NCBI GenBank assembly: GCA_013349405.1
Contig: DUZS01000021.1
Location: forward strand, 1-64,000
Length of the DNA: 64,000 nt
Origin: Desulfuromonadales bacterium
Lineage (GTDB): Bacteria > Desulfobacterota > Desulfuromonadia > Geobacterales > Pseudopelobacteraceae
Reading direction: 5' to 3'
This document shows, piece by piece, positions 1 through 64,000 of the stretch. The notes under the pieces were generated by a model. It made no database searches and was not told the origin of the DNA. It saw only the letters and a program-made list of their open reading frames with translations. A program made the translations under genes and the position numbers. Every line of letters begins with the position of its first letter. The first letter of the stretch is position 1.

Positions 1-170
1 CCCCCCGACAGACTACTATCAGCTTCTGCATTTACCGACTATCCAGAATATCTCCGCACGAATACCATCACCACAGATACAACATTAGTAAAAAAAAATA
101 TTATTGCTTTAACTATATTACGCAAATGTTAATCTCAATGAGATGAGTAGCCGGTTAAGCAAAACAATGA
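1..170. other. Leader region with no gene seen
   Basis: This AT-rich stretch holds no open frame with coding character. It presumably carries the upstream control region of the receiver-domain gene that follows, but I see no well-formed promoter or hairpin that I would defend. Confidence 0.4.
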
Positions 171-182
171 ATGGAGGATGCT

Positions 183-980
183 ATGGAAACAACACCATCT
201 CCTGCAACAATCCTGATTGTTGACGATGTGCCACTAAACATCAGTCTGCTCAACGCAGCACTGCTGAACGAGTACCGCATCAAAGTAGCGACAGGCGGCA
301 AACAGGCAATCGATATCTGCCTCTCCATGCCGATTGATCTCATCCTGCTGGACGTGATGATGCCGGAAATGGATGGCTTTGAAACCTGCCAACGACTCAA
401 GCAACATCCACAGACCAGTGAGATTCCGGTCATCTTTGTCACGGCTTGCGGTAAGGAACACGACGAATCAATGGGTTTCAGCTGCGGCGCTGTCGATTAC
501 ATTAACAAGCCGATTAGTACCTCTATCGTGCGGGCACGGGTTAAAACGCACCTTGTTCTCTACCATCAAAACCGCTCCCTTGAAAAAATTGTCAAGGACC
601 GCACTGCCGAAATCCGGCAGATCAACGAATCACTGGAGCAGCAGGTGGCTGCGAGAATTGAGGAACTGCAACGGACCACAACTGTGGCCGAGGCAGCAAA
701 TAGTGTCAAGAGTCGTTTTCTGGCCAACATGAAACGTGAACTGCGGACTCCGCTCAATTCGATTATCGGATTTACCGAGGTTGTTCTGGCACGAAATACC
801 ATGATAATTTTTGTAACAATTAAATCAAAATCCGTTGATATTTTTTGCCAGACAGCTTCAGACGAAGGTGAAATAGCCTGTTGTTTTGATACGGTGTATC
901 CAAGAGGAGAACTGTTTGGGATCACATACGATAGTTACGTTGCACATGGAAATGGAATAATGGAGATCAACAATCCTTGA
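183..980 (+). CDS. Receiver domain protein with truncated, His-less kinase remnant
   Basis: Residues about 8-125 form a CheY-like receiver with the motif LLDVMMPEMDGF carrying the phospho-acceptor Asp. A coiled coil follows (about 130-175), then the start of a HisKA dimerisation domain. The usual MSHE(L/I)RTPLN box reads MKRELRTPLN, so the phospho-acceptor His is Arg. Homology stops shortly after, at about residue 205, and the last 60 residues look unrelated; no ATPase domain remains. The start at 183 is preceded by GGAGG at 173-177; an in-frame ATG twelve bases upstream has no such site. The receiver is a close paralogue of that in the HD-GYP gene at 4451. I read this as a decayed hybrid kinase whose receiver may still work. 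Product activity is uncertain. Confidence 0.7.
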   Translation: METTPSPATILIVDDVPLNISLLNAALLNEYRIKVATGGKQAIDICLSMPIDLILLDVMMPEMDGFETCQRLKQHPQTSEIPVIFVTACGKEHDESMGFSCGAVDYINKPISTSIVRARVKTHLVLYHQNRSLEKIVKDRTAEIRQINESLEQQVAARIEELQRTTTVAEAANSVKSRFLANMKRELRTPLNSIIGFTEVVLARNTMIIFVTIKSKSVDIFCQTASDEGEIACCFDTVYPRGELFGITYDSYVAHGNGIMEINNP

Positions 981-1040
981 AAGGTTGACAAAAAGCGGGC
1001 TTAACCGGGCCACCAGGGCGTTAAAAAAGGAGCATCTGCC

Positions 1041-4000
1041 ATGTTAACTCAGAAAATATTCGAATTAGAGGTCTTCAGACGCCGTAATCTTTTGACGTTC
1101 CTCGCCATTATCATGCTGGTCGGCGTTGTCGGCTACGGCTACTTCAGCTATCACAAGCAGCTTACAATGGAAGAAGAGAAAAAAGAATTAACTGTCATAG
1201 CGAACCAGAAAGCGGACCAGGTTATTCAGTGGCGCAAAGAGCGACTCGGCGATGCCCAGTCGATAAGTTCCAACCTGGCTCTGGCTGCGCGTCTTAAAGA
1301 TTATCTCGCTGGCCGGGGTCCGGAGTCAGTGCCCGAGGAACTCAAAGTCTGGATGGAATCCCTGCGCAAGGATTTCGACTACCGCAGCGCCGTCCTCTTC
1401 CGCGCGAATGGAACGCAGATAGTGTCATCTATTGTTGCCGGTGATAAAATGGATATGAACCATTATCCACAACTGGTTCAGGAGACAGTTCGGAAAAATG
1501 TGCCGTACTTTTCTGATTTTCATCGGGATGATGCCAACGGTGCGATACATCTGAACCTGGTGGCTCCTATCGTGCAGCGCTCAGGAAACAAATTGCACAC
1601 TATTGCCGTTCTCGTGCTGGGTATCGATGCCCGGCAATTTCTCTATCCATTGATAAATAACTGGCCGATAGTGAGCAGCACCGCCGAAACCGTTCTGGTT
1701 CAACGAAGCGGAGAAGAGGTCCAGGAGGTTCTTTTTCTGAACAATGTGCGTCATCAGGCAGACACGGCACTAAAGATGCGTAGACCGCTCTCGGACAGAA
1801 ATTCGCCGGAAGCGCGGGCGGCACTTGGACAGGAAGGTGTTTTTGAAGGGACTGATTACCGGGGAGCCGCAGTATTGGCGGTCACCAGAACCATTCCGGG
1901 TTCTCCCTGGGCCATCGCCGCCAAAATAGATCTGACGGAGGTATATGGTCCGATCACCACAAGGGCCTGGCTGGTTGTTCTCTTCGGCCTCATGCTGACA
2001 CTTGCGGCAAGCCTGATCATGCATCTTTTGCGGCGGAAAGAATTAGAACAGCAAAAAAATATGCAATTGGAAGAACAGACGCTTGCCCTGGAGTCGATGG
2101 TCAAGGATCGAACAGCGACGCTGGAAATGGAGCGTGACAACCACGAGAGGATTCTGGCGTCCATGGATAATGGTGTGTACATCGTGAATCAGCAATTGAA
2201 GATTGTATATGCCAACCCGGCTCTGTTGGAGGAGTTCGGGCCTGTTATGGATCGCTCCTGTCACGAGTACCTGCACGGAACACCGGGAAGCTGCGATTGG
2301 TGCAATAACGAGGAGGTCTTTTCCGGACAGACTGTCCATCGGGAGTGGACGTCGGCAATAACCGGCAAAACCTATAGCACCTCTGATACCCCGTACAAAA
2401 AAACCGATGGCGAAATCTGTAAACTGGCGATTCTTCACGACGTAACCGCTCAGAAAATTGCCGAAAAAACTATCAAAGATCACAATAAGGAGCTTGAGCA
2501 GCGGGTAATCGAGAGAACCAGAGCCCTTGAAGATACAAACTACGAGCTTACGGTCTTAAACTCCGAACTTGAAATGAGACGGAGCGAACTGGGAGGGGCG
2601 CTGGCAGTCGCAGAACAGGCGACTCGAGCCAAATCAGAATTTCTGTCCAATATGAGCCATGAGATCCGCACACCGCTCAACGCTATCATCGGTTTCTCCT
2701 CCCTGACGTTGAAGACCCAACTGCCGCCCCGTCAGCAGGATTATATCGGAAAAATACACACAGCCGGTGAGCTGCTGCTCAATATTATTAACGACATCCT
2801 CGACTTTTCCAAGATTGAAGCGGGCCAGTTGAAGATGGAACAGATTCCATTCCGGCTGGATTTCGTGGTTGCCAATGCATCCAGCATGGTGCAGGAAAAG
2901 GTTTTTGCCAAAGGTTTGAACCTTCAGGTCAAAACAACGCCTAAGGCCGCTGCATGTCTCATTGGAGACCCGCACCGGCTTGTCCAGATTATCGTCAATC
3001 TGTTGAGCAATGCCGTAAAATTCACCGAGCGTGGAGAGGTAACGCTTGAAACCACGATAATGGCAGAGAAAAACGGTCGGATGCTGCTCCAATTCTGCAT
3101 ACGCGATACCGGCATTGGCATTTCAGCCGAGCAGATCAACAAACTGTTTCAACCCTTTACCCAGGCTGACGGGAGCACGACCCGCAAGTTTGGCGGCACC
3201 GGTCTGGGGCTGTCAATTTCCCGGCAACTGGCTGAACTTATGGAGGGTAAAATCTGGTGTGAAAGCATACCCGGAGAGGGGAGCAGCTTTAATTTCACGG
3301 CCTGGTTCGGTATCGGCCAGGCAAGCGAAGTGGGTCAGTATAGTGCAGTCGGTACCGATAACGGGGTGTATAAGGAGAAAACCTTCGATTTCTCCGGATC
3401 GCGAGTTTTGCTGGTGGAAGACAACGAAATCAACCAGAAACTGGCGATCGAACTTTTGAAAGATACCGGAGCCGTGGTGGATGTGGCTGACAACGGCGAA
3501 ATAGCCGTAACGATGATTACCGGCGGCAGCAGAGCGTATGACCTGGTGCTGATGGATATTCAAATGCCGGTTATGGATGGCTATGAGGCGACGAGACTCA
3601 TCAGAACAGACAGCCGCTTTGCCGGTCTGCCGATTATAGCCATGACCGCTCATGCCATGGAGGATGAACGGCAGAAGATCCTGGATGCCGGCATCGACGC
3701 TCATATCAGTAAACCGATTAATGCCAGAACTATGATGAAGGCGATGAATTTTTTCCTTCGCGAGCAGGAGTCGAGCGAGCATCTCAATGAAAGGTTTGAA
3801 GGCAACAGCGGGGAGACCGCTATTCCGTATATTGCCGGGCTTGATACCGCAACTGCTCTGGACGGACTTGACGGAAAAAGTGAATTGTACCTCTGGGTAC
3901 TGCGCATGTTTGTCAAAAACGAGCCGAACGTTGTAGCGGAGATAGAGGAAGCTTTACGAGTGGAAGATACCAAACAGGCATTTCTTCTTGTGCATACGAT

Positions 4001-4454
4001 TAAAGGTGCTGCAGGCACCATAGGCGCAGTTGAGTTGAAAGCGCTCGCTTATGCGCTTGAAAATGAAATCGACCAGAACAGTAGCTCTGAAAACATCAGG
4101 AAAGCTCTTGATCCTTTTGCCTCCGAGCTGAAACGGCTGGCAGCGGATATAGCGAAGCATTTACCAACCCCTCTCACATACAACGATACCATGCCCGGGG
4201 CGGTAGATATGGCCGCTGTAAAGCCCATTTTTAACAGACTGCTCGAATATATCGACAGCATGGACGGTAAGGCGGAACTGTACCTGGACGATTTCCATGA
4301 AGAACTGGCGGGGCTTCCGATAGTTGATATTGAAAAGATTAAGGCATGTCTGAGTGAATTCGAATTTACAACAGCTCGTGAGGCACTGGTGGCGCTTTCA
4401 GCCAGGAATGGCATTACTCTCACTGATGATGGCACGGAGGAATACCATTTATGA
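1041..4454 (+). CDS. Membrane hybrid histidine kinase (Cache-like, PAS, HisKA, HATPase, REC, Hpt)
   Basis: The 1137-residue protein has a membrane segment near residues 14-34, a periplasmic Cache-like sensor of about 270 residues, a second membrane segment near 308-330, and a coiled coil. A PAS domain (about 370-475) contains clustered cysteines in the form C-x10-C-x2-C. Next come HisKA with [10 protein letters not shown] (His540), a HATPase domain with the GTGLGLSIS box, a receiver with LMDIQMPVMDGY (Asp839), and a C-terminal Hpt domain with HTIKGAAGT (His985). This is a complete His-Asp-His relay. AAGGAG lies just upstream of the ATG. The stop overlaps the next start by four bases (ATGA), so it is probably translationally coupled to the HD-GYP gene, a natural downstream target. 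The ligand is unknown. Confidence 0.93.
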   Translation: MLTQKIFELEVFRRRNLLTFLAIIMLVGVVGYGYFSYHKQLTMEEEKKELTVIANQKADQVIQWRKERLGDAQSISSNLALAARLKDYLAGRGPESVPEELKVWMESLRKDFDYRSAVLFRANGTQIVSSIVAGDKMDMNHYPQLVQETVRKNVPYFSDFHRDDANGAIHLNLVAPIVQRSGNKLHTIAVLVLGIDARQFLYPLINNWPIVSSTAETVLVQRSGEEVQEVLFLNNVRHQADTALKMRRPLSDRNSPEARAALGQEGVFEGTDYRGAAVLAVTRTIPGSPWAIAAKIDLTEVYGPITTRAWLVVLFGLMLTLAASLIMHLLRRKELEQQKNMQLEEQTLALESMVKDRTATLEMERDNHERILASMDNGVYIVNQQLKIVYANPALLEEFGPVMDRSCHEYLHGTPGSCDWCNNEEVFSGQTVHREWTSAITGKTYSTSDTPYKKTDGEICKLAILHDVTAQKIAEKTIKDHNKELEQRVIERTRALEDTNYELTVLNSELEMRRSELGGALAVAEQATRAKSEFLSNMSHEIRTPLNAIIGFSSLTLKTQLPPRQQDYIGKIHTAGELLLNIINDILDFSKIEAGQLKMEQIPFRLDFVVANASSMVQEKVFAKGLNLQVKTTPKAAACLIGDPHRLVQIIVNLLSNAVKFTERGEVTLETTIMAEKNGRMLLQFCIRDTGIGISAEQINKLFQPFTQADGSTTRKFGGTGLGLSISRQLAELMEGKIWCESIPGEGSSFNFTAWFGIGQASEVGQYSAVGTDNGVYKEKTFDFSGSRVLLVEDNEINQKLAIELLKDTGAVVDVADNGEIAVTMITGGSRAYDLVLMDIQMPVMDGYEATRLIRTDSRFAGLPIIAMTAHAMEDERQKILDAGIDAHISKPINARTMMKAMNFFLREQESSEHLNERFEGNSGETAIPYIAGLDTATALDGLDGKSELYLWVLRMFVKNEPNVVAEIEEALRVEDTKQAFLLVHTIKGAAGTIGAVELKALAYALENEIDQNSSSENIRKALDPFASELKRLAADIAKHLPTPLTYNDTMPGAVDMAAVKPIFNRLLEYIDSMDGKAELYLDDFHEELAGLPIVDIEKIKACLSEFEFTTAREALVALSARNGITLTDDGTEEYHL

Positions 4455-5482
4455 AAACAACAATTACACCGGCGACCATCCTTATTGTTGATGATACGCC
4501 ACAAAACATCAGTCTGCTTAATGCTGCTCTAAAGGATGATTACACCATAAAAGTAGCAACCAGAGGTGCCCAGGCCATCGATATATGCCGCTCCATGCCG
4601 ATTGACATCGTTCTGCTGGATGTAATGATGCCTGAGATGGATGGCTTTGAAACCTGCCGCCGACTCAAGGAAAATCCGAAGACACGCTCTATTTCGGTAA
4701 TTTTTGTCACTGCAAAAGTTGAAACTGAAGACGAATCGCTGGGGTTCGAGTTAGGAGCAGTTGATTATATCACCAAACCGATTCGGTCGGTCATCGTGCG
4801 CTCCCGCGTTAAAACACAACTGGCCCTGTACGACCAGAATCACGCCCTGGAACTGCTGGTGCAGGAACGCACCCGGGAACTGAATGAATCGCGCCTTGAA
4901 ATCATGCACCGGCTCGGCAGTGCGGGTGAATACCGGGATAACGAAACCGGTTTTCATGTCGCCAGAGTCTGTCACTATTCCCGTATTATCGGCCTGGCAA
5001 CGGGTCTCCCGGAGAGTGAAGCGGAACTGCTTTTTAATGCGGCTGCTCTGCATGACACCGGCAAAATCGGCATACCTGACAGCATTCTTTTCAAGCCGGG
5101 CGCGTTGGATGAAAAGGAGTGGAAGATCATAAAAACTCACTGCGAAATCGGCCATAAAATAATTGGCACTCATCAGCACAGCATTCTGAAATCAGCGGCG
5201 TCAATCGCACTGACGCATCACGAACGCTGGGACGGCAGCGGTTATCCACGAGGTACCAAAAAGAATGCTATTCCGCTTTTTGGAAGGATCGTAGGTGTCG
5301 CCGATGTGTTTGATGCCCTTACCAGCGTGCGCCCATACAAGAGAGCCTGGTCGGTGACTGAGACGGTTGATGAAATTGTCCGATGCAGTGGACAGCATTT
5401 TGATCCGCAGGTTGTCGATGCCTTATTGCTGAAGATCCCTGAAATGACAGCGATTCAGCAGCAATATGCAGATGTGGCTTGA
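4451..5482 (+). CDS. Response regulator with HD-GYP domain (c-di-GMP phosphodiesterase)
   Basis: The protein is 343 residues long. Residues 8-125 are a receiver with LLDVMMPEMDGF; a short coiled coil leads into an HD-GYP domain (about 150-335). The metal and signature residues are visible: HDTGKIGIPD, HCEIGHKII, THHERWDGSGYP with HHE and GYP, and DVFDALTS. HD-GYP domains of this type hydrolyse c-di-GMP; that this one does is inferred from the intact motifs. The start overlaps the stop of the hybrid kinase by four bases, and phosphotransfer from that kinase is the simplest reading. Its receiver is a near copy of that in the truncated gene at 183. Confidence 0.93.
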   Translation: MKTTITPATILIVDDTPQNISLLNAALKDDYTIKVATRGAQAIDICRSMPIDIVLLDVMMPEMDGFETCRRLKENPKTRSISVIFVTAKVETEDESLGFELGAVDYITKPIRSVIVRSRVKTQLALYDQNHALELLVQERTRELNESRLEIMHRLGSAGEYRDNETGFHVARVCHYSRIIGLATGLPESEAELLFNAAALHDTGKIGIPDSILFKPGALDEKEWKIIKTHCEIGHKIIGTHQHSILKSAASIALTHHERWDGSGYPRGTKKNAIPLFGRIVGVADVFDALTSVRPYKRAWSVTETVDEIVRCSGQHFDPQVVDALLLKIPEMTAIQQQYADVA

Positions 5483-5911
5483 AACTGACAGTGCCTCAAT
5501 TTTACTGAATCCCCGCCATCAACCGCACAACCGCCAACTCTTTCGCCTTCACTTCAACAACGATCGGCAGAACCCATCGCATCCGCCTGCTCGCCAAACT
5601 TGATCTCAACAGCAATGTTGCGCTGGCCAACTATTTTTCTCTGAACAGTCTCGCTTAGAAAACATCAGTTGGAGTCAACCAGTCCTCGAGAGGATGTGTT
5701 TTATCATACTATGCCAGGTATCAGAGCCGTTGAGATTGCAGTTTCAGGGGGCTAATGATATTCTTGAAAATCAGGAAGCGGCAGAAACAGCAGATTGACC
5801 TTCAATAACAACGTGCTGTGCGGGGTTAATTGATACACAGATCATTTTAACATTTTGATCTAAATACAGGAAGATAACCCGGAATTATCACACAAAAAAA
5901 GGAGACAATTT
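5483..5911. other. Intergenic region with possible coding relic and a dyad
   Basis: No intact gene is seen in about 430 bases. Between roughly 5500 and 5650 the minus strand reads as a short protein-like peptide ending in stop codons, which may be the relic of an older gene; I cannot identify it. At 5839-5861 AGATCA and TGATCT form a 6-bp inverted repeat with an 11-base spacer, shortly upstream of the next gene, where it could be an operator. Confidence 0.35.
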
Positions 5912-6202
5912 ATGAGCAACAGAGACGAGTATGTCCAAAAGATGCAGGCAAAACTGGAAGAGTGGAACGCCGATATCGACTCGCTTACGGCCAAGGCCAG
6001 CGAAGTATCGGAAGATGTCAGGAGTGAATACAACGAGCAGATTGCGTCACTGAAGACAAAGGAGGCAGCTGCGCGGCAGAAGATCGAGGAACTTCAGCAG
6101 GCCGGGGAAAGCGCCTGGGAAGACCTGAAAGCTGGCATCGAGCTAGCCAGGACTGCCATCGGTGAAGCTGTTGATTCGGCCAGAGCCCGCTTCAGGCAAT
6201 AA
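5912..6202 (+). CDS. Small coiled-coil protein
   Basis: This 96-residue, highly charged protein is nearly all alpha-helical, with Glu/Lys/Ala-rich heptads throughout and no signal peptide or membrane segment. It resembles the short soluble coiled-coil proteins found widely in Deltaproteobacteria and sometimes linked to stress. AAAGGAG lies about nine bases before the ATG. It stands alone, about 60 bases ahead of a cytochrome gene on the same strand. The molecular function is unknown; the reading frame itself is well supported. Confidence 0.75.
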   Translation: MSNRDEYVQKMQAKLEEWNADIDSLTAKASEVSEDVRSEYNEQIASLKTKEAAARQKIEELQQAGESAWEDLKAGIELARTAIGEAVDSARARFRQ

Positions 6203-6264
6203 CGTCAGGCACTAAGAAGGGAGCCGGCAATGAAATCAATCATCTCAGAAATGGAGACAACGTG

Positions 6265-6654
6265 ATGAAAAAACGTAATTACACGTCATTCTGTATGGCG
6301 GCAGTTCTGACCTGGGTGGTTGCAGGCTGCACCGGAAAAGAGCAACCTGCCGTCAGCACGCCGCAACCGGGCAAAATTCCTGCAACAACCTCCGGGACAG
6401 CGAGTACGGCTGCACCAACCGGCTATTCACTGTTTCATCGGGCCTGTCACACGTGCCATGGCAATGAGGGCAACGGATTTGGAAGCAGGAAAGGGCCGTC
6501 CTTGAAACGACCAGACTACAAATATGGCCGAACCCGTGAGGCGGTGATGGAGAGCATCCGCAATGGGCGTCCCAAAGGTATGCCGGCCGTCGGGCATTTA
6601 TATTCACAGGAAGATCTGGAAGCCCTTACCTCGTACGTACTCTCCTTAATATAA
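6265..6654 (+). CDS. Monohaem c-type cytochrome lipoprotein
   Basis: The N-terminus is a lipoprotein signal with lipobox VAGC near residue 20, followed by a low-complexity Pro/Thr/Ser linker to about residue 52. The rest is a class I cytochrome c fold with one CHTCH haem site, the following GNEGNGFG segment, and a downstream Met in a PKGMPAVG context that probably supplies the sixth iron ligand. The size (129 residues) fits a small electron-transfer cytochrome anchored in the envelope. I chose the ATG at 6265 because GGAGA lies seven bases upstream; a GTG directly before it is the alternative. The redox partner is unknown. Confidence 0.85.
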   Translation: MKKRNYTSFCMAAVLTWVVAGCTGKEQPAVSTPQPGKIPATTSGTASTAAPTGYSLFHRACHTCHGNEGNGFGSRKGPSLKRPDYKYGRTREAVMESIRNGRPKGMPAVGHLYSQEDLEALTSYVLSLI

Positions 6655-6713
6655 TAGCTAATGGGGCTGCATTGAGAACATTTACAACAACCTCATAGAA
6701 TGGTTAGTCGGGT

Positions 6714-7113
6714 GTGCCTACGAAAAATAACCCGATCGGGTGGCTGCTGCTTGCTGCCGGCGCCCTGGCCGTTGGACTTAAAAAGCCGACTGATGCTGCG
6801 GTTGTCTTCGGTGCGGTGGGCATCAACGCCATCATCGGCTTCATCCAGGAATATCGGGCCGGAAAAGCTATTGAGGCACTTGCCGCCATGATTCCTGAAG
6901 CGGCAACGGCCATAAGGAACGGCCAGTCCATCGCAGTGTCGGCAGAGGGATTAGTGCCGGGTGACGTGGTAACATTGCAGAAAGGTGGACTTGATGGATG
7001 ACAATTTCGCTTCCATTACCGCAGCGGTGGAAGAGGGACGCCGGGTCTACGACAACCTCATAAAGTCCCTGGCCTTCGTGCACCCCATTGAACAGGAGGA
7101 GTTTTTACCATGA
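6714..7113 (+). pseudogene. Relic of a cation-transporting P-type ATPase with internal deletion
   Basis: Two pieces of one P2-type ATPase are fused out of frame. Bases 6714-6985 encode the second membrane hairpin and start of the actuator domain (INAIIGFIQEYRAGKAIEAL, then [10 protein letters not shown]). From 6994 another frame encodes the hinge region after the phosphorylation domain ([21 protein letters not shown]). The DKTGT phosphorylation site, nucleotide-binding domain and C-terminal membrane helices are all missing, so it cannot pump ions. The joint lies at about 6985-6996. The second piece ends in a TGA that overlaps the ATG of carbonic anhydrase, so residual translation could couple to it. 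A hinge-like scrap may also be readable at about 6675-6705. Confidence 0.8.
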
Positions 7114-7742
7114 AGGATCTCGAACGCTTCATAACCGGCTTCCGAAGCTTTCAGAAAGATTATTTCGGCCCGGAGGGGGCGCAATTCGAACCCCTCAAGC
7201 AGGGGCAAAGCCCCAAGACCATGATCATCGGCTGTTCAGACTCGCGGGTTGACCCGGCTATTCTGACCAACTGCGCACCGGGAGATATCTTCACCGTCCG
7301 CAACGTAGCCAACCTGGTTCCGCCCTGCGAAGAAAACGGCGGCAGGCATGGTGTCAGCGCGGCCCTTGAGTTTGCCGTCTGTCACCTGGGAGTTGAGCAT
7401 ATCATCGTACTTGGTCACTCCCAGTGCGGCGGCATCAACGCCCTGATGGCCGGCAGTTGCGGCGGCAAGGGAGATGGCTTCATCTCCAGCTGGATGTCTA
7501 TCGCCGCACCGGCCCGGGAGAAGGTGCTGGCGGAATTGCCGGGCAAAGATTCCAAGCTGCAGCAAAGGGCTGCGGAACAGGCGGCCATCCTGCTCTCCCT
7601 GGAGAATCTCCGCTCCTTCCCCTGGATCGATCAGCGGGTAAAAGCCGGCGTCCTGTCGCTCCATGGCTGGTATTTTGACCTGAATGCCGGGGAACTGTCC
7701 GAATACCGGCAGGGCTCCGGTCTGTTCCAGAAGATTAACTAA
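7110..7742 (+). CDS. Beta-class carbonic anhydrase
   Basis: The enzyme interconverts CO2 and bicarbonate in the cytoplasm. The 210-residue protein has the beta-class zinc motifs CSDSRVDP (Cys and the Asp-Arg dyad) near residue 38 and HSQCGG (His and Cys) near residue 100, and the full usual length. An AGGAGG site lies upstream of the ATG. No signal peptide is present. It sits about 80 bases ahead of PEP carboxylase on the same strand; the two may be co-transcribed, with this enzyme supplying bicarbonate. Its start codon overlaps the end of the ATPase relic, which suggests that a deletion joined it to a new upstream region. Confidence 0.93.
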
Positions 7743-7825
7743 TCAAATCACTAAAGCGATTGACCGGGACGGAAATGTGAACCGGGGGTGAAGGATTAAC
7801 GCAGCGCCAATAAGGGGGCGAGTGC

Positions 7826-10576
7826 ATGAGCGACGATATCAAATTGATGCAGGAAAAAATAGCTTTAGACCTTCAGTTTCTGCTGGAGTGTTTTCGTGAG
7901 GTGTTGTTTGAGCTGGGGGAGAAAGAGGTCGCATCGATCATCCCCTGGCGTCACGATTCCCGCTCTTTCAATGAACGGGTTCCTGCCGAGCGGGCGTGTC
8001 AGCTCTATTCAATAGCATTTCAACTTCTCGGAATGGTTGAGGAGAACGCAGCGGTTCAGGTGCGCCGCATGGTGGAGAGCGAAAACGGTCTGTCATCCGA
8101 GCGGGGTTTGTGGGGCAATACCTTGTTGAAGCTGAAAGCCGATGGTTACACGGAAAACGAAATTTCGGCGAGCCTTGGAGCTGTTCATGTTGAACCGGTA
8201 CTGACGGCTCACCCTACCGAGGCAAAACGGGCGTCGGTTATTGCCAAGCATCGTGCGCTCTACCTTCTGCTGGTAAAGCGGGAGAACCCCATACTGACAC
8301 CGGTGGAACAGCACCAGATACGCGAGGAGATCAAGGAATTGCTGGAACTCCTCTGGCGCACCGGCAATATATATCTTGAAAAACCTGAAGTGCGGTCTGA
8401 ACGAAGGAATGTAATCCATTACCTGAAGAACGTATTCCCGGAAACGCTGCCGATCCTTGACAACAGACTTCTGGCTGCCTGGCGTGATGCGGGGTTTTCG
8501 GCCGACAGTTTTACACAGCACCGGCTTCCCCGACTGAGCTTCGGCACCTGGGTCGGCGGTGACCGGGACGGGCACCCGCTGGTCACGGCAGAACTGACGC
8601 ATGAGTCTCTTCAGGATCTGCGGCTTAATGCTCTCTCGGTTATTCGCCGCCGTCTGGTGGATCTGGCCGCCAAGCTCAGTCTCTCCGATTATCTTCAACC
8701 GGTTCCGGAAATGCTCAGGAAATGGATACATGACCGGGCGGCACACCTCGGACCCACCGGAGCTGAAGCCGTTGCCCGTAATCAGATAGAGCCGTGGCGT
8801 CAGGCACTCAACCTCATTATAACCTGTCTGCCATTGACCGTCGTTCGAGACCATGTGACGACTCTGGACGACACCTCGGGGTACTATAAAATACCGTCTG
8901 CATTGTCAGAGGATCTCGCCATGCTTGACGGTTCACTCCGGGAAGTAGGTGCTGTGCGCCTCGCTGATATGGAACTGTTCAATCTCAGGCGCCTGGTCGA
9001 TTCGATCGGCTTCCACCTAGCCGTATTGGACATTCGTCAGAACAGCGCTTTTCATGATCGCGCCGTTACGCAGCTGCTTGCCGCTGCGGGTATTGAGGAT
9101 GCTGACTTCTCCGGGTGGTCGGAAGAAAAACGCATCACGTTTCTTACCGGAGAACTAGCCTCGCCGCGTCCGTTTCTGCTTCCCGGATTTCGAGCCGGTG
9201 CAGAAGCTGATGCCGTTCTTTACTGCTATCGGGTGCTGGCAGATCACATCAGCATGTATGGTGGTGATGGCATTGGATCACTGATCGTCAGCATGACCAG
9301 GAGCTGTTCCGACCTGTTGACTGTTTACCTGCTGGCGCGAGAGGTTGGACTGCTCATGTATGAGGAGACAGGATGTCGATCACTGCTGCGGGTTGTGCCG
9401 CTGTTTGAAACAATCGATGACCTGCAGGGTGCGCCACAGATTCTGCAACAGTTTTTGTCACACCCGATAACCAGAAATACACTTGGAACGGCAGAAGGAA
9501 AAAGGCCATTCCAACAGGTGATGGTCGGCTACAGCGACAGTTGCAAAGATGGCGGCATCATAGCCAGCCACGGGGCTCTTTACAAAGCACAGCTCGATCT
9601 CACCGAAGTCGGTGACCGCTTTGATACTGATCTCTGCTTTTTTCATGGGCGTGGAGGATCAATCGGACGAGGAGCCGGTCCGACGTTCCGGTTTCTCGAA
9701 GCGTTGCCGCACGGGTCGCTGCGTGGGTCATTCCGCATGACAGAGCAGGGCGAAACAATCTCCCAGAAATATTCAAACCTGCTGACCGCCACCTATAATC
9801 TGGAATTACAGCTGGCTGGCGTTCTTGGCATGACGACCAGAGCTTCCCGCCCGAACGCATCAGCACCGGAACTGGCAACGATTATGGCGTTTCTTGTTGA
9901 TGCCAGTCGGTTGAAATACGAAGAACTGATTAGCTCTGATGGCTTTATGGAGTTCTTTTCTCAAGCGACACCGATTGATGTCATGGAACAGTTGAGGATC
10001 GGCTCAAGGCCCTCACGGCGCACCGGACGCAGAACACTGGCTGATTTGCGGGCTATTCCCTGGGTCTTCAGCTGGAACCAGTCACGCTACCTGCTGCCGA
10101 GCTGGTATGGCGCCGGTACCGCTCTGGCACGGCTCAATGAAACTCAACCTCAGTTCTTTGAACTTCTCTGCGCGGATATTACCCGCTTTCCGCTCCTGCG
10201 TTATCTCTTCATGAATATTGAACTGGCGACACTTCAGGCGGACCGGGAGATAATGCGCCTCTATGCAGATCTTGTGGATAGTTGCGAACTTCGTACACAT
10301 TTTTCCGTCATGATCGACAAGGAATTCGAGTTGACGGTGAATTTTATTGACCGTCTGTTCAGCGAGTCGCTTGCTGTTCGGCGCCCCATGCAGCTGGCTG
10401 CAATGCATCTGCGTAAAGCACCGCTTGAAGCCCTGCATCGCCAACAGATCAACCTGCTGCGGGAGTGGAGAAAGGTGCAGGGTGATGATGCAGGATGTCC
10501 CGGTTCTGATACACTGCTGGGTGAGCTGTTTCTGTCGGTCAACGCCATAGCTGGAGGTGTCAGGAATACCGGGTGA
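7826..10576 (+). CDS. ppc: Phosphoenolpyruvate carboxylase
   Basis: It makes oxaloacetate from PEP and bicarbonate, the main anaplerotic entry to the TCA cycle. At 916 residues it is close to the E. coli enzyme. Diagnostic motifs are intact: LTAHPTEAKR with the catalytic His at about residue 129, VGGDRDGHP, GYSDSCKDGG, FHGRGGSIGRGAGP with His near 607, and the conserved C-terminal NTG. The gene is full length without frameshift. The neighbouring carbonic anhydrase gives a likely local bicarbonate supply. Confidence 0.97.
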   Translation: MSDDIKLMQEKIALDLQFLLECFREVLFELGEKEVASIIPWRHDSRSFNERVPAERACQLYSIAFQLLGMVEENAAVQVRRMVESENGLSSERGLWGNTLLKLKADGYTENEISASLGAVHVEPVLTAHPTEAKRASVIAKHRALYLLLVKRENPILTPVEQHQIREEIKELLELLWRTGNIYLEKPEVRSERRNVIHYLKNVFPETLPILDNRLLAAWRDAGFSADSFTQHRLPRLSFGTWVGGDRDGHPLVTAELTHESLQDLRLNALSVIRRRLVDLAAKLSLSDYLQPVPEMLRKWIHDRAAHLGPTGAEAVARNQIEPWRQALNLIITCLPLTVVRDHVTTLDDTSGYYKIPSALSEDLAMLDGSLREVGAVRLADMELFNLRRLVDSIGFHLAVLDIRQNSAFHDRAVTQLLAAAGIEDADFSGWSEEKRITFLTGELASPRPFLLPGFRAGAEADAVLYCYRVLADHISMYGGDGIGSLIVSMTRSCSDLLTVYLLAREVGLLMYEETGCRSLLRVVPLFETIDDLQGAPQILQQFLSHPITRNTLGTAEGKRPFQQVMVGYSDSCKDGGIIASHGALYKAQLDLTEVGDRFDTDLCFFHGRGGSIGRGAGPTFRFLEALPHGSLRGSFRMTEQGETISQKYSNLLTATYNLELQLAGVLGMTTRASRPNASAPELATIMAFLVDASRLKYEELISSDGFMEFFSQATPIDVMEQLRIGSRPSRRTGRRTLADLRAIPWVFSWNQSRYLLPSWYGAGTALARLNETQPQFFELLCADITRFPLLRYLFMNIELATLQADREIMRLYADLVDSCELRTHFSVMIDKEFELTVNFIDRLFSESLAVRRPMQLAAMHLRKAPLEALHRQQINLLREWRKVQGDDAGCPGSDTLLGELFLSVNAIAGGVRNTG

Positions 10577-10747
10577 TGCAACTAAGAGGTGAAAGAAAAG
10601 TGTAACGATGATCTGCGTTATGAGGCCGTTGGAGAATTTCTCCCGCAGCGCTCAGCAACAGGTTTGTTTTTTCGATGCAGCACACTTCCATGTAACTGAA
10701 ATTCAACACAACAAGTTATGGATAAGAATAAGGGAATAGGTGTAAAA

Positions 10748-11266
10748 ATGAGAGAATCACAGAATCACCTTTTGAGCAGATACTTCTTGTACTGTCTGAT
10801 TATAGTTCTATTGTTGCTTTCGACCAATGAACCCATTCTCGCAGTGACCTGTTCACCAACCCCGTGGGATGAAATCGGCCCGTTTTATCGCCCGAATGCT
10901 CCGGAACGTACCAGCATAGGAAAGGGTTATATTCTGAGCGGAACGGTTCGTTCAGCGGGTGATTGCCGTCCGCTGCACAATGTCCGGATTGAAATCTGGC
11001 AGGTGGGGCCTGACGGTACCTATGATGATGCCCACCGCGCGACGCTCTTTTCAGATCGATCCGGTCGCTATCGCTTGCAGACCAGCGCACCGCCACCCTA
11101 TGGACCACGACCGTCTCACATCCACATACTGGTCGATGCGAAGGGGTTCGAAGGTCTGATAACCCAGCACTATCCGAAAAAAGGAAAAAAGGGAGCGACG
11201 TTTGACCTCGTGTTAGAACCGGAGAAGCAGGGTGAGGGTAAGGCGAGGGACGCGCTCGGACGCTGA
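10748..11266 (+). CDS. Exported intradiol ring-cleavage dioxygenase-like protein
   Basis: An N-terminal membrane or signal segment (LYCLIIVLLLLS, cleavage probably near AVTC) precedes a compact intradiol dioxygenase core. The core has DEIGPFYRP, a Tyr in DGTYDD, a Tyr in PPPYGP and the HIH pair in RPSHIHI, which match the two Tyr and two His iron ligands of protocatechuate and catechol dioxygenases. The protein is about 170 residues, shorter than the classical enzymes. The substrate is unknown. GGGAATAGG precedes the ATG at 10748; an in-frame ATG at 10718 lacks a good site. An oxygen-using, envelope-located enzyme is unexpected in a mainly anaerobic lineage, though the fold could bind other ligands. 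Confidence 0.78.
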   Translation: MRESQNHLLSRYFLYCLIIVLLLLSTNEPILAVTCSPTPWDEIGPFYRPNAPERTSIGKGYILSGTVRSAGDCRPLHNVRIEIWQVGPDGTYDDAHRATLFSDRSGRYRLQTSAPPPYGPRPSHIHILVDAKGFEGLITQHYPKKGKKGATFDLVLEPEKQGEGKARDALGR

Positions 11267-11303
11267 AGATTGATAGTTACATCAATTACCGGGGAGGTAA
11301 AGC

Positions 11304-11738
11304 ATGTTGCCGTTCATAAAAAGCTTTGAGAAAATAATTATCCGGGTTCTCGTGATACTGATGGCATTCGTTCTACTTCTCAGCACAGTCGAGCTTGCCT
11401 GGGTAATCATCAAGGACATCATAACGCCACCTGTTTTAATATTGGAAATTGACGAGTTGCTGGAAATTTTCGGTCTCTTTATGCTTGTGCTGATCGGTAT
11501 TGAGCTTTTGGAAACCATCGCCAAGACCTATATGGCTGAATCAGTTGATCATGCGCAGATAGTTATGGCCGTTGCAATTATTGCCATTGCACGAAAAGTT
11601 ATCATTCTTGATGTAAAAGATTTGTCAGGCTTGGCCCTGGTGGGAATTGCCGCCATCATTCTAGCCCTCTCCATCGGGTACTATCTGATCAAGAAAAAAG
11701 ATGCTGCGTTGCAAGAGAGTCCGCACGATGCATTGTGA
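11304..11738 (+). CDS. PsiE-family membrane protein
   Basis: The 144-residue protein has four hydrophobic segments (about 12-35, 48-70, 82-100 and 105-128), short loops and a charged tail. Layout and residue pattern fit the phosphate-starvation-inducible PsiE family, whose biochemical role is not established. GGGGAGGT lies about six bases before the ATG. It precedes an OsmC-like gene by about 60 bases on the same strand. No Pho box was recognised upstream. Confidence 0.75.
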   Translation: MLPFIKSFEKIIIRVLVILMAFVLLLSTVELAWVIIKDIITPPVLILEIDELLEIFGLFMLVLIGIELLETIAKTYMAESVDHAQIVMAVAIIAIARKVIILDVKDLSGLALVGIAAIILALSIGYYLIKKKDAALQESPHDAL

Positions 11739-11801
11739 TGGCGAGTTGGCCACATAACTGTCTGCGCAGTGTAAAATCACATCAATGGGAGAATGAAAAC
11801 C

Positions 11802-12206
11802 ATGGAAGTCATCAAAATAACTCTGGATGGCGGGAGAAAAGTCACCGCCCATCTGAATGACGGCAGGCAGGTAACAACCGATCAACCGGTTGCCGAAGGG
11901 GGAACCAATGCGGCGCCAACCCCGTTCGACATTTTTCTCGCATCGCTGGCAACGTGTGCCGGCGTATATGTGACCGATTTCTGTAACCACCGCAACATAC
12001 CGACTGATACGATTACGCTGACCCAATCGGCCGATTTCACCGTGGATGACAAAGGGAAGCATGTATTAGCTGCGGTATCATTAACAATACATCTCCCGAA
12101 CGACTTCCCGGAAAAGTACCGTGAGGCTGTTGTACGGGTAGCAGAACTCTGTGCGGTCAAAAGAGCAATTGTGCATCCGCCACAGTTTTCAGTTCAGCTG
12201 GGTTAA
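11802..12206 (+). CDS. OsmC-family protein
   Basis: The 134-residue protein has the OsmC fold pattern: an N-terminal beta sheet (MEVIKITLDGGRKVTAHLNDGRQV), then TPFDIFLASLATCAGVYV with the first reactive Cys, and the second Cys in VAELCAVKRA. This spacing fits the YhfA-like branch. Family members are thiol peroxidases against organic hydroperoxides, or relatives of unknown substrate. I chose 11802 because GGGAGA lies ten bases upstream; the in-frame ATG at 11793 is too close to that site. No membrane segments are present. Confidence 0.85.
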   Translation: MEVIKITLDGGRKVTAHLNDGRQVTTDQPVAEGGTNAAPTPFDIFLASLATCAGVYVTDFCNHRNIPTDTITLTQSADFTVDDKGKHVLAAVSLTIHLPNDFPEKYREAVVRVAELCAVKRAIVHPPQFSVQLG

Positions 12207-12309
12207 AGCTGATTATTGAATCGGCAAACAGGACGTGTCACAACCGGTATAAAAGTATCTTGACCATTATTTATAAGTGGATTACGTTGTCACTCAAAGG
12301 AGTTTCGTC

Positions 12310-13005
12310 ATGAATGAATTAAATCCTCTCTACTCACGCAGCACAACAGACATTATCGTGAAACAGAACGACCTCATCCGTAAGGTCTATGCCTGGATGG
12401 GCGCCGGTTTGGCAATCACAGCGTTTATGGCGCTGGTAACTCTTTCCTCTCCTGCCATCCTGAACGCCGTGCTTGGCAACAGACTCATCTTTTACGGATT
12501 GATTATCGGTGAACTGGCCCTGGTCTTCACCCTGTCAGGGGCCATCAACAGGCTGAGTGCGGCAACGGCGACGCTCATTTTTATCGCCTATGCTGCGCTT
12601 AACGGCGTTACCCTGTCCGAGGTGTTTCTTGCCTACACGGCCAACTCGATTACTTCGACCTTTGTCATCACCGCCGGCATGTTCGGCGCAATGAGCCTCT
12701 ACGGCTCCATGACCAGGCGCGACCTGACCTCATGGGGCAGTTTCCTGTTCATGGGCCTGATCGGCATTATCATCGCCTCAGTCGTTAACATCTTTGTCGG
12801 CAGCAGTGCCGTATCATGGGTTGTCTCCGGAATAGGAGTGATTGTCTTCACCGGTCTGACCGCTTACGATACCTGGAAAATCAAGGAAATGGCCGCTCAA
12901 GGGATTGAGGGGAGAAAACCTGCCATCATTGGTGCTCTGACCCTCTATCTTGACTTTATCAACCTGTTCCTGATGCTGCTCAGGTTCACCGGTAACCGGC
13001 GCTGA
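12310..13005 (+). CDS. Bax inhibitor-1 / YccA family membrane protein
   Basis: The 231-residue integral membrane protein has about seven hydrophobic segments starting near residue 30, and the family pattern of a final acidic membrane stretch (FTGLTAYDTWKIKEM, then ALTLYLDFINLFLMLLR). Bacterial members such as YccA and YbhL are inner-membrane proteins linked to proton or calcium leak and to FtsH control. An AAAGGAG site nine bases before the ATG at 12310 decides the start over a longer frame. It appears monocistronic. Confidence 0.9.
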   Translation: MNELNPLYSRSTTDIIVKQNDLIRKVYAWMGAGLAITAFMALVTLSSPAILNAVLGNRLIFYGLIIGELALVFTLSGAINRLSAATATLIFIAYAALNGVTLSEVFLAYTANSITSTFVITAGMFGAMSLYGSMTRRDLTSWGSFLFMGLIGIIIASVVNIFVGSSAVSWVVSGIGVIVFTGLTAYDTWKIKEMAAQGIEGRKPAIIGALTLYLDFINLFLMLLRFTGNRR

Positions 13006-13173
13006 GATATGTGCACCGGGATCTTCCGGAGTCCTCTTATGCATGATCAACCTCTGATACTCAGCGCGTAAAAGGCGCTGTGATGGATGATAAACCCGGT
13101 AAAATGGTTGTAGATGGCGATTCGCTTAACGTTCAATTGCAGTAAAAGTCACTCATTGGCATCTGAGGTCATC

Positions 13174-16100
13174 ATGAATTTCAAAACCAAACAGCTGCTC
13201 CTGTTGTTTGTCGTGGCAATTGTCGCGCTGGTGTCTCTTACCGGCATCGGCTTCTACCGGATGCACCTGCTTTCAACCGCATCGTTGGCCAGCCAGAAGA
13301 AGAGTCTTCTGGACGACTATGATGCTTTGATAAAGAGTCAGGTGGAGACTGCCATCAGCATATTGGCGTCGATTGAGGTACGAACCGTAACAGGTGAGCT
13401 CTCTGTTGATGACGCAAAAAAACTGGGGGCCGGTCTGGTGCGGAATCTCCGCTTTCAGAAGGATGGCTACTTCTGGATCGATACGGTTGACGGTACTAAT
13501 ATCGTACTGCTTGGCAAGCCGTCGGAAGGGAAAAACAGAATTGATCTGCAGGACAAGAATGGCAAATATTTTATCAGGGAGATTATCACTCAGGGGAGGA
13601 AAAACGGCGGCGGGTATACAGACTATTGGTTTCCCAAGGCGGGGAGCGATATACCTCTTAGTAAACGGAGCTATTCTCTCGAATTTAAACCGTGGCACTG
13701 GATTGTAGGAACCGGCAATTATATTGATGACATCGACAAAGTTATCAGTGAGCGCCATAAGGCCAGCCACCGGGAGTTTGTTGCCAACATCGGCTTTTTT
13801 GCCGGCTCAACGGCCATAATTGTACTTATTTTTATCGGCACCGGATTCCTGACGTATCTGCTGATGAGAAACAAAAACCGGGAGATTGAGAGCGCGGATA
13901 AAAAAATTGCTGATCTCGTAGACCGTTTCTCACTTGCAGCAGATGCGGCCAGAATCGGAGTTTGGGACTGGTCTGTTGTGGAAAACAGACTCGTCTGGGA
14001 CAAGTGGATGTTTGCTCTGTACGGGGTGGAAGAGAAAGATCCGTCAAAAGCGTACGCGGTCTGGAAGAGGGGTGTTCACCCGGACGACAGGGAGCGGGGC
14101 AATGTAGCTATAGCTCAGGCGCTGCATGGTGAAAAGGATTTCGAGGGCGAGTTTCGGGTTGTCTGGCCGGGCGGTGAGATCCGTCACCTCAGGGTATCCG
14201 CGCTGGTGTTGCGTGATGCTGACGGCAGGCCACTCCGGATGATCGGTGTAAATTATGATGTTTCCGAGCTCAAGCAGGCACAAGAAGCCATACAGAGACA
14301 GGAGAAGTTTCTAAGGGCAACCATCGATGGCCTGAGCGTTCATACGTGTGTGGTCAATAAAGATGGTATAATTGTCGTTACCAATCGTGCCTGGAATAGT
14401 TTTGCCGAGGAAAACGGCGCCAGAGAGGGAACATACGGAGAAGGCGCCAGTTATCTCGGGGCATGCTGCGCACCGCATGAAGATGGCGGGGCGGATATTG
14501 AGGAGTTTGCCACCGCCATCAAAGGTGTCATTAATGGCAGTCTGACTGATTTCGTCAAGGAATATCCCTGCCATTCTCCCGTTGCACAACGCTGGTTCAT
14601 CTGCAGAATTAATCCCTTCACTGTTTCCGGTTCCACCTATGCCGTTATTTCGCATGAAAACATCACTGAACGCAAACTGGCGGAAATAGAGCAGCAACGA
14701 CTTTACGAAGAGTTGCACAGTATCCTCAAACATACGGACCAGGGAATATATGGCATCGATGAGAGTGGGCGATTCACCTTCATCAATCGAGCCGGCCTGC
14801 AGATTCTGGGATATCAGGACACGGAACTGGTCGGCAAAGATTCTCACCGCACGATTCACCACAGCTATGGCGACGGTTCACCGTATCCTGCCCTTGAGTG
14901 CCCGATATACCGGGCTAACGCTGCCAGAACAAGCAGTCGATCCGACAACGAACTGCTCTGGCGTAAAGACGGCAGCTCTTTTGCGGCAGAATTATCGTCA
15001 TACCCGGTTATTGAACACGAGATTTTCCATGGTGGTGTCGTCACCTTCTCTGACGTTACCGAGCGCAGGCTGGCTGAGGAGACGCGGCGCAAGCTGACCC
15101 GCGCCATCGAGCAGTGTCCGGTTAGCATCGTTATTACTGACACAAATGGTGTCATTGAATTTGTCAATCCCCGCTTTACTGAACTGACCGGCTATACGTC
15201 CGAAGAAGCCATCGGGCAGAACCAGCGCGTACTGAAATCGGGCGAAACACCACCTGAAGTATTTGCAAGCTTATGGACAACCATTGCGGCGGGGAAAACA
15301 TGGGAAGGAGATTTTGTCAATAAGAGTAAAGACGGCACGTTATTCTGGGAACATGCCGTGATCTCTCCGCTGCTTGATGAATCAGGAGGCATCACCCATT
15401 ATCTCGCGGTCAAGGAAGACATTACGGAAAAGAGAAAAATCCAGGCGGAGCTCATCTCCGCCAGAGACAAGGCCGAAGCCGCCACCCTGGCCAAGAGTCA
15501 GTTCCTGGCAACCATGAGTCACGAAATTCGTACGCCGATGAACGGCGTCATCGGCATGAGCAACCTGCTGCTGGAAACTGACCTGAGCGAAGAGCAGCGC
15601 CAGTATGCCGAAATTGTGAACAAAAGCGGTGAGAACCTGCTCGGATTAATCAACGACATCCTCGATTTTTCCAAGATTGAAGCGGGCAAGCTGGATATGG
15701 AAATAATTGATTTCGATATCAGGACAACAATGGAAGATACCGCTGAAATGCTGGCCATGCGGGCATCACAAGCCGGCCTTGAGCTGATCTGCCATATTGA
15801 TCCCGCTGTCCCGGAATATCTGAAAGGAGATCCGGGGCGACTCCGCCAGATCATCACCAATCTGGCCGGCAACTCCATCAAATTTACCAGTCAGGGCGAA
15901 ATAGGTATCAGCGCAGCAGTCGCATCGGAAGACAACGGTTTTGTGGTTATCCGCTTTGAAATTACAGACACCGGCATCGGTATCCCGGAGAACAGACGTG
16001 CGGCGCTCTTTACTCCGTTCACCCAGGTTGACGGCTCAACCACCCGCAAATACGGTGGCACCGGCTTGGGGCTGGCGATCTGCAAACAGTTGACGGAGCT

Positions 16101-17046
16101 GATGGGGGGCGAGATCGGCATAGAGAGCGAGGAGGGGAAAGGCTCCACCTTCTGGTTCACTGCCCGCTTTGAAAAGCAGAGCGAGGTTTCAATAGTCCCG
16201 GAGGTTTTGGCGGATATAACCGGTACAAAAATTCTGGTAGTTGATGACAACGCCGCCAACCGGATGCTGCTGACTACCCTGCTGAATCATTGGGGTTGCC
16301 GCCATGATTCAGCGGTCGATGGCGATTCCGCTGTGGCGCTGTTACGAAGCGCTGTTGAGGCGAACGATCCCTTCAGAGTGGCCCTGCTCGATCAGGAGAT
16401 GCCCGGAATGGACGGCAGCGAACTTGGTCGTCGGATCAAGGCAGACCCACACTTGGCGCCAACCCAGATGATTATGGTAACTTCCCTGGCTCAGCGTGGT
16501 GAAGCCGCCGCGCTGCAACAGATCGGTTTTGCCGGCTATCTGCCGAAACCGGTACGACAGAAGCAACTCCACGAGTGCATTGCGCTTGTGCTGGGCAGGG
16601 GAGGCAAGACTTTGAAAGGTCTCGTCACGCAGCACTCCGCCGCTGAATTAGCGGTGCGCGATGGCACGCCTCTCCGGGATACGCGTATTCTGCTGGCAGA
16701 GGATAACATCATCAACCAGAAGGTTGCACAAAGCATCCTCGGCAAATTGGGTTATAAAGCCGATGTCGTGGCCAATGGATATGAGGCTGTCCGGGCACTG
16801 GAGATGATCGATTACGACATAGTCCTGATGGACTGCCAGATGCCGGAGATGGACGGGTATGAGGCAACCGCGATGATCCGTGATGCGGCGTCAAAAGTAT
16901 TAAACCACAAGGTGCCGATCATAGCGATGACCGCCAACGCCATGAAGGGTGAACGGGATTTGTGCATTGAGGCGGGGATGGATGATTATCTGCCAAAACC
17001 GGTGAAGAAGGATGAACTGGCGGCGATGCTGGGCAAATGGGGGTGA
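13174..17046 (+). CDS. Large hybrid histidine kinase (Cache, four PAS, HisKA, HATPase, two REC)
   Basis: This 1290-residue protein has a first membrane helix at about 8-28, a single Cache domain (about 35-200, with [11 protein letters not shown] and the [13 protein letters not shown] end), and a second helix near 205-230. Four PAS domains follow (about 245-370, 375-495, 510-635, 640-750). HisKA has [11 protein letters not shown] with His783, HATPase has GTGLGLAIC, and two receivers follow: [12 protein letters not shown] (Asp1073) and [12 protein letters not shown] (Asp1220). No Hpt domain is present, so relay to a separate phosphotransfer protein is likely. GAGGT precedes the chosen ATG; an upstream in-frame start is less well supported. 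Cache domains of this kind often bind small organic ligands; this ligand is unknown. Confidence 0.93.
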
Positions 17047-17059
17047 AATGCGGGGCTCA

Positions 17060-17680
17060 ATTGCGCTCAGCCGGCATAACGAGAGGAACCGACATGGAAT
17101 CAATAGGGGAGGGATGATACCGGCACTATTTCCGATGGCCGTGTCTATGACGTTCGCCATGAAAGCCCGACGGTTAAGATAAAAAGCGTCCTGGTCCGGC
17201 GGCCTCTTCCTGGATGCCCCGGAAGCCTTTCGGTACGACATTTTTCTCTTTGCCTTCCTCTGCTGACGCTTTTGAATCCCGCCTTCCTGAAGCGGCGTGA
17301 CATCTGAAATCCAATAATTGTTTTTCCCTTCTACCGCTTTTTGTAATGCGGAAAAACTATCAACTATTGAAAGTGCCTGAAGAGACTCTTTTTTCAACAC
17401 GACAAGAACCACGCTCTGCTTCTCTTGCCCGTCTCGTAACAACAGCCCGTCAATTTTTTCTCTTTTACCCACTGTTTACCTTCAGCTTCAGTTGACACCG
17501 GTAAAAGAGTAAAGAACTGACCCGCTGATGTGATAGTTTTCACAATAGCGGGGGCATACCGTTCTGTTTGAATAAATCGAAGCATTGCGCTATCGGCACC
17601 CACAAACCTCCTCTGGCACGTTAGTTGAAAATCACTCCTTTGCAGACCATCAGCAGTGATGTATTTGGTTGACAGGGAGT
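17060..17680 (-). pseudogene. Decayed minus-strand coding sequence, possibly an old transposase
   Basis: Two overlapping minus-strand frames (roughly 17732 to 17394 and 17472 to 17060) read as one protein-like sequence broken by a frameshift. The first contains DSAMLRF and later AGQFFTLLP with Trp/Lys-rich text; the second continues with Lys/Arg-rich helices. The pattern recalls DDE transposases of IS4-like families, where an Asp-Ser strand is followed by a Gly-Phe-hydrophobic-Leu-Pro strand, but I cannot name a family. No terminal inverted repeats were found. The start of the frameshifted PilZ gene lies directly next to it, so the same event may have damaged both. Confidence 0.35.
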
Positions 17681-17684
17681 AATT

Positions 17685-17944
17685 ATGAATAAACAGAACA
17701 GAAAGATGCGGAAAGATTGTCCTGGATTTCAAACGCGTTAATGGAAGTGAATAATACCAGCTATGGGTGTGTACTCGATAATATATCCAACGAAGGTGCG
17801 TTGATCCGCTTTAGCGAGACAGATGCACCTGAAATACAACTTGGTGCCGTTGGTAAGCTCAAAGTTATACTTCTGAACGATATGGAATATCCATGCAAAG
17901 TCGTTCGAGTTAATTATCCCCGGGTTGGACTGAGTTTCTTGTGA
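17685..17944 (+). pseudogene. PilZ-domain gene broken by a frameshift
   Basis: The ATG frame at 17685 encodes MNKQNRKMRKDCPGFQTR and then stops at 17739-17741. The next frame continues the domain with VNNTSYGCVLDNISNEGAL to the stop at 17942-17944. Aligned by eye with the intact PilZ protein at 58902-59183 (MANQRQHIRNKSG, then NSYGALLENISAGGALI), the two frames together make one normal PilZ domain of about 85 residues. A single-base insertion or deletion around 17725-17745 explains it. PilZ domains bind c-di-GMP through an N-terminal RxxxR; here that segment is split from the barrel. A TTG at 17717 could start the second frame, but would omit the RxxxR motif. Confidence 0.7.
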
Positions 17945-18059
17945 AAAAGATTTCGATATTCAGTTTGGTTTTATTCGATTCCAACAACAAGTTACGGACG
18001 CTCGTTTTTTCACTCGATAGTTTTGGTTGCAATTTTTTGTCTACAAACAATATTCAGTG

Positions 18060-18086
18060 TTGACACAGTTAGTCAATTAATATAGT
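18060..18086 (+). promoter_or_regulatory. Possible sigma-70 promoter of the small RNA candidate
   Basis: TTGACA at 18060-18065 and TATAGT at 18081-18086 resemble -35 and -10 boxes. The spacer of 15 bases is short, which lowers confidence. A start near 18090-18094 would place the following two hairpins in one short transcript. Confidence 0.4.
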
Positions 18087-18089
18087 TTC

Positions 18090-18175
18090 TCCCCATTGCC
18101 CTGCATCGTCTGTGTTGGGGAGCCAGTTTTAACAAGTCTGATTACGCTGAAACGGGTAATCAGACTTGTTTTTTA
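18090..18175 (+). ncRNA. Candidate small RNA with two hairpins
   Basis: Downstream of a promoter-like element, CTCCCCA pairs with TGGGGAG to close a loop of about 20 bases. A strong rho-independent terminator follows at 18131-18174. No reading frame fits between promoter and terminator, so a transcript of about 85 bases would be a non-coding RNA or the orphaned leader of a lost gene. It ends 12 bases before tRNA-Gly. I do not recognise the family. Confidence 0.4.
18131..18174 (+). terminator. Strong rho-independent terminator
   Basis: A perfect 15-bp inverted repeat (arms 18131-18145 and 18156-18170, loop of ten bases) runs directly into a T tract. It is close to tRNA-Gly, so it separates the tRNA from upstream transcription. 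Confidence 0.85.
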
Positions 18176-18186
18176 TCTAAGTAAAT

Positions 18187-18261
18187 GCGGGAATAACTCA
18201 GTGGTAGAGTGCAACCTTCCCAAGGTTGAGGTCGCGAGTTCGAATCTCGTTTCCCGCTCCA
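18187..18261 (+). tRNA. tRNA-Gly (anticodon CCC)
   Basis: The cloverleaf is complete: acceptor GCGGGAA paired with TTCCCGC, D arm ACTC/GAGT, anticodon stem CAACC/GGTTG with loop TTCCCAA, T arm GCGAG/CTCGT around TTCGAAT, and an encoded CCA end. The loop gives anticodon CCC. The last 23 bases of the gene are the start of a 25-bp sequence repeated at 26543-26567, so the gene is the integration target of the element to its right and is rebuilt at the left junction. Confidence 0.97.
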
Positions 18262-18263
18262 AA
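18239..18263 (+). repeat. Left attachment repeat (attL) in tRNA-Gly
   Basis: A 25-bp sequence from the T loop to three bases past the CCA is identical to 26543-26567. The location at the 3' end of a tRNA gene, next to a tyrosine integrase pointing toward it, is the standard layout of an integrative element. Confidence 0.93.
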
Positions 18264-18277
18264 ATTACGCTTTAAAT

Positions 18278-19594
18278 TCAGGATGTTATCTGGATGTTGT
18301 CCCGACTGCCCCCGAAACTGACCCCATGAGTCAGTAGCGGGGACAGTTTTTTTTCGGGTTTAATCAGAAAATCAACGCCAAAATAGCGGATAATATCATC
18401 CACATCATCTTCCAAATCTTCCACGTAATCCCCGTAAACCTGATACACCATCTGCTTGCTTGAATGCCCCATCAGACTCACCAGCTTCATTGGATTCATG
18501 CCGATAGTCAGTGCCCAGCCGCAGAAGGTATGCCGTGTGCTGTAGGGCGTCTTATAGGCAATCTGTGAATCAGTCAGGGCTTTGTTCCAAGCAATCTTTC
18601 TAAACGAGTTGCCGTTGAACGGGCTGTTATCATCCATAGGAAAGAGATGGAGTGAATCTGGGCATTGCTTCTGAATCTGTGCTAACACCCTTTTTATTGC
18701 CTCGGTCATTGGAATGCGGCGGAATCGAAACTGATTCTTCAGCATATCTTGTTCACGCTTCAAGACTATTGACCGTTGCACCTTGATACTGCGTTCCGAA
18801 ACATCACTCTTTTGCAACCCTGCCATTTCGCTGGCTGACAGGCCGGTCATGACGAGAAATTCGACGTGTGGTCTGTAGAACTCCGGGATACATGCCAAAA
18901 AATGCATCCATTCAGAATATCGGAACACTTTATCATTGGGAATGCGTCGTTTTACCGGAAAATGCTTTTTGATAGTTTCGAACGGATTCCGTACATTCCA
19001 GCGATGCTGGTCTGCGGCATCTTCCCAAATGCGGCGCAGAGGGATGAAAATATTCTGTATGCGCTGGCGTGAAAGAGGCTCTCCCTTTCGCGGACCCGAT
19101 TCTTTCTTCATACCTTCGATGAAAGTTTGCAATTCCAAGCTGGTGATATTGTAAAAATTCATGCGTTTGAAGTATGGCAGAATCCTCGACTGTATTGCTG
19201 ATTCATAGAGTTTCAGCTTTGATTGTGACGTAATGGTCGGCAGAACCCGCTTCATCCACTCTTTGGCATACTCACCAAAATTTACATGCTGAGGTTCAGG
19301 GCTGAATTGTTGCCCTTCCAGCTCCGTGAAAAACTTCTTTTCCTTGCGGGACGCGCCGGGGAACGCTTCGGCAAATCTGAAAGTGCGCTCTTCGATTTTC
19401 TGCATATATTTGTCAATGAGCGAGCGAACTTGAGCGCGGTTTTGCGGGTTGTCGTCAAGTCCGGTACTTTTGGTGATACGAATACCGTGATAGTAAAAGT
19501 CAACATACAGCTTTTCAGAAATTTTACGCCTTTTGATGGTGCCCCCTCTATGAAGGGGTGCATGCAACGATACTGCACTTGTTACTTTATTCAT
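18278..19594 (-). CDS. Tyrosine recombinase / integrase of the tRNA-Gly element
   Basis: The 438-residue protein has an N-terminal arm-binding domain (GTIKRRKISEKLYVDFYYHGI, like DUF3596), a SAM-like core-binding domain (about 105-215), and a C-terminal catalytic domain. Visible are STRHTF, the LMGHSSKQMV box with His, and the nucleophile Tyr in YQVYGDYVE. Two usual active-site positions differ: TGLR of box I is TGLSASEM, so the first Arg is Ser, and the His of HxxR is Tyr (YSTR), which is common in relatives. AGGAAA lies upstream of the ATG. The gene ends 15 bases from the left repeat and points at it. It probably mediates integration and excision; the Ser change makes activity worth testing. 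Confidence 0.92.
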   Translation of the reverse strand: MNKVTSAVSLHAPLHRGGTIKRRKISEKLYVDFYYHGIRITKSTGLDDNPQNRAQVRSLIDKYMQKIEERTFRFAEAFPGASRKEKKFFTELEGQQFSPEPQHVNFGEYAKEWMKRVLPTITSQSKLKLYESAIQSRILPYFKRMNFYNITSLELQTFIEGMKKESGPRKGEPLSRQRIQNIFIPLRRIWEDAADQHRWNVRNPFETIKKHFPVKRRIPNDKVFRYSEWMHFLACIPEFYRPHVEFLVMTGLSASEMAGLQKSDVSERSIKVQRSIVLKREQDMLKNQFRFRRIPMTEAIKRVLAQIQKQCPDSLHLFPMDDNSPFNGNSFRKIAWNKALTDSQIAYKTPYSTRHTFCGWALTIGMNPMKLVSLMGHSSKQMVYQVYGDYVEDLEDDVDDIIRYFGVDFLIKPEKKLSPLLTHGVSFGGSRDNIQITS

Positions 19595-19620
19595 TTTATT
19601 TCCTCATTCCGTTAGCCTCC

Positions 19621-19638
19621 TTCCGTCGGTAGTAGTCC
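19621..19638. repeat. Putative integrase arm-type site, left copy
   Basis: This 18-base sequence, just upstream of the integrase start, reappears inverted at 26464-26482 with a single extra base, close to the right end. Paired inverted copies near both ends of an element are typical of recombinase arm-binding sites; here the left one could also mediate autoregulation of the integrase. Confidence 0.55.
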
Positions 19639-19670
19639 GACAAAGAGACTAACGTCAATTTTGATGATTA

Positions 19671-19934
19671 TCAATAGTCCAGATTGATTATTTGCCGATT
19701 CTTTCCCGGTCGCACCGGCGAAACTTCCGTTTCAACACATGCAGCGGAAAGCGACGCCAGTAGTTCAATGCTCCAAGGGATACGAACGGTCTTGCCGATT
19801 TTGAAATAATGAATTCCTTGAATCATCTTATTGCTGGCGATCCATGAAAAAACAGTGGAGCGCCCGACGTGAAACCGCTTGGCAAACTGTTCCACCGTAA
19901 GCAGTTCAGGCACAGATGATGGTGATGGGGACAT
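19671..19934 (-). CDS. Excisionase-like helix-turn-helix protein
   Basis: The 87-residue protein carries a MerR/AlpA-like winged HTH (LLTVEQFAKRFHVGRSTVFSW, then GIHYFKIGKTVRIPWS), the fold of small recombination directionality factors. The ATG at 19934 has a clear GGAGG five bases upstream, which rejects a longer frame. It lies immediately upstream of the integrase in the same direction, the usual place for an excisionase. It could alternatively be a transcriptional regulator of the element. Confidence 0.75.
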   Translation of the reverse strand: MSPSPSSVPELLTVEQFAKRFHVGRSTVFSWIASNKMIQGIHYFKIGKTVRIPWSIELLASLSAACVETEVSPVRPGKNRQIINLDY

Positions 19935-20104
19935 ACTACCTCCGGCAACTACAACCCTGCATTGCAGCAGGGGAAAACAGGTTATCGAAATGCTACTGGC
20001 CTGTTCCTTTTTCCAGATACCTCCCCCCAATCTCAGAGGTGCTGGAAAAACTTCCGGCTGTTCAGTTAGCCGTTAGGGGTGAACCGCTCGAATGGCGGTT
20101 CCTT

Positions 20105-20150
20105 AAAAAGACAAAGAAAAGGGGACTTCTCCGGTTGGAGAATCCCCCTT
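20105..20150 (-). terminator. Terminator downstream of the second recombinase gene
   Basis: Arms at 20119-20132 and 20137-20150 pair over 12 of 14 positions with a GGTT/AACC loop. On the minus strand the hairpin is followed by a T-rich tract down to about 20105. It ends transcription from the gene at 20175-21047. Confidence 0.7.
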
Positions 20151-20174
20151 ATTACAAGCGACGTGTAGGTCGGC

Positions 20175-21047
20175 TTATTTCGTATAGTGCTTCAACTTCT
20201 CACAATCGAAGTGGCCGGCCTCTTCTATCAGTTGTTTTTTTGCGTCATCCCGAGACGTTTTTTCCGGCATATTCTTAATGTCGGTGTACCGCTCCCGAAT
20301 GTGTTCACGTCTGAGACAGTGGCTGTTGGCGTGATTTGCCTTTGTGCCGCCCAGATTACGAATTGCATTCAGTTGTTTCCAGTACCCCTGTTTAAGGGAT
20401 AAATGCGCCGGAATAATGCCCGGTGTTCCTTGAACGGTTTTTATTGCATTGACCTTTTCAAGGATTGCCCGCTGTTCGCCGGTAGTGATTTCGACACGAC
20501 GTTCAAGAGCGTTTTTAGTAAAACCGGCCGGGATGCGTAGATAATCTTTACCGTCAATATGCTCAACCTTGTTAGAACCAAGCGATTCTTTGAGCCGCAA
20601 GCCGAACCGTTCTTGCATCTCAAATGCGACACCCTGCCAATCGGTTTTGGCGTAGAGTGCTGCCTTGATTTCAGCGAGTCGTTCAAAGTTTGATGGTGTT
20701 TCGCCATTTTTGAAACGGTCGCTGTTGCTTCTGGTTGCTCCCAGTTCATCATTCGTTTTGACGATATGTTCTTTTCCGATGGCCGCAGATAACACCCGTA
20801 AAGCTGTTACATACCCTTGCAGGGTAGAAGGGGCAAGCTGCCGATCTTCCCGCAAGTGGCGGACAAAGGAATCCACATGTTTCGTCTTCATGTTAGAAAT
20901 ATCGTTCAAACCCTGCCGAGCCATAAAACGCCCGATAGTTTTGAGATTGGCTAAACGTTTTTGCATAGTTAAAGATGACAGGCTGTGATTTTTGCCAACT
21001 CTGTCAAGTGTTTGTCTGACCAACTTATGCTCATGACTTTTACTCAT
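20175..21047 (-). CDS. Second recombinase-like protein (Integrase_1 type)
   Basis: This 290-residue protein has an N-terminal SAM-like domain (about 25-100) and a C-terminal domain of the family known as phage integrase N-terminal plus Integrase_1. Catalytic-type residues are in place: Arg in FGLRLKESL, HxxR in SHCLRREHIRERY, His in EAGHFD and a late Tyr in KHYTK close to the C-terminus. AGGAGG precedes the ATG. It is therefore a plausible active tyrosine recombinase, distinct from the main integrase, and transcribed in the same direction toward the left end. Its target site is unknown; the dyad-rich region directly upstream is a candidate. Confidence 0.85.
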   Translation of the reverse strand: MSKSHEHKLVRQTLDRVGKNHSLSSLTMQKRLANLKTIGRFMARQGLNDISNMKTKHVDSFVRHLREDRQLAPSTLQGYVTALRVLSAAIGKEHIVKTNDELGATRSNSDRFKNGETPSNFERLAEIKAALYAKTDWQGVAFEMQERFGLRLKESLGSNKVEHIDGKDYLRIPAGFTKNALERRVEITTGEQRAILEKVNAIKTVQGTPGIIPAHLSLKQGYWKQLNAIRNLGGTKANHANSHCLRREHIRERYTDIKNMPEKTSRDDAKKQLIEEAGHFDCEKLKHYTK

Positions 21048-21430
21048 AAATTCCTCCTGCTTTCTGGTTGATTTCGGGATTATTGAACAGCAATGGTGCG
21101 TAATCCCAAAAAGGAGCCGCCGCGACCGGAACGGCGAGTGGTGTGTTGAGTGTATGCAGCCTTAACCAACAGCGTTTCTGGGTACTCATTCCAGATGCCC
21201 TGTTGAAACGTCCCATTCATCAATCAAGATGAAGCCCTTTAAAGGGATACAGACGCGGCCATACTTCGTAATAAATTACGAAGCCGGTGTCTTTGCGTTG
21301 CACAAAGTAAAACAGGCGGGAGGTACTACAATTTTTGTCGCTTGCTAATCGTCGATTGTAAATTTTGTGGGGATTGTTCGATTTGTCGAAAATATGCGGG
21401 GTTTATCAATATGTGGAAATTGCGAAGGCG

Positions 21431-21477
21431 CGGAGCGTCTGTTTGCTATTGCGCTTGGCGCGCAAACAGACGCTCCG
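21431..21477. repeat. Perfect 16-bp inverted repeat
   Basis: Arms 21431-21446 and 21462-21477 are exact reverse complements with a 15-base GC-rich loop. No T tract follows on either strand, so it is not a standard terminator. A recombinase, relaxase or replication initiator site is possible. Confidence 0.75.
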
Positions 21478-22237
21478 CTGATTGGGACTCTACGTTTCCG
21501 CTATCGCTTCAACTCCGTGTCCCAAGACTGGATCAAAGGCGACTGAACCCGACTGTGACCAGAATGGGGGGGTGTGAAAGCGATTATGCGGGTTGATTGG
21601 GTGGCGGTGGCTGCCTCTGGACGTTACAAAAAAGTTTGTAACGAATAATTCAAAGACACAGAGCCGTATTGAAATGTTTTGAAATTGATATTGTGCGTGA
21701 ATTTAAAAAAGGTGGGGTGACGTGTGACCGGGACATAAAACGGATAGGGCGGACGCACGTCTGCTATGGAACTAATAGTTTAATAGAAGCCGGTAGCTTG
21801 TTGCTAACAAAAGTCAGGTCTCGAAAGTGGAAGAAAAATGTTCACAACCTGAAGGGACGCCCCAGGCTGTTTTTTTCATTAAGTACGAGGTAACAATATA
21901 TGATTATTTTTAATAAATCTACAAAAAAATGCGTGCTGAGTAAAAAATAGCTCAACAATAATAATACTATATAGACAAAAGACGTTTTAATGTGATATTC
22001 GGCTAATATGTAACATATTAAAATATGTGCAGAATTATAGCATCTGGCAAAGCGTAAAAATGTTAGCGAATCGCTGGCTGAACTGTCTTATTTCAATCCA
22101 AAATTAAAAACATATTTCACACATAAGAACATAGAGCGGGTTTAGACAGGCCGTTAAGTGTGTGTTTCTTGGGGAGGGGGGCGGGATACTTGCCCGTGCT
22201 ATCCGTGGACCATTACCACGGGAGCGCGGAAGGTTTT

Positions 22238-22389
22238 GTTTCTTGCCGTTGTTTCTTGGATTCTGTTTTTTAAGTTTATTAGCGGGTGGGCGTTGCGGCG
22301 GAGCCGGTTTCTTGCCCATCCGCTGTTTCTTGTTGTTGTTTTTTGGTGTTGTTTCTTGAATTCGTTTTTTGCTTTTGTTTCTTGTCGGT
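22238..22389. repeat. T-rich 13-bp-periodic repeat array (iteron-like)
   Basis: The core GTTTCTTG or GTTTTTTG starts at 22325, 22338, 22351, 22364 and 22377, exactly every 13 bases, with the C and T forms alternating. A second group starts at 22238 and 22251 (13 apart), with a relaxed copy at 22265. Single cores occur at 22164 and 22307. Because 13 is not a multiple of 3, the array cannot be a simple coding repeat. Tandem short repeats of this length resemble iterons or DNA-unwinding 13-mers, or a protein-binding array. Confidence 0.7.
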
Positions 22390-22509
22390 TGTTATGCCGT
22401 TCTGAGCGGTTTTATGGAGCGGTTTGAGGGCAAGCGAGAATTGCCGAAAAAGTGGAAGGAATACCAAATCAAAAGCGTATCGAAGCAGGTTATAGTTTTT
22501 TGTCCCCCA

Positions 22510-22863
22510 TCACACCACCCCCAAAGACAGTTTTTTGGTTTTGATTTCAGGCGGCATACAGGCAGCTGTAATTTCCGCCATGAGTATCAACACATAACGG
22601 CAACTCATATCACACCACGCTTCACTCCACGGCGTTCCACTCTGTTCCGTTACGGTGGCGTCATATTCGCCCAGGCTGAGAGGCTGTCTGACAAACCGGC
22701 GAAAGGATGCCGGATTTCCAGACAATACCAACCAGGCAAGAAACAAAACGCCTGCTGCTGGCGGTATGATCCGCGCACAACCGACACGATGAGGCCGCGA
22801 CGGTTGACCGCTCCGGTGTCGATGATTTCGGCGTATTGTTTCCCCAAGAGCGAAAGGCGTCAT
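22510..22863 (-). other. Uncertain ORF, 117 residues
   Basis: The minus strand is open here and contains a hydrophobic stretch (AAGVLFLAWLVLSG) followed by protein-like text, but no ribosome binding site precedes the ATG, and the plus strand is also open across the same bases. I recognise neither reading. It may be a real small membrane protein, a relic, or chance. Confidence 0.2.
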
Positions 22864-23280
22864 ACATCACGCAACGAAGCCGCGTCATGTATGACAGAGG
22901 CGAAGGTGTCGGGTTTTATGCGTCCAGAAACGCATAATAAAGCCGGGAAGTGTGTTATTCGTAATGAGTCGCAATGCATCCTAAGAATATCTGTATTTGT
23001 GATTGACGCTGTCAGGTCGATAGGTTACAAATTGTTATGATTTAATAAAGTATGGATAAGGTACTTGTAAAGAGTATTTGAAAAATACCTGTGAAACGAT
23101 CCGAATAAATGTAATATTGCCAGAAATATTTATAGACTCCACATTTAATCAAAACGGTGGAGAAAATGGTGTAAATAGCAACATTACAATTTTATTTGAT
23201 CTGTCTATACCGTAGTTTTTGAGTGTTAGCCAGTTCCTCAACCGGCGATCTACGAATTGAACAAATGGAGATTGCACACA

Positions 23281-23571
23281 ATGATTGAACACGAAAAACA
23301 GTATGTCACGTTTATTCAGGCAAAAGGAGTTGGAAAAAATGACAAGATAGAAGGCGCTTCACCCCGCTCTTATCTTGGGTATCTCACCTCTGTGTCAGAA
23401 ATTCTTGATTTTAATATTTCACCACAAACGGTTAAAACCGATGATGATGTCAATAACATTCTCTCAAAATTAAAGAATCACAATACGATTAAGCGTGCAG
23501 ATAAAACGATTAGGAACTATGGCTCAGCACTCAAGAAATACGCTGAAATGGTGCAAGAACTGCGGTTATGA
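23281..23571 (+). CDS. Small protein with SAM-like (integrase N-terminal-like) helical domain
   Basis: This 96-residue protein reads as a four-helix SAM-like module: MIEHEKQYVTFI, SPRSYLGYLTSVSEIL, DDVNNILSKLKNH and KTIRNYGSALKKYAEMV. The last helix with its Asn-Tyr-x-Ala-Leu-x-x-Tyr pattern is common at the N-terminus of tyrosine recombinases and some restriction proteins. No catalytic part follows; the frame simply stops. GGAG precedes the ATG. It could be a stand-alone DNA-binding factor or a truncated larger protein. It is the first gene of the AT-rich cargo half. Confidence 0.5.
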   Translation: MIEHEKQYVTFIQAKGVGKNDKIEGASPRSYLGYLTSVSEILDFNISPQTVKTDDDVNNILSKLKNHNTIKRADKTIRNYGSALKKYAEMVQELRL

Positions 23572-23631
23572 TAAACCTGCAAAAAAGCCTAGAAACCCCA
23601 GTTAAACTTACAGATCTTTGAAGAGAGAACC

Positions 23632-24225
23632 ATGAACATAAGATTATTGACCGTTTTAATGATATTGGTTCTAGCTGTTACTAACGTTGGAGCGGCGGAC
23701 GACAAACCGACAACGCAAGAAAATGTTATTTTAGCTCTCATGCTGAGACAATCCCACCCTGATGGAGGTTACTTCGTAGTTTCTCCAGAGGCGAGGATCT
23801 CCGACATAGATGCTGGGGACTCTAAAGGAGTCAACCAGAGCAAAAAGTACATCGTAGAACATTTGCAAATTTCCGGGCTGGATATCGCCAAACTTGTTAA
23901 CAGGCTGTTTGAGCGCAATTTAAAGCCTGTACGCCAGTCGATTAGGTCATCACGTGAGGATGGCTACATTGTTGATTACGATGGAAAATATGGAAAGTAC
24001 TTCGAGAAGGGCGGAGGAGGGTGGGAGAAGTGGTACAAAGAAAACCCTAAAGCTCATGGTTTCACTATGCTTTCACTGCCAATTTATGACTTGAAAAACG
24101 GGGTTGTGCTAATATACAAAGGAGTCCAAGCTCAGGAACTCATGGGGGCGGGTTGGATAATTCTATACAAGTATGAAAATGGATTGCTCAGAGAGTTGAA
24201 AAAGGTGAATTTATGGGTTTCCTAG
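23632..24225 (+). CDS. Exported protein of unknown function (GGGGWEKWY motif)
   Basis: The 197-residue protein has a clear Sec signal (MNIRLLTVLMILVLAVTNVGA with cleavage near AA-DD). The mature part begins with FVVSPEARISD, has a central YIVDYDGKYGKYFEKGGGGWEKWYKENPKAHGF region (motif positions about 113-145), and ends in short beta strands (GVVLIYKGVQ, WIILYKYENGLL). There is no lipobox and no catalytic motif that I recognise. It begins about 60 bases after the SAM-like gene and has AGAGAG before the ATG. Composition is AT-rich compared with the chromosome, consistent with transfer. Confidence 0.7.
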   Translation: MNIRLLTVLMILVLAVTNVGAADDKPTTQENVILALMLRQSHPDGGYFVVSPEARISDIDAGDSKGVNQSKKYIVEHLQISGLDIAKLVNRLFERNLKPVRQSIRSSREDGYIVDYDGKYGKYFEKGGGGWEKWYKENPKAHGFTMLSLPIYDLKNGVVLIYKGVQAQELMGAGWIILYKYENGLLRELKKVNLWVS

Positions 24226-24296
24226 TTCGATAGGGGATGATGGTTAATACTGCTAACTGCTCAAATTATAAAACTGAATTTATGGAGTGACACTAA

Positions 24297-24650
24297 ATGC
24301 GACTTCAAGGGAAAATTGCAGCTCTATTTGTTGTATTTGGTTTTTCAATAACTGGATGTGAAAATGCCGAACAGAAAAAATTGCATGAGCTAAATGTAAA
24401 AGATGTCCTTTCTGATGCGGCGATCGCTTGCATTAATAATCAATATTCAAAAGGGATAAAATTGGCAACAGAAGCTATTGTTGAGGCAAAAAAAGCAGGG
24501 ATCGAAGATTATGAATTTACTGGTTATCATGTACGAGCTGGATGTTATTTAGAATCTAATGATAAATCAAATGCGAAGTCAGATTATGATGTAGCTTGTA
24601 AAAGAGGAGATACTTTTTCTTGTAAAAAGTTATCGGAATTGAACATGTAG
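24297..24650 (+). CDS. Small lipoprotein with Sel1/TPR-like helices
   Basis: A lipoprotein signal ends in the lipobox ITGC (Cys about residue 21). The 97-residue mature part is helical, with AIACINNQYSKGIKLATEAI and a second pair ending YDVACKRGDTFSCKKL, a text typical of TPR or Sel1-like repeats. It probably sits at the inner or outer membrane facing the periplasm and binds protein. It is the second of five exported products encoded in a row. The role is unknown. Confidence 0.7.
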   Translation: MRLQGKIAALFVVFGFSITGCENAEQKKLHELNVKDVLSDAAIACINNQYSKGIKLATEAIVEAKKAGIEDYEFTGYHVRAGCYLESNDKSNAKSDYDVACKRGDTFSCKKLSELNM

Positions 24651-24736
24651 TCAAAAATAATATTGGTTGGTGAGGTGCGCTACAGGTTGGACTGTTTTTG
24701 CGGATAATTAATCAAAATATAGAATTGGATAAAGGA

Positions 24737-25366
24737 ATGATTGCATTGAAAACTTACATAAGTTTCACTGTCGCGATAGTAGTTTATATTTGTCTTATAC
24801 ACGAGGCAATTTCTGCTACAGTTTATTTTAAAGACGGCACCATAGAAAAGGGGTCAGCAGTTTGGTTGAATGATAATGTTGTATCACTTAGTCGAAATGG
24901 CGAAGTTTGGGAGTTTACAAAAGATGAGGTGTTGTTAGAAAAAACAATCCGTGAAAACAATCTGAATGAAATGACACTGGTCCCACTACAAGAAAAACTT
25001 CCGCAGCATACCACGAAAAAGAATAAACAAAAAAATGTTACGGCTAAATCTTCTCAAGGTAATAAAACTAAAGATCAGAATCAAACTGAGATAAAACAAC
25101 CGAGCAAGGTATGGCCAAATGAGCAACAGTTAGCCGAAATGGAGTCATATAGAAGATTTTATGAAGAAGATGCTCGAAAAAGAAAAGCTGAAAGATCAAG
25201 TTATAGCTCTGGTGGCTACTCGGATACAGGGACTATAGGCCCTGTACGGCCCATACGTGGAACTACTGTAAGTGAAACACAAAGAATGTGCGCTGGAGGT
25301 TGTGCTTATCTTAATGGAACAAATGAGCAAATGGCATGCTATGCTGCCTGTACCCGTGGTAATTGA
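24737..25366 (+). CDS. Exported protein with C-terminal twin CX3C motif
   Basis: The signal segment (YISFTVAIVVYICLIHEAISA) leads into a small beta domain (TVYFKDGTIEKGSAVWLNDN) of a type seen in other periplasmic proteins. A Lys/Gln/Thr-rich linker (about 85-130), a charged helix (EMESYRRFYEEDARKRKAER) and a Gly/Ser segment follow. The last 25 residues hold CAGGC, eleven residues, then CYAAC: a CX3C-X11-CX3C pair able to form two disulfides across a helical hairpin. The ATG at 24737 sits right after AAAGGA; a TTG nine bases on would have better spacing. Function unknown. Confidence 0.65.
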   Translation: MIALKTYISFTVAIVVYICLIHEAISATVYFKDGTIEKGSAVWLNDNVVSLSRNGEVWEFTKDEVLLEKTIRENNLNEMTLVPLQEKLPQHTTKKNKQKNVTAKSSQGNKTKDQNQTEIKQPSKVWPNEQQLAEMESYRRFYEEDARKRKAERSSYSSGGYSDTGTIGPVRPIRGTTVSETQRMCAGGCAYLNGTNEQMACYAACTRGN

Positions 25367-25395
25367 GATAGAAATATGAAAAAATGGGGGGATAA

Positions 25396-26067
25396 ATGAA
25401 AGTTGTTAGTCGTTGCATGATGTTATTGTTAGCTTTACTGCTGTGTTCGTGTTCAAATGATAAAGAATCTGTAATAAAGTACAATGCTCAAGTGTCTAAG
25501 GTTTTGGCTATGAACAAGGATGTATTTAAAGCAGCAGCGGCTACTATGGGCGCAAATGGTGATTTAACTCCTGAGCTACGTGAGGCAACAGAATTACTTA
25601 CGGCATTTGGGACAGGCGTGAGAGATAAAGACATGTATCTTCGGTTATCGCTCCTATTAGGGTGGCAACAAGCAAATTATATATCTCCATTCAGCAAAGC
25701 CATAGATAAATTAAAGTTAGAAATGACTGCTTTGAGCGAAATACAAAAACAAATAAAAAATGAAGAAATTAAAAGCAAAACGGGTCTCTTAAATGAAGCT
25801 ATATTAAAATATATAAAAAGTAACGAAAGTTTATATTTTGCACAGACAACACCAATAAATAACATGATGATGTATTTCTTGGATTTGACCAAGGGAAAGC
25901 CAATCGTGGAAAATGATGTTTGGCGTCTTAATGGGGATCTTAAAAAATATATGGACGATACTGTTACTAATGTTAATGAAATAATAATTGATATGAAAAA
26001 TATTGAACCGACGTCACAAAATCTTAAAAATACTTTGAGTAGCAAAAAGTACCCAAGTGAATTCTGA
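25396..26067 (+). CDS. Helical lipoprotein of unknown function
   Basis: A type II signal ends LLLCSC, with the lipid Cys near residue 19. The remaining 204 residues are predicted mainly helical, with Lys/Glu-rich amphipathic stretches (KLKLEMTALSEIQKQIKN and KKYMDDTVTNVNEIIIDMK) and no catalytic motif that I recognise. GGGGG followed by ATAA precedes the ATG. It is AT-rich like its neighbours and follows the twin CX3C gene by about 30 bases, so co-transcription is likely. Confidence 0.7.
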   Translation: MKVVSRCMMLLLALLLCSCSNDKESVIKYNAQVSKVLAMNKDVFKAAAATMGANGDLTPELREATELLTAFGTGVRDKDMYLRLSLLLGWQQANYISPFSKAIDKLKLEMTALSEIQKQIKNEEIKSKTGLLNEAILKYIKSNESLYFAQTTPINNMMMYFLDLTKGKPIVENDVWRLNGDLKKYMDDTVTNVNEIIIDMKNIEPTSQNLKNTLSSKKYPSEF

Positions 26068-26138
26068 ACCGAGAAATATGATTGCTTAATTTTGCTTAGA
26101 TCATAAAACAATATCTGTCGTCAGCATGAAAGGCCCAC

Positions 26139-26375
26139 ATGCACCGATATGTTACCGCCATAACGCTATTTGCCATTTTTCTCTTTAGCGTTTCTTTCAG
26201 TGAAGCCAAAACCGTGTGGGTCAAAGGGAAATTACAAAAGGACGGCACATATGTAAAGCCGCACTACAAAAGCTCACCAGACAAGTCCCGTTACAATAAC
26301 TATGGCACTAAAGGAAATGTCAATCCATATACCGGTAAAAAAGGAACTAAAGATCCTGTGAAGCAAAAATACTAG
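26139..26375 (+). CDS. Small secreted protein with basic repeat-like tail
   Basis: The 78-residue precursor has a signal peptide (about 1-23, ending FSEA). Its mature part is very basic and Tyr/Gly-rich: VKGKLQKDGTYVKPHYKSS and NYGTKGNVNPYTGKKGTKD. This DGTYVKPHYRS...NVNPYTG pattern occurs in many small secreted bacterial proteins without assigned function. It is the last gene of the element, about 170 bases from the right repeat. An envelope or nucleic-acid-binding role is possible but unsupported. Confidence 0.65.
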   Translation: MHRYVTAITLFAIFLFSVSFSEAKTVWVKGKLQKDGTYVKPHYKSSPDKSRYNNYGTKGNVNPYTGKKGTKDPVKQKY

Positions 26376-26463
26376 GGGGGAATTGTTAGTCCTATGATGT
26401 TAGTACTGCCCCCACATTGACCCCTAACAGGTTGAAACTGATTGAAATAGACTGGACTTAACT

Positions 26464-26482
26464 GGACTAACTACCGACGGAA
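26464..26482. repeat. Putative integrase arm-type site, right copy
   Basis: The reverse complement matches 19621-19638 except for one extra base. Related GGACT(T)AAC words lie next to it. The unit at 26406-26424 also resembles 18306-18325 in direct orientation (CTGCCCCC and TGACCCC blocks shared). Confidence 0.5.
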
Positions 26483-26542
26483 TACGTACTAACTAATTGA
26501 TTTATTGGTGTATTGTGGAAAATGTTAAAATGCTCTCAAATT

Positions 26543-26567
26543 TTCGAATCTCGTTTCCCGCTCCAAA
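26543..26567 (+). repeat. Right attachment repeat (attR)
   Basis: This is the exact second copy of the 25-bp tRNA-Gly 3' end. It has no tRNA 5' half in front of it, so it marks the right end of the inserted element. Confidence 0.93.
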
Positions 26568-26575
26568 TAACACAC

Positions 26576-26605
26576 GGGCCAGGTCAAGTACCTGGCCCTT
26601 ATTTT
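26576..26605 (+). terminator. Terminator, probably the original tRNA-Gly terminator
   Basis: A perfect 9-bp stem (26576-26584 with 26590-26598, loop CAAGT) is followed by TTATTTT. It begins nine bases after the right repeat. Before insertion it would have followed tRNA-Gly at that distance, so the element has pushed it 8.3 kb away. Confidence 0.85.
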
Positions 26606-26828
26606 ATGTGGCTTTACAGCAATTATGCCTTCCTCTTTTTCCTGCTGCAATAACCTATTTCACACCATATTAGTCAAGTCTGTGCCTTAGCCGTGCCTTA
26701 ACTGTGCCTTAGTTTTTTTGGGACTTGCTCTGTACAAACTCCATCTTCCCGCTGCCCGCTATTCTGAAGATATCGATCTGGTTCAATGTCGAAGTCGGGC
26801 CTAACTGGTTCAAAAAAGGAGTGTGGCA

Positions 26829-26966
26829 ATGGCTTTTCAGCTTGAAAAAATTACCGCTCTTGCTAGAAGCTACGTCATAGAGCTTGATTCGGTGGAGACC
26901 ACTGTTTTAGAGGCGCTTTCTCTGTATCAAAATATCAGCGGAATCTCTAACTGCCAATTATCTTAA
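26829..26966 (+). CDS. Small ORF, 45 residues, strong ribosome binding site
   Basis: An AAAAAGGAG site eight bases upstream leads into [19 protein letters not shown], ending [11 protein letters not shown]. The peptide is helical, with no signal or membrane segment. Its 3' end overlaps the convergent yjbQ-like gene by 20 bases. It lies outside the element, between the displaced tRNA terminator and yjbQ. It could be a genuine small protein or the relic of a longer one. Confidence 0.4.
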
Positions 26967-27363
26967 CCAGCACCCTTTTACGCCGCTTACCATCAAACTC
27001 TCCGTAAAAGATCTGCTCCCACGGCCCAAGATCGAGTTTACCTGCAGTAACTGCTACGACCACCTCACGCCCCATTACAGTTCGTTTTAGATGAGCGTCC
27101 GCATTATCCTCGTAACCATTGTGGCGATAACGTGAATACGGTTTTTCCGGAGCAAGCCCTTCAAGCCATTCTTCAATGTCCTGATGCAACCCGGATTCAT
27201 CATCGTTTATGAAGACGCTTGCTGTTATATGCATAGCGTTACAGAGCAGGATACCTTCCTTGATTCCACTCTCCTGCAGACAATCGGAAACAGAAGCCGT
27301 AATGTTAATTAATTCACGGCGCTGCTTTGTCTCAAACCACAATTCTTTACGATATGTTTTCAT
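26947..27363 (-). CDS. YjbQ / UPF0047 family protein
   Basis: The 138-residue protein has the family signature: [20 protein letters not shown] with a His, then [23 protein letters not shown] with the conserved Asn-Ala-Asp-Ala-His-Leu, and [25 protein letters not shown] at the end. The family forms trimers with a metal site; some members have a weak thiamine-phosphate synthase activity. AGGTGG precedes the ATG at 27363, which rejects a longer frame running back into the divergent ihfA-like gene. Confidence 0.9.
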
Positions 27364-27501
27364 TTTGGTCCACCTATCTACCTGATTCATACTTTGCCAA
27401 AGGCATTGTTCAATATTGCCAGTGGCGACAAACGAAGACATACTATAAATCCTTGAAAAAGACTCGTTCAAAATGTAGTGTGGCGTTATCTTTGATTGCG
27501 T

Positions 27502-27510
27502 GGGGGGGGG
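27502..27510 (+). promoter_or_regulatory. G9 tract acting as ribosome binding site
   Basis: Nine consecutive G residues end one base before the ATG at 27512. They are the only anti-SD-complementary sequence there. Slippage in such a tract would change ribosome binding site spacing, so phase variation of expression is possible. Confidence 0.5.
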
Positions 27511-27511
27511 A

Positions 27512-27799
27512 ATGACCAAAGCCGACATTTTTGAAAAGGTACAGGCTGCAACTGATTTTACCAGGAAGGAATCTGCCGAGATGGTTGAAGCCGTTTTTTC
27601 TATCATGAAAAGCACTCTTGAATCGGGAGAACATCTGAAAATATCCGGCTTTGGCAGTTTCATCGTTAAGCAGAAAGCTGACCGACGCGGACGCAACCCG
27701 CAAACCGGCGAATCGATTACCATTGAAGCCAGGCGGATATTGACGTTCAAGCCGAGTGGCATTTTAAAGGATCGGATTAACAAAGAGTGTGCCGCTTAA
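27512..27799 (+). CDS. ihfA: IHF alpha-like DNA-bending protein (HU/IHF family)
   Basis: The 95-residue protein matches the HU/IHF fold: an N-terminal helical pair, [26 protein letters not shown] with the arm Pro that intercalates into DNA, and [17 protein letters not shown] at the C-terminus. The RGRNPQTGE text and tail fit IHF alpha slightly better than HU. It would bend DNA for recombination, replication and sigma-54 transcription. The start codon follows the G9 tract. It lies about 1 kb right of the element, possibly by chance, though such integrases often need IHF. Confidence 0.85.
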
Positions 27800-27839
27800 A
27801 AAAATATTGCTGGCATCCAGTATTTTGTGAGGTCTCTTT

Positions 27840-28052
27840 TTGAACGGACTTGGTCGATCACTGATATTCACAGGATTGTTGCTGCTCGCAGTGGGGTTGA
27901 TCGTTTCCTTCTCGCCGCGCCTTCCGTGGTTGGGTAAGTTACCGGGCGATATTCTCGTCAGGAAAGAGAACGTCAGCTTTTATTTTCCTCTTGGCTCATG
28001 CATCATCATTTCGCTGCTACTGTCGTTTATTATGTGGTTGTTTCGGCGTTAA
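27840..28052 (+). CDS. DUF2905-type small membrane protein
   Basis: The 70-residue protein has two membrane helices (about 8-25 and 49-67) around a loop with PRLPWLGKLPGDILVRKENVSFYFP, the hallmark of the DUF2905 family of unknown function. The start is TTG at 27840, supported by GTGAGGT at the right spacing; no ATG is available. Confidence 0.8.
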   Translation: MNGLGRSLIFTGLLLLAVGLIVSFSPRLPWLGKLPGDILVRKENVSFYFPLGSCIIISLLLSFIMWLFRR

Positions 28053-28183
28053 AAACTGGCGGGACTCGGATCTGATGGATAGCAACAACAATAGAGAATT
28101 CTTCGGTGTCGCCATTAAACAGGAAGACCGGGGTTTTTCTCGTGCGCGTTTCCAGAGGTGTTTTATACAAGTGAGGTAGCGGT

Positions 28184-29161
28184 ATGCTGATTCTTGCAGG
28201 AGATATAGGTGGGACATCGACACGGCTCGCTTATTTCGATACAACCGGCGGTACTCTTGAGCCGGTGGTCGAGAAGCGTTTTCCCAGCAGGGAGAGTGGG
28301 AGCCTGGAGGAAATCGTCGACCGATTTGCTGCAGAGCAGGGTTTGACAATAGCGAACGCCTGCTTCGGCATTGCCGGTCCGGTCCGTAATGGCCATGTCA
28401 GAACCCCCAACCTCCCCTGGAGTGTTGACTCTGCTGTATTGTCCAGGATTCTCCGGATCCCGGCGGTGCGCTTGATCAACGACCTTGAAGCCAATGCCTA
28501 CGGCATTGCTCTCCTGCAGCCGGAGGATCTGGTTGTTCTCAATCCCGGCAGTGCGGACCCTGTCGGTACCATTGCCGTGATCTCGGCAGGCACCGGCCTG
28601 GGAGAGGCTCTGGCTTACTGGGACGGCGCAGCGCACCGGCCGCTTTCCTGCGAGGGGGGGCATGCCGATTTCGCTCCCCGCACCCAGCTGGAGACAGATC
28701 TGCTGCTCTTTCTGCGTGCCGAACATGGCCGGGTGAGTACAGAACGGGTTGTGTCCGGTCCCGGCATCTGCAACATATATCGTTTCCTGCGCGACGTCCG
28801 TCACTTTCCCGAAAACAGATCGGTTGCCGAGGCAATGCTCCTGGGTGATCCGGCTGCGGTTATTTCCCGGGCAGCCCTCGCCGGAGAGTGCCCGCTTTGC
28901 GTTCAGGTACTTGATCTGTTCATTTCGCTCTACGGCGCGGAGGCTGGCAATGTTGCCTTGCGTGTATTGGCCACCGGTGGTATCTATCTCGGAGGGGGTA
29001 TTGCCCCGAAGATTGTTGAACTACTAAAAGGGCCCGGTTTCATCGAGGCTTTTATCAACAAAGGTCGCCTGAGCCATCTTCTCGAGAATATACCGGTGCA
29101 GGTTATTCTCAATGACCGGACGGCCCTGCTTGGTGCCGCGCGCTGTGCATCTGAAAAATGA
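28184..29161 (+). CDS. glk: Glucokinase
   Basis: This enzyme phosphorylates glucose with ATP in the cytoplasm. The 325-residue protein has the ATP phosphate motif LAGDIGGTSTRLAY at the N-terminus, ACFGIAGPVRNG, LINDLEANAYGI with the catalytic Asp, SAGTGLGEA, and CEGGHADFAPR; length and order match proteobacterial Glk. GAGGTAGCGG precedes the ATG. It stands between a DUF2905 gene and a Ysc84-like gene and looks monocistronic. Confidence 0.94.
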   Translation: MLILAGDIGGTSTRLAYFDTTGGTLEPVVEKRFPSRESGSLEEIVDRFAAEQGLTIANACFGIAGPVRNGHVRTPNLPWSVDSAVLSRILRIPAVRLINDLEANAYGIALLQPEDLVVLNPGSADPVGTIAVISAGTGLGEALAYWDGAAHRPLSCEGGHADFAPRTQLETDLLLFLRAEHGRVSTERVVSGPGICNIYRFLRDVRHFPENRSVAEAMLLGDPAAVISRAALAGECPLCVQVLDLFISLYGAEAGNVALRVLATGGIYLGGGIAPKIVELLKGPGFIEAFINKGRLSHLLENIPVQVILNDRTALLGAARCASEK

Positions 29162-29240
29162 TATGATCACAAGGTGTTCTTTACTCCGCTGGCACTCAGG
29201 ATCAGCGGCGATTTGCACATCAATACGCAAGGGAGATATT

Positions 29241-29804
29241 ATGAAAAATGTAATCAGAACTATTGTACTGCTACTTCTCAGCGTACAGGCAGCAGCTGTC
29301 ATGATTGCCCCGCATCCTGCCGAGGCGGCTGTTGCTGCGGAGATCAACCGGGATGCACTCGCCGCCCTCGATAAGTTGTACGCCTCAACTCCGAAAGCAA
29401 AAATGCTCGGGGAAAAGGCAAAAGCCATTCTGGTCTTTCCCAGCATCCTCAAGGCCGGATTAATTATCGGTGGGCAGGGAGGTAATGGCGCCCTTGTCGA
29501 AAAAGGTAAAATCGTGGCCAACTACAACATTTCGGCTGTAACCTACGGCTTTCAGGCCGGTGCGCAGGAGTTCAGCTATGCCATGTTTCTGATGACCAGC
29601 GACGCCCTGAAGTTTATTGATAAAAATGGAGGCTGGGAGGTCGGGGTCGGTCCAAACATAGTTGTTGTGGACGAAGGAGCGGCCAAATCTTTGACAACTA
29701 CCACCACCAAGGATGACGTCTACACCTTTATTTTCAGCCAGAAAGGACTTATGGCCGGGGTCGGTGTAGAAGGGTCCAAGATTACCAAAATAAAACCGGA
29801 TTAA
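29241..29804 (+). CDS. Exported Ysc84-like lipid-binding protein
   Basis: A signal peptide (about 1-29, ending PAEA) precedes a domain with AKAILVFPSILKAGLIIGGQGGNG, GFQAGAQEFSYAMFLMTSDAL and a final FIFSQKGLMAGVGVEGSKITKI, the pattern of the YSC84/SYLF lipid-binding domain. Bacterial members are periplasmic and of unknown role. GGGAGA precedes the ATG at 29241; a longer upstream frame has no such site and would bury the signal peptide. Confidence 0.85.
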   Translation: MKNVIRTIVLLLLSVQAAAVMIAPHPAEAAVAAEINRDALAALDKLYASTPKAKMLGEKAKAILVFPSILKAGLIIGGQGGNGALVEKGKIVANYNISAVTYGFQAGAQEFSYAMFLMTSDALKFIDKNGGWEVGVGPNIVVVDEGAAKSLTTTTTKDDVYTFIFSQKGLMAGVGVEGSKITKIKPD

Positions 29805-29829
29805 TGCCAAAACCTGATCACGTGAATGT

Positions 29830-29850
29830 CCTCGAGATGACATCTCGGGG
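29830..29850 (+). terminator. Weak terminator-like hairpin
   Basis: CCTCGAGAT at 29830-29838 pairs with ATCTCGGGG at 29842-29850 (one wobble pair, three-base loop). Only a short T-containing tract follows, so termination efficiency is doubtful. Confidence 0.4.
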
Positions 29851-29919
29851 TATTTGTGCCGATAACGGTGATGATCAGCAGATGCTGATGCTGTACAATT
29901 GACCTGAGGAATTTTACCA

Positions 29920-31008
29920 ATGCCCCTTTCCAGACTTTCGCAGGATCTGACCCGCACGACACTGGCTTTGCTCTTCATCGGTGTGCTTATCACGGCCTGT
30001 TTCTGGATTCTGCTCCCTTTCATGAGTGCCATGCTGTGGGCCGCCATGATCGTTATTTCAACGTGGCCTCTGATGCTGAAAGTTCAGACTCTGCTCTGGG
30101 GTAAGCGCTCTCTTGCCGTAGCATTTATGACGTTGTTGCTGCTTATGATGCTTGTGGTGCCGTTGTTTCTCTCAATCCTGACGGTTGTTGAACGCTCTGA
30201 CACGTTTGTCGACTGGACCAGGTCGCTTTCCACGCTTGCCATGCCGGCACCACCTGGCTGGGTCGGAAATCTGCCGATAGTCGGCACAAAAATAGCTGAT
30301 AGCTGGAATCATCTCGCCACCAGCACTCCGGCTGAACTTTCGACCCGACTGACACCTTACGCAGGCGCTGTTGCCAGCTGGATCGCTTCAAAGGCCGGTG
30401 GTTTGGGCATGATGATAGCACAGTTCCTCCTGACTGTTGTCATCTCGGCAATACTCTACAGCACCGGCGAAATAGCCGCTACGGGAATCCGCCTGTTTGC
30501 CCGGCGGCTTGCCGGTCAGCAGGGCGAAGAGGCTGCAATTCTTGCGGCAAAGGCAACCCGGGGGGTCGCTCTCGGGGTCGGTGTTACCGCACTTGTGCAG
30601 GCTCTCCTTGGCGGGATAGGCCTTGCCGTCAGCGGGGTCCCGGCAGCAGCCCTGCTTACGGCAGTCATGTTTATGCTCTGTCTGGCTCAGGTTGGACCGG
30701 GACCGGTCCTCGTACCGGCGATCGTATGGCTCTTCTGGCAGGATCAGATCCTCTGGGGCGGTATCTTGATTGGCTGGACGATATTCGTCGGTACCATCGA
30801 CAATTTTATCAGGCCCTTCCTTATTAAGAAAGGTGCTGACCTCCCGCTGATCCTCATTTTTGCCGGTGTTCTCGGCGGTCTCTTTGCCTTCGGTATTATC
30901 GGACTCTTTATCGGTCCGGTAGTGCTTGCGGTTACCTACACTCTGCTTTCAGCCTGGGTCGTCGGGAACATTTCCGACGACGAGCCGACTACTGACGAAA
31001 CGTGCTGA
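29920..31008 (+). CDS. AI-2E family (PerM/YdiK-like) membrane protein
   Basis: The 362-residue protein has about eight membrane segments: two close pairs at the N-terminus, a periplasmic region of about 100 residues (WTRSLSTLAMPAPPGWVGN), and four at the C-terminus. The conserved IDNFIRPFLI motif and LILIFAGVLGGLFAFGIIGLFIGPVVLA end identify the family. Members have been described as autoinducer-2 exporters or ion antiporters; substrate is not predictable. The gene ends about 70 bases before hrpB. Confidence 0.88.
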   Translation: MPLSRLSQDLTRTTLALLFIGVLITACFWILLPFMSAMLWAAMIVISTWPLMLKVQTLLWGKRSLAVAFMTLLLLMMLVVPLFLSILTVVERSDTFVDWTRSLSTLAMPAPPGWVGNLPIVGTKIADSWNHLATSTPAELSTRLTPYAGAVASWIASKAGGLGMMIAQFLLTVVISAILYSTGEIAATGIRLFARRLAGQQGEEAAILAAKATRGVALGVGVTALVQALLGGIGLAVSGVPAAALLTAVMFMLCLAQVGPGPVLVPAIVWLFWQDQILWGGILIGWTIFVGTIDNFIRPFLIKKGADLPLILIFAGVLGGLFAFGIIGLFIGPVVLAVTYTLLSAWVVGNISDDEPTTDETC

Positions 31009-31080
31009 CAGCCGGTTCATCCGGCTTGATCCGGTGCTACATCGCGTATGAAATCAAGATTGCATGGTGAGCGTTTCCAG

Positions 31081-33597
31081 ATGACCAAGCTCCCCATTGA
31101 CGACATCCTTCCCAATCTGCTGGAATCATTCCACTCCCACCGGAATGTTATACTCCACGCACCGCCGGGGGCCGGCAAAACAACCCGTGTGCCGTTGGCT
31201 CTCCTTGATATAATCACACCTGAAATGGGCCGTATTATCATGCTGGAGCCACGACGAATCGCCGCAGTGTCTGCCGCCCGCTGGATGGCACAAAATTGTA
31301 GTGAAGAGGTCGGACAGACGATTGGTTATTCAATTCGTTTCGACAGCTGCACTTCTCATTCAACACGTATTGAGGTGGTTACAGAGGGAATTCTGACCCG
31401 TCGGATTCAGAGCGATCCGGGACTGTCAGGTGTTGCCATGGTCATTTTTGACGAATTCCATGAGCGGAGTCTTCACGCTGATCTCGGCCTGGTACTCTGC
31501 CGGGAGGTTCAGCAGCTGCGACCGGAACTCAAAATCATGGTTATGTCGGCAACTCTTGATCTGCAGCCGCTTGTCCGGCTGCTTGACAACGCTCCGGTCA
31601 TCAGTTCAGACGGGCGCTGTTTTGCTGTCGAGATGAAATACCTTGACGATACGGGGCACTCCCGTCTCGATCAACGCATGGCCGCAGCGGTAATTCGGGC
31701 ACTTCATGAAACGGAAGGTGATATTCTCGCCTTTTTGCCCGGTTCCGGTGAAATACGCGCCTGTGCCGCCCGGCTGGCCGAATCAGGAGCAATGCCGGGC
31801 AATGCCGTTGTCTGCCAGCTCTATGGTGACCTGCCGGTTGCCGAGCAGCAGAAGATCATTTTTGCTGGGCCGATGCGAAAAATCGTATTAGCCACCAATA
31901 TTGCCGAAACCAGTGTAACCATTGAAGGTGTCCGGACCGTTATTGATTGCGGCATGTCACGACGGTTGCACTTTGATCCGGGCAACGGCCTGAATCGACT
32001 GGTCACGGTTCGTGAATCGCGGGCATCAGCCGAACAGCGGGCCGGGCGGGCAGGGCGCACTGCTCCCGGTGTCTGCTATCGCTTATACAGTCAGCATACT
32101 CTGCATGCGATGGCTCCGCACACGCCGCCGGAAATCTGTGTCACCGATTTGTCCCAGCTTATCCTGGAACTGGCGGCGTGGGGAATACATGATCCTCAGC
32201 AACCATGTTGGCTCGATGCACCTCCGCCTGCAGCCGTGGCAACTGCCCGCACCCTGCTGGTCGACCTGGACATGCTTGATGATACCGGCAGGATAACGAA
32301 CCTCGGGCGTGAGGCCGTGCGCCTGCCGCTTCACCCCCGTCTGGGCCGATTGCTGCTGCGCTCCCGGGAATTGTGCTGCCCAGGATTGGGGTGTCAGATA
32401 GCGGCGCTTCTTTCGGAACGGGACCTCGTACGTTTGTCTGCAGGAACTCTGCCCCTGATAAGCCACTCAGATATCGCTGATCGGCTGTTGCTGTTGAAAC
32501 GGTGGCGCTCATCAGGACGTACCGATCGGAGTATGGATGTTTCGGCTTTCAAAAATGTAGAGCGGGTGGTGGGGCAACTGCGTCGTCTTATGGCTGTCTC
32601 GGGAACAGAAGCTGATTTCTCCTCTGCTGATGACCTGATATCACGCCTGCTGCTGGTGGCGTATCCGGATCGCATTGCCCGGCGCCGCTCGACGGGAGGT
32701 GGCTACCTGCTGACCGGAGGGCGCGGAGCGCGTCTTTCGGAACGTTCGGCGGTCGGATCCGGGGAATATATCGTTGCCGTTGCTCTGGATGCCGGAACTC
32801 AGGCTGAAGCGGTTATCCATCTCGCAGCGGAGATTTCCGAGGCTGTTGTCCGCGAGGAGCGCTCACGGCATATCAGGTCCGCAACACAAGTTGTCTGGGA
32901 TGACCGTGAGGAGCGCGTCATCGCACGGAGACGGGAACTTTTGGGGAGCATTCAGCTTTTTGCCGAGACGGTTGTGCCGACTGCGGCAGAGTCAGTTCCC
33001 GCGGTAATCGGGGCGTTACGGGCAGCGCGGTTATCTTTTCTGACGATGAATGATGCCGTACGTCAGCTGCAGGGGCGCCTGCTGCTGCTGCGCAGAGCAT
33101 TTCCGGAGCGTGAGTGGCCTGACGTTTCAGATACTACGTTGTGTGACCGGCTTGAAGAGTGGCTGGGGCCGCACCTTGGCGGGGTCACCACAACGAAGAA
33201 AGCTGCTCAGCTTGACATTGCCGCTATTCTGAAACAGAGTCTCGATTACCGGCAGCAGCGGGAGCTCGATGAGCTGGCTCCGACACATCTTACCGTACCA
33301 AGCGGTTCGCGGATCAGAATTGATTATTGCGGAGAAACACCGGTGCTGGCGGTGAAACTCCAGGAGCTGTTCGGCCTGGCAGTCGGGCCGACTGTCTGCG
33401 ACGGCAGGATTCCGGTGCTGTTACATCTGCTCTCGCCGGCGGGTAGGCCGATACAGGTGACACGGGATCTGAAGGGGTTCTGGGACGGTTCATATCAGCA
33501 GGTAAAAAAGGAGCTCAAAGGGCGCTATCCAAAGCACCCGTGGCCGGATGACCCCTGGTGCGCCGTTCCTACCCGGCGCCTCAAGCCGCGCGGATAA
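31081..33597 (+). CDS. hrpB: ATP-dependent helicase HrpB
   Basis: This is a DEAH-family helicase of 838 residues. Motif I is APPGAGKTTRVPLAL, motif II DEFHERSLHAD, motif III SATLD, motif VI EQRAGRAGRTAPG, and the HrpB C-terminal domain ends with YPKHPWPDDP. The family's cellular role in most bacteria is unclear. The start is uncertain: ATG at 31081 with GGTGAG upstream fits the usual N-terminus LPIDDILPNLL; an in-frame ATG at 31048 would add 11 residues. Confidence 0.93.
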   Translation: MTKLPIDDILPNLLESFHSHRNVILHAPPGAGKTTRVPLALLDIITPEMGRIIMLEPRRIAAVSAARWMAQNCSEEVGQTIGYSIRFDSCTSHSTRIEVVTEGILTRRIQSDPGLSGVAMVIFDEFHERSLHADLGLVLCREVQQLRPELKIMVMSATLDLQPLVRLLDNAPVISSDGRCFAVEMKYLDDTGHSRLDQRMAAAVIRALHETEGDILAFLPGSGEIRACAARLAESGAMPGNAVVCQLYGDLPVAEQQKIIFAGPMRKIVLATNIAETSVTIEGVRTVIDCGMSRRLHFDPGNGLNRLVTVRESRASAEQRAGRAGRTAPGVCYRLYSQHTLHAMAPHTPPEICVTDLSQLILELAAWGIHDPQQPCWLDAPPPAAVATARTLLVDLDMLDDTGRITNLGREAVRLPLHPRLGRLLLRSRELCCPGLGCQIAALLSERDLVRLSAGTLPLISHSDIADRLLLLKRWRSSGRTDRSMDVSAFKNVERVVGQLRRLMAVSGTEADFSSADDLISRLLLVAYPDRIARRRSTGGGYLLTGGRGARLSERSAVGSGEYIVAVALDAGTQAEAVIHLAAEISEAVVREERSRHIRSATQVVWDDREERVIARRRELLGSIQLFAETVVPTAAESVPAVIGALRAARLSFLTMNDAVRQLQGRLLLLRRAFPEREWPDVSDTTLCDRLEEWLGPHLGGVTTTKKAAQLDIAAILKQSLDYRQQRELDELAPTHLTVPSGSRIRIDYCGETPVLAVKLQELFGLAVGPTVCDGRIPVLLHLLSPAGRPIQVTRDLKGFWDGSYQQVKKELKGRYPKHPWPDDPWCAVPTRRLKPRG

Positions 33598-33708
33598 ATG
33601 GGCGTTACGTGTCTCTTTTTCGGTGAGAAAAATGTTTTTTCCAGATAAATATTGACCAGTCATTGCGATCAATATACTGTATACACATTACACATTACGG
33701 AGGTTTTC

Positions 33709-34206
33709 ATGGGAAGAGAGTATACGCTTCAAGAGGCGGTAAGCCTGGCAATTAAAGCAGAAAAAGACAGCATGGATTTTTATCGGAGAGCGGCTTCGGT
33801 CGCGAAGAACGACCGGGCAAAAAAAGTTCTTGAGCTGCTCGCAAATGAGGAGGTTGCTCATCTGAAAGCTTTTTTTGATCATTACAAGGGATCTGAATAT
33901 GGTGACCTCAATTCATATATCAATTCTCCGGTCGACACAAAAAATCCGACATATATCAAACTTGAAAAAGCTATCAGCGAAGACATGGTTGAGCAGAAAG
34001 CGCTTGAACTTGCTCTGATTGAAGAAAAGGATTGTATCAGTCAATACACCCAGCTTGCGCAAGGTGTTGTCGATCCCGCTGTACACGCGGTATTTGTGAG
34101 GGTTGTTAAAGAAACACAGAGGCATTATGATCTGATCGAGTCGGAATATGCCCATATTATGGGTATGGTGCATGAGTCTGATCAGGATACATTTGTAAGA
34201 GAGTAG
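33709..34206 (+). CDS. Ferritin-like / rubrerythrin-type diiron protein
   Basis: The 165-residue protein is a four-helix bundle with diiron ligand patterns: AIKAEKDSMDFYRRAA (Glu), NEEVAHLKAF (ExxH), ALIEEKDCISQY (Glu), and a C-terminal KETQRHYDLIESEY (ExxxH). No rubredoxin domain follows. Such erythrin-like proteins reduce peroxide or hold iron in anaerobes. GGAGG precedes the ATG. Upstream, TTGACC and TATACT (33652-33657, 33673-33678) form a possible but closely spaced promoter. Confidence 0.85.
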   Translation: MGREYTLQEAVSLAIKAEKDSMDFYRRAASVAKNDRAKKVLELLANEEVAHLKAFFDHYKGSEYGDLNSYINSPVDTKNPTYIKLEKAISEDMVEQKALELALIEEKDCISQYTQLAQGVVDPAVHAVFVRVVKETQRHYDLIESEYAHIMGMVHESDQDTFVRE

Positions 34207-34261
34207 CCGACTCTGTGCCCGTATATGACACCACTGAAAAACTGATCATAAAGGATCTGAT

Positions 34262-34567
34262 ATGAAAAAGTCTTTTTTTATTACCATTATTGGTGCAATC
34301 AGCATTTCCGCCACTGCTCATGCTGCAGAGATAAATGGGGATCTCGGAAACGTAATCGGAGGAAACGCAATAAAGGCCCATGGTATTATTGAAAAAAAAT
34401 GCACGGCATGCCACTCAAAAGATAAAATTGATGTTGCACTCTCGACCGGCAAAGATATGAATGAAATACAGAAAAATATGGAAAAAAAAGGTGTGAAGTT
34501 AAATTCCAACGAGAGCGAGGTCCTTGGTATTTTTTGGAAACAGTCAAAACCAACGGTTAAAAAATAA
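34262..34567 (+). CDS. Small periplasmic monohaem cytochrome c
   Basis: A signal peptide (about 1-21, TAHA) leads to a mature protein of about 80 residues with one CTACH haem site at about 48-52 and a Met further on (NMEKKGVKL) that probably ligates the iron. The size and layout fit a short class I cytochrome c. It lies 55 bases after the ferritin-like gene and is followed by a good terminator, so the two may form one transcript. Redox partner unknown. Confidence 0.85.
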   Translation: MKKSFFITIIGAISISATAHAAEINGDLGNVIGGNAIKAHGIIEKKCTACHSKDKIDVALSTGKDMNEIQKNMEKKGVKLNSNESEVLGIFWKQSKPTVKK

Positions 34568-34623
34568 AACTGCATATAGTGATAATGAACGTACCCAGGT
34601 TCATTGATACGTTTACCTGAATC

Positions 34624-34663
34624 ATAAGCACCTACAGTAACAAGCTGTAAGTGCTTATTTTTT
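34624..34663 (+). terminator. Rho-independent terminator
   Basis: Arms 34624-34637 and 34645-34658 pair over 14 positions with one G-U pair and a seven-base loop, followed by a T tract to 34663. It ends the ferritin-like / cytochrome transcript. Confidence 0.85.
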
Positions 34664-34750
34664 GCTGCCGTTTCCCCCTGCACTCATGATGATCTGAAAA
34701 CCTGACGACTTCAGGCGAAGTTACCATGAAGTACACAAACTGGAGCCGTT

Positions 34751-36934
34751 ATGAAGCTGTCCGACGAACAAACCAGAAAATTGATTCCCTATATCATTGA
34801 TGCGACGGGCCTCAAGCCATTCCAGGTGGAACATACCGTAGAGCTGTTAACGGAAGGGGCAACCGTACCCTTCATCGCCCGTTATCGTAAAGAACATACC
34901 GGTGCATTGGACGAAGTACAGATCCGCACGGTTGAGGAGCAGTTTACCTACTTCTGCGAGTTGGAAGAGCGCAAAATCAGTGTGCTCAAAACCATCGAGG
35001 AGCAGGGAAAGCTCACCCCCGAGCTGCGGGATAGAATTGAGAACTCCCGCCAGAAAACTGAAGTAGAGGACCTCTATCTCCCCTACAAACCGAAGCGGCG
35101 CACGAAGGCAACCATTGCACGCGAACGGGGACTGGAACCGTTAGCCGACATTATCGCGTCCCAGAATGTGACGACTGGAACTCCCGAAGAGGTTGCCTAT
35201 CCCTTTATTGATCAGGAAAAGGAAATTCCGGATGCGGCAGCGGCTCTCGAGGGGGCGGGCCATATCCTGGCTGAACGCCTCTCCGACGATGCTGATGCCC
35301 GTGCCATGGTGCGGCGCCTCACGAAAGAGCAGGGTGTCATGACGTCGCGGGTTGCGGCAGCCTCTAAAGAACGGGTCACCAAGTTTGAAATGTACTACGA
35401 TTATCAGGAACCGTTCAAGAGTGTTCCTTCGCATCGCATACTCGCGATGCGGCGCGGCGAAAAAGAGGAGATTCTGTACCTTACCATTATCGCCCCGGTT
35501 GAGCAGGTTCTCGCGGGATTAAAATTTCGGCAAATTCTTCGGGAGAGCATCTTTATCGCGCTCCTTGAAGGGGTTGCAGAGGACGCCTACAAGCGCCTGA
35601 TTGCCCCGTCCATTGAGGTGGAACTCCGCCTGGAGGGCAAAGATCGTGCTGATGAAGCGGCAATTCAGGTATTTGCGCGGAATCTGCGTGAACTCCTGCT
35701 GGCGCCACCTGCCGGAGGGACACGCGTTCTCGGCATCGACCCCGGTTTCCGTACCGGATCAAAGGTGGCTGCGGTTGATGCGACCGGACGATTCCTGGAA
35801 CATGTGACGGTCTACCCGCACATCGGAGAGGGGCGGATTCCGCAGGCAAAGCAGGATCTGCTGAAGTTGATCGATGGTCATGCCATCGAGATGGTTGCGG
35901 TCGGCAATGGCACTGCCGGTCGTGAGATGGAGATTTTCGTCAAGGAGACCCTGGCGGCGGCAGGGCGACAGCTGCCGGTGGTTTCGGTCAGCGAGGCGGG
36001 TGCCAGCATTTACTCGGCCTCGGACATTGCCCGTGAAGAGTTCCCCGATCTTGATTTGACGGTGCGTGGTGCAATATCTATTGCGCGAAGGCTGCAGGAT
36101 CCGCTTGGAGAACTGGTCAAAGTCGATCCCAAGAGTATCGGCGTCGGTCAGTATCAGCACGATGTACATCAAGGTATGCTCAAGAAGGCACTTGATGCAG
36201 TGGTGGAGTCGTGCGTAAACTATGTTGGAGTAGATCTGAATACCGCTTCATCGGCTCTACTTTCGTATGTGTCAGGTGTGGGCCCGTCTCTGGCCAGATC
36301 GATCACCCGCTACCGTGATGAGAACGGATCGTTTGCAACGCGCATGTCACTCCTCAAAGTGCCTCGTTTTGGGGCCAAAGCCTTTGAACAGGCGGCCGGA
36401 TTCCTCCGTATCAGAGAGGGAAAACAGCTCCTGGACAATACTGCCGTGCATCCCGAGCGGTATCGTCTGGTGGAAGCGATGGCGGCCGATCTGGGCGTTA
36501 CTCTGAAGCAACTGGTGGCAGATGCATCGTTAATCAACAGAATCGACCTGAAGCGGTACGTGACTGAGAGCGCAGGACTACCAACGCTTACTGATATTAT
36601 CGAAGAGCTGAAGAAACCGGGGCGTGATCCGCGCAGCCAGTTTCAAACGGCATACTTCAGGGATGATATTCGGGAAATCAGCGACCTGAAGGAGGGTATG
36701 ATCCTGCAGGGAGTGGTGACAAACGTGACGGCTTTCGGGGCATTCGTTGACATCGGTGTCCACCAGGATGGGTTGGTGCATATAAGCCATCTGGCGAGAC
36801 GGTACGTGAAGGATCCGGGCGACGCAGTCAGGGCAGGGCAGGTGGTGACGGTCAAAGTATTATCAGCGGATGCACAACGGAAGCGTATTTCGCTGTCCAT
36901 CAAGGAAGCGGTTGCCGCTGGTGTGGCGAATTGA
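34751..36934 (+). CDS. tex: Tex-family S1 RNA-binding transcription factor
   Basis: The 727-residue protein has the full Tex order: N-terminal helical region with TEGATVPFIARYRKEHTGALDE, a YqgF-like RNase H domain with GIDPGFRTGSKVAAVD near residue 330, helix-hairpin-helix repeats (YVSGVGPSLARSITRYRDE), and a C-terminal S1 domain (GVVTNVTAFGAFVDIGVHQDGLVHIS, about 645-720). Tex binds nucleic acid and affects transcription and stress responses; the exact mechanism is not settled. The gene is intact. About 190 bases separate it from the nuo operon. Confidence 0.95.
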   Translation: MKLSDEQTRKLIPYIIDATGLKPFQVEHTVELLTEGATVPFIARYRKEHTGALDEVQIRTVEEQFTYFCELEERKISVLKTIEEQGKLTPELRDRIENSRQKTEVEDLYLPYKPKRRTKATIARERGLEPLADIIASQNVTTGTPEEVAYPFIDQEKEIPDAAAALEGAGHILAERLSDDADARAMVRRLTKEQGVMTSRVAAASKERVTKFEMYYDYQEPFKSVPSHRILAMRRGEKEEILYLTIIAPVEQVLAGLKFRQILRESIFIALLEGVAEDAYKRLIAPSIEVELRLEGKDRADEAAIQVFARNLRELLLAPPAGGTRVLGIDPGFRTGSKVAAVDATGRFLEHVTVYPHIGEGRIPQAKQDLLKLIDGHAIEMVAVGNGTAGREMEIFVKETLAAAGRQLPVVSVSEAGASIYSASDIAREEFPDLDLTVRGAISIARRLQDPLGELVKVDPKSIGVGQYQHDVHQGMLKKALDAVVESCVNYVGVDLNTASSALLSYVSGVGPSLARSITRYRDENGSFATRMSLLKVPRFGAKAFEQAAGFLRIREGKQLLDNTAVHPERYRLVEAMAADLGVTLKQLVADASLINRIDLKRYVTESAGLPTLTDIIEELKKPGRDPRSQFQTAYFRDDIREISDLKEGMILQGVVTNVTAFGAFVDIGVHQDGLVHISHLARRYVKDPGDAVRAGQVVTVKVLSADAQRKRISLSIKEAVAAGVAN

Positions 36935-37125
36935 AGCGGAGGAAACCATGTCAGAGCGGCAGTTATTGAAATAGTATTTGACTCCGTCTGCCCCAGGTGT
37001 TACCTCGGTATCGTGTGAAGCCGAACCATGAGTTTGGATTTTTTCAGGGTGGCATTTAATTGGCGTGGCGCATTTTGTCCATTTGATACCGGTTCTTTCT
37101 GAAGAAGATGTCAGGAACACGAGCT

Positions 37126-37542
37126 ATGCAACTATTCAATGAATTATTACCGCTGCTCATCTACACAGCAGCTTCCGTCCTGATCATCGGCGGACTGCTG
37201 CTTGCCGCCTGGTGGCTCGGCGCAAAGACGACTTCCCGCAACAAGGAAATCCCCTACGAATCCGGAGTGATACCGAGTGGGGCTGCCCGCCGCCCCCTTT
37301 CCGTTCCCTTTTACCTGATCGCCATATATTTTATCGTCTTCGATGTCGAAACCGCCTTTATCTTCACATGGGCCGCAGAGTGGCAGCAACTCGGATTGCC
37401 CGGTCTGCTGCATATCACCTTTTTCATCGGCGCTCTACTGTTGGGGCTGGCGTGGTTGTGGATTAAGGGGGGCCTTGAATGGGGGCCTTCTGCGCGAAGA
37501 AACGCAGATTCTTTGCAAACTCTGCGTAAGTCTTCGGAATAG
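37126..37542 (+). CDS. nuoA: NADH-quinone oxidoreductase subunit A
   Basis: This is a membrane-arm subunit of complex I with three helices (about 11-32, 62-85, 92-112). The family motif KEIPYESGVIPSG and the acidic second helix FYLIAIYFIVFDVETAFIFTWA are present. The last 16 or so residues (from about ARRNAD) and the stop codon come from a 119-bp repeat element inserted at the end of the gene, so the native tail has been replaced. I prefer the ATG at 37126 (AGGA upstream) over the in-frame ATG at 37108. Confidence 0.92.
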   Translation: MQLFNELLPLLIYTAASVLIIGGLLLAAWWLGAKTTSRNKEIPYESGVIPSGAARRPLSVPFYLIAIYFIVFDVETAFIFTWAAEWQQLGLPGLLHITFFIGALLLGLAWLWIKGGLEWGPSARRNADSLQTLRKSSE

Positions 37543-37617
37543 CTTGTGCGACGTAGCGAGTGCTCCGTCTCCGCGCTCTTCCACGACAGCCTTGATTTTG
37601 CAAAGACTTTGCGTTTC
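37499..37617. repeat. MITE-like element, copy 1 (nuoA / nuoBCD junction)
   Basis: This 119-bp unit begins GAAACGCAGATTCTTTGC and ends with the near inverse (GCAAAGACTTTGCGTTTC). It aligns end to end by eye with 40018-40137, including TCTGCGTAAGTC, CTTGTGCG and the CGACAGCCTTGAT block. An internal dyad lies near its middle. It supplies the last codons of nuoA. Confidence 0.8.
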
Positions 37618-37642
37618 TTGAACAGCATAAACGAGGAACATA

Positions 37643-40015
37643 ATGCAACAGGAAATTCCCGACAACATTCTGCTGACAAATCTTGACGACCTGATCAACT
37701 GGGGCAGGGCCAACTCGCTCTGGCCGATGTTTTTCGGGCTCTCCTGCTGTTTTGTCGAGATGATGACGTCATTTACCTCGCGCTATGATGTCTCCCGTTT
37801 CGGGGCGGAAGTGCTGCGCGGCTCACCGCGAGAAGCCGATCTGATGGTGATTGCCGGTACCCCGTTCCGCAAGATGGCCCCCAACATTCTCCGCCTGTAT
37901 GAGCAGATGGCCGAGCCGCGCTGGGTGGTCTCCATGGGGAGCTGTGCCAATTCCGGCGGTATGTATGATGTCTACAGCGTGGTGCAGGGGGTCAACCAGT
38001 TTTTACCGGTGGACGTCTACATTCCCGGCTGCCCCCCCCGTCCCGAGGCATTTCTGCAGGGGCTGATACTGCTCCAGGAGAAGATCAAGCGCGGAGAGCG
38101 CCCGTCCCGCCCGGTGCTGCACCTTGCCGGCGGCAGCCAGGGGACGACCGTGCCGCTGCTGGTGGAGGGTGTCTCCAAAACCTGCGATCCGCGTGGTCCA
38201 GGCCTGGAGGGGACCGCCATCCGTGGTGTGTCAGTCGGACATCCCCGCAGTCGGCTGCCGCGAAGTGACGAGCAGTGGCGTCCTCCGGCACCGAAACAGG
38301 AGTATCCCGACTTCGGCATGACCGGCGAGCTGGAGGCGATTTTTGGCGAGCAGATCCGCCGGGACGACTCTGCCACCGACATGCTTACCTACCGGGTTGT
38401 GCCGGAACTGCTTCCCGAACTGCTCGCTCGCCTGAAGAGCCGTACCTCTGCCCCCTTCAGACGGCTGGAGGACATCGCTTGTGTCGATGACTCCTGCCGT
38501 CGTGAACCGGAGCGCTTCAAAGCCTATACGGTCAATTACCACCTGCTCAACTTCGACATCCCGGGCCATATCCGCATCAAGACCGAACTGCCGGATGAAT
38601 CAGCACCGCTCCCCAGCGTCACTGAAGTATTCGCCAATGCCAACTGGTACGAGCGGGAGGTCTACGATATGTACGGACTCCGCTTTGCCGGTCACCCGAA
38701 TCTACGCCGGATCCTGATGCCGCACGACTGGGAGGGGCATCCCCTGCGCAAAGCGCACCCCTTCCGGGGCACCGAGATGCCGGCCTATACACTTGAAGAT
38801 GCCCGCCGGTTCCAGTCGCTGCCGGCAGAGCAGTTCTTTGCCGACAATGATCCTGATGTCCTCATCCTCAACCTGGGGCCGCAGCACCCCGGTACCCACG
38901 GCATCATCCGCTGCATGCTGAAACTGGACGGCGAAGAGATCGTCGACATGGAGAGCGATATCGGCTATCACCACCGCGGCGCGGAAAAGATCGCCGAACG
39001 CCAGCAGTGGAACCAGTTCATCCCCTACACCGACCGGATCGACTACCTCTCCGGGGTGCAGAACAATCTGGCCTACTGCAACTCTGTGGAGAAGCTCTGC
39101 GGCATCCGGGTGCCGGAACGGGCTGAAACGATTCGCGTCATGCTGTCGGAACTGTTCCGTATCGCCAATCATCTGGTCTGGCTCGGTACGTTCACCGCCG
39201 ATATCGGGGCGATGACGCCGGTTTTCTATACCTTTACCGATCGGGAAAAAATTTTTGATATCGTGGAGATGATCACCGGCGGCAGGATGCATCCGGCCTG
39301 GTTCCGCATCGGCGGTGTCGCCGAAGATCTGCCCGACGACTGGCAGCGACCGGTGCGGGATTTTCTGGCCTGGATGCCGGGGCGGCTCAAGGAGTATCAC
39401 TCCCTGCTCGACCGGAATCCGATTTTCATGGCTCGCTTGAAAGGTGTCGGGGCCATTTCGAAGAACGATGCTCTGGAGTGGGGGTTGTCCGGGCCAAACC
39501 TGCGTGCCTGCGGCATGGAGTGGGATCTGCGCAAAAAGATACCCTATTCCGGGTATGATCGTTTTAACTTCGACGTACCGACCGCTGAGGGTGGCGACTG
39601 CTGGGCCCGCTATCTGGTGCGCATGGAGGAGATTCAGCAGTCGCTGCGCATCGTGGAGCAGTGCCTGAACGGTATGCCGCCCGGGCGCTGGATGACCGAT
39701 GACTACCGCTATGTGCTGCCGCAAAAACCGGATACACTCAAGGATATCGAATCCCTGATCCATCACTTCGTCAACAGCACCCGCGGTATGAGCGCTCCCA
39801 AAGGGGAGAACTACAGCGCCATCGAGGCCCCGAAAGGGGAAAACGGCTATTTTGTCGTCTCAGACGGCCTCAATATCCCATATCGTGTCAGGATCAAGAC
39901 CCCCAGTTTTCCTCATGTCCAGGCGCTGCCGGTCATGAGTCGCGGCTGGCTGCTCGCGGATTTTCTGGCGATCCTCGGATCGATCGATTTTGTACTCGCC
40001 GATCTGGACAGGTAA
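37643..40015 (+). CDS. nuoBCD: Fused NADH-quinone oxidoreductase subunits B, C and D
   Basis: The single 790-residue chain joins three peripheral-arm subunits. Residues about 1-160 are NuoB with the N2 cluster cysteines Cys35, Cys36, Cys101 and Cys130 ([25 protein letters not shown]). About 225-395 is NuoC ([20 protein letters not shown], then [16 protein letters not shown]). From about 398 on is NuoD ([29 protein letters not shown] and C-terminal [12 protein letters not shown]). A linker of about 60 residues joins B to C. The fused form is known from Geobacter relatives; fused CD is more widespread. It lies between the two MITE-like copies, which separate it from nuoA and nuoE. Confidence 0.96.
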
Positions 40016-40017
40016 TG

Positions 40018-40137
40018 GAAACGCCCACTTTTTCGCAATATCTGCGTAAGTCATCGGGATCACTTGTGCGGTGTAGCGCTGCTACACCTCCGCGTACTCC
40101 CTCGACAGCCTTGATCTTGCGAAAAATTGAGCGTTTC
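40018..40137. repeat. MITE-like element, copy 2 (nuoBCD / nuoE junction)
   Basis: This 120-bp unit is the second copy, in the same orientation. Its ends GAAACGCCCACTTTTTCGCA and the inverse of the right end agree at about 21 of 25 positions. The middle contains GTGTAGC-GCT-GCTACAC, a perfect 7-bp hairpin. It starts three bases after the nuoBCD stop codon. Confidence 0.8.
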
Positions 40138-40150
40138 AAAGGAGAGAACA

Positions 40151-40195
40151 ATGGTTAAAAGGTCAAAAAATGGAACAGAAAAAAATGATTCCTGA
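40151..40195 (+). CDS. Leader mini-ORF overlapping the nuoE start
   Basis: AAAGGAGAGAACA precedes an ATG that opens a 14-codon frame (MVKRSKNGTEKNDS) ending at 40195, out of frame with nuoE. The strongest ribosome binding site of this junction belongs to the mini-ORF and not to nuoE, so it may deliver ribosomes to nuoE by coupling, or it is a remnant of a displaced start. Confidence 0.35.
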   Translation: MVKRSKNGTEKNDS

Positions 40196-40655
40196 TTTGT
40201 TAAAAAATGAACTCCAAAGCCGTATCGCTTCAGCCATCACCAACCGTGAGGCTGCGGTGGATGTGATGAAGGCACTTCAAGCCCATTACGGCTGGCTGAC
40301 TGACGAGGCGGTCGTTGAAGCGGCCGCACTGTTGGGACTTTCACCGCTGCAGGTGGAGGAGTTGGCCACCTTTTACGAGATGATCTATCGCCGCCCGGTC
40401 GGGCGTCATGTGATCCATGTCTGTGACTCCATCTCCTGCTGGGCAATGGGGGGGGAGACGCTGCTGAGTCATCTTTCCGGACTGCTCGACATCAAACCGG
40501 GGGAAACCACACCGGACGGCCTCTTTACCCTGCTCCCCTGCTGCTGCCTCGGCAACTGCGGAGAGGCACCGACTATGATGATCGGCGACACCATCTGCGG
40601 CAGGGTTAGTGTCGACACTGCTGCGGCACTGATTGAACAGCATCGGAACCGTTGA
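40170..40655 (+). CDS. nuoE: NADH-quinone oxidoreductase subunit E
   Basis: The 161-residue thioredoxin-fold subunit of the NADH dehydrogenase module holds the N1a [2Fe-2S] cluster. The ligand pattern is visible: HVCDSISCWAMGG and, later, LPCCCLGNCGEAP. N-terminal helices (EAAALLGLSPLQVEELATFYEMI) fit the family. AAGG lies about seven bases before the ATG. The stop codon shares its last base with the nuoF start (TGATG), so the two are coupled. Confidence 0.94.
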   Translation: MEQKKMIPDLLKNELQSRIASAITNREAAVDVMKALQAHYGWLTDEAVVEAAALLGLSPLQVEELATFYEMIYRRPVGRHVIHVCDSISCWAMGGETLLSHLSGLLDIKPGETTPDGLFTLLPCCCLGNCGEAPTMMIGDTICGRVSVDTAAALIEQHRNR

Positions 40656-41923
40656 TGGAACAGATTCTCTTTCGACATAACAGGCCGGGGCGCTCTGTCA
40701 CTTTTGCCGAGTATCAGGCAGAGGGGGGCTTTACCGCACTGAAAAAGGCGCTTTCCGGCATGTCACCGGACGGGGTGCAGCAGGCGGTGATCGACTCCGG
40801 GATGCGCGGCCGGGGGGGCGCCGGCTTTCCGACCGGGAAGAAATGGTCGTTTGTGCCACGCACCCTGCCGGGACCGCGCTGGCTGATCTGCAACTGCGAC
40901 GAGATGGAGCCGGGCACCTACAAGGACCGCGTCCTACTCGAAGCAAACCCCTACTCTCTGGTCGAGGGGATGGTGCTGGCCTGCTACGCCATTGGCGTGC
41001 GCCATTCATTCATCTTCATCCGGCGCGGCTACGAACAGGCCGCCGCCAACCTGCGCCGGGCCATTGCCGAGGCAACGGCGGCAGGATTGCTGGGAGACAA
41101 CATCCTGGGGAGCGGCTTTTCCTGTGACATCGATGTACATGTCTCTGCCGGGCGCTACATCTGCGGCGAAGAGACCGCACTGATGAACGCTCTGGAGGGG
41201 AAACGGGCCAATCCGCGCGCCAAACCGCCATTCCCGGCAATCAAGGGTCTGTGGGGCGGACCGACCGTTGTCAACAACGTGGAGAGTCTGGCCAATATTC
41301 CGTATATTATTGCAAACGGTCCCGCTTGGTTCAAAGCAACAGCCGCCACACCCGAGGCGGCCGGCATGAAGCTGTTTTGCGTCAGCGGCCATGTGGTCAA
41401 CCCGGCCTGTTTCGAGCTACCGCTCGGGATGCCGCTCGGGGAGATCATCGACGGCCCCTGCGGCGGCATGCGTCCAGGGAGCAGTTTCAAGGCGTGCCTG
41501 CCGGGTGGTGCCTCCACCCCCTATTTTACTGCCGACCACTGGGGAGTGCCGATGGACTTTGATCCGGTGGCCAAGGCAGGTTCACGCCTCGGCACCGGCG
41601 GTATCGTGGTCTTCGACCAGCAGACCTGCATGGTGGCGGCCACCCTCAATCTGGTCCGTTTCTATGCCAGGGAATCGTGCGGCTGGTGCACCCCCTGTCG
41701 TGAGGGACTCCCCTTCGTGGTCCATCTGCTGGAACTGATCGAATCCGGCTCGGGGAGTGAAGAGCATATCGGGATCCTGCGGGAGCACGTCCAGCAGCTG
41801 AACTACGCGTTCTGCGCCCTGGCCCCCGGCGCCATGGGGCCGGTGGATGGACTGCTCAGGCACTTTGAGGATGAAATCAGGGAACATATCGTCACCGGGA
41901 AATGCCCGTTTATTTCAATCTGA
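40655..41923 (+). CDS. nuoF: NADH-quinone oxidoreductase subunit F
   Basis: This 422-residue flavoprotein binds NADH and FMN and starts the electron path. Motifs: GMRGRGGAGFPTGKKW (FMN/NADH site), CNCDEMEPGTYKDR, YICGEETALMNALEG, and ESCGWCTPCREG plus a later Cys (FCALAPGA) for the N3 [4Fe-4S] cluster. The start overlaps the nuoE stop by one base. In a standard operon nuoG would follow directly; here a toxin-antitoxin pair intervenes. Confidence 0.96.
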   Translation: MEQILFRHNRPGRSVTFAEYQAEGGFTALKKALSGMSPDGVQQAVIDSGMRGRGGAGFPTGKKWSFVPRTLPGPRWLICNCDEMEPGTYKDRVLLEANPYSLVEGMVLACYAIGVRHSFIFIRRGYEQAAANLRRAIAEATAAGLLGDNILGSGFSCDIDVHVSAGRYICGEETALMNALEGKRANPRAKPPFPAIKGLWGGPTVVNNVESLANIPYIIANGPAWFKATAATPEAAGMKLFCVSGHVVNPACFELPLGMPLGEIIDGPCGGMRPGSSFKACLPGGASTPYFTADHWGVPMDFDPVAKAGSRLGTGGIVVFDQQTCMVAATLNLVRFYARESCGWCTPCREGLPFVVHLLELIESGSGSEEHIGILREHVQQLNYAFCALAPGAMGPVDGLLRHFEDEIREHIVTGKCPFISI

Positions 41924-42135
41924 TTTATGAGCAGGATGTATTTCGGTGTTATCGGCAATGCAAAAAGTAGAAAAAGTGGAACTGGTCAGAAATTGCGTAA
42001 ACAGATGGTAGTACAAGTATCGTTTCCGATTGATAAAAAACAAAAATATCTTCATATTTATGACCAAATAGCATAGTATGCCATCCATAATACATGCAGA
42101 TTTAGTAAAGAATAACGGAGAGGGGAACGAATAAT
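41924..42135. promoter_or_regulatory. AT-rich spacer before the toxin-antitoxin pair
   Basis: The 210 bases after nuoF are notably AT-rich within a GC-rich operon and do not encode a protein. They probably carry the promoter and operator of the vapBC-like pair, as such modules are normally self-regulated. I cannot place the boxes with confidence. Confidence 0.35.
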
Positions 42136-42354
42136 ATGCGAGTCGAAGCTATAGTAAAAAAAGGCGGTTGGTTCATTCCCCACCCAGGCGTTGAAATTGG
42201 CACACAAAAACATATTCTCCTCGACATAACCCCTGTTGCCACTTGTAATTTATCAGAGGATGTATTTGTTCAAGCAGCCGGTATGCTGAAGAAAACCACC
42301 ATAGACGGAGTTGCTTTTCAGAAAAAACTTCGGAAAGAATGGAATGGCCGTTAG
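42136..42354 (+). CDS. VapB-like antitoxin
   Basis: The 72-residue protein begins with a swapped-hairpin-like segment (MRVEAIVKKGGWFIPHPGVEI) similar to AbrB/DUF104-type antitoxins, and ends in a charged helix (TTIDGVAFQKKLRKEWNGR) like the toxin-binding tails of VapB proteins. It overlaps the PIN-domain gene by 16 bases, the normal arrangement of antitoxin before toxin. GGAGAGGGG lies upstream of the ATG. Identification rests on size, partner and these two regions. Confidence 0.75.
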   Translation: MRVEAIVKKGGWFIPHPGVEIGTQKHILLDITPVATCNLSEDVFVQAAGMLKKTTIDGVAFQKKLRKEWNGR

Positions 42355-42722
42355 TGTACCTGATAGACACAAACATAATCATTTACTACCTTGAAGGTGA
42401 ACACGCTGCCGTCTCGTTTTTGCGCACCAACCGGGGGAAACTGGCTATTTCGTTTATTACCTGGATGGAGACTCTCTCATTCCCTTTTAGCGCAGATGAA
42501 GAGCAGGTTGTCCGGGCATTTTTACAGGAATTCAGGCTGATAGAAATTTCTTCTCCTGTGATGGAGCTATCTGTAGAAATCCGCCGGAAGAAAAAACTGA
42601 AACTCCCTGATGCAATCATCGCCGCTTCAGCCATCCATCATGATTTGATTCTTGTGACAAGAGATTGCAAGGACTTTAAGGGGACCTCAGTAAAAACCCT
42701 CGATCCGTTTTTGGTTTCATGA
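42339..42722 (+). CDS. VapC-like PIN-domain toxin
   Basis: This 127-residue PIN-domain ribonuclease has the acidic site: YLIDTNIIIYY (Asp), ITWMETLSF (Glu), LKLPDAIIAASAI (Asp) and LVTRDCKDFK (Asp). VapC toxins cut tRNA or rRNA when free of antitoxin. The ATG at 42339 has GGAAAG upstream; a GTG at 42354 is a less likely alternative. It sits inside the nuo operon between nuoF and nuoG, in the operon direction, so nuo transcription would read through it. Confidence 0.88.
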   Translation: MEWPLVYLIDTNIIIYYLEGEHAAVSFLRTNRGKLAISFITWMETLSFPFSADEEQVVRAFLQEFRLIEISSPVMELSVEIRRKKKLKLPDAIIAASAIHHDLILVTRDCKDFKGTSVKTLDPFLVS

Positions 42723-42857
42723 TTCAACGAATTTTCAAACGGCAGAAAACAGGGTCGTGGCTCAACTTCGGAAAATACAAGAGTTGATTCACGACTTTTG
42801 TCTTTTATAGAGAAAACTGAACAGCCACTGACCTGAACAAGAAGGGGTTTTTTCTGT

Positions 42858-44675
42858 ATGCCGAAGCTGATTATCGATGACATACCGGTTGAGGTTGCTG
42901 AGGGTACCACCGTGCTGGAAGCGGCGCAATCCGTGGACATTCCGATTCCGCACTTCTGTTGGCATCCGGCGCTTGGCAAGGCGGGGGCCTGCCGGGTCTG
43001 CGCCGTCAAGATGCTGGAGGGGCCAGTCAAGGGAATTCAGATGTCCTGTATGCTGCCTGTCCAGGAGGGGATGGTGGTGTCGACGACCGACCCGGAAGCG
43101 GTTGCCATGCGGCGCGCCGTCATCGAGTGGCTGATGATCAACCACCCCCATGACTGCCCGGTCTGCGACGAGGGGGGGGAGTGCCAGCTGCAGGATTTCA
43201 CTATTGCCGGCGGGCATGGTATTCGGCGCTACAGCGGCAAAAAACGGACTCATGTCAACCAGTATCTCGGTCCGTACATCGAACACGAAATGAACCGCTG
43301 CATCCAGTGTTACCGCTGTGTCCGCTTTTATCAGGAGTATGCCGGGGGAACGGATTTTGGTGTCATGGGGAGCGCCGGACGGGTCTATTTCGGTCGCTTT
43401 CAGGAGGGGCAGCTGGAATCACCCTTCTCCGGCAACCTGGTGGATATCTGCCCTACCGGAGTTTTTACCGATAAGACCGCCCGTTTTCGGGCCCGTTACT
43501 GGGATTACGACATGGCCCCCTCGGTCTGCCCCCATTGTTCGCTCGGATGTAACACCACGCCGGTAGCCCGCTACCGGGAACTGCTCAAGACCGTTGCCCG
43601 CCGGAATGAAGCCGTCAATGACTGGTTCATCTGTGACCGGGGCCGCTTTTCGAACAGCGTGGTCAACGACCCGCTGCGGCCGCGCCGGGCAGTGGTGGAC
43701 AGCAGAGAAACCGGTGTTGCAGAAGCGCTGGAAGCGTTGCAACTGCGTATACGCGATATCGAAGAGCAATATGGTCCCGGCAGCATCGCCGTGGTCGGTT
43801 CATCGCGCATGGCGCAGGAAGCTGCAGAGCTGCTGCCACAGCTGGCGCACCGCATCGGTGCCGGAGCACTCTGCTTCAGTACCACACGGAAAGAACAGGT
43901 CGAAACGCTCGCACTCCTTGAACTGTTGTCAGCCGGAAGAAGCGCCTCCCAGCAGGATGTCCGGAACTCCGACTGTATTGTTATCTACGGTTGTGACCCG
44001 CTGAATGAAGCCCCGATGATGGCGATGGCAGCGCGCCAGGCCTGGAGAGCCGGTGCAAAAGTGTATCTGATCGGGCAGGGAATCAGCCTCCCGTGTGAAG
44101 TCACCGAATGTACCGCTCTTGAGGATGTGCCGCTTGCAGAGGCAGAAAGGCCGATTATCATCTGTAATGTGTCGGTCAGAGTTGAACTGCTTGATAAACT
44201 TCAGGAAAGCCACAGTCATCTCAAAATCGCCGGCCTGTTTCCCGCCGCAAACAGTTTTGGAGCGGCGCAGGTGATGCGGGAGACTGGCGCAATCAGCCTG
44301 GAAGAGGCGCTGGCAGACGGAGAGATCAAAGGAATCATTGCAATAGAGGCCGACATCCCGGCAGCACTGCTTGACGGCATTCCGTTTGTTGCTGCCCTCG
44401 ACTGGCTGGCAGCAGCTGCCGTTCAGGCCGCGCAGATCGTTATCCCGACAACCGCCTGGGTTGAGATGGACGGCAGTTACATCAATTATGAAGGAAGGGC
44501 GCAACAATTTTCCAAGGTTATGAACCCGGGAGTCCCGATTAAAGGGCTTGATCCGAACGGTCATCCACCGCACAGCCATCGCACCGTCGCGCCGGGTGGT
44601 GAAGCTCTGCCCGCCTGGCAGCTGCTGGCCACCCTGATTAAACTGCTTGATGACGACAGCAGAGGACTATCATGA
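42858..44675 (+). CDS. nuoG: NADH-quinone oxidoreductase subunit G
   Basis: This is a large iron-sulfur subunit. The N-terminal 2Fe-2S domain has FCWHPALGKAGACRVC and SCMLPVQ; a His-Cys cluster HPHDCPVCDEGGECQLQD follows, then CIQCYRCVRF with the later Cys in VDICPTGVF, and CPHCSLGC of the molybdopterin-like domain start. At 605 residues it is shorter than many NuoG proteins (about 800-900), with a reduced C-terminal domain. It lies 135 bases after the toxin gene and its stop overlaps nuoH by four bases. Confidence 0.95.
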   Translation: MPKLIIDDIPVEVAEGTTVLEAAQSVDIPIPHFCWHPALGKAGACRVCAVKMLEGPVKGIQMSCMLPVQEGMVVSTTDPEAVAMRRAVIEWLMINHPHDCPVCDEGGECQLQDFTIAGGHGIRRYSGKKRTHVNQYLGPYIEHEMNRCIQCYRCVRFYQEYAGGTDFGVMGSAGRVYFGRFQEGQLESPFSGNLVDICPTGVFTDKTARFRARYWDYDMAPSVCPHCSLGCNTTPVARYRELLKTVARRNEAVNDWFICDRGRFSNSVVNDPLRPRRAVVDSRETGVAEALEALQLRIRDIEEQYGPGSIAVVGSSRMAQEAAELLPQLAHRIGAGALCFSTTRKEQVETLALLELLSAGRSASQQDVRNSDCIVIYGCDPLNEAPMMAMAARQAWRAGAKVYLIGQGISLPCEVTECTALEDVPLAEAERPIIICNVSVRVELLDKLQESHSHLKIAGLFPAANSFGAAQVMRETGAISLEEALADGEIKGIIAIEADIPAALLDGIPFVAALDWLAAAAVQAAQIVIPTTAWVEMDGSYINYEGRAQQFSKVMNPGVPIKGLDPNGHPPHSHRTVAPGGEALPAWQLLATLIKLLDDDSRGLS

Positions 44676-45664
44676 TGTACGACACCATCGACATAGCCCT
44701 ACTTCTGGCCAAGATCGCCCTGGTATTTTTCGTCATTCTGACTCTGGCGGCCTATCTGGTCTTTGCCGAGCGCAAGGTACTCGCCTGGATTCAGGACCGC
44801 AAAGGGCCCAACCGCGTCGGCCCCTTCGGACTGCTGCAGCCGCTGGCCGACCTGATCAAGCTCCTGACCAAAGAGGACTTCCGGCCGATCGGGGCGGACA
44901 AATGGCTGTTCTACCTGGCTCCTGCCATGGCCGCCATTCCGGCTATCATGATCTTTGCCGTCATCCCTTTTGGCGCGCCGCTGACACTCTTCGGACATAC
45001 AGTATTGCTGCAGGTGTCCGACCTGAATGTCGGCCTGCTCCTGTTCATGGCGCTCTCTTCCATCGCCGTTTACGGCGTCGCCCTGGGAGGGTGGGCTTCA
45101 AACTCCAAGTATGCCCTGCTTGGCAGCATCCGCGGCCTTGCCCAGCTGATCTCTTATGAGCTTTCCATGGGGCTGTCGCTCGTCCCGGTGGTGATGCTGG
45201 CCCGCTCTTTCCGGCTGTCGGATATTGTTAACGCCCAGTCCGGCTGCTGGTTTATCGTCTATCAGCCGCTGGCCTTCGTAATCTTTCTGATCAGTATCGC
45301 CGCCGAATGCAAACGGATCCCCTTCGAACTCCCCGAAGCGGAGGGGGAACTGGTCGCGGGCTTTCACACCGAATACTCCGGCATGCGTTTCGGCCTGTTT
45401 TTCGTCGGGGAATATATCAACATCATCGTATTGGGGGGGCTGGCGGCCACCTTTTTTCTCGGCGGATGGCATGGCCCTTTTTTGCCGCCGGTCGTCTGGT
45501 TCTCTGCCAAGGTGCTGGCCTTTGCCTTCCTCTTTATCTGGATGCGCGGCACGTTGCCCCGCTTGCGCTACGACCAGCTGATGCATTTCGGCTGGAAGAT
45601 TCTGACGCCGCTGGCACTGGTCAACATCGTGGTGACCGGCTGGTGGCTGGTGCTGAGAGGCTGA
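44672..45664 (+). CDS. nuoH: NADH-quinone oxidoreductase subunit H
   Basis: This 330-residue membrane subunit with eight or nine helices forms part of the quinone chamber. Signature text: [35 protein letters not shown] (motif at about 31-66), [23 protein letters not shown], and [20 protein letters not shown]. It overlaps nuoG by ATGA and nuoI follows immediately. Confidence 0.97.
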
Positions 45665-46195
45665 ATGAAGATTTTATCCGACATAGCGGCACTCCTGACC
45701 GGGATGTGGATCACCTGGAAGCATATGTTCCGGCGGCCGGTGACCATCCAGTATCCGGAGGAGAAGCGCCAGCCGTATCCACGCTATCGGGCCCGTATCG
45801 TGCTGACCCGCGACCCGGATGGCGGTGAGCGTTGCGTCGCCTGCCAGCTCTGTTCAGCCGCCTGCCCGGTGGACTGCATCTCCATGCAGCCGACAGAAGA
45901 TACCGACGGGAGACGCTCTGCAGAATGGTTCCGGATCAACTTCGCCCGCTGTATCTTCTGCGGTCTCTGCGCTGAAGCGTGTCCGACTCTGGCCATCCAG
46001 ATGACCCCTGATTTTGAGATCTGCACGCGGGACATCATGGACCTGGTCTATGAAAAAGAAGATCTGTTAATTGATGGCTGCGGCAAATCGTCGCATTACA
46101 ACTTTTACCGCCATGCCGGCATCGGTGTGACCCAGCCACGCGGCAACGGCGCTGAGGAACTGCCGCCGGTGGATGTACGGGGGTTACTGCCCTGA
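45665..46195 (+). CDS. nuoI: NADH-quinone oxidoreductase subunit I
   Basis: This 176-residue subunit carries clusters N6a and N6b, with two ferredoxin motifs: CVACQLCSAACPVDC and CIFCGLCAEACP. The N-terminal amphipathic helix (LTGMWITWKHMFRRPVTIQYPEE) attaches it to the membrane arm. It starts directly after the nuoH stop codon with no spacer. Confidence 0.97.
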   Translation: MKILSDIAALLTGMWITWKHMFRRPVTIQYPEEKRQPYPRYRARIVLTRDPDGGERCVACQLCSAACPVDCISMQPTEDTDGRRSAEWFRINFARCIFCGLCAEACPTLAIQMTPDFEICTRDIMDLVYEKEDLLIDGCGKSSHYNFYRHAGIGVTQPRGNGAEELPPVDVRGLLP

Positions 46196-46196
46196 T

Positions 46197-46682
46197 ATGG
46201 AAACATACCTGTTCTACATACTGGCGACCGTAACTGTCATCGGCACGATCCTCGCCATTACCGAAAAACATCCGGTGCATGCGATCGTCTACCTCGTCAC
46301 CTCGTTCTTCAGCCTGGCGTCGATCTTCTTTCTGCTGTCCGCGCCGCTGATCGCCATGTTCGAGGTTATCATTTACGCCGGTGCGGTTATGGTGCTGTTC
46401 ATGTTTGTCATCATGATGCTCGACCTCGGACGCGCCGATGAAGCGAAACGCCCCCCCCTGCGGCAGTGGTTTCTGCCGGTCATTCTGGGCGGGATCATAC
46501 TGGTGTCGATCGGGGTCCTTGCGGCCGGTTATGTCACAACCCCCCATGCTCCCGGTGCCATCACTGTCCGCGACTTCGCCGTGACCCTGTTCCGGAAATA
46601 CGGCGTAGCGGTCGAAATCATCTCCATGCAGCTGCTCTTTGCAGTCGTCGGGGCGTTGTACCTCGGCAGGAGGCGGCCATGA
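46197..46682 (+). CDS. nuoJ: NADH-quinone oxidoreductase subunit J
   Basis: The 161-residue membrane subunit has five helices and the family motif FEVIIYAGAVMVLFMFVIMMLD, the pi-bulge helix region. The ATG lies one base after the nuoI stop; a longer frame is rejected because it would extend into nuoI. The stop overlaps nuoK by four bases. Confidence 0.95.
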   Translation: METYLFYILATVTVIGTILAITEKHPVHAIVYLVTSFFSLASIFFLLSAPLIAMFEVIIYAGAVMVLFMFVIMMLDLGRADEAKRPPLRQWFLPVILGGIILVSIGVLAAGYVTTPHAPGAITVRDFAVTLFRKYGVAVEIISMQLLFAVVGALYLGRRRP

Positions 46683-46987
46683 TCGTACCATTGGCACATG
46701 TACTGATTCTGGCGGCCATCCTGTTCGGCCTCGGGCTGGTCTGCACACTGGTCTGGCGCAGCAACGTCATCATGCTGCTGATCGGGATCGAGATCATGCT
46801 CAATGCCGCCATGCTCGTTTTTGTCGGTGGCTCAAACCATTGGGGGATGGCTGACGGCCAGGTGTTCGCCCTGATCATCATGGCCATGACCTCGGCTGAA
46901 GTCTCACTGGCACTGGCGCTGGTGGTGTATCTGCATCGCCGTAAAAACACGGTTGATGTCGATGAATTCCGGGAGTTACAGGACTGA
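46679..46987 (+). CDS. nuoK: NADH-quinone oxidoreductase subunit K
   Basis: The 102-residue MrpC-like membrane subunit has three helices. Conserved membrane glutamates are in LLIGIEIMLNAAML and AMTSAEVSLALALVVYL. AGGAGG lies inside the end of nuoJ and precedes the ATG. It is immediately followed by nuoL. Confidence 0.96.
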   Translation: MIVPLAHVLILAAILFGLGLVCTLVWRSNVIMLLIGIEIMLNAAMLVFVGGSNHWGMADGQVFALIIMAMTSAEVSLALALVVYLHRRKNTVDVDEFRELQD

Positions 46988-48898
46988 ATGAAAGCCTATC
47001 TTGAACTCATAATCCTGCTTCCGCTGCTCGGAGCGATCATCAATGCGCTGCTGGGCGGCCGTCTGCTGTCGCGCCGGGCGAGTGAATGGCTGGCCTGTGC
47101 CGTAATCTGGGGCAGCTTTGCCGCCACTCTGGCGGCAGCAATCGTTTACAGAGCTCCGGCCACGGTGGAGATCGTTTCGTGGCTGTCCGATTTTGATTTC
47201 AAGGCGTCGCTCACCCTCTATCTCGACCCGCTCTCGCTGTCACTCTGCCTGATGATCACCTTTGTCTGCGGACTGATACATCTCTATGCCGTCGGCTATA
47301 TGAAGGACGACCCCTCTTCTGTCCGTTTTTTTGCCCTGCTCAATCTGTTCGTGGCGGCCATGCTGATGCTGGTGCTGGCCGAGAACCTGCCGCTCCTCTA
47401 TCTCGGCTGGGAGGGGGTCGGTTTCTGCTCCTACGCCCTGATCGGTTTCTGGCACACGAAACCGGCAAATGCCACTGCCGGACGTAAGGCCTTTATTGTC
47501 ACGCGTATTGGGGACACCGGCCTCGGGATTGCTGTTGTCTGGATGTTCGAGCTGTTCGGCACCGAGTCTATTCCGCACCTGAACCAGATGGGGCACCTGT
47601 TGCCGGCCGGCATTGTAACCGCCCTGGGGCTCCTGATGCTGCTGGCGGCCATGGGCAAATCGGCCCAGGTGCCGCTGATGGTCTGGCTGCCGGACGCCAT
47701 GGCCGGACCGACACCGGTTTCGGCGCAGATCCACGCTGCCACCATGGTTACCGCCGGGGTGTACCTGCTGATGCGCATGTTCCCGCTGATCGGCGTCTCG
47801 CCGACGGTCACCGCCGCCATTGCGATCACCGGTGCGCTGACCGCTTTCTACGGCGCAACCTGTGCCCTCGTGCAGCGTGACCTGAAGCGGATTCTCGCCT
47901 ACTCCACGATCAGTCAGATCGGCTATATGATGTTGGGAGTGGGCGCCGGCGCAATTACAGCCGCAACCTTTCACCTGCTGGTGCATGCGTTCTTCAAGGC
48001 GTTGTTATTCCTCGGAGCGGGGTGTGTCATTACAGCTCTCCATCACGAACAGGATATCTTCCGCATGGGGGGACTGAGGCGCACGCTGCCGGGGATCTTC
48101 TGGCCGTTTCTGGCCGGAGCGCTCTGCCTGGCCGGCGTGCCGCTTACCGGCGGCTTTTTCAGCAAGGATGGTATTCTCGGGGCGGTCTGGCTCAAGGGTG
48201 GGGCACTCTACGGGGGACTGTATGTTGTCGGTCTGGTCACGGCCTTTATCACCGCCGTTTATACCGCCCGGATGGTGCTGGTCGTTTTTTGCGGAGATGG
48301 AATTCATCCCCTCCCCCCTGGCGGGGGAGGGTTAGGGAGGGGGGGACTTAAACAATTGCCGCGCATCATGGAGTGGCCGCTGATCCCGCTCGCGATTCTG
48401 GGACTATGCGGCGGTCTGCTCAATCTGCCGGAATATATGGGAAATGGCCTCCTGCATTTGTTTTTGTTGTCGCTTGGCAGCCACGAGCAGACTCTGCCGC
48501 ACTCGACCGAAATCCTCCTGCAGGGAGTCGCCGCCGCTGTCGCCGCAGCAGGCATTTTGACAGCCTGGTTCCGCTATGGCGGGAAGCGCCGCCAGGAGAG
48601 TCTCGCGAAAGAACAGAAGCCTGCCGGTGGTATTGCCGCTTTCCTGCTGGAGGGGTGGCGGGTGGATGCTCTCTATGACCTGCTGCTGGTCCGCCCCTAT
48701 ACCCGGCTTTCAACCTTTCTCTGGCAGCAGCTTGACGAAGGGTGCATCGATGATTCCCTGGATCGCATGGCCTCATTGTTCGGGAGATGCGGCCAGTGGC
48801 TCGGCGGTCGGGGTCAGGGGCGGGTTTCGCTCTCTCTGCTCGGCATGGCCGCCGGAGCGGCGCTGATGGTATTCTGGATGGTGTGGGGTATGCCATGA
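46988..48898 (+). CDS. nuoL: NADH-quinone oxidoreductase subunit L (with in-frame palindrome)
   Basis: The 636-residue antiporter-like subunit has about 16 helices and a lateral helix. Motifs: FFALLNLFVAAMLMLVLAEN, YLGWEGVGFCSYALIGFW, GKSAQVPLMVWLPDAMAGPTPVSA with Lys, and YSTISQIGYMMLGVG. Residues about 440-455 (HPLPPGGGGLGRGG) are encoded by a GC-rich palindrome in a variable loop, which keeps the frame. The insertion should be tolerated because flanking helices are intact. The stop overlaps nuoM by ATGA. Confidence 0.95.
   Translation: MKAYLELIILLPLLGAIINALLGGRLLSRRASEWLACAVIWGSFAATLAAAIVYRAPATVEIVSWLSDFDFKASLTLYLDPLSLSLCLMITFVCGLIHLYAVGYMKDDPSSVRFFALLNLFVAAMLMLVLAENLPLLYLGWEGVGFCSYALIGFWHTKPANATAGRKAFIVTRIGDTGLGIAVVWMFELFGTESIPHLNQMGHLLPAGIVTALGLLMLLAAMGKSAQVPLMVWLPDAMAGPTPVSAQIHAATMVTAGVYLLMRMFPLIGVSPTVTAAIAITGALTAFYGATCALVQRDLKRILAYSTISQIGYMMLGVGAGAITAATFHLLVHAFFKALLFLGAGCVITALHHEQDIFRMGGLRRTLPGIFWPFLAGALCLAGVPLTGGFFSKDGILGAVWLKGGALYGGLYVVGLVTAFITAVYTARMVLVVFCGDGIHPLPPGGGGLGRGGLKQLPRIMEWPLIPLAILGLCGGLLNLPEYMGNGLLHLFLLSLGSHEQTLPHSTEILLQGVAAAVAAAGILTAWFRYGGKRRQESLAKEQKPAGGIAAFLLEGWRVDALYDLLLVRPYTRLSTFLWQQLDEGCIDDSLDRMASLFGRCGQWLGGRGQGRVSLSLLGMAAGAALMVFWMVWGMP
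48308..48346. repeat. GC-rich palindrome inserted in nuoL
   Basis: CCCTCCCCC (48309-48317) pairs with GGGGGAGGG (48323-48331) around a five-base loop, followed by a further G-rich half. The same style of palindrome, with different flanks, occurs twice in macB near 56180 and 56240. It adds about 14 Gly/Pro-rich residues. Confidence 0.7.
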
Positions 48899-50370
48899 AT
48901 CAGTTTCCGTTCCTGACACTGCTGCTGTTCCTCCCGCTGGCCGGAGCGTTTCTGCTCCTCACGATGACCGGAAGGGAGAAGTTGGCCCGGAGCACCGCCC
49001 TCACCATAGCGGTAGCAGAGACGGTACTGGCCTGCAGCGCCTGGTTCTGCCAGGGAAACAGTTCTGCACGGGGATATTTCCTCTTCGAAGACCGTCCCTG
49101 GATTGAAACGCTTGGCATCCGCTATACGGTGGGCATGGACGGCATCACTCTGCTGCTGGTAACGCTGACCGCTCTCGTTACAGTTATCGCCATGCTCGTA
49201 TCATGGCGCTCCATCACGGAACGGGTCGCCCTGCACTTCCTGCTGATTCTGGCCATGGAATCGGGCATCATGGGGGTTTTCCTCTCCCTTGACCTGTTCC
49301 TCTTTTACCTGTTCTGGGAACTGATGCTGATCCCGATGTTCTTCCTGATCAGTATCTGGGGGCATGATCGCAACATCTACTCGGCGGTCAAATTCTTCCT
49401 CTATACCTTGGTCGGCTCGCTGCTGATGCTGCTGGCCATTATCGGCGTCTACCTGATTCATGGTGAACAGAGTGGCATCTACAGTTTCGGCCTGGCGGCG
49501 CTGACCGGAACCAGATTTTCACCCGCCACCGGCCTGTTGTTGTATGGCGCATTCCTGCTCGCCTTTGCGGTCAAGTTTCCGCTCGTGCCGCTGCACACCT
49601 GGCTTCCCGACGCCCATACCGATGCCCCGACCGCCGGAAGTGTGATTCTGGCGGGTCTGCTGCTGAAAACCGGGGCATACGGCCTGATCCGCTTCGGCTA
49701 CCCGCTCTTTCCCGAGGCCGCCCGGACCCTGTCGCCGCTGCTGATCGGGCTGGCAGTAGCCGGTATCATCTATGCCTCATGGATCGCCTTTGCCCAGAAA
49801 GATATGAAACGCCTCGTCGCCTACTCCAGTATCGGGCATATGGGTTTTGTCGCGCTCGGTATCGCCGTCTGGACACCGGTGGCGCTGTCGGGGGCGCTGC
49901 TGCAGATGGTCAACCACGGCTTGACCACCACGGCGCTCTTTGCGCTGGTCGGGATGCTCGATGAACGGGCCCATACCCGTCAGATCGAGGATTATGGGGG
50001 GCTGTGGGGGAAAATTCCGCTTTTCTCGGCCTTCTTCGTTCTCTTTGCCATGGCCTCGGCCGGTCTGCCCGGCCTGAACAATTTTGTCGGTGAATTCCTC
50101 ATTTTGACCGGTTCTTTCAAATCAGCTCATCTGGCAACTGCACTCGCTTTTATCGGCGTAATTCTGCCGCTTGTCTACACGGTACGCCTGGTCCAGGAGG
50201 TTATCTTCCAGGAGGAGCGGCGACCGCTGCCGATGGCGGATATTTCTTCACGCGAACTGTTCATTCTGGCATTTCTGGCCCTGGCTGACCTGTATATCGG
50301 GCTGCATCCCGCCCCGTTGCTGGAGATACTGAAAGCACCGGTGGCGTTACTGACGGGAGGGGTGCCATGA
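48895..50370 (+). CDS. nuoM: NADH-quinone oxidoreductase subunit M
   Basis: This 491-residue antiporter-like subunit has 14 helices. Motifs: GMDGITLLLVTLTALV, FYLFWELMLIPMFFLI with the key Glu, AFAVKFPLVPLHTWLPDAHTDAPTAGS with Lys, and YSSIGHMGFVALGIA. The start at 48895 overlaps the nuoL stop; the longer open frame upstream is the nuoL shadow. It overlaps nuoN by four bases at its end. Confidence 0.97.
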   Translation: MNQFPFLTLLLFLPLAGAFLLLTMTGREKLARSTALTIAVAETVLACSAWFCQGNSSARGYFLFEDRPWIETLGIRYTVGMDGITLLLVTLTALVTVIAMLVSWRSITERVALHFLLILAMESGIMGVFLSLDLFLFYLFWELMLIPMFFLISIWGHDRNIYSAVKFFLYTLVGSLLMLLAIIGVYLIHGEQSGIYSFGLAALTGTRFSPATGLLLYGAFLLAFAVKFPLVPLHTWLPDAHTDAPTAGSVILAGLLLKTGAYGLIRFGYPLFPEAARTLSPLLIGLAVAGIIYASWIAFAQKDMKRLVAYSSIGHMGFVALGIAVWTPVALSGALLQMVNHGLTTTALFALVGMLDERAHTRQIEDYGGLWGKIPLFSAFFVLFAMASAGLPGLNNFVGEFLILTGSFKSAHLATALAFIGVILPLVYTVRLVQEVIFQEERRPLPMADISSRELFILAFLALADLYIGLHPAPLLEILKAPVALLTGGVP

Positions 50371-51776
50371 CAACAGCAGATCTCTGGATAGCCCTTCCGT
50401 TGATCCTGCTTGCAGTCGGCGCCCTGCTGACGCTGCTGATCGGTGCCGTTACCCGCGATGACACCGCCGCAACCGCCATCGGTGTTGCGGTGACTCTCGG
50501 AGCCGCATGCTGGCTGTTACAGACTCCTCCTCTGCCGGTTGCTCCGTCGCTGGGACTATCCGCCGCCGGACTGCCGCGCCTCTTCAGCTGTTTTTTTCTC
50601 CTGCTGGCGGCCGGAGTGCTCTGCCTGTCGTCAGGTTACAACCGGGCGCGCGGCATCGGTGGCGAGGAATATCCTGCTACGGTATTGTTCGCCACATTCG
50701 GCATGCTTGCCCTGGCGTCGGCGACCACTCTGCTGACCCTTTTTCTGGGGCTTGAAGCGATGAGTTTCGGTTTCTACATCCTGGTGGCAGTCGACCTGAA
50801 ACGGGCGACATCCGGCGAGACCGGACTGAAATACCTGCTGCCGGGGGCGCTCAGCACCGCCTTTCTCGCGTTCGGCATCGCCCTTATCTATTGCGTTTCC
50901 GGGACACTCGCCATCCATGAAGCGGTGCAGCTTACGCTGACGAGCGGCAGGCCGGACCCGATCGCACTGGCCGGGTGGGGCTGTCTGCTGGCCGGAATTG
51001 CCTTCAAGCTTTCGCTGGCTCCCGCCCACCTCTGGACCCCGGATGTGTACCAGGGGGCTCCGGCGCCGGTGGTTGCTTTTCTCTCGGGCGGCTCAAAAGG
51101 TGCAGCGATCCTGCTGCTCCTCCTCCTGCTCCCGCACGCGGTTGACGCTTCGCACCTGCGGATACCACTCTGGGGGGTGGCGCTGCTCTCCATGCTGGTC
51201 GGCAATCTGGCTGCCTTGCTGCAAAACCGTGTCCGTCGGCTGCTGGCCTACTCCTCAATCGCCCAGATGGGCTATGTTGCGGTCGCTCTGGTTTCCGGGA
51301 AGGGGGGAGGCTATCAGGCGGCAGCTTTCTACGCCCTGGCATACGGTGTGATCAGTCTGGCGGCGTTTGGTGCGATTGCCGTTCTCGAGCGGCAAGGGTG
51401 CGGAGAGACCCTGGACGATTATCGCGGACTCGGTCAGAGCAAGCCGTTTGCTTCAGGAGTGCTGACATTGGCGCTGTTTTCTCTTGCCGGCATCCCTCCT
51501 ACGGTCGGTTTCACCGGCAAGTTCCTTATTTTTACGTCAGCAATCCGCTCCGGTGAAATTGCCCTGGCCGTAATCGGCGTCCTGCTGGCCGCCATTTCGG
51601 TCTATTACTATTTGAAAGTGGTGATCACCCTCTACAGCAAACATACCGGAACAGCAGATGCAAGTCATCCGACGTATCCGGAATACTCCGTACTTATTCT
51701 TGCATCTACGGCAATGGTTCTCCTCGGACTCTGGCCGGATGCGCTTATTTCACTGTTGTCTCATCTTCTGCCGTAA
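50367..51776 (+). CDS. nuoN: NADH-quinone oxidoreductase subunit N
   Basis: The 469-residue antiporter-like subunit is the last nuo gene. Motifs: FLGLEAMSFGFYILVAV with Glu, GIAFKLSLAPAHLWTPDVYQGAPAPVVAFLS with Lys, YSSIAQMGYVAVAL, and FSLAGIPPTVGFTGKFLIF. The start overlaps nuoM. No clear terminator follows; the outer-membrane gene starts about 35 bases downstream, so read-through is possible. Confidence 0.97.
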   Translation: MTTADLWIALPLILLAVGALLTLLIGAVTRDDTAATAIGVAVTLGAACWLLQTPPLPVAPSLGLSAAGLPRLFSCFFLLLAAGVLCLSSGYNRARGIGGEEYPATVLFATFGMLALASATTLLTLFLGLEAMSFGFYILVAVDLKRATSGETGLKYLLPGALSTAFLAFGIALIYCVSGTLAIHEAVQLTLTSGRPDPIALAGWGCLLAGIAFKLSLAPAHLWTPDVYQGAPAPVVAFLSGGSKGAAILLLLLLLPHAVDASHLRIPLWGVALLSMLVGNLAALLQNRVRRLLAYSSIAQMGYVAVALVSGKGGGYQAAAFYALAYGVISLAAFGAIAVLERQGCGETLDDYRGLGQSKPFASGVLTLALFSLAGIPPTVGFTGKFLIFTSAIRSGEIALAVIGVLLAAISVYYYLKVVITLYSKHTGTADASHPTYPEYSVLILASTAMVLLGLWPDALISLLSHLLP

Positions 51777-51811
51777 GAATCGTGTATGAGTTGAGGGGAG
51801 GTTGTTGTCTG

Positions 51812-52822
51812 ATGCCCGTATCAGATTATTTTGGAGCGCTTATCTGCCTGCTCATTCTGCTTCTGACCGCCTTTGCTGCTCCTAAAACAGCGTCTGCAGG
51901 GGAGTTGTTTGGCTTTTATGGCGTAACCAATGAGGCGAACAGCTCCAACAATTCTTTTGCCTATCAGTTTGAATACCGGGAAGGTCTTGGGGAAAACGTC
52001 GCTGCGAGCGCTTCCTATCTGAACGAGGGGCATATTCCGAATCACCATAGAGACGGTCTTGCTCCGCTCATGATCTGGGGGCGGGGCAATTTATGTGATC
52101 GCCGCTTGTCGCTTGCTGCCGGTGCCGGCCCGTACCTCTATGCCGATACCACCACCATCAACGGCATTGTCAAGGACAGCCATGATGTGGGAGGCATATT
52201 TTCCGTTTCTGCCACTCTCTACACCCAATCACGTTTTCTGCTTCAGGGAAGGGCCAATTGGGTTTATACCGGCAGAAGTGTCGATACCGTCACCGCCCTC
52301 ATCGGCATCGGCTACCAACTTGATCCCCCGCTTTCAACCGGGCCACTGCCAACACCGCCGCGACAAAAGGAAAAGACGACCAATCATGAACTCTCCGTGT
52401 ATGTCGGGCAGACCATAGTCAATAATCCCGGTTCTCCCAAATCAGTCGCTACCGGTATCGAATACCGGAGAGGGCTGTTGCGCTATCTTGATTTCAGCAC
52501 GGCATGGCTGAACGAAGGAGACAACGAGCTGATCCGAAGAAATGGCGCACTCGCCCAGTTCTGGCTCGTCCGGGCCTTCTTTGACGACCGTCTTTCCCTT
52601 GGCAGCGGACTTGGCGCTTATTTAGCAATTGACAAAAGGAATGGAAAAGCGTTTGACAAAGGGGGGGGTGAATTTGCTTCCGGTGTCATATCGATGACCG
52701 CAAGTTTCAGGGACTTCGGTTTTAACCCGGACATTTCACTGCGCTTAACGATGAACCGTATCGTCACCAACTATGACAAGGACACCGACATCTTCCTCAT
52801 GGGCCTGGGGTACCGTTTCTGA
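51812..52822 (+). CDS. Outer-membrane barrel protein with internal duplication
   Basis: A signal peptide ends near ASA-GE. The mature protein consists of two similar halves. Half 1 (about 35-170) contains FEYREGLGENVAASASYLNEG and RLSLAAGAGPYLYAD; half 2 (about 200-336) contains IEYRRGLLRYLDFSTAWLNEG and RLSLGSGLGAYLAID. Alternating beta strands and the C-terminal LGYRF suggest an outer-membrane protein. GGGGAGG before the ATG at 51812 decides the start over a GTG at 51782. The half-unit resembles small eight-stranded barrels, so it may be a fused pair. Function unknown. Confidence 0.7.
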   Translation: MPVSDYFGALICLLILLLTAFAAPKTASAGELFGFYGVTNEANSSNNSFAYQFEYREGLGENVAASASYLNEGHIPNHHRDGLAPLMIWGRGNLCDRRLSLAAGAGPYLYADTTTINGIVKDSHDVGGIFSVSATLYTQSRFLLQGRANWVYTGRSVDTVTALIGIGYQLDPPLSTGPLPTPPRQKEKTTNHELSVYVGQTIVNNPGSPKSVATGIEYRRGLLRYLDFSTAWLNEGDNELIRRNGALAQFWLVRAFFDDRLSLGSGLGAYLAIDKRNGKAFDKGGGEFASGVISMTASFRDFGFNPDISLRLTMNRIVTNYDKDTDIFLMGLGYRF

Positions 52823-53399
52823 TGTACCAATTTCCATAAAAGTGGATTGCTAAAGTATGTTTGCCAATAGCAACAGGATTGCCAATGAGCCGCTACTGAC
52901 CGTTGAAGGTGGGTTGTCAGGGGTGAGTATAAAGCCCAGCCACACGATCTGAAGCGGAAAATTCAAATGAGCTGCCTGACCAAGTAATTGATTTAAAGCG
53001 CTCCGCTATTTATCTCCCGTATTTTTTCAATGCTCTTCCGCAAAGCAACCCTCCTTATGGTCCTTTTCGTGAATGGTTTGTCTCTTTAACAACTGCAGTT
53101 AAATGGCGAACTGAACATGGTTAATTAACGGAGAGTTGTGCGGTTTTTACCTGTGCACACTCTCAATGTCATCATAATCATATGTAATCATTTAATATTA
53201 TTTATTCCCTCAGGAACAAGCAAGTTGGCACTTGTTTTGCTAAACTGAGCAAAATTTTATTTTGTGCAGACCGGGACGGGATATGAAAACCGAACGGGGG
53301 CTTCCGTATGGGCATTCCGCCGAACATGTATACCTGTACGGTACATTTATTTTGGCTTTTCAAAGCCATATATCATAAAAAAAGAGGAGGAAGTTAGTA
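52823..53399. other. Long upstream region of the tandem secreted-protein genes
   Basis: No gene is seen in this 577-base AT-rich region. It holds a very good sigma-54 promoter at 53226-53241. The predicted leader from there to the first gene is about 150 bases and contains CCGTA and TACGG blocks that can pair around 53308-53341, so it may fold. Binding sites for an enhancer-binding activator would be expected further upstream but were not identified. Confidence 0.5.
53226..53241 (+). promoter_or_regulatory. Sigma-54 (RpoN) promoter
   Basis: TGGCAC-TTGTT-TTGCT matches the -24/-12 consensus at every conserved position, with GG and GC separated by exactly ten bases. It faces the two small secreted-protein genes and would start transcription near 53252. 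Confidence 0.8.
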
Positions 53400-53699
53400 A
53401 TGAAAAAAATGATTAGCAGTGGTTTGGTAGCAGCAAGTCTGTTGGTTGCAACGTCATCATGGGCAGCGTTGCCAGCATTTATTCAGGGGTATGTTAAAAA
53501 TGCCCAGGGAGTTGGAGTGGCAGGAGCAACAGTAAAATGCAATTATTCAACAGTAAAGTCCCTTCCCAATGGCGCTTTTATTACTGTACAGCCAGGCGGA
53601 AGTTTTACCTGCACCGCACAATATGCCGGCTCACAGGCATCAGTCAGCGGGTATGCCAGTTCAGGCAGTTCTACATTGGTTATCATAAAGCTCCCGTAA
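53400..53699 (+). CDS. Small secreted Ig-like protein, copy 1
   Basis: A signal peptide (about 1-22, SSWA) leads to a 77-residue beta domain: FIQGYVKNAQGVGVAGATVKC, GGSFTCTAQYAG and a C-terminal strand STLVIIKLP. The G-x-V-x-(N/D)-A-Q-G-V-G-V-x-G-A-x-V pattern is that of carboxypeptidase-regulatory-like or Ig-like surface modules. Two cysteines could form one disulfide. AGGAGG precedes the ATG. It is the first gene after the sigma-54 promoter and a close paralogue of the next one. Function unknown. Confidence 0.75.
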   Translation: MKKMISSGLVAASLLVATSSWAALPAFIQGYVKNAQGVGVAGATVKCNYSTVKSLPNGAFITVQPGGSFTCTAQYAGSQASVSGYASSGSSTLVIIKLP

Positions 53700-53765
53700 T
53701 ACTTGATCGTTCCTCCTCTCGCGGAGAATAGAGAAATTTAATTTAAAATACAAAGGATAGGAAAA

Positions 53766-54098
53766 ATGAAAAAACTTATCAGCACAGGATTAGTGGCGGC
53801 AACTCTTTTGGCAGCAGCAACATCTTCGTGGGCAATCAGCTTCCCGGTCTTTGTAAAAGGAACGGTGCTTGATGCTCAGGGAGTCGGGGTTTCCGGAGCA
53901 GCAGTAAATTGCACACCAGCTTCCGGCATTGGTTACGCGAAAACAACAACCATTCCAGGCGGACTTTTTCTGTTGAACCTATTGCCCGGCTCAATATGGG
54001 TATGTAAGGCAACCTATGCCGGTAAACAGGGTTCCAAGGTAATAAATGTCCCTTATGCCGGTGGTAGCGTCATGACCACCACAATAAAGCTCCAATAA
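53766..54098 (+). CDS. Small secreted Ig-like protein, copy 2
   Basis: This 110-residue paralogue of the preceding gene has the signal MKKLISTGLVAATLLAAAT and FVKGTVLDAQGVGVSGAAVNC, then GGLFLLNLLPGSIWVCKATYAG and a final strand MTTTIKLQ. The order of strands and the two cysteines are the same. A terminator follows 40 bases on, so both genes form one unit under the sigma-54 promoter. An extracellular or matrix role is a guess. Confidence 0.75.
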   Translation: MKKLISTGLVAATLLAAATSSWAISFPVFVKGTVLDAQGVGVSGAAVNCTPASGIGYAKTTTIPGGLFLLNLLPGSIWVCKATYAGKQGSKVINVPYAGGSVMTTTIKLQ

Positions 54099-54136
54099 CT
54101 GCGTTATAGCATTTCTAAATCAAGTAAAACGAGTGG

Positions 54137-54166
54137 AGGCCTACATGATCAACTGTAGGCCTTTTC
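54137..54166 (+). terminator. Rho-independent terminator
   Basis: AGGCCTACA (54137-54145) pairs perfectly with TGTAGGCCT (54154-54162) around an eight-base loop and is followed by TTTCTATT. It closes the two-gene secreted-protein unit. Confidence 0.85.
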
Positions 54167-54281
54167 TATTCTTGCAATGCCGCATATGTAAATTTTGCAG
54201 ACAATTTTATCCAAGTATCATATATACATCGTAACAATCAGATTCATTCTCCGCTTAACTGAAAAGGAGTGGAAGCGCTTC

Positions 54282-55463
54282 ATGATGAGAATATCCCGCA
54301 CGAAATCACTGCTCCTTCTGCTTGCCGTCACAGTATTAGCCATCGGTGCGTACTTCTTCAAACGTCAGTTTCTCACCGCCAAACCGGCTGAATACATTAC
54401 CGCCACGGTGGAACGGATGGATCTGGAAGAACGAATTCTGGCCAGCGGCACTCTGAACGCGCATAAAACTGTCGAGGTGGGCGCACAGGTTTCCGGGCAG
54501 TTGAAAAAGCTCCATGTTGCCCTCGGTAATCAGGTAAAAAAAGGGCAACTGCTGGCGGAGATCGATCCGGTGCTGCAGCAGAACTCGTTACTGGATGCCG
54601 AAGCCTCTCTGGAGAACATGAAAGCGCAAAAGCGCGCCAAACTGGCACTGCTGCATCAATACGAGCTGGCGTATAAGCGCACGAAGCAGATGACCGACAA
54701 AGACGCCGCATCCCAGGCGGATCTGGAAAGTGCTCTGGCTCAACTTGAGAGCACCCAGGCTGACATGGTCTCACTTGATGCCCAAATCAACCGGGCCAGG
54801 GTATCGGTTGACACCGCTACGGCAAATCTGCAGTACACCAGAATTGTAGCGCCAATTGACGGTGTCGTCATTGCCATAGTCACGGAAGAGGGGCAGACGG
54901 TGGTTTCATCCCAGGCAGCACCGACGATTCTTAAACTTGCAGATCTGGAAACCATGACGGTAAAAACGCAAATCTCCGAGGCAGATGTCATTCGCGCCCG
55001 GCCGGGGCAGACCGCTTATTTCACGGTACTCGGTGATACTGTAACCCGCTATTACGGAAAACTGCGGGCAATAGAACCGGGGCCGGTTTCATCATCAAGT
55101 TCCTCTGGTACAGCCAACTCTGCGGTTTATTATAACGGGCTTTTCGATGTACCAAATACGGATAGCAGATTGAGAGTCGCCATGACTGCCCAGGTGTCCA
55201 TTGTTTTGAACAGTGTGAAACAGGCGCTCTGCATACCCGGTTCGGCACTCAGGGAAAAAGGAAAGAACGGCCTTTACACCGTAAAAGTCCTGGTGAACAA
55301 TATTCCCGAGACCCGCTCGGTTGGCATCGGCATGAGCAATAATATCAACACCCAAGTGCTTGAGGGACTGAAAGAAGGTGAAAAAGTCATTATCGGTGAC
55401 TCCTATTCGCTCCCCCCGTCTGAAAAAACCCCTTCCATGCCTCCGCCACCCCGGAAAAATTGA
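54282..55463 (+). CDS. macA: Periplasmic adaptor of a MacAB-type efflux system
   Basis: The 393-residue protein has an N-terminal membrane anchor (about 7-26), a lipoyl/barrel-sandwich domain (VEVGAQVSGQLKKLHVALGNQVKKGQLLAEIDP), a helical hairpin (about 100-180) and the second lipoyl half (YTRIVAPIDGVVIAIVTEEGQTVV), followed by beta-barrel and membrane-proximal domains. It links the MacB-like transporter to an outer-membrane channel. AAAAGGAG lies before tandem ATGs at 54282/54285. macB starts one base after the stop codon. Confidence 0.92.
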   Translation: MMRISRTKSLLLLLAVTVLAIGAYFFKRQFLTAKPAEYITATVERMDLEERILASGTLNAHKTVEVGAQVSGQLKKLHVALGNQVKKGQLLAEIDPVLQQNSLLDAEASLENMKAQKRAKLALLHQYELAYKRTKQMTDKDAASQADLESALAQLESTQADMVSLDAQINRARVSVDTATANLQYTRIVAPIDGVVIAIVTEEGQTVVSSQAAPTILKLADLETMTVKTQISEADVIRARPGQTAYFTVLGDTVTRYYGKLRAIEPGPVSSSSSSGTANSAVYYNGLFDVPNTDSRLRVAMTAQVSIVLNSVKQALCIPGSALREKGKNGLYTVKVLVNNIPETRSVGIGMSNNINTQVLEGLKEGEKVIIGDSYSLPPSEKTPSMPPPPRKN

Positions 55464-55464
55464 G

Positions 55465-57465
55465 ATGCGCCAGCCGTTACTGGAACTGAAAGAAGCAGGA
55501 CGGGAGTTTACCACCGGTGAGCAATCATTCGCGGCGTTGAAAGGGATTAACCTATCTATTTGTGCCGGCGAAATGGTTGCCGTTGTCGGGGCATCGGGCT
55601 CGGGTAAATCGACTCTGATGAATATCCTGGGCTGCCTGGACCGTCTCAGTACGGGCCGGTATCTGATCAACGGCAGGGATACCGGCACCCTTGACTCCAA
55701 TGCTCTGGCAGAGCTGCGCCGGGAGCACTTCGGGTTTATTTTCCAGCGCTACCACCTGCTGCCCCATCTTGATGCGCTGCAGAACACCGAGATTCCGGCA
55801 GTGTATTCCGGCATGGACAAACTGAAACGACGGGCACGGTCCGCAGCACTGCTGACCAGCCTGGGACTGGCCGACCGCTGCCATCATCTCCCCGGTCAAC
55901 TCTCCGGCGGGCAGCAGCAACGGGTCAGCATTGCCCGGTCACTCATGAACGGCGGCGCCGTCATCCTGGCCGATGAACCGACCGGCGCACTTGACAGCAA
56001 GAGCGGTCAGGAGATGATGAAGATTCTCCACCAGTTGCATGATGCCGGACATACCATCATACTTGTAACCCATGACCTGAGCCTGGCGGACCATGCTGAG
56101 CGGATCATTGAAATCTGTGACGGCATAATTTTCAAGGACCACGCTAACCCGAAACGACCTTTAAACCCTCCCCGGCCCTCCCTTATCAGGGAGGGAGCAA
56201 ACACGGAAGGGACTGAGCATTTTTCTGCGCGTCCCCCCCTGACAAGGGGGGACAGGGGGGTTGCAGCCTGGGGGCGCTTTGCCGAGGCGTTTACCATGGC
56301 GCTTAAAGCCATGACATCCCATCGTCTCCGCACATTTCTGACTATGCTCGGCATTATTATCGGCATTACTTCAGTTGTTTCCATAGTGGCCCTGGGTGAA
56401 GGAACCCGCGAGAAGGTAATCAACGATATCAGTTCCATGGGGACGAATGTCATCGACATTTATCCCGGCAAAGACTGGGGAGACGAGAAATCCGGCAGCA
56501 TCCAGACGCTCACCAGAGAAGACCTGGAAGCCCTGCAAGCTCAGGTCTATGTAGACAGTATCACTCCGGGGATCTACACCAACCTGCTGATTCGCTCTAA
56601 CAACATAACGGTCAATGCTTCGGTCGGGGGGGTCAGTGAACAGTATTTCCGGGTTCGCGGTGTGGAAATGGCTCAAGGATCCGCCTTTCTCCCGGATCAT
56701 ATACGACGGCAGGCGCAGGTCGTTATCATTGATGAGAACACCCGCAAAAAATTGTTTGCCACCAGCGAAAACCCTCTTGGAACAGTAATTTTGCTCGGTT
56801 CGCTCCCCTGCCAGATAGTCGGCGTCAGCAAAGATAAAGAAGGACCCTTCGCCAGCAACCAGAATCTGAATGTCTGGGTTCCCTACACGGCCGCCATGAG
56901 CCGGCTCTTTGGCCAGCATCATTTTACTTCAATTACGGTGCGGGTGCGGGATACGATGTCAAACCAGATTGCCGAGGCGAGTATTGTCAAGCTGCTCACC
57001 CGGCGCCATGGCACGAAGGACTTTTACACCAACAGCAGCGACACTATCCTCAAAACCGTGAATTCAACCACAGACACACTGACGCTGCTGATTTCATCTG
57101 TTGCGGTAATTTCTCTCATAGTGGGTGGTATCGGGGTAATGAACATTATGCTGGTTTCTGTTACTGAAAGAGCCCACGAAATCGGTATCCGCATGGCGGT
57201 GGGAGCGCGTCAGAGCGACATACTGCAGCAATTCCTCATCGAAGCAGTGCTTGTCTGTCTCATAGGCGGGAGCATCGGCATACTGCTTGCTTTTGGACTT
57301 GGCAAGATATTCGCACTGTTTTTCACCATAATTACCATTAAATTATCACTCATGTCACTGGTGGTGGCTTTTTTCTGTTCATCGGCCATCGGTGTGCTGT
57401 TCGGATTTATTCCGGCCCGAAATGCCGCCAGGCTCGACCCGGTTGACGCACTGGCCAGGGAGTAG
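55465..57465 (+). CDS. macB: MacB-type ABC transporter (ATPase plus permease)
   Basis: The 666-residue fused transporter has an N-terminal ATPase with GASGSGKST, signature LSGGQQQR, Walker B AVILADEPTGALD and the switch VTHD; then a linker, a membrane helix (LRTFLTMLGIIIGITSVVSIVAL), a periplasmic domain and three C-terminal helices (VGGIGVMNIMLVSVTERAHEIGIRMAVGA). It exports macrolide-like compounds, peptides or lipoproteins in its family. The linker (residues about 230-268) is lengthened by palindromic repeats read in frame (NPPRPSLIREGA, then ARPPLTRGDRG). It forms an operon with macA and the outer-membrane gene. Confidence 0.94.
   Translation: MRQPLLELKEAGREFTTGEQSFAALKGINLSICAGEMVAVVGASGSGKSTLMNILGCLDRLSTGRYLINGRDTGTLDSNALAELRREHFGFIFQRYHLLPHLDALQNTEIPAVYSGMDKLKRRARSAALLTSLGLADRCHHLPGQLSGGQQQRVSIARSLMNGGAVILADEPTGALDSKSGQEMMKILHQLHDAGHTIILVTHDLSLADHAERIIEICDGIIFKDHANPKRPLNPPRPSLIREGANTEGTEHFSARPPLTRGDRGVAAWGRFAEAFTMALKAMTSHRLRTFLTMLGIIIGITSVVSIVALGEGTREKVINDISSMGTNVIDIYPGKDWGDEKSGSIQTLTREDLEALQAQVYVDSITPGIYTNLLIRSNNITVNASVGGVSEQYFRVRGVEMAQGSAFLPDHIRRQAQVVIIDENTRKKLFATSENPLGTVILLGSLPCQIVGVSKDKEGPFASNQNLNVWVPYTAAMSRLFGQHHFTSITVRVRDTMSNQIAEASIVKLLTRRHGTKDFYTNSSDTILKTVNSTTDTLTLLISSVAVISLIVGGIGVMNIMLVSVTERAHEIGIRMAVGARQSDILQQFLIEAVLVCLIGGSIGILLAFGLGKIFALFFTIITIKLSLMSLVVAFFCSSAIGVLFGFIPARNAARLDPVDALARE
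56160..56270. repeat. Two palindromes inserted in the macB linker
   Basis: CCCTCCC (56176-56182) pairs with GGGAGGG (56189-56195), and GTCCCCCC (56231-56238) pairs with GGGGGGAC (56246-56253). Together they encode a Pro/Arg/Gly-rich stretch unlike normal MacB linkers. The same class of element is present in nuoL. Confidence 0.7.
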
Positions 57466-57471
57466 ACGGTA

Positions 57472-58872
57472 ATGTCACGATTATTCGCACGCCTGATTTT
57501 TGCCGGAACGCTGACGCTCACCCTAATGAGCGGCTGCAACATGCTGCCGCACCAGGATTACAAACGGCCTGCAGCGTCTTTTCCGGAAAAATGGCAGGAG
57601 CAGACAGTTACCGGCACCAGCGTCGCAGCCGGTGAACAATGGTGGAAAAAATTCAATGATCCCATGCTAGAAGAACTCATTGAACGAGCCCTGCGCAGCA
57701 ATAACAATCTGGCCGCTGCAGCTCTCAGGGTGCAACGGGCCCGCCTGCAGTCTGAACTGACGGATACCAACCGCACCCCATCTGTGAGTGTCTCGGCCAA
57801 TAACTCCCTGAATTACGACATCAACAATAAAAAATCGACCCGATCGTATGGGGTCAGCGGTGCGGTAAGCTATGAAGTTGATTTATGGGGCAAGCTTGCC
57901 CGAAGCCGTGATGCCGGGCAATGGGAAGCGGAAGCCACGGAAGCGGACCGGCAAAGCGCCGCCCTGTCGCTCATCGGTACGCTTGCCGACAATTACTGGC
58001 AGATTGCCTACCTGAATCAGAGCATCGCTGCAAGCAGGGCAAATCTGGAAAATTCCGAACGGACTCTGCAGCTGGTCCGAACAAAGTATGACGCAGGCGC
58101 AGTCTCCGGAATCGACCTCATTCAGGCGCAACAAACCATTTCATCACAAAAGGCCGGGCTTACCCAGCTTCAGCAGCAGCTTGTCGAAGCTCGTAATTCA
58201 ATGGCGATTCTGTTTGACCAGCCACCTGCATCCAGAGTGCCGGAACGTTCACAATTACCTGACGGACCTCTTCCGGCAATAACCCCCGGAATACCGGCAC
58301 ACCTGCTGGGCAGACGCCCCGATCTTCGTGCAGCGGAATTGCGCCTGAGAGAAAGCCTGGCCTCAGTGGATGCCACCAGAGCCGGCTTCTACCCTGCCAT
58401 AAGTCTCACCGGAAGCGTCGGAACCAACAGTATAACACTTGAAAATATTCTGAAAAATCCTGCGGCAACGCTCGGGTTGGGCTTGACACTTCCGTTTTTG
58501 CAGTGGAATACCACCCGCCTGACAATCAAAGTCTCGGAGACGCAGTACGAAGAGGCGGTAGTCAACTTCAGACAGGCCCTGTACAAGGCGTTTAATGATG
58601 TTGAAAACTCACTGTCAGCAGCGAGACTGTTTGATGCTGAACAGATACATCTCGAGGAAGCACGGCTGCTGTCACTAAAAGCCGAGCAGTTGGCCGAAAT
58701 CCGTTATCGGGCCGGTGCTGCCGGCGTACAGTCATGGCTGGATCAGCAGGATCGGAGCCGCAGCGCAGAACTGGAGGTTGCAGGCAACCGCTTGAACCGC
58801 CTGAAAAATCTGATGCGGCTCTATCAGGCACTTGGCGGGGATATGGAGATGCCGGTTAACGGGGTGCGCTGA
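57472..58872 (+). CDS. TolC-like outer-membrane efflux lipoprotein (NodT family)
   Basis: The 466-residue protein has a lipoprotein signal with lipobox MSGC (Cys about residue 23). Two repeats of the OEP domain follow, with GEQWWKKFNDPMLEELIERALRSNNNLAAAALRV, YEVDLWGKLARSRDAG, and in the second half LLGRRPDLRAAELRLRESLASVDATRAGFYPAISLTGS. It forms the outer-membrane channel for the MacA-MacB pump, whose genes precede it directly (6 bases after macB). Confidence 0.93.
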   Translation: MSRLFARLIFAGTLTLTLMSGCNMLPHQDYKRPAASFPEKWQEQTVTGTSVAAGEQWWKKFNDPMLEELIERALRSNNNLAAAALRVQRARLQSELTDTNRTPSVSVSANNSLNYDINNKKSTRSYGVSGAVSYEVDLWGKLARSRDAGQWEAEATEADRQSAALSLIGTLADNYWQIAYLNQSIAASRANLENSERTLQLVRTKYDAGAVSGIDLIQAQQTISSQKAGLTQLQQQLVEARNSMAILFDQPPASRVPERSQLPDGPLPAITPGIPAHLLGRRPDLRAAELRLRESLASVDATRAGFYPAISLTGSVGTNSITLENILKNPAATLGLGLTLPFLQWNTTRLTIKVSETQYEEAVVNFRQALYKAFNDVENSLSAARLFDAEQIHLEEARLLSLKAEQLAEIRYRAGAAGVQSWLDQQDRSRSAELEVAGNRLNRLKNLMRLYQALGGDMEMPVNGVR

Positions 58873-58901
58873 TTTTCTGCAATAAAAATGTCAGATGAGA
58901 T

Positions 58902-59183
58902 TTATTGAAAAGTTTCAGTCAAAAACTGAACCCCCATACTGAGCGAATCAAACCTGACTACCCTGCAGGTACGCTTGATGGGGCATGAATCGGCGTTGTC
59001 GCAGAGCATCATGCGGCAGACATCACCAACTTCCAGGCTTGCAAGAACACCATCTTTAACTTTTATCAGAGCGCCGCCAGCGGATATATTCTCCAGCAGT
59101 GCCCCATACGAATTCCCGGCATCATCGGTTACGACACACTCTGCACCACTCTTGTTTCTTATATGTTGTCTCTGGTTAGCCAT
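58902..59183 (-). CDS. PilZ-domain protein
   Basis: The 93-residue protein is a single PilZ domain: QRQHIRNKSGAEC at the N-terminus in place of the usual RxxxR, the NISAGGALIKV box with the D/N-x-S-x-x-G core, and a C-terminal SLMSMGVQF-like strand (FDSLSMGVQFL). c-di-GMP binding is expected for the fold but the arginine motif is imperfect. AAAGGA precedes the ATG. Its start overlaps the stop of the ATPase gene upstream by eight bases, so the two are probably coupled. Confidence 0.85.
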   Translation of the reverse strand: MANQRQHIRNKSGAECVVTDDAGNSYGALLENISAGGALIKVKDGVLASLEVGDVCRMMLCDNADSCPIKRTCRVVRFDSLSMGVQFLTETFQ

Positions 59184-59955
59184 GTGTGTCCTTTCGTTCT
59201 GAACCAAGTACGTCAGTAGTGGTCCAGATACCGATTCCCATCTCAAGTGGAATATCCTTTTTACCTGCAAAGAAATTTTTCAACTGCAGCTTGACATCAC
59301 TCAGCTGAATGCCGACTTCAACGCCATGAAATACATCTGATGAACTGGTCCCGTTTGAAAGCATGAGAACAGAGGTGTTCAGCTGGCGCAAGGTTCGATA
59401 AAATTCCGTGATATTCCTGATGTTTTCAGGAAAGAAATCTTCGATCGGATCGAGCACGACAAGCTTTACTTTATAGTATTCGCAGAATTTCAGCAGATAG
59501 GTGAGGGTTTTGGTATGGCATCCCGCTGCATCGATGAGGTTTGGTTGGGTCCCGTAACAGTCATCACACATTGAGATGCAGGTCAGATTGTCACCATTTT
59601 GCTGTAGTTTGAAATTGAAGTCAGGCTCTGATTTCTGCCATTCACGACAGAGTCGTTTAAAGCGCCGACAATTATCGTCATCGGTATCCTGAGAGCTCAA
59701 ATAGATCACATGCCCTTGGTGGCTCGGGTATTTACCGAGAAACGGAATTCCGAGCGCAACAGACATTGCCGCCTGCATTGCCAGCGTAGATTTGCCATAA
59801 ATGCCGTGAGTCTTGAGGCAGACGAGTGACTTGGCCGGAATTATTTCCGCGATGGTGTACTCCTCCGCTTTCGGAGTGAGCACTTCCCGGGTTGTCCACT
59901 CCTTGATGCCGGTATGCCTGGCAAAGGGATTATCTTCCATCATCCGTAACGTCAT
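59176..59955 (-). CDS. RecA-like (AAA_25 / RepA-type) ATPase
   Basis: The 259-residue protein has a P-loop HGIYGKSTLAMQAAMSVA in which the usual first Gly is Thr (TxxxxGKS), an intact Lys-Ser-Thr, the strand GHVIYLSSQDTDDDNCRRF, and a Walker B-like KLVVLDPIEDFF. This is the layout of AAA_25 proteins, relatives of plasmid RepA helicases and RadA. It lacks any fused primase domain. It sits between DUF2786 and PilZ genes. A role in replication, recombination or regulation cannot be decided from sequence. Confidence 0.7.
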   Translation of the reverse strand: MTLRMMEDNPFARHTGIKEWTTREVLTPKAEEYTIAEIIPAKSLVCLKTHGIYGKSTLAMQAAMSVALGIPFLGKYPSHQGHVIYLSSQDTDDDNCRRFKRLCREWQKSEPDFNFKLQQNGDNLTCISMCDDCYGTQPNLIDAAGCHTKTLTYLLKFCEYYKVKLVVLDPIEDFFPENIRNITEFYRTLRQLNTSVLMLSNGTSSSDVFHGVEVGIQLSDVKLQLKNFFAGKKDIPLEMGIGIWTTTDVLGSERKDTHG

Positions 59956-59988
59956 GGGAAACTCCTTTTGATAAAAAGTAAAAAAACC

Positions 59989-60723
59989 TCAGCGTGGCTG
60001 GCCGATGCCGCGTGGGGAGGCGGTACCGGTGACTCCGTGACGGAGTCCTATTGTTGCGCCGTCTGCCTGTCCGAAGGTGTAGGCGTTACTGTTAATGTAG
60101 CTCTTGCGGCTGTGCATTGTCCGTAGAGTCCCTATGGCAGTCATCGCCTGCCTGATCAGCCCTTCCTTAACCGGAACCAGTGCGCCGGTGGTGACCGGGG
60201 TCTCGGCTTTCTGCTCTCTCAGACGCGCAGTGATAGTGGTTACCGCCCCCAGATAATAGGAATGACGCATCAGTTCACGGTGGCGGTTGGCCAGTGCGCC
60301 GGTGGCATGCCGCTTCATATAGGAGCTGCAGAGCATTCTTATGGTTCGGTCGAGATAGGTAAAGGTATACACGGCGACCTGCACATCTGCTCCCACGCCG
60401 ATAAAGGTCATTTTCCCGGTGGCAGGGTGGTGGACCGCCTGGCAGTCAAAGGCGCTGCTGACCCCGGCGCTCAAGTGGCGCAGCCATTTCGGCAGACTTT
60501 TTGACACGGTGGTTTCAATTGTATCGGCTTTATCAGGTCGGTGGGCCGCTTCAATATCGGCCATGGCCAGGTTGTGTTCTGCCAGCAGTCGCTGGGCGTG
60601 TCCGGCAGCCAGGGCGGCCTCATGCTCATTACTTGAATGTGCCAGAGCCAGCAGTTTCTTTATTTTTTCTATGACAGGAGAAGGTTCCACGGTATGTGCC
60701 TTTTGGAGCCGCGATGTGACCAT
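59989..60723 (-). CDS. DUF2786 domain protein
   Basis: The 244-residue protein starts with the DUF2786 helical pair (VIEKIKKLLALAHSSNEHEAALAAGHAQRLLAEHNLAMADIE) followed by a conserved second region (WLRHLSAGVSSAFDCQAVH, then TFTYLDRTIRMLCSSYMKRH, and NAYTFGQADGATIGL near the end). The family is of unknown function and is often found on plasmids and phages. It is followed 33 bases on by the RecA-like ATPase in the same direction, and the pair may be of mobile origin. Confidence 0.85.
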   Translation of the reverse strand: MVTSRLQKAHTVEPSPVIEKIKKLLALAHSSNEHEAALAAGHAQRLLAEHNLAMADIEAAHRPDKADTIETTVSKSLPKWLRHLSAGVSSAFDCQAVHHPATGKMTFIGVGADVQVAVYTFTYLDRTIRMLCSSYMKRHATGALANRHRELMRHSYYLGAVTTITARLREQKAETPVTTGALVPVKEGLIRQAMTAIGTLRTMHSRKSYINSNAYTFGQADGATIGLRHGVTGTASPRGIGQPR

Positions 60724-60732
60724 ACGGTTTCG

Positions 60733-61644
60733 TCAGTCGCTGTGCTTGAAATATAAACTGATCAAGGGACTTTCGGCACTTAATCGGAACAGCAGCGGCA
60801 GGAGCGCCGCCAGAAAAATGATAGCGCAGCCGAGCCATTCCCGACTGTTGAGTCGTTCCCCAAGTATGGAAAAACCGGCGATCAGACTCCAGACCGGATC
60901 GAGAGTGTAGATCAATCCCGCCCGGGTGGGGGTGACGTAGCGTTGATATATGTTCTGCAGTGTGAAACATAATACGGTCGGGAATATGGCACAATAGATA
61001 ATTGAGAAAACGGCAGGAGTGGTGACGCTGAAAGCGGGGAGGGGCAGCAGCAGCGTGGCGGCTCCGGCGATCACTGATACAGTGGCGAACTGGACGAAGG
61101 TGATCAGAAAAACGTCATCGTTTTTTAATACTTTTGAGACCGAGATGATGTGACAGGCAATCATGAAAGCGCAGAATGTCGAGAGAAGATCACCACGATT
61201 GAAGCCGCTGCCACCTCCGCTTGCGAGCAGTCCGATTCCGGCAACCGCCAGAGCAATGCCGGCCATGTTGACCCGACCGATCCGGTCGCGCCAGACGATT
61301 TTCGTGATGACCGGGATGAAGAGCACGAACAGGTTGTTGAGGATACCGGCACGCGAGATGCTGGTGCCCTGGATGCCGAAGACGAAACTCAGATTGGTCA
61401 AGCCGAGGGCGACACCGACGGTCATACCGCGAACCACTGTTCCGGAATCAAGCATGCGCAAACGCCTGGAGCAGACAACCAGCATGATGGCCGTTGCAAG
61501 AATAAACCTGGTCAAGGCAAACAGCTGCGGCGGGATTGTGGCAACACCGATTTTAGTGAAAAGAAAACTCCCTCCCCAGAAAAAAGTGGTCAGGACCAGA
61601 AAAAAATAGACCCGGTTCGTTGCGGGTGCGATCGAATTTGTCAT
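60733..61644 (-). CDS. EamA/DMT-superfamily transporter
   Basis: The 303-residue protein has ten membrane helices in two EamA halves. Text such as TTFFWGGSFLFTKIG, LGLTNLSFVFGIQGTS, and in the second half QRYVTPTRAGLIYTLDPVWSLIAGFSILGE fits the drug/metabolite transporter family. Substrate unknown. The start at 61644 overlaps the NUDIX gene stop, indicating coupling; a longer frame upstream is within the NUDIX gene. Confidence 0.88.
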   Translation of the reverse strand: MTNSIAPATNRVYFFLVLTTFFWGGSFLFTKIGVATIPPQLFALTRFILATAIMLVVCSRRLRMLDSGTVVRGMTVGVALGLTNLSFVFGIQGTSISRAGILNNLFVLFIPVITKIVWRDRIGRVNMAGIALAVAGIGLLASGGGSGFNRGDLLSTFCAFMIACHIISVSKVLKNDDVFLITFVQFATVSVIAGAATLLLPLPAFSVTTPAVFSIIYCAIFPTVLCFTLQNIYQRYVTPTRAGLIYTLDPVWSLIAGFSILGERLNSREWLGCAIIFLAALLPLLFRLSAESPLISLYFKHSD

Positions 61645-62051
61645 ACCGTGGCATTCTCTGCGGTAATGTTCATATATTCCCTGATTACCGGCAGATCGGC
61701 TGCTGCCCAGTCGAGTTCCGGCATCTGCCGCGCTTCCACCCATTTCAGGGCGTGATGTTCATACATGGTTACGGTGCCACCGGCCAACCGGCAGGTGAAG
61801 GGGTAGAGAGTGACGGTGAAGTCGGGATAACTGTGGGTTGCCGGGGTAAGCGCGCTGCCGATGAAGACGCTGACGCCAAGCTCCTCTCTCAGTTCACGGA
61901 TCAGGCACTCCTCCGCCGTTTCACCGCTTTCGATCTTACCACCGGGAAATTCCCATTTGAGCGGAAGAGACATGGACGCGCTTCTCTGGGCCGCCAGCAC
62001 CAAACCGTCCTGCTCGATGATGGCACAGGCCACGTGGAGATGACGCCTCAC
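61641..62051 (-). CDS. NUDIX hydrolase, MutT/NudG-like
   Basis: The 136-residue protein has the complete NUDIX box GGKIESGETAEECLIRELREELGV, preceded by LPLKWEFPGG as in MutT and CTP pyrophosphohydrolases. It probably hydrolyses oxidised or modified nucleoside triphosphates; the exact substrate is open. It overlaps the DUF815 gene upstream and the EamA gene downstream by four bases each, so the three form one minus-strand operon. Confidence 0.92.
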   Translation of the reverse strand: MRRHLHVACAIIEQDGLVLAAQRSASMSLPLKWEFPGGKIESGETAEECLIRELREELGVSVFIGSALTPATHSYPDFTVTLYPFTCRLAGGTVTMYEHHALKWVEARQMPELDWAAADLPVIREYMNITAENATV

Positions 62052-62941
62052 AATGAGGCCGTTTGATGGTGTTCAAGCAGCCGCATCCCGACCCAGCGGC
62101 AGGCAAACTGGTAGGCGATTCGGCCACTGTTATCCCCTTTGTCGTAACCCCACTGGATTGCCGCCGCTCGCGCTTCATCGTTCCAGGCGAGTGGTGAACC
62201 CTGTTTGACAAAGAGTTTATTGACCCATTGCCGGGTGACGTTGACGTATTGCTCCTGGCTGAACGGGTGGAAGCCGATCCAGAGCCCGAAGCGGCCGGAG
62301 AGGGATATTTTTTCCTCAATCGCTTCACCATGGTGCATCTCGTTGTTGATCAGCATGGCGCCCCGGTTGTCCGTTTCAAACTCGGGGAGGAGGTGGCGGC
62401 GATTTGAAGTGACATAGATCAGTACGTTGTCCGGCGGCGCATAGACGGCGCCGTCGAGTGCGCTTTTGAGCATTTTATAGCTGGATTCGCCGACTTCAAA
62501 GGAAACATCGTCGGAGAAGATGATGAAGCGGTACGGCAGTCGCTTGATGCAGTCGACGATATCCGGCAGATGGATCAGATCAGTTTTGTCAACCTGGACA
62601 ATCCGCAGTCCCTGGTGAGCATAATTATTGAGCATCGCCCGGATCAGGGAGGATTTGCCGGTGCCGCGCGTTCCCCACAGGAGCGTGTTGTTGGCAGGAT
62701 AACCGGCCAGAAACTGCCGGGTGTTTTCGACAACAATCCGCTTCTGCTCCTCGATTCCGAGCAGATCGTCGAGCGCGATCTGCTCGATGCTCTCTACCGG
62801 CTCCAGATAGCCGCTGAAGGAGTGCCGTCGCCAGTTGGCAGCATGGCTGACGGTCCAGTCAATTGCTGCCACCGGTTTCGGCAGCAGCATCTGCAGTGAG
62901 GTGAGTACCAGCTTCAGTTGTGATTTCAGTTCGTGGTCCAT
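62048..62941 (-). CDS. DUF815-family AAA ATPase
   Basis: The 297-residue protein has a P-loop LLWGTRGTGKSSLIRAML (about 86-103), a Walker B-like FIIFSDDVSFE, sensor-1 VLIYVTSNRRHLLPE and a sensor-2 Arg in SLSGRFGLWIGFHPFSQ. This is the DUF815 family, of unknown cellular role. The gene starts the minus-strand operon and lies divergent from the PTS-IIA gene with 148 bases between. Confidence 0.9.
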   Translation of the reverse strand: MDHELKSQLKLVLTSLQMLLPKPVAAIDWTVSHAANWRRHSFSGYLEPVESIEQIALDDLLGIEEQKRIVVENTRQFLAGYPANNTLLWGTRGTGKSSLIRAMLNNYAHQGLRIVQVDKTDLIHLPDIVDCIKRLPYRFIIFSDDVSFEVGESSYKMLKSALDGAVYAPPDNVLIYVTSNRRHLLPEFETDNRGAMLINNEMHHGEAIEEKISLSGRFGLWIGFHPFSQEQYVNVTRQWVNKLFVKQGSPLAWNDEARAAAIQWGYDKGDNSGRIAYQFACRWVGMRLLEHHQTASL

Positions 62942-63089
62942 AAATCAACCTCTCAGCGCGGTCACGCGTCAATTAACGGCAGAGAATGCAATTGACGTTT
63001 TAATTGTAATATCATATTGTTTTCCGCGCGTCAGTCAGAATTACCAACGGTTGGCAATAAATATACGATTCTGCCAGGAGATGCCTGAA

Positions 63090-63767
63090 ATGTTTTTAAA
63101 AGTAGCCGAACTTGCCGAAGCTGCGGGCGTCAATGAAAAAACGGTACTGTTCTGGATCAGAGATATGGGGCTTCCTGCGCACAAAGAGGATGACCGCTAT
63201 CGTATTAACAGGGTTGATCTGCTTGAATGGGCGACGACAACCGGGATTTCGATTCCGCCGGAAATATTTGCCGTTCATAATGAGCAAAAACGTCCGACAG
63301 CGGTTTCAGACGCGCTTCAGTTGGGTGGAATTTTTTACGACCTGCCGGGTGATACCCCCGAAACCGCGCTCCGGGAGGTTGTTTCACGGCTTCAGCTCCC
63401 CCCCGGCCTTGATCCGGACTTTCTGCTGCAGACCCTTCTGGCACGGGAAGCGCTTGGATCTACTGCTCTCGGCAACGGCATTGCCATTCCGCATGTGCGC
63501 AATCCGATTGTCGGTCCGGCCGGAGAATCGGCAATCAGTCTCTGCTTCCTCAAAAATCCGATTGACTTTGAAGCGGTTGACGGGAAACCGGTGACAATTC
63601 TCTTTACGCTGGTAACCCCCAATGTCAAGGCGCATCTGCAGCTGCTGGCAAAACTTGCCTTTCTGCTGCATGATCAGCCATTTCAGGAACTGCTCCATCG
63701 TGCCAACACAGAAACTGAGATCATGATAACGATCCGTGCTCTGGAGGATAGTAAAATCAGGAGGTAG
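63090..63767 (+). CDS. HTH plus PTS EIIA (fructose/nitrogen type) protein
   Basis: Residues 1-50 are a MerR/excisionase-like HTH (MFLKVAELAEAAGVNEKTVLFWI). Residues about 80-220 are an EIIA domain of the PtsN/fructose class, with GNGIAIPHVRNP carrying the phosphorylatable His135 and SLCFLKNPIDFEAVDGKPVTILFTLVTP. It probably senses PTS phosphorylation and may control the membrane complex encoded next. AGGAG nine bases before the ATG at 63090 is better placed than for the in-frame ATG at 63081. Confidence 0.88.
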   Translation: MFLKVAELAEAAGVNEKTVLFWIRDMGLPAHKEDDRYRINRVDLLEWATTTGISIPPEIFAVHNEQKRPTAVSDALQLGGIFYDLPGDTPETALREVVSRLQLPPGLDPDFLLQTLLAREALGSTALGNGIAIPHVRNPIVGPAGESAISLCFLKNPIDFEAVDGKPVTILFTLVTPNVKAHLQLLAKLAFLLHDQPFQELLHRANTETEIMITIRALEDSKIRR

Positions 63768-63774
63768 ACGCCCA

Positions 63775-64000
63775 ATGGCAGAGGAGTTGTTCGCCCCGAG
63801 TTCCCTGATACTTATTGCCACGCTGCTGGCCGCTCTTTCCGGTGGCCCGTTGCTGCTTCCCCGCTTGATCTCTCCAGCACGGTCCCAGCTGGTATCAATT
63901 GCTCTCCTCCTTGTTGCCTCGTGCGCCGGTTTAACCGGTTCGATCCTGATGCTCCTCTCCGGACGCACGACCCTGTTTGAACTGGCCTGGTCGCTTCCGT
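63775..64000 (+). CDS. HyfB-like proton-conducting membrane subunit, partial
   Basis: The frame runs off the end of the window after 75 residues (MAEELFAPSSLILIATLLAA at the start). Two hydrophobic helices with SGGPLLLP and TGSILMLLSG, then FELAWSLP, resemble the N-terminus of hydrogenase-4 component B and other NuoL-like subunits of energy-converting hydrogenase-related complexes. It starts seven bases after the EIIA gene, so the two are one transcript. Confidence 0.55.
   Translation, partial: MAEELFAPSSLILIATLLAALSGGPLLLPRLISPARSQLVSIALLLVASCAGLTGSILMLLSGRTTLFELAWSLP

Follow-up and report, generated by a model that had tools for sequence, protein, structure and literature searches.

The gene-free 2.2 kb (positions 21048-23280) of an integrative element at a tRNA-Gly gene contains a hairpin-rich segment, module A, that is tied to the second tyrosine recombinase of the element. 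Because the letters of its hairpins change in matching pairs, and because a comparable stretch lies beside the same type of recombinase in many elements, the region is probably a working control site and perhaps the place where DNA transfer begins. Specifically, module A may be a mobilization or processing origin worked by the second recombinase, a reading to which we assign a probability of about 0.37. An initial annotation, made from the letters of the window (the whole stretch of 64,000 nucleotides analysed here), had proposed an origin, transfer or control locus for the entire region. The covariation and the link to the recombinase support this, but the region is modular rather than one unit: it comprises at least three modules that differ in distribution, of which module A alone is tied to the recombinase.

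The window is contig C21 of a 3.43 Mb genome (60 contigs, 96% complete). The element spans approximately 8.3 kb and is flanked by perfect 25 bp att repeats that copy the 3' end of the tRNA (Table 1). Inward from the tRNA, the gene order is integrase, helix-turn-helix (HTH)/excisionase-like gene and second tyrosine recombinase, followed by the gene-free region and then by cargo. As the initial annotation had it, the second recombinase is transcribed away from the region, and module A is placed head-on to its gene. The related genome G051 matches the final 162 bp (26406-26567) at 91% identity.

Table 1. Features of the element and of its gene-free region (positions are those of the window; a dot marks features without a strand).
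Feature	Position	Strand	Remarks
tRNA-Gly(CCC), integration target	18187..18261	+	
Left att repeat, 25 bp	18239..18263	+	Same letters as 26543-26567
Integrase	18278..19594	-	PF00589, PF12167, PF14659; PHROG integrase
Helix-turn-helix/excisionase-like protein	19671..20030	-	Matches under curated cut-offs
Second tyrosine recombinase	20175..21047	-	PF12834 N-terminal domain and catalytic residues
Module A, conserved hairpin-rich region coupled to second recombinase	21048..21880	.	Right end approximate
Stem GGGATTA/TAATCCC	21076..21107	.	By eye, covaries in G014, G019 (partly) and G023; missing in G064
Stem 1, GCCG/CGGC	21119..21135	.	GCCA/TGGC in G064
Motif GTTGAGTGTATGC	21145..21157	+	GTTGAGTGTAGGC in many distant relatives
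Stem 2, outer and inner helices	21167..21205	.	Covarying; outer helix cells 83% paired
Stem 3, TTCATC/GATGAA	21216..21233	.	Covarying
Stem 5, CTTCGTAAT/ATTACGAAG	21264..21283	.	Both sides changed in 6 of 8 pairs counted
Stem 6, CTTTG/CAAAG	21291..21307	.	Loop CGTTGCA
Motif GGCGGGA	21315..21321	+	By eye; GGAGGGA in several relatives
Hallmark hairpin	21430..21478	.	17 bp perfect arms, core GCGTCTGTTTG
Stem TTGGGAC/GTCCCAA	21482..21525	.	By eye; related stem twice in G014 and G019
AT-rich stretch	21890..22060	.	25% GC
Module B	22164..22412	.	GTTTCTTG 13 bp array and CCGTGG/CCACGG hairpin
Module C	22535..22955	.	Conserved in other elements
Module C hairpin GTCATACAT/ATGTATGAC	22859..22895	.	By eye, unrelated complementary arms instead in L016 and L029
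Module C hairpin TTATGCGT/ACGCATAA	22916..22937	.	
96-aa ORF	23281..23571	+	Weak SAM_4 match (E 0.004, below cut-off); start 23257/23281
Cargo ORFs, five	23632..26375	+	None at Pfam cut-off
Right att repeat	26543..26567	+	

Perfect inverted repeats with arms of at least 6 bp and loops of up to 40 nt number 41 in the region, compared with a mean of 21.1 and a maximum of 34 in 200 dinucleotide shuffles. Raising the minimum arm to 7 bp leaves 12 (5.7 expected; two of 200 shuffles get there), while six have arms of at least 8 bp (1.4 expected) and four have arms of at least 9 bp (0.3 expected), counts that none of the 200 shuffles attained. Approximately half of the 6 bp arms are at chance level; the excess is nonetheless real and the dyads are under selection. 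The wealth of perfect dyads previously described, with arms of 6-16 bp, holds in this sense, except that the longest arm measures 17 bp, in the hairpin at 21430-21478. The reported AT-rich stretch (against 52% GC for the window) and 13 bp array (22324-22384, 4.7 copies, score 59) were both recovered. ORFs of up to 223 aa overlap on both strands; seven of them (71-223 aa) were scanned and gave no Pfam match at E ≤ 0.01, in line with the original description of the region as gene-free; that description needs correction at the right edge, where the weakly SAM_4-like ORF starts. A decayed gene or junk DNA was rejected because the stems covary and the seven scanned ORFs match nothing. Searches found no match to 21048-22535 or 22535-22960 in plasmid DNA, none to 21048-22960 in phage DNA, no relative in viral contigs apart from one weak one, and none among solved structures by sequence. 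No description of the region came up in literature searches on recombinase-linked non-coding RNAs, relaxases, PF12834/PF12835, covarying oriT sites, Geobacter islands, large RNAs or Frpo.

Module A was found together with the recombinase in G051, G014, G019 and G023, and in G064 up to approximately position 21480. Homology to the window stops at 21848 in G023, 22270 in G014, 22624 in G019 and 22955 in G051; at the G014 break, a gene that by eye encodes an IS66-type transposase follows (L063, G014 contig C100, left of 1703). The expectation of the initial annotation that the dyads would covary is borne out in relatives: the upstream regions of the window, G014, G019, G023 and G064 align and both arms of the stems change together. 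A hand-made alignment of these five elements, fitted by hand and biased towards structure, contains 38 pairs in seven helices with 96.7% of cells paired. Double-sided changes affect 19 of the 38 pairs (28 cells), which was not matched in any of 500 shuffles of this alignment (means of 83.4% paired, 7.0 pairs and 8.0 cells double-changed), and a control in which the partners were slid gave at most 44.5% paired. An unfitted MAFFT alignment of the same five sequences yielded 105 pairs in RNAalifold, 30 of them double-changed. The loop of stem 6 is near-constant (CATTGCA in G014, CGTTGCG in G064) although the letters of its stem vary. A covariance model of the block, R1, detects it in six of 147 related genomes, with E-values no higher than 4.4e-49 and the recombinase adjacent in every case. 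Three weaker matches were obtained (G014:C97, E 3.8e-6; G029, E 0.011; G076, E 0.015), the first of which lies inside a 727-aa ORF and is therefore taken as spurious. The motif between stems 1 and 2 could alternatively represent the promoter of the recombinase gene, which would read TACACT on the minus strand.

To gauge the distribution of this arrangement, the recombinase was used as a profile, which identified a homologue at E ≤ 1e-20 in 34 of 277 genomes of the class; in an even sample of the phylum, 18 of 395 genomes contain one at E ≤ 1e-8, with 15 of these at 1e-28 or weaker. Retaining loci that matched at the N-terminus and had 400 nt or more of upstream sequence, and dropping others, gave 35 distinct upstream regions. 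These were examined for a hallmark hairpin, defined as a perfect dyad (arm of at least 8 bp, loop of 3-40 nt) containing a GTC[T/A][C/G]TT-type core, a pattern written after the sequences had been seen. The hairpin is present in 29 of the 35 regions (six of six close and 23 of 29 distant relatives), or 16 of 21 clusters at approximately 70% identity; the other six regions have none by this dyad-plus-core test. Ten shuffles of all 35 regions gave none in 350, and 203 tiles of 900 nt from 20 loci gave 14 matches, all of them within the known regions. In 28 of the 29 regions the hairpin begins 291-430 nt from the start codon; the exception, L059 (660 nt), probably has a wrongly assigned start codon. 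A GTTGAGTGTAGGC-like motif occurs in 27 and 26 of the 35 regions by two patterns, which is weaker evidence because shuffles give 1-9 of 35 with the second pattern. Dyads with arms of at least 7 bp are more numerous than the shuffle mean in each of the 24 regions tested. Model R1 fails to recognise the distant upstream regions, and their relatedness is judged from the hairpin core, one motif and their position. The genome of the window encodes a further recombinase of the family, likewise accompanied by a hallmark hairpin (G000:C5:122281-123120; L094, L119). Overall, the link between the hallmark hairpin and PF12834-type recombinases is strong.

The second recombinase matches PF12834, an N-terminal SAM-like core-binding domain, at residues 12-95 (E 2.9e-6). 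PF12835 has no match in the window protein and is matched by four of the five relatives scanned, and residues R151, K178, H243, R246, H279 and Y288 are invariant in all 13 aligned sequences, including that of the window. A predicted structure of moderate quality (pLDDT 67, pTM 0.39) has Cre, IntI4, XerH and XerA as its nearest folds, with low TM-scores. Four named relatives from one scan belong to metagenome-assembled genomes of uncultured Geobacteraceae/Desulfuromonadales, and distant relatives with 23-28% identity are carried on plasmids. Rep-less small plasmids were considered as a precedent and rejected, as the three that were inspected, out of five small plasmids, each carry an annotated rep gene. 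A distant relative (27-28% identity) is also encoded on two conjugative plasmids that were typed with their own MOBH relaxase and therefore do not need the recombinase relative as a relaxase, which speaks against a relaxase role for the recombinase. These two, out of 13 Burkholderia/Cupriavidus plasmids, are the PRTRC plasmids pMOL28 and one of Burkholderia cenocepacia (L116, L117); the relative is preceded there by 1.1-1.5 kb without listed genes, SSB and primase/Toprim genes lie in the vicinity, and a dyad search found no hallmark in either.

Among 25 larger loci, a set that includes the spurious hit (L113), relatives of the window's integrase occur in nine, which leaves the second recombinase there free for another task. 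A tRNA gene of Gly, Met, Asn, Arg or Ser type lies within 15 of the 25. Phage integrases (10) are the commonest Pfam assignment among 92 neighbour proteins (of 135 listed), which also include serine recombinase domains, sigma-70 regions and Toprim (three each) and DUF3987, ArdC, RadC and N6 methylase domains (two each). ArdC- and RadC-type genes are typical of DNA that enters by conjugation, and their presence near relatives favours a mobilization reading. Against it, no type IV secretion family is found among the 25 commonest of the 76 Pfam families in these 92 proteins.

We propose a two-part module in which the second recombinase would be paired with approximately 0.4-0.8 kb of divergently placed, cis-acting DNA. 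Once single-stranded or extruded, this DNA would fold into ordered hairpins; the recombinase would bind the hairpin array and cut one strand via its catalytic tyrosine, and this cut would start the transfer (or processing) of the excised element. The integrase and the excisionase-like protein at the tRNA end would be responsible for integration and excision, and modules B and C would be optional additions on the cargo side. It is our inference that the element functions in the form of folded DNA, with module A as the target of the recombinase and the initiation of transfer as its action there. Three points favour initiation: an integrase is already present in the element; G051 and G023 retain the integrase, HTH gene, recombinase and module A but differ in cargo; and Salmonella genomic island 1 (SGI1) offers a precedent. 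Extended to the class, the proposal becomes tentative: the PF12834/PF12835 recombinases of its integrative elements might generally use a long folded-DNA locus to start single-strand transfer. It is equally doubtful, if conceivable, that such recombinase-linked origins, with ordered hairpins, a hallmark stem of the GCGTCTSTT..AASAGACGC type and a layout unlike those of MpsA, TcpM and MobK, form a widespread and undescribed class. Many integrative elements lack a recognisable relaxase, and their movement calls for an explanation. A mobilization module of this kind, if real, would explain a set of these relaxase-less elements, and its hairpin signature could be used to find more of them. Even if the locus serves as a resolvase site, in replication or as an RNA, such a series of ordered hairpins, tied to a single recombinase family across a bacterial class, is unusual and directly testable.

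SGI1 encodes a presumed relaxase that resembles a tyrosine recombinase, with an inverted-repeat oriT described upstream of its gene (PMC6414798, PMC9299015). This oriT is given as 125 bp (PMC6414798) and is reported to keep its structure despite sequence divergence (PMC8409611), and an sRNA encoded between mpsA and oriT is described as required (PMC9299015). The same source presents TcpM of pCW3 and MobK of pIGRK as tyrosine-recombinase-type relaxases with an upstream oriT, and describes MpsA, TcpM and MobK as having no core-binding domain (PMC9299015). The element studied here resembles SGI1 as described (mpsA, mpsB, oriT, sgm-sRNA) in combining a recombinase-like protein, an upstream non-coding region with inverted repeats and an integrase of its own, and its recombinase, like MpsA, possesses tyrosine recombinase catalytic residues. 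Structure is likewise conserved in module A, whose oriT role is putative; module A is, however, several times longer than the reported SGI1 oriT. A tyrosine-recombinase-type protein with an upstream locus is also shared with TcpM and MobK as published. In contrast to all three proteins, which were compared by description only, the window's recombinase has a core-binding domain. Unlike in SGI1, no conserved partner resembling MpsB (SAM_4) was found. For these two reasons the locus is not a member of the SGI1 type. The 96-aa SAM_4-like ORF was rejected as an MpsB analogue as it is not conserved: a comparison with the ORFs of 40 larger loci gave no relative, none was found beside the recombinase elsewhere, and its single other match in 147 related genomes (35%) is to a 372-aa frame on a different contig of G019. 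The absence of a core-binding domain from the three relaxases, together with the predicted nearest folds of the recombinase, all of them recombinases, argues against a relaxase reading.

These folds and the catalytic residues also suit a different role, in which the recombinase would recombine the hairpins themselves, as in integrons or resolvase systems, and so resolve multimers of the circular element or exchange its cargo. We regard such a folded recombination site as somewhat unlikely. It would account for the change of cargo beyond the region, where homology to the window ends, and for the distant relatives on plasmids, including the three small ones with annotated rep genes; dimer resolution is an ordinary task on plasmids. 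Integron attC sites are folded DNA in which structure is conserved rather than sequence, and IntI4 provides a further parallel between the integron integrase and this pairing of a tyrosine recombinase with folded DNA. Unlike attC sites, which form an array of repeated sites with cassettes, the region is single-copy (a genome search at E ≤ 0.001 gave no other), although contig C5 carries the further recombinase of the family with a hairpin of its own, and the exact hallmark core occurs nowhere in the window except in the two arms of the hallmark hairpin. Hairpin loop lengths vary between 3 and 39 nt, whereas the spacer of a recombinase site is fixed, and a recombinase core site was rejected for this reason. 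Moreover, the homology junctions differ in place, and the stems outnumber the needs of a core site.

An ordered series of stems with a conserved loop in stem 6 might also be expected of a structured non-coding RNA. Folded DNA and RNA were compared by their mismatches. Structures were predicted with G.U pairs forbidden, and mismatched cells were counted afterwards. A first pipeline (five groups, 25 regions) gave 22 G.T and 27 A.C cells, and a helix-filtered version (eight groups, 24 regions) gave 20 and 36, respectively, with 111 double changes. A single-mismatch control on E. coli rRNA produced too few cases (two G.T, no A.C), so RNase P of the same class was used as the control; the same scripts gave 71 G.T and 10 A.C in the first pipeline (30 sequences) and 199 and 49 in the helix-filtered one (twelve random sets of five, one of which gave 4 and 5). 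The ratios of the region and RNase P differ with a Fisher p of 2e-10, computed on cells that are not independent. Plus-strand RNA is unlikely on these counts, and folded DNA, of which equal numbers of G.T and A.C are expected, fits. One-mismatch hairpins in the 35 regions comprise 16 G.T, 21 A.C and 31 others, the part of module A past 21480 gives 4 G.T and 6 A.C, and module C alone gives 0 and 4, which is too few.

The excess of A.C over G.T in the helix-filtered counts (binomial p 0.044) would correspond to G.U pairs on the minus strand, so that a minus-strand RNA is possible, either as a leader of the recombinase or as a transfer-linked RNA comparable to the sgm-sRNA of SGI1. We consider this unlikely: the bias is weak, is partly due to the three-member L097 group (9:1) and is small in the first pipeline, whereas RNase P, with the same scripts, is strongly skewed. 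In addition, no Rfam 15 covariance model matches over the region, either in the window or in 20 relatives, and hits below the cut-off (E ≤ 1) belong to families of unrelated sRNAs, miRNAs, lncRNAs and viral RNAs and appear to be chance matches. The large ornate RNAs GOLLD, ROOL and OLE are linked to tRNAs and phages. The region shares with them the character of a large structured non-coding region in bacteria, but has no Rfam match and no G.U signature on the plus strand.

Modules B and C lead to the question of replication. Module B also occurs in L067 (2946-3181) and L068 (462-695), upstream of other genes. By eye, the gene that follows it in L067 resembles a DNA cytosine methyltransferase, and in L068 it precedes a BrnT/BrnA-like pair, near a sequence resembling the right att of the window. 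Module C matches approximately 20 other places in the genus and family, and in six of 13 larger loci (L069-L072, L074, L075) it lies one gene away from a Rep-like gene. The protein of L072 is a clear Rep_trans (PF02486, 1.9e-46), with a ribbon-helix-helix protein encoded by the intervening gene; the other five are related to it (hhalign probability 93%, E 3e-7), and the two of these that were scanned match no Pfam family. A small gene starting MKTRLILKPGQKGTK follows module C in L072 and L073, the L073 copy having a weak DUF5710 match, and an apparent remnant of this gene follows module C in L081.

The placement of module C by replication-initiator-like genes fits an origin. Module C may be a Rep_trans-type origin shared with other elements, in which case it may rely here on a partner acting in trans. 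Together with the AT-rich stretch, the 13 bp array and a DUF3987/Toprim protein encoded downstream of the L094 recombinase (similar proteins occur in L099 and L100), this would suit a replication origin, or single-strand origin, of the excised element. As an explanation of the region this is nevertheless improbable. No Rep_trans gene was found in the 96%-complete genome, nor was an L075-type protein in a search that had no positive control; module A follows the recombinase and not a Rep gene; and no recombinase of this family is present in the 13 module-C or two module-B larger loci.

The hairpins of module A also stand at a near-fixed distance upstream of the first gene of the leftward gene set and may resemble Frpo, but a single-strand promoter of the leading-region type, driving the recombinase-led genes after entry, is very improbable, as the stems vary freely in sequence, which a promoter would not allow.

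The element has two tyrosine recombinases, a feature that it shares with SE-type elements as described for SE-6945. SE-6945 differs in its four-gene intA-CDS2-intB-CDS4 core and its 19 bp imperfect terminal repeats; the main text of its description does not contain the word "tRNA", and the N-terminal region of its IntB is described as unusually long (PMC9345347). Finally, a c-di-GMP-I riboswitch was observed near one of the relatives, on the minus strand of L159 (1132-1215).
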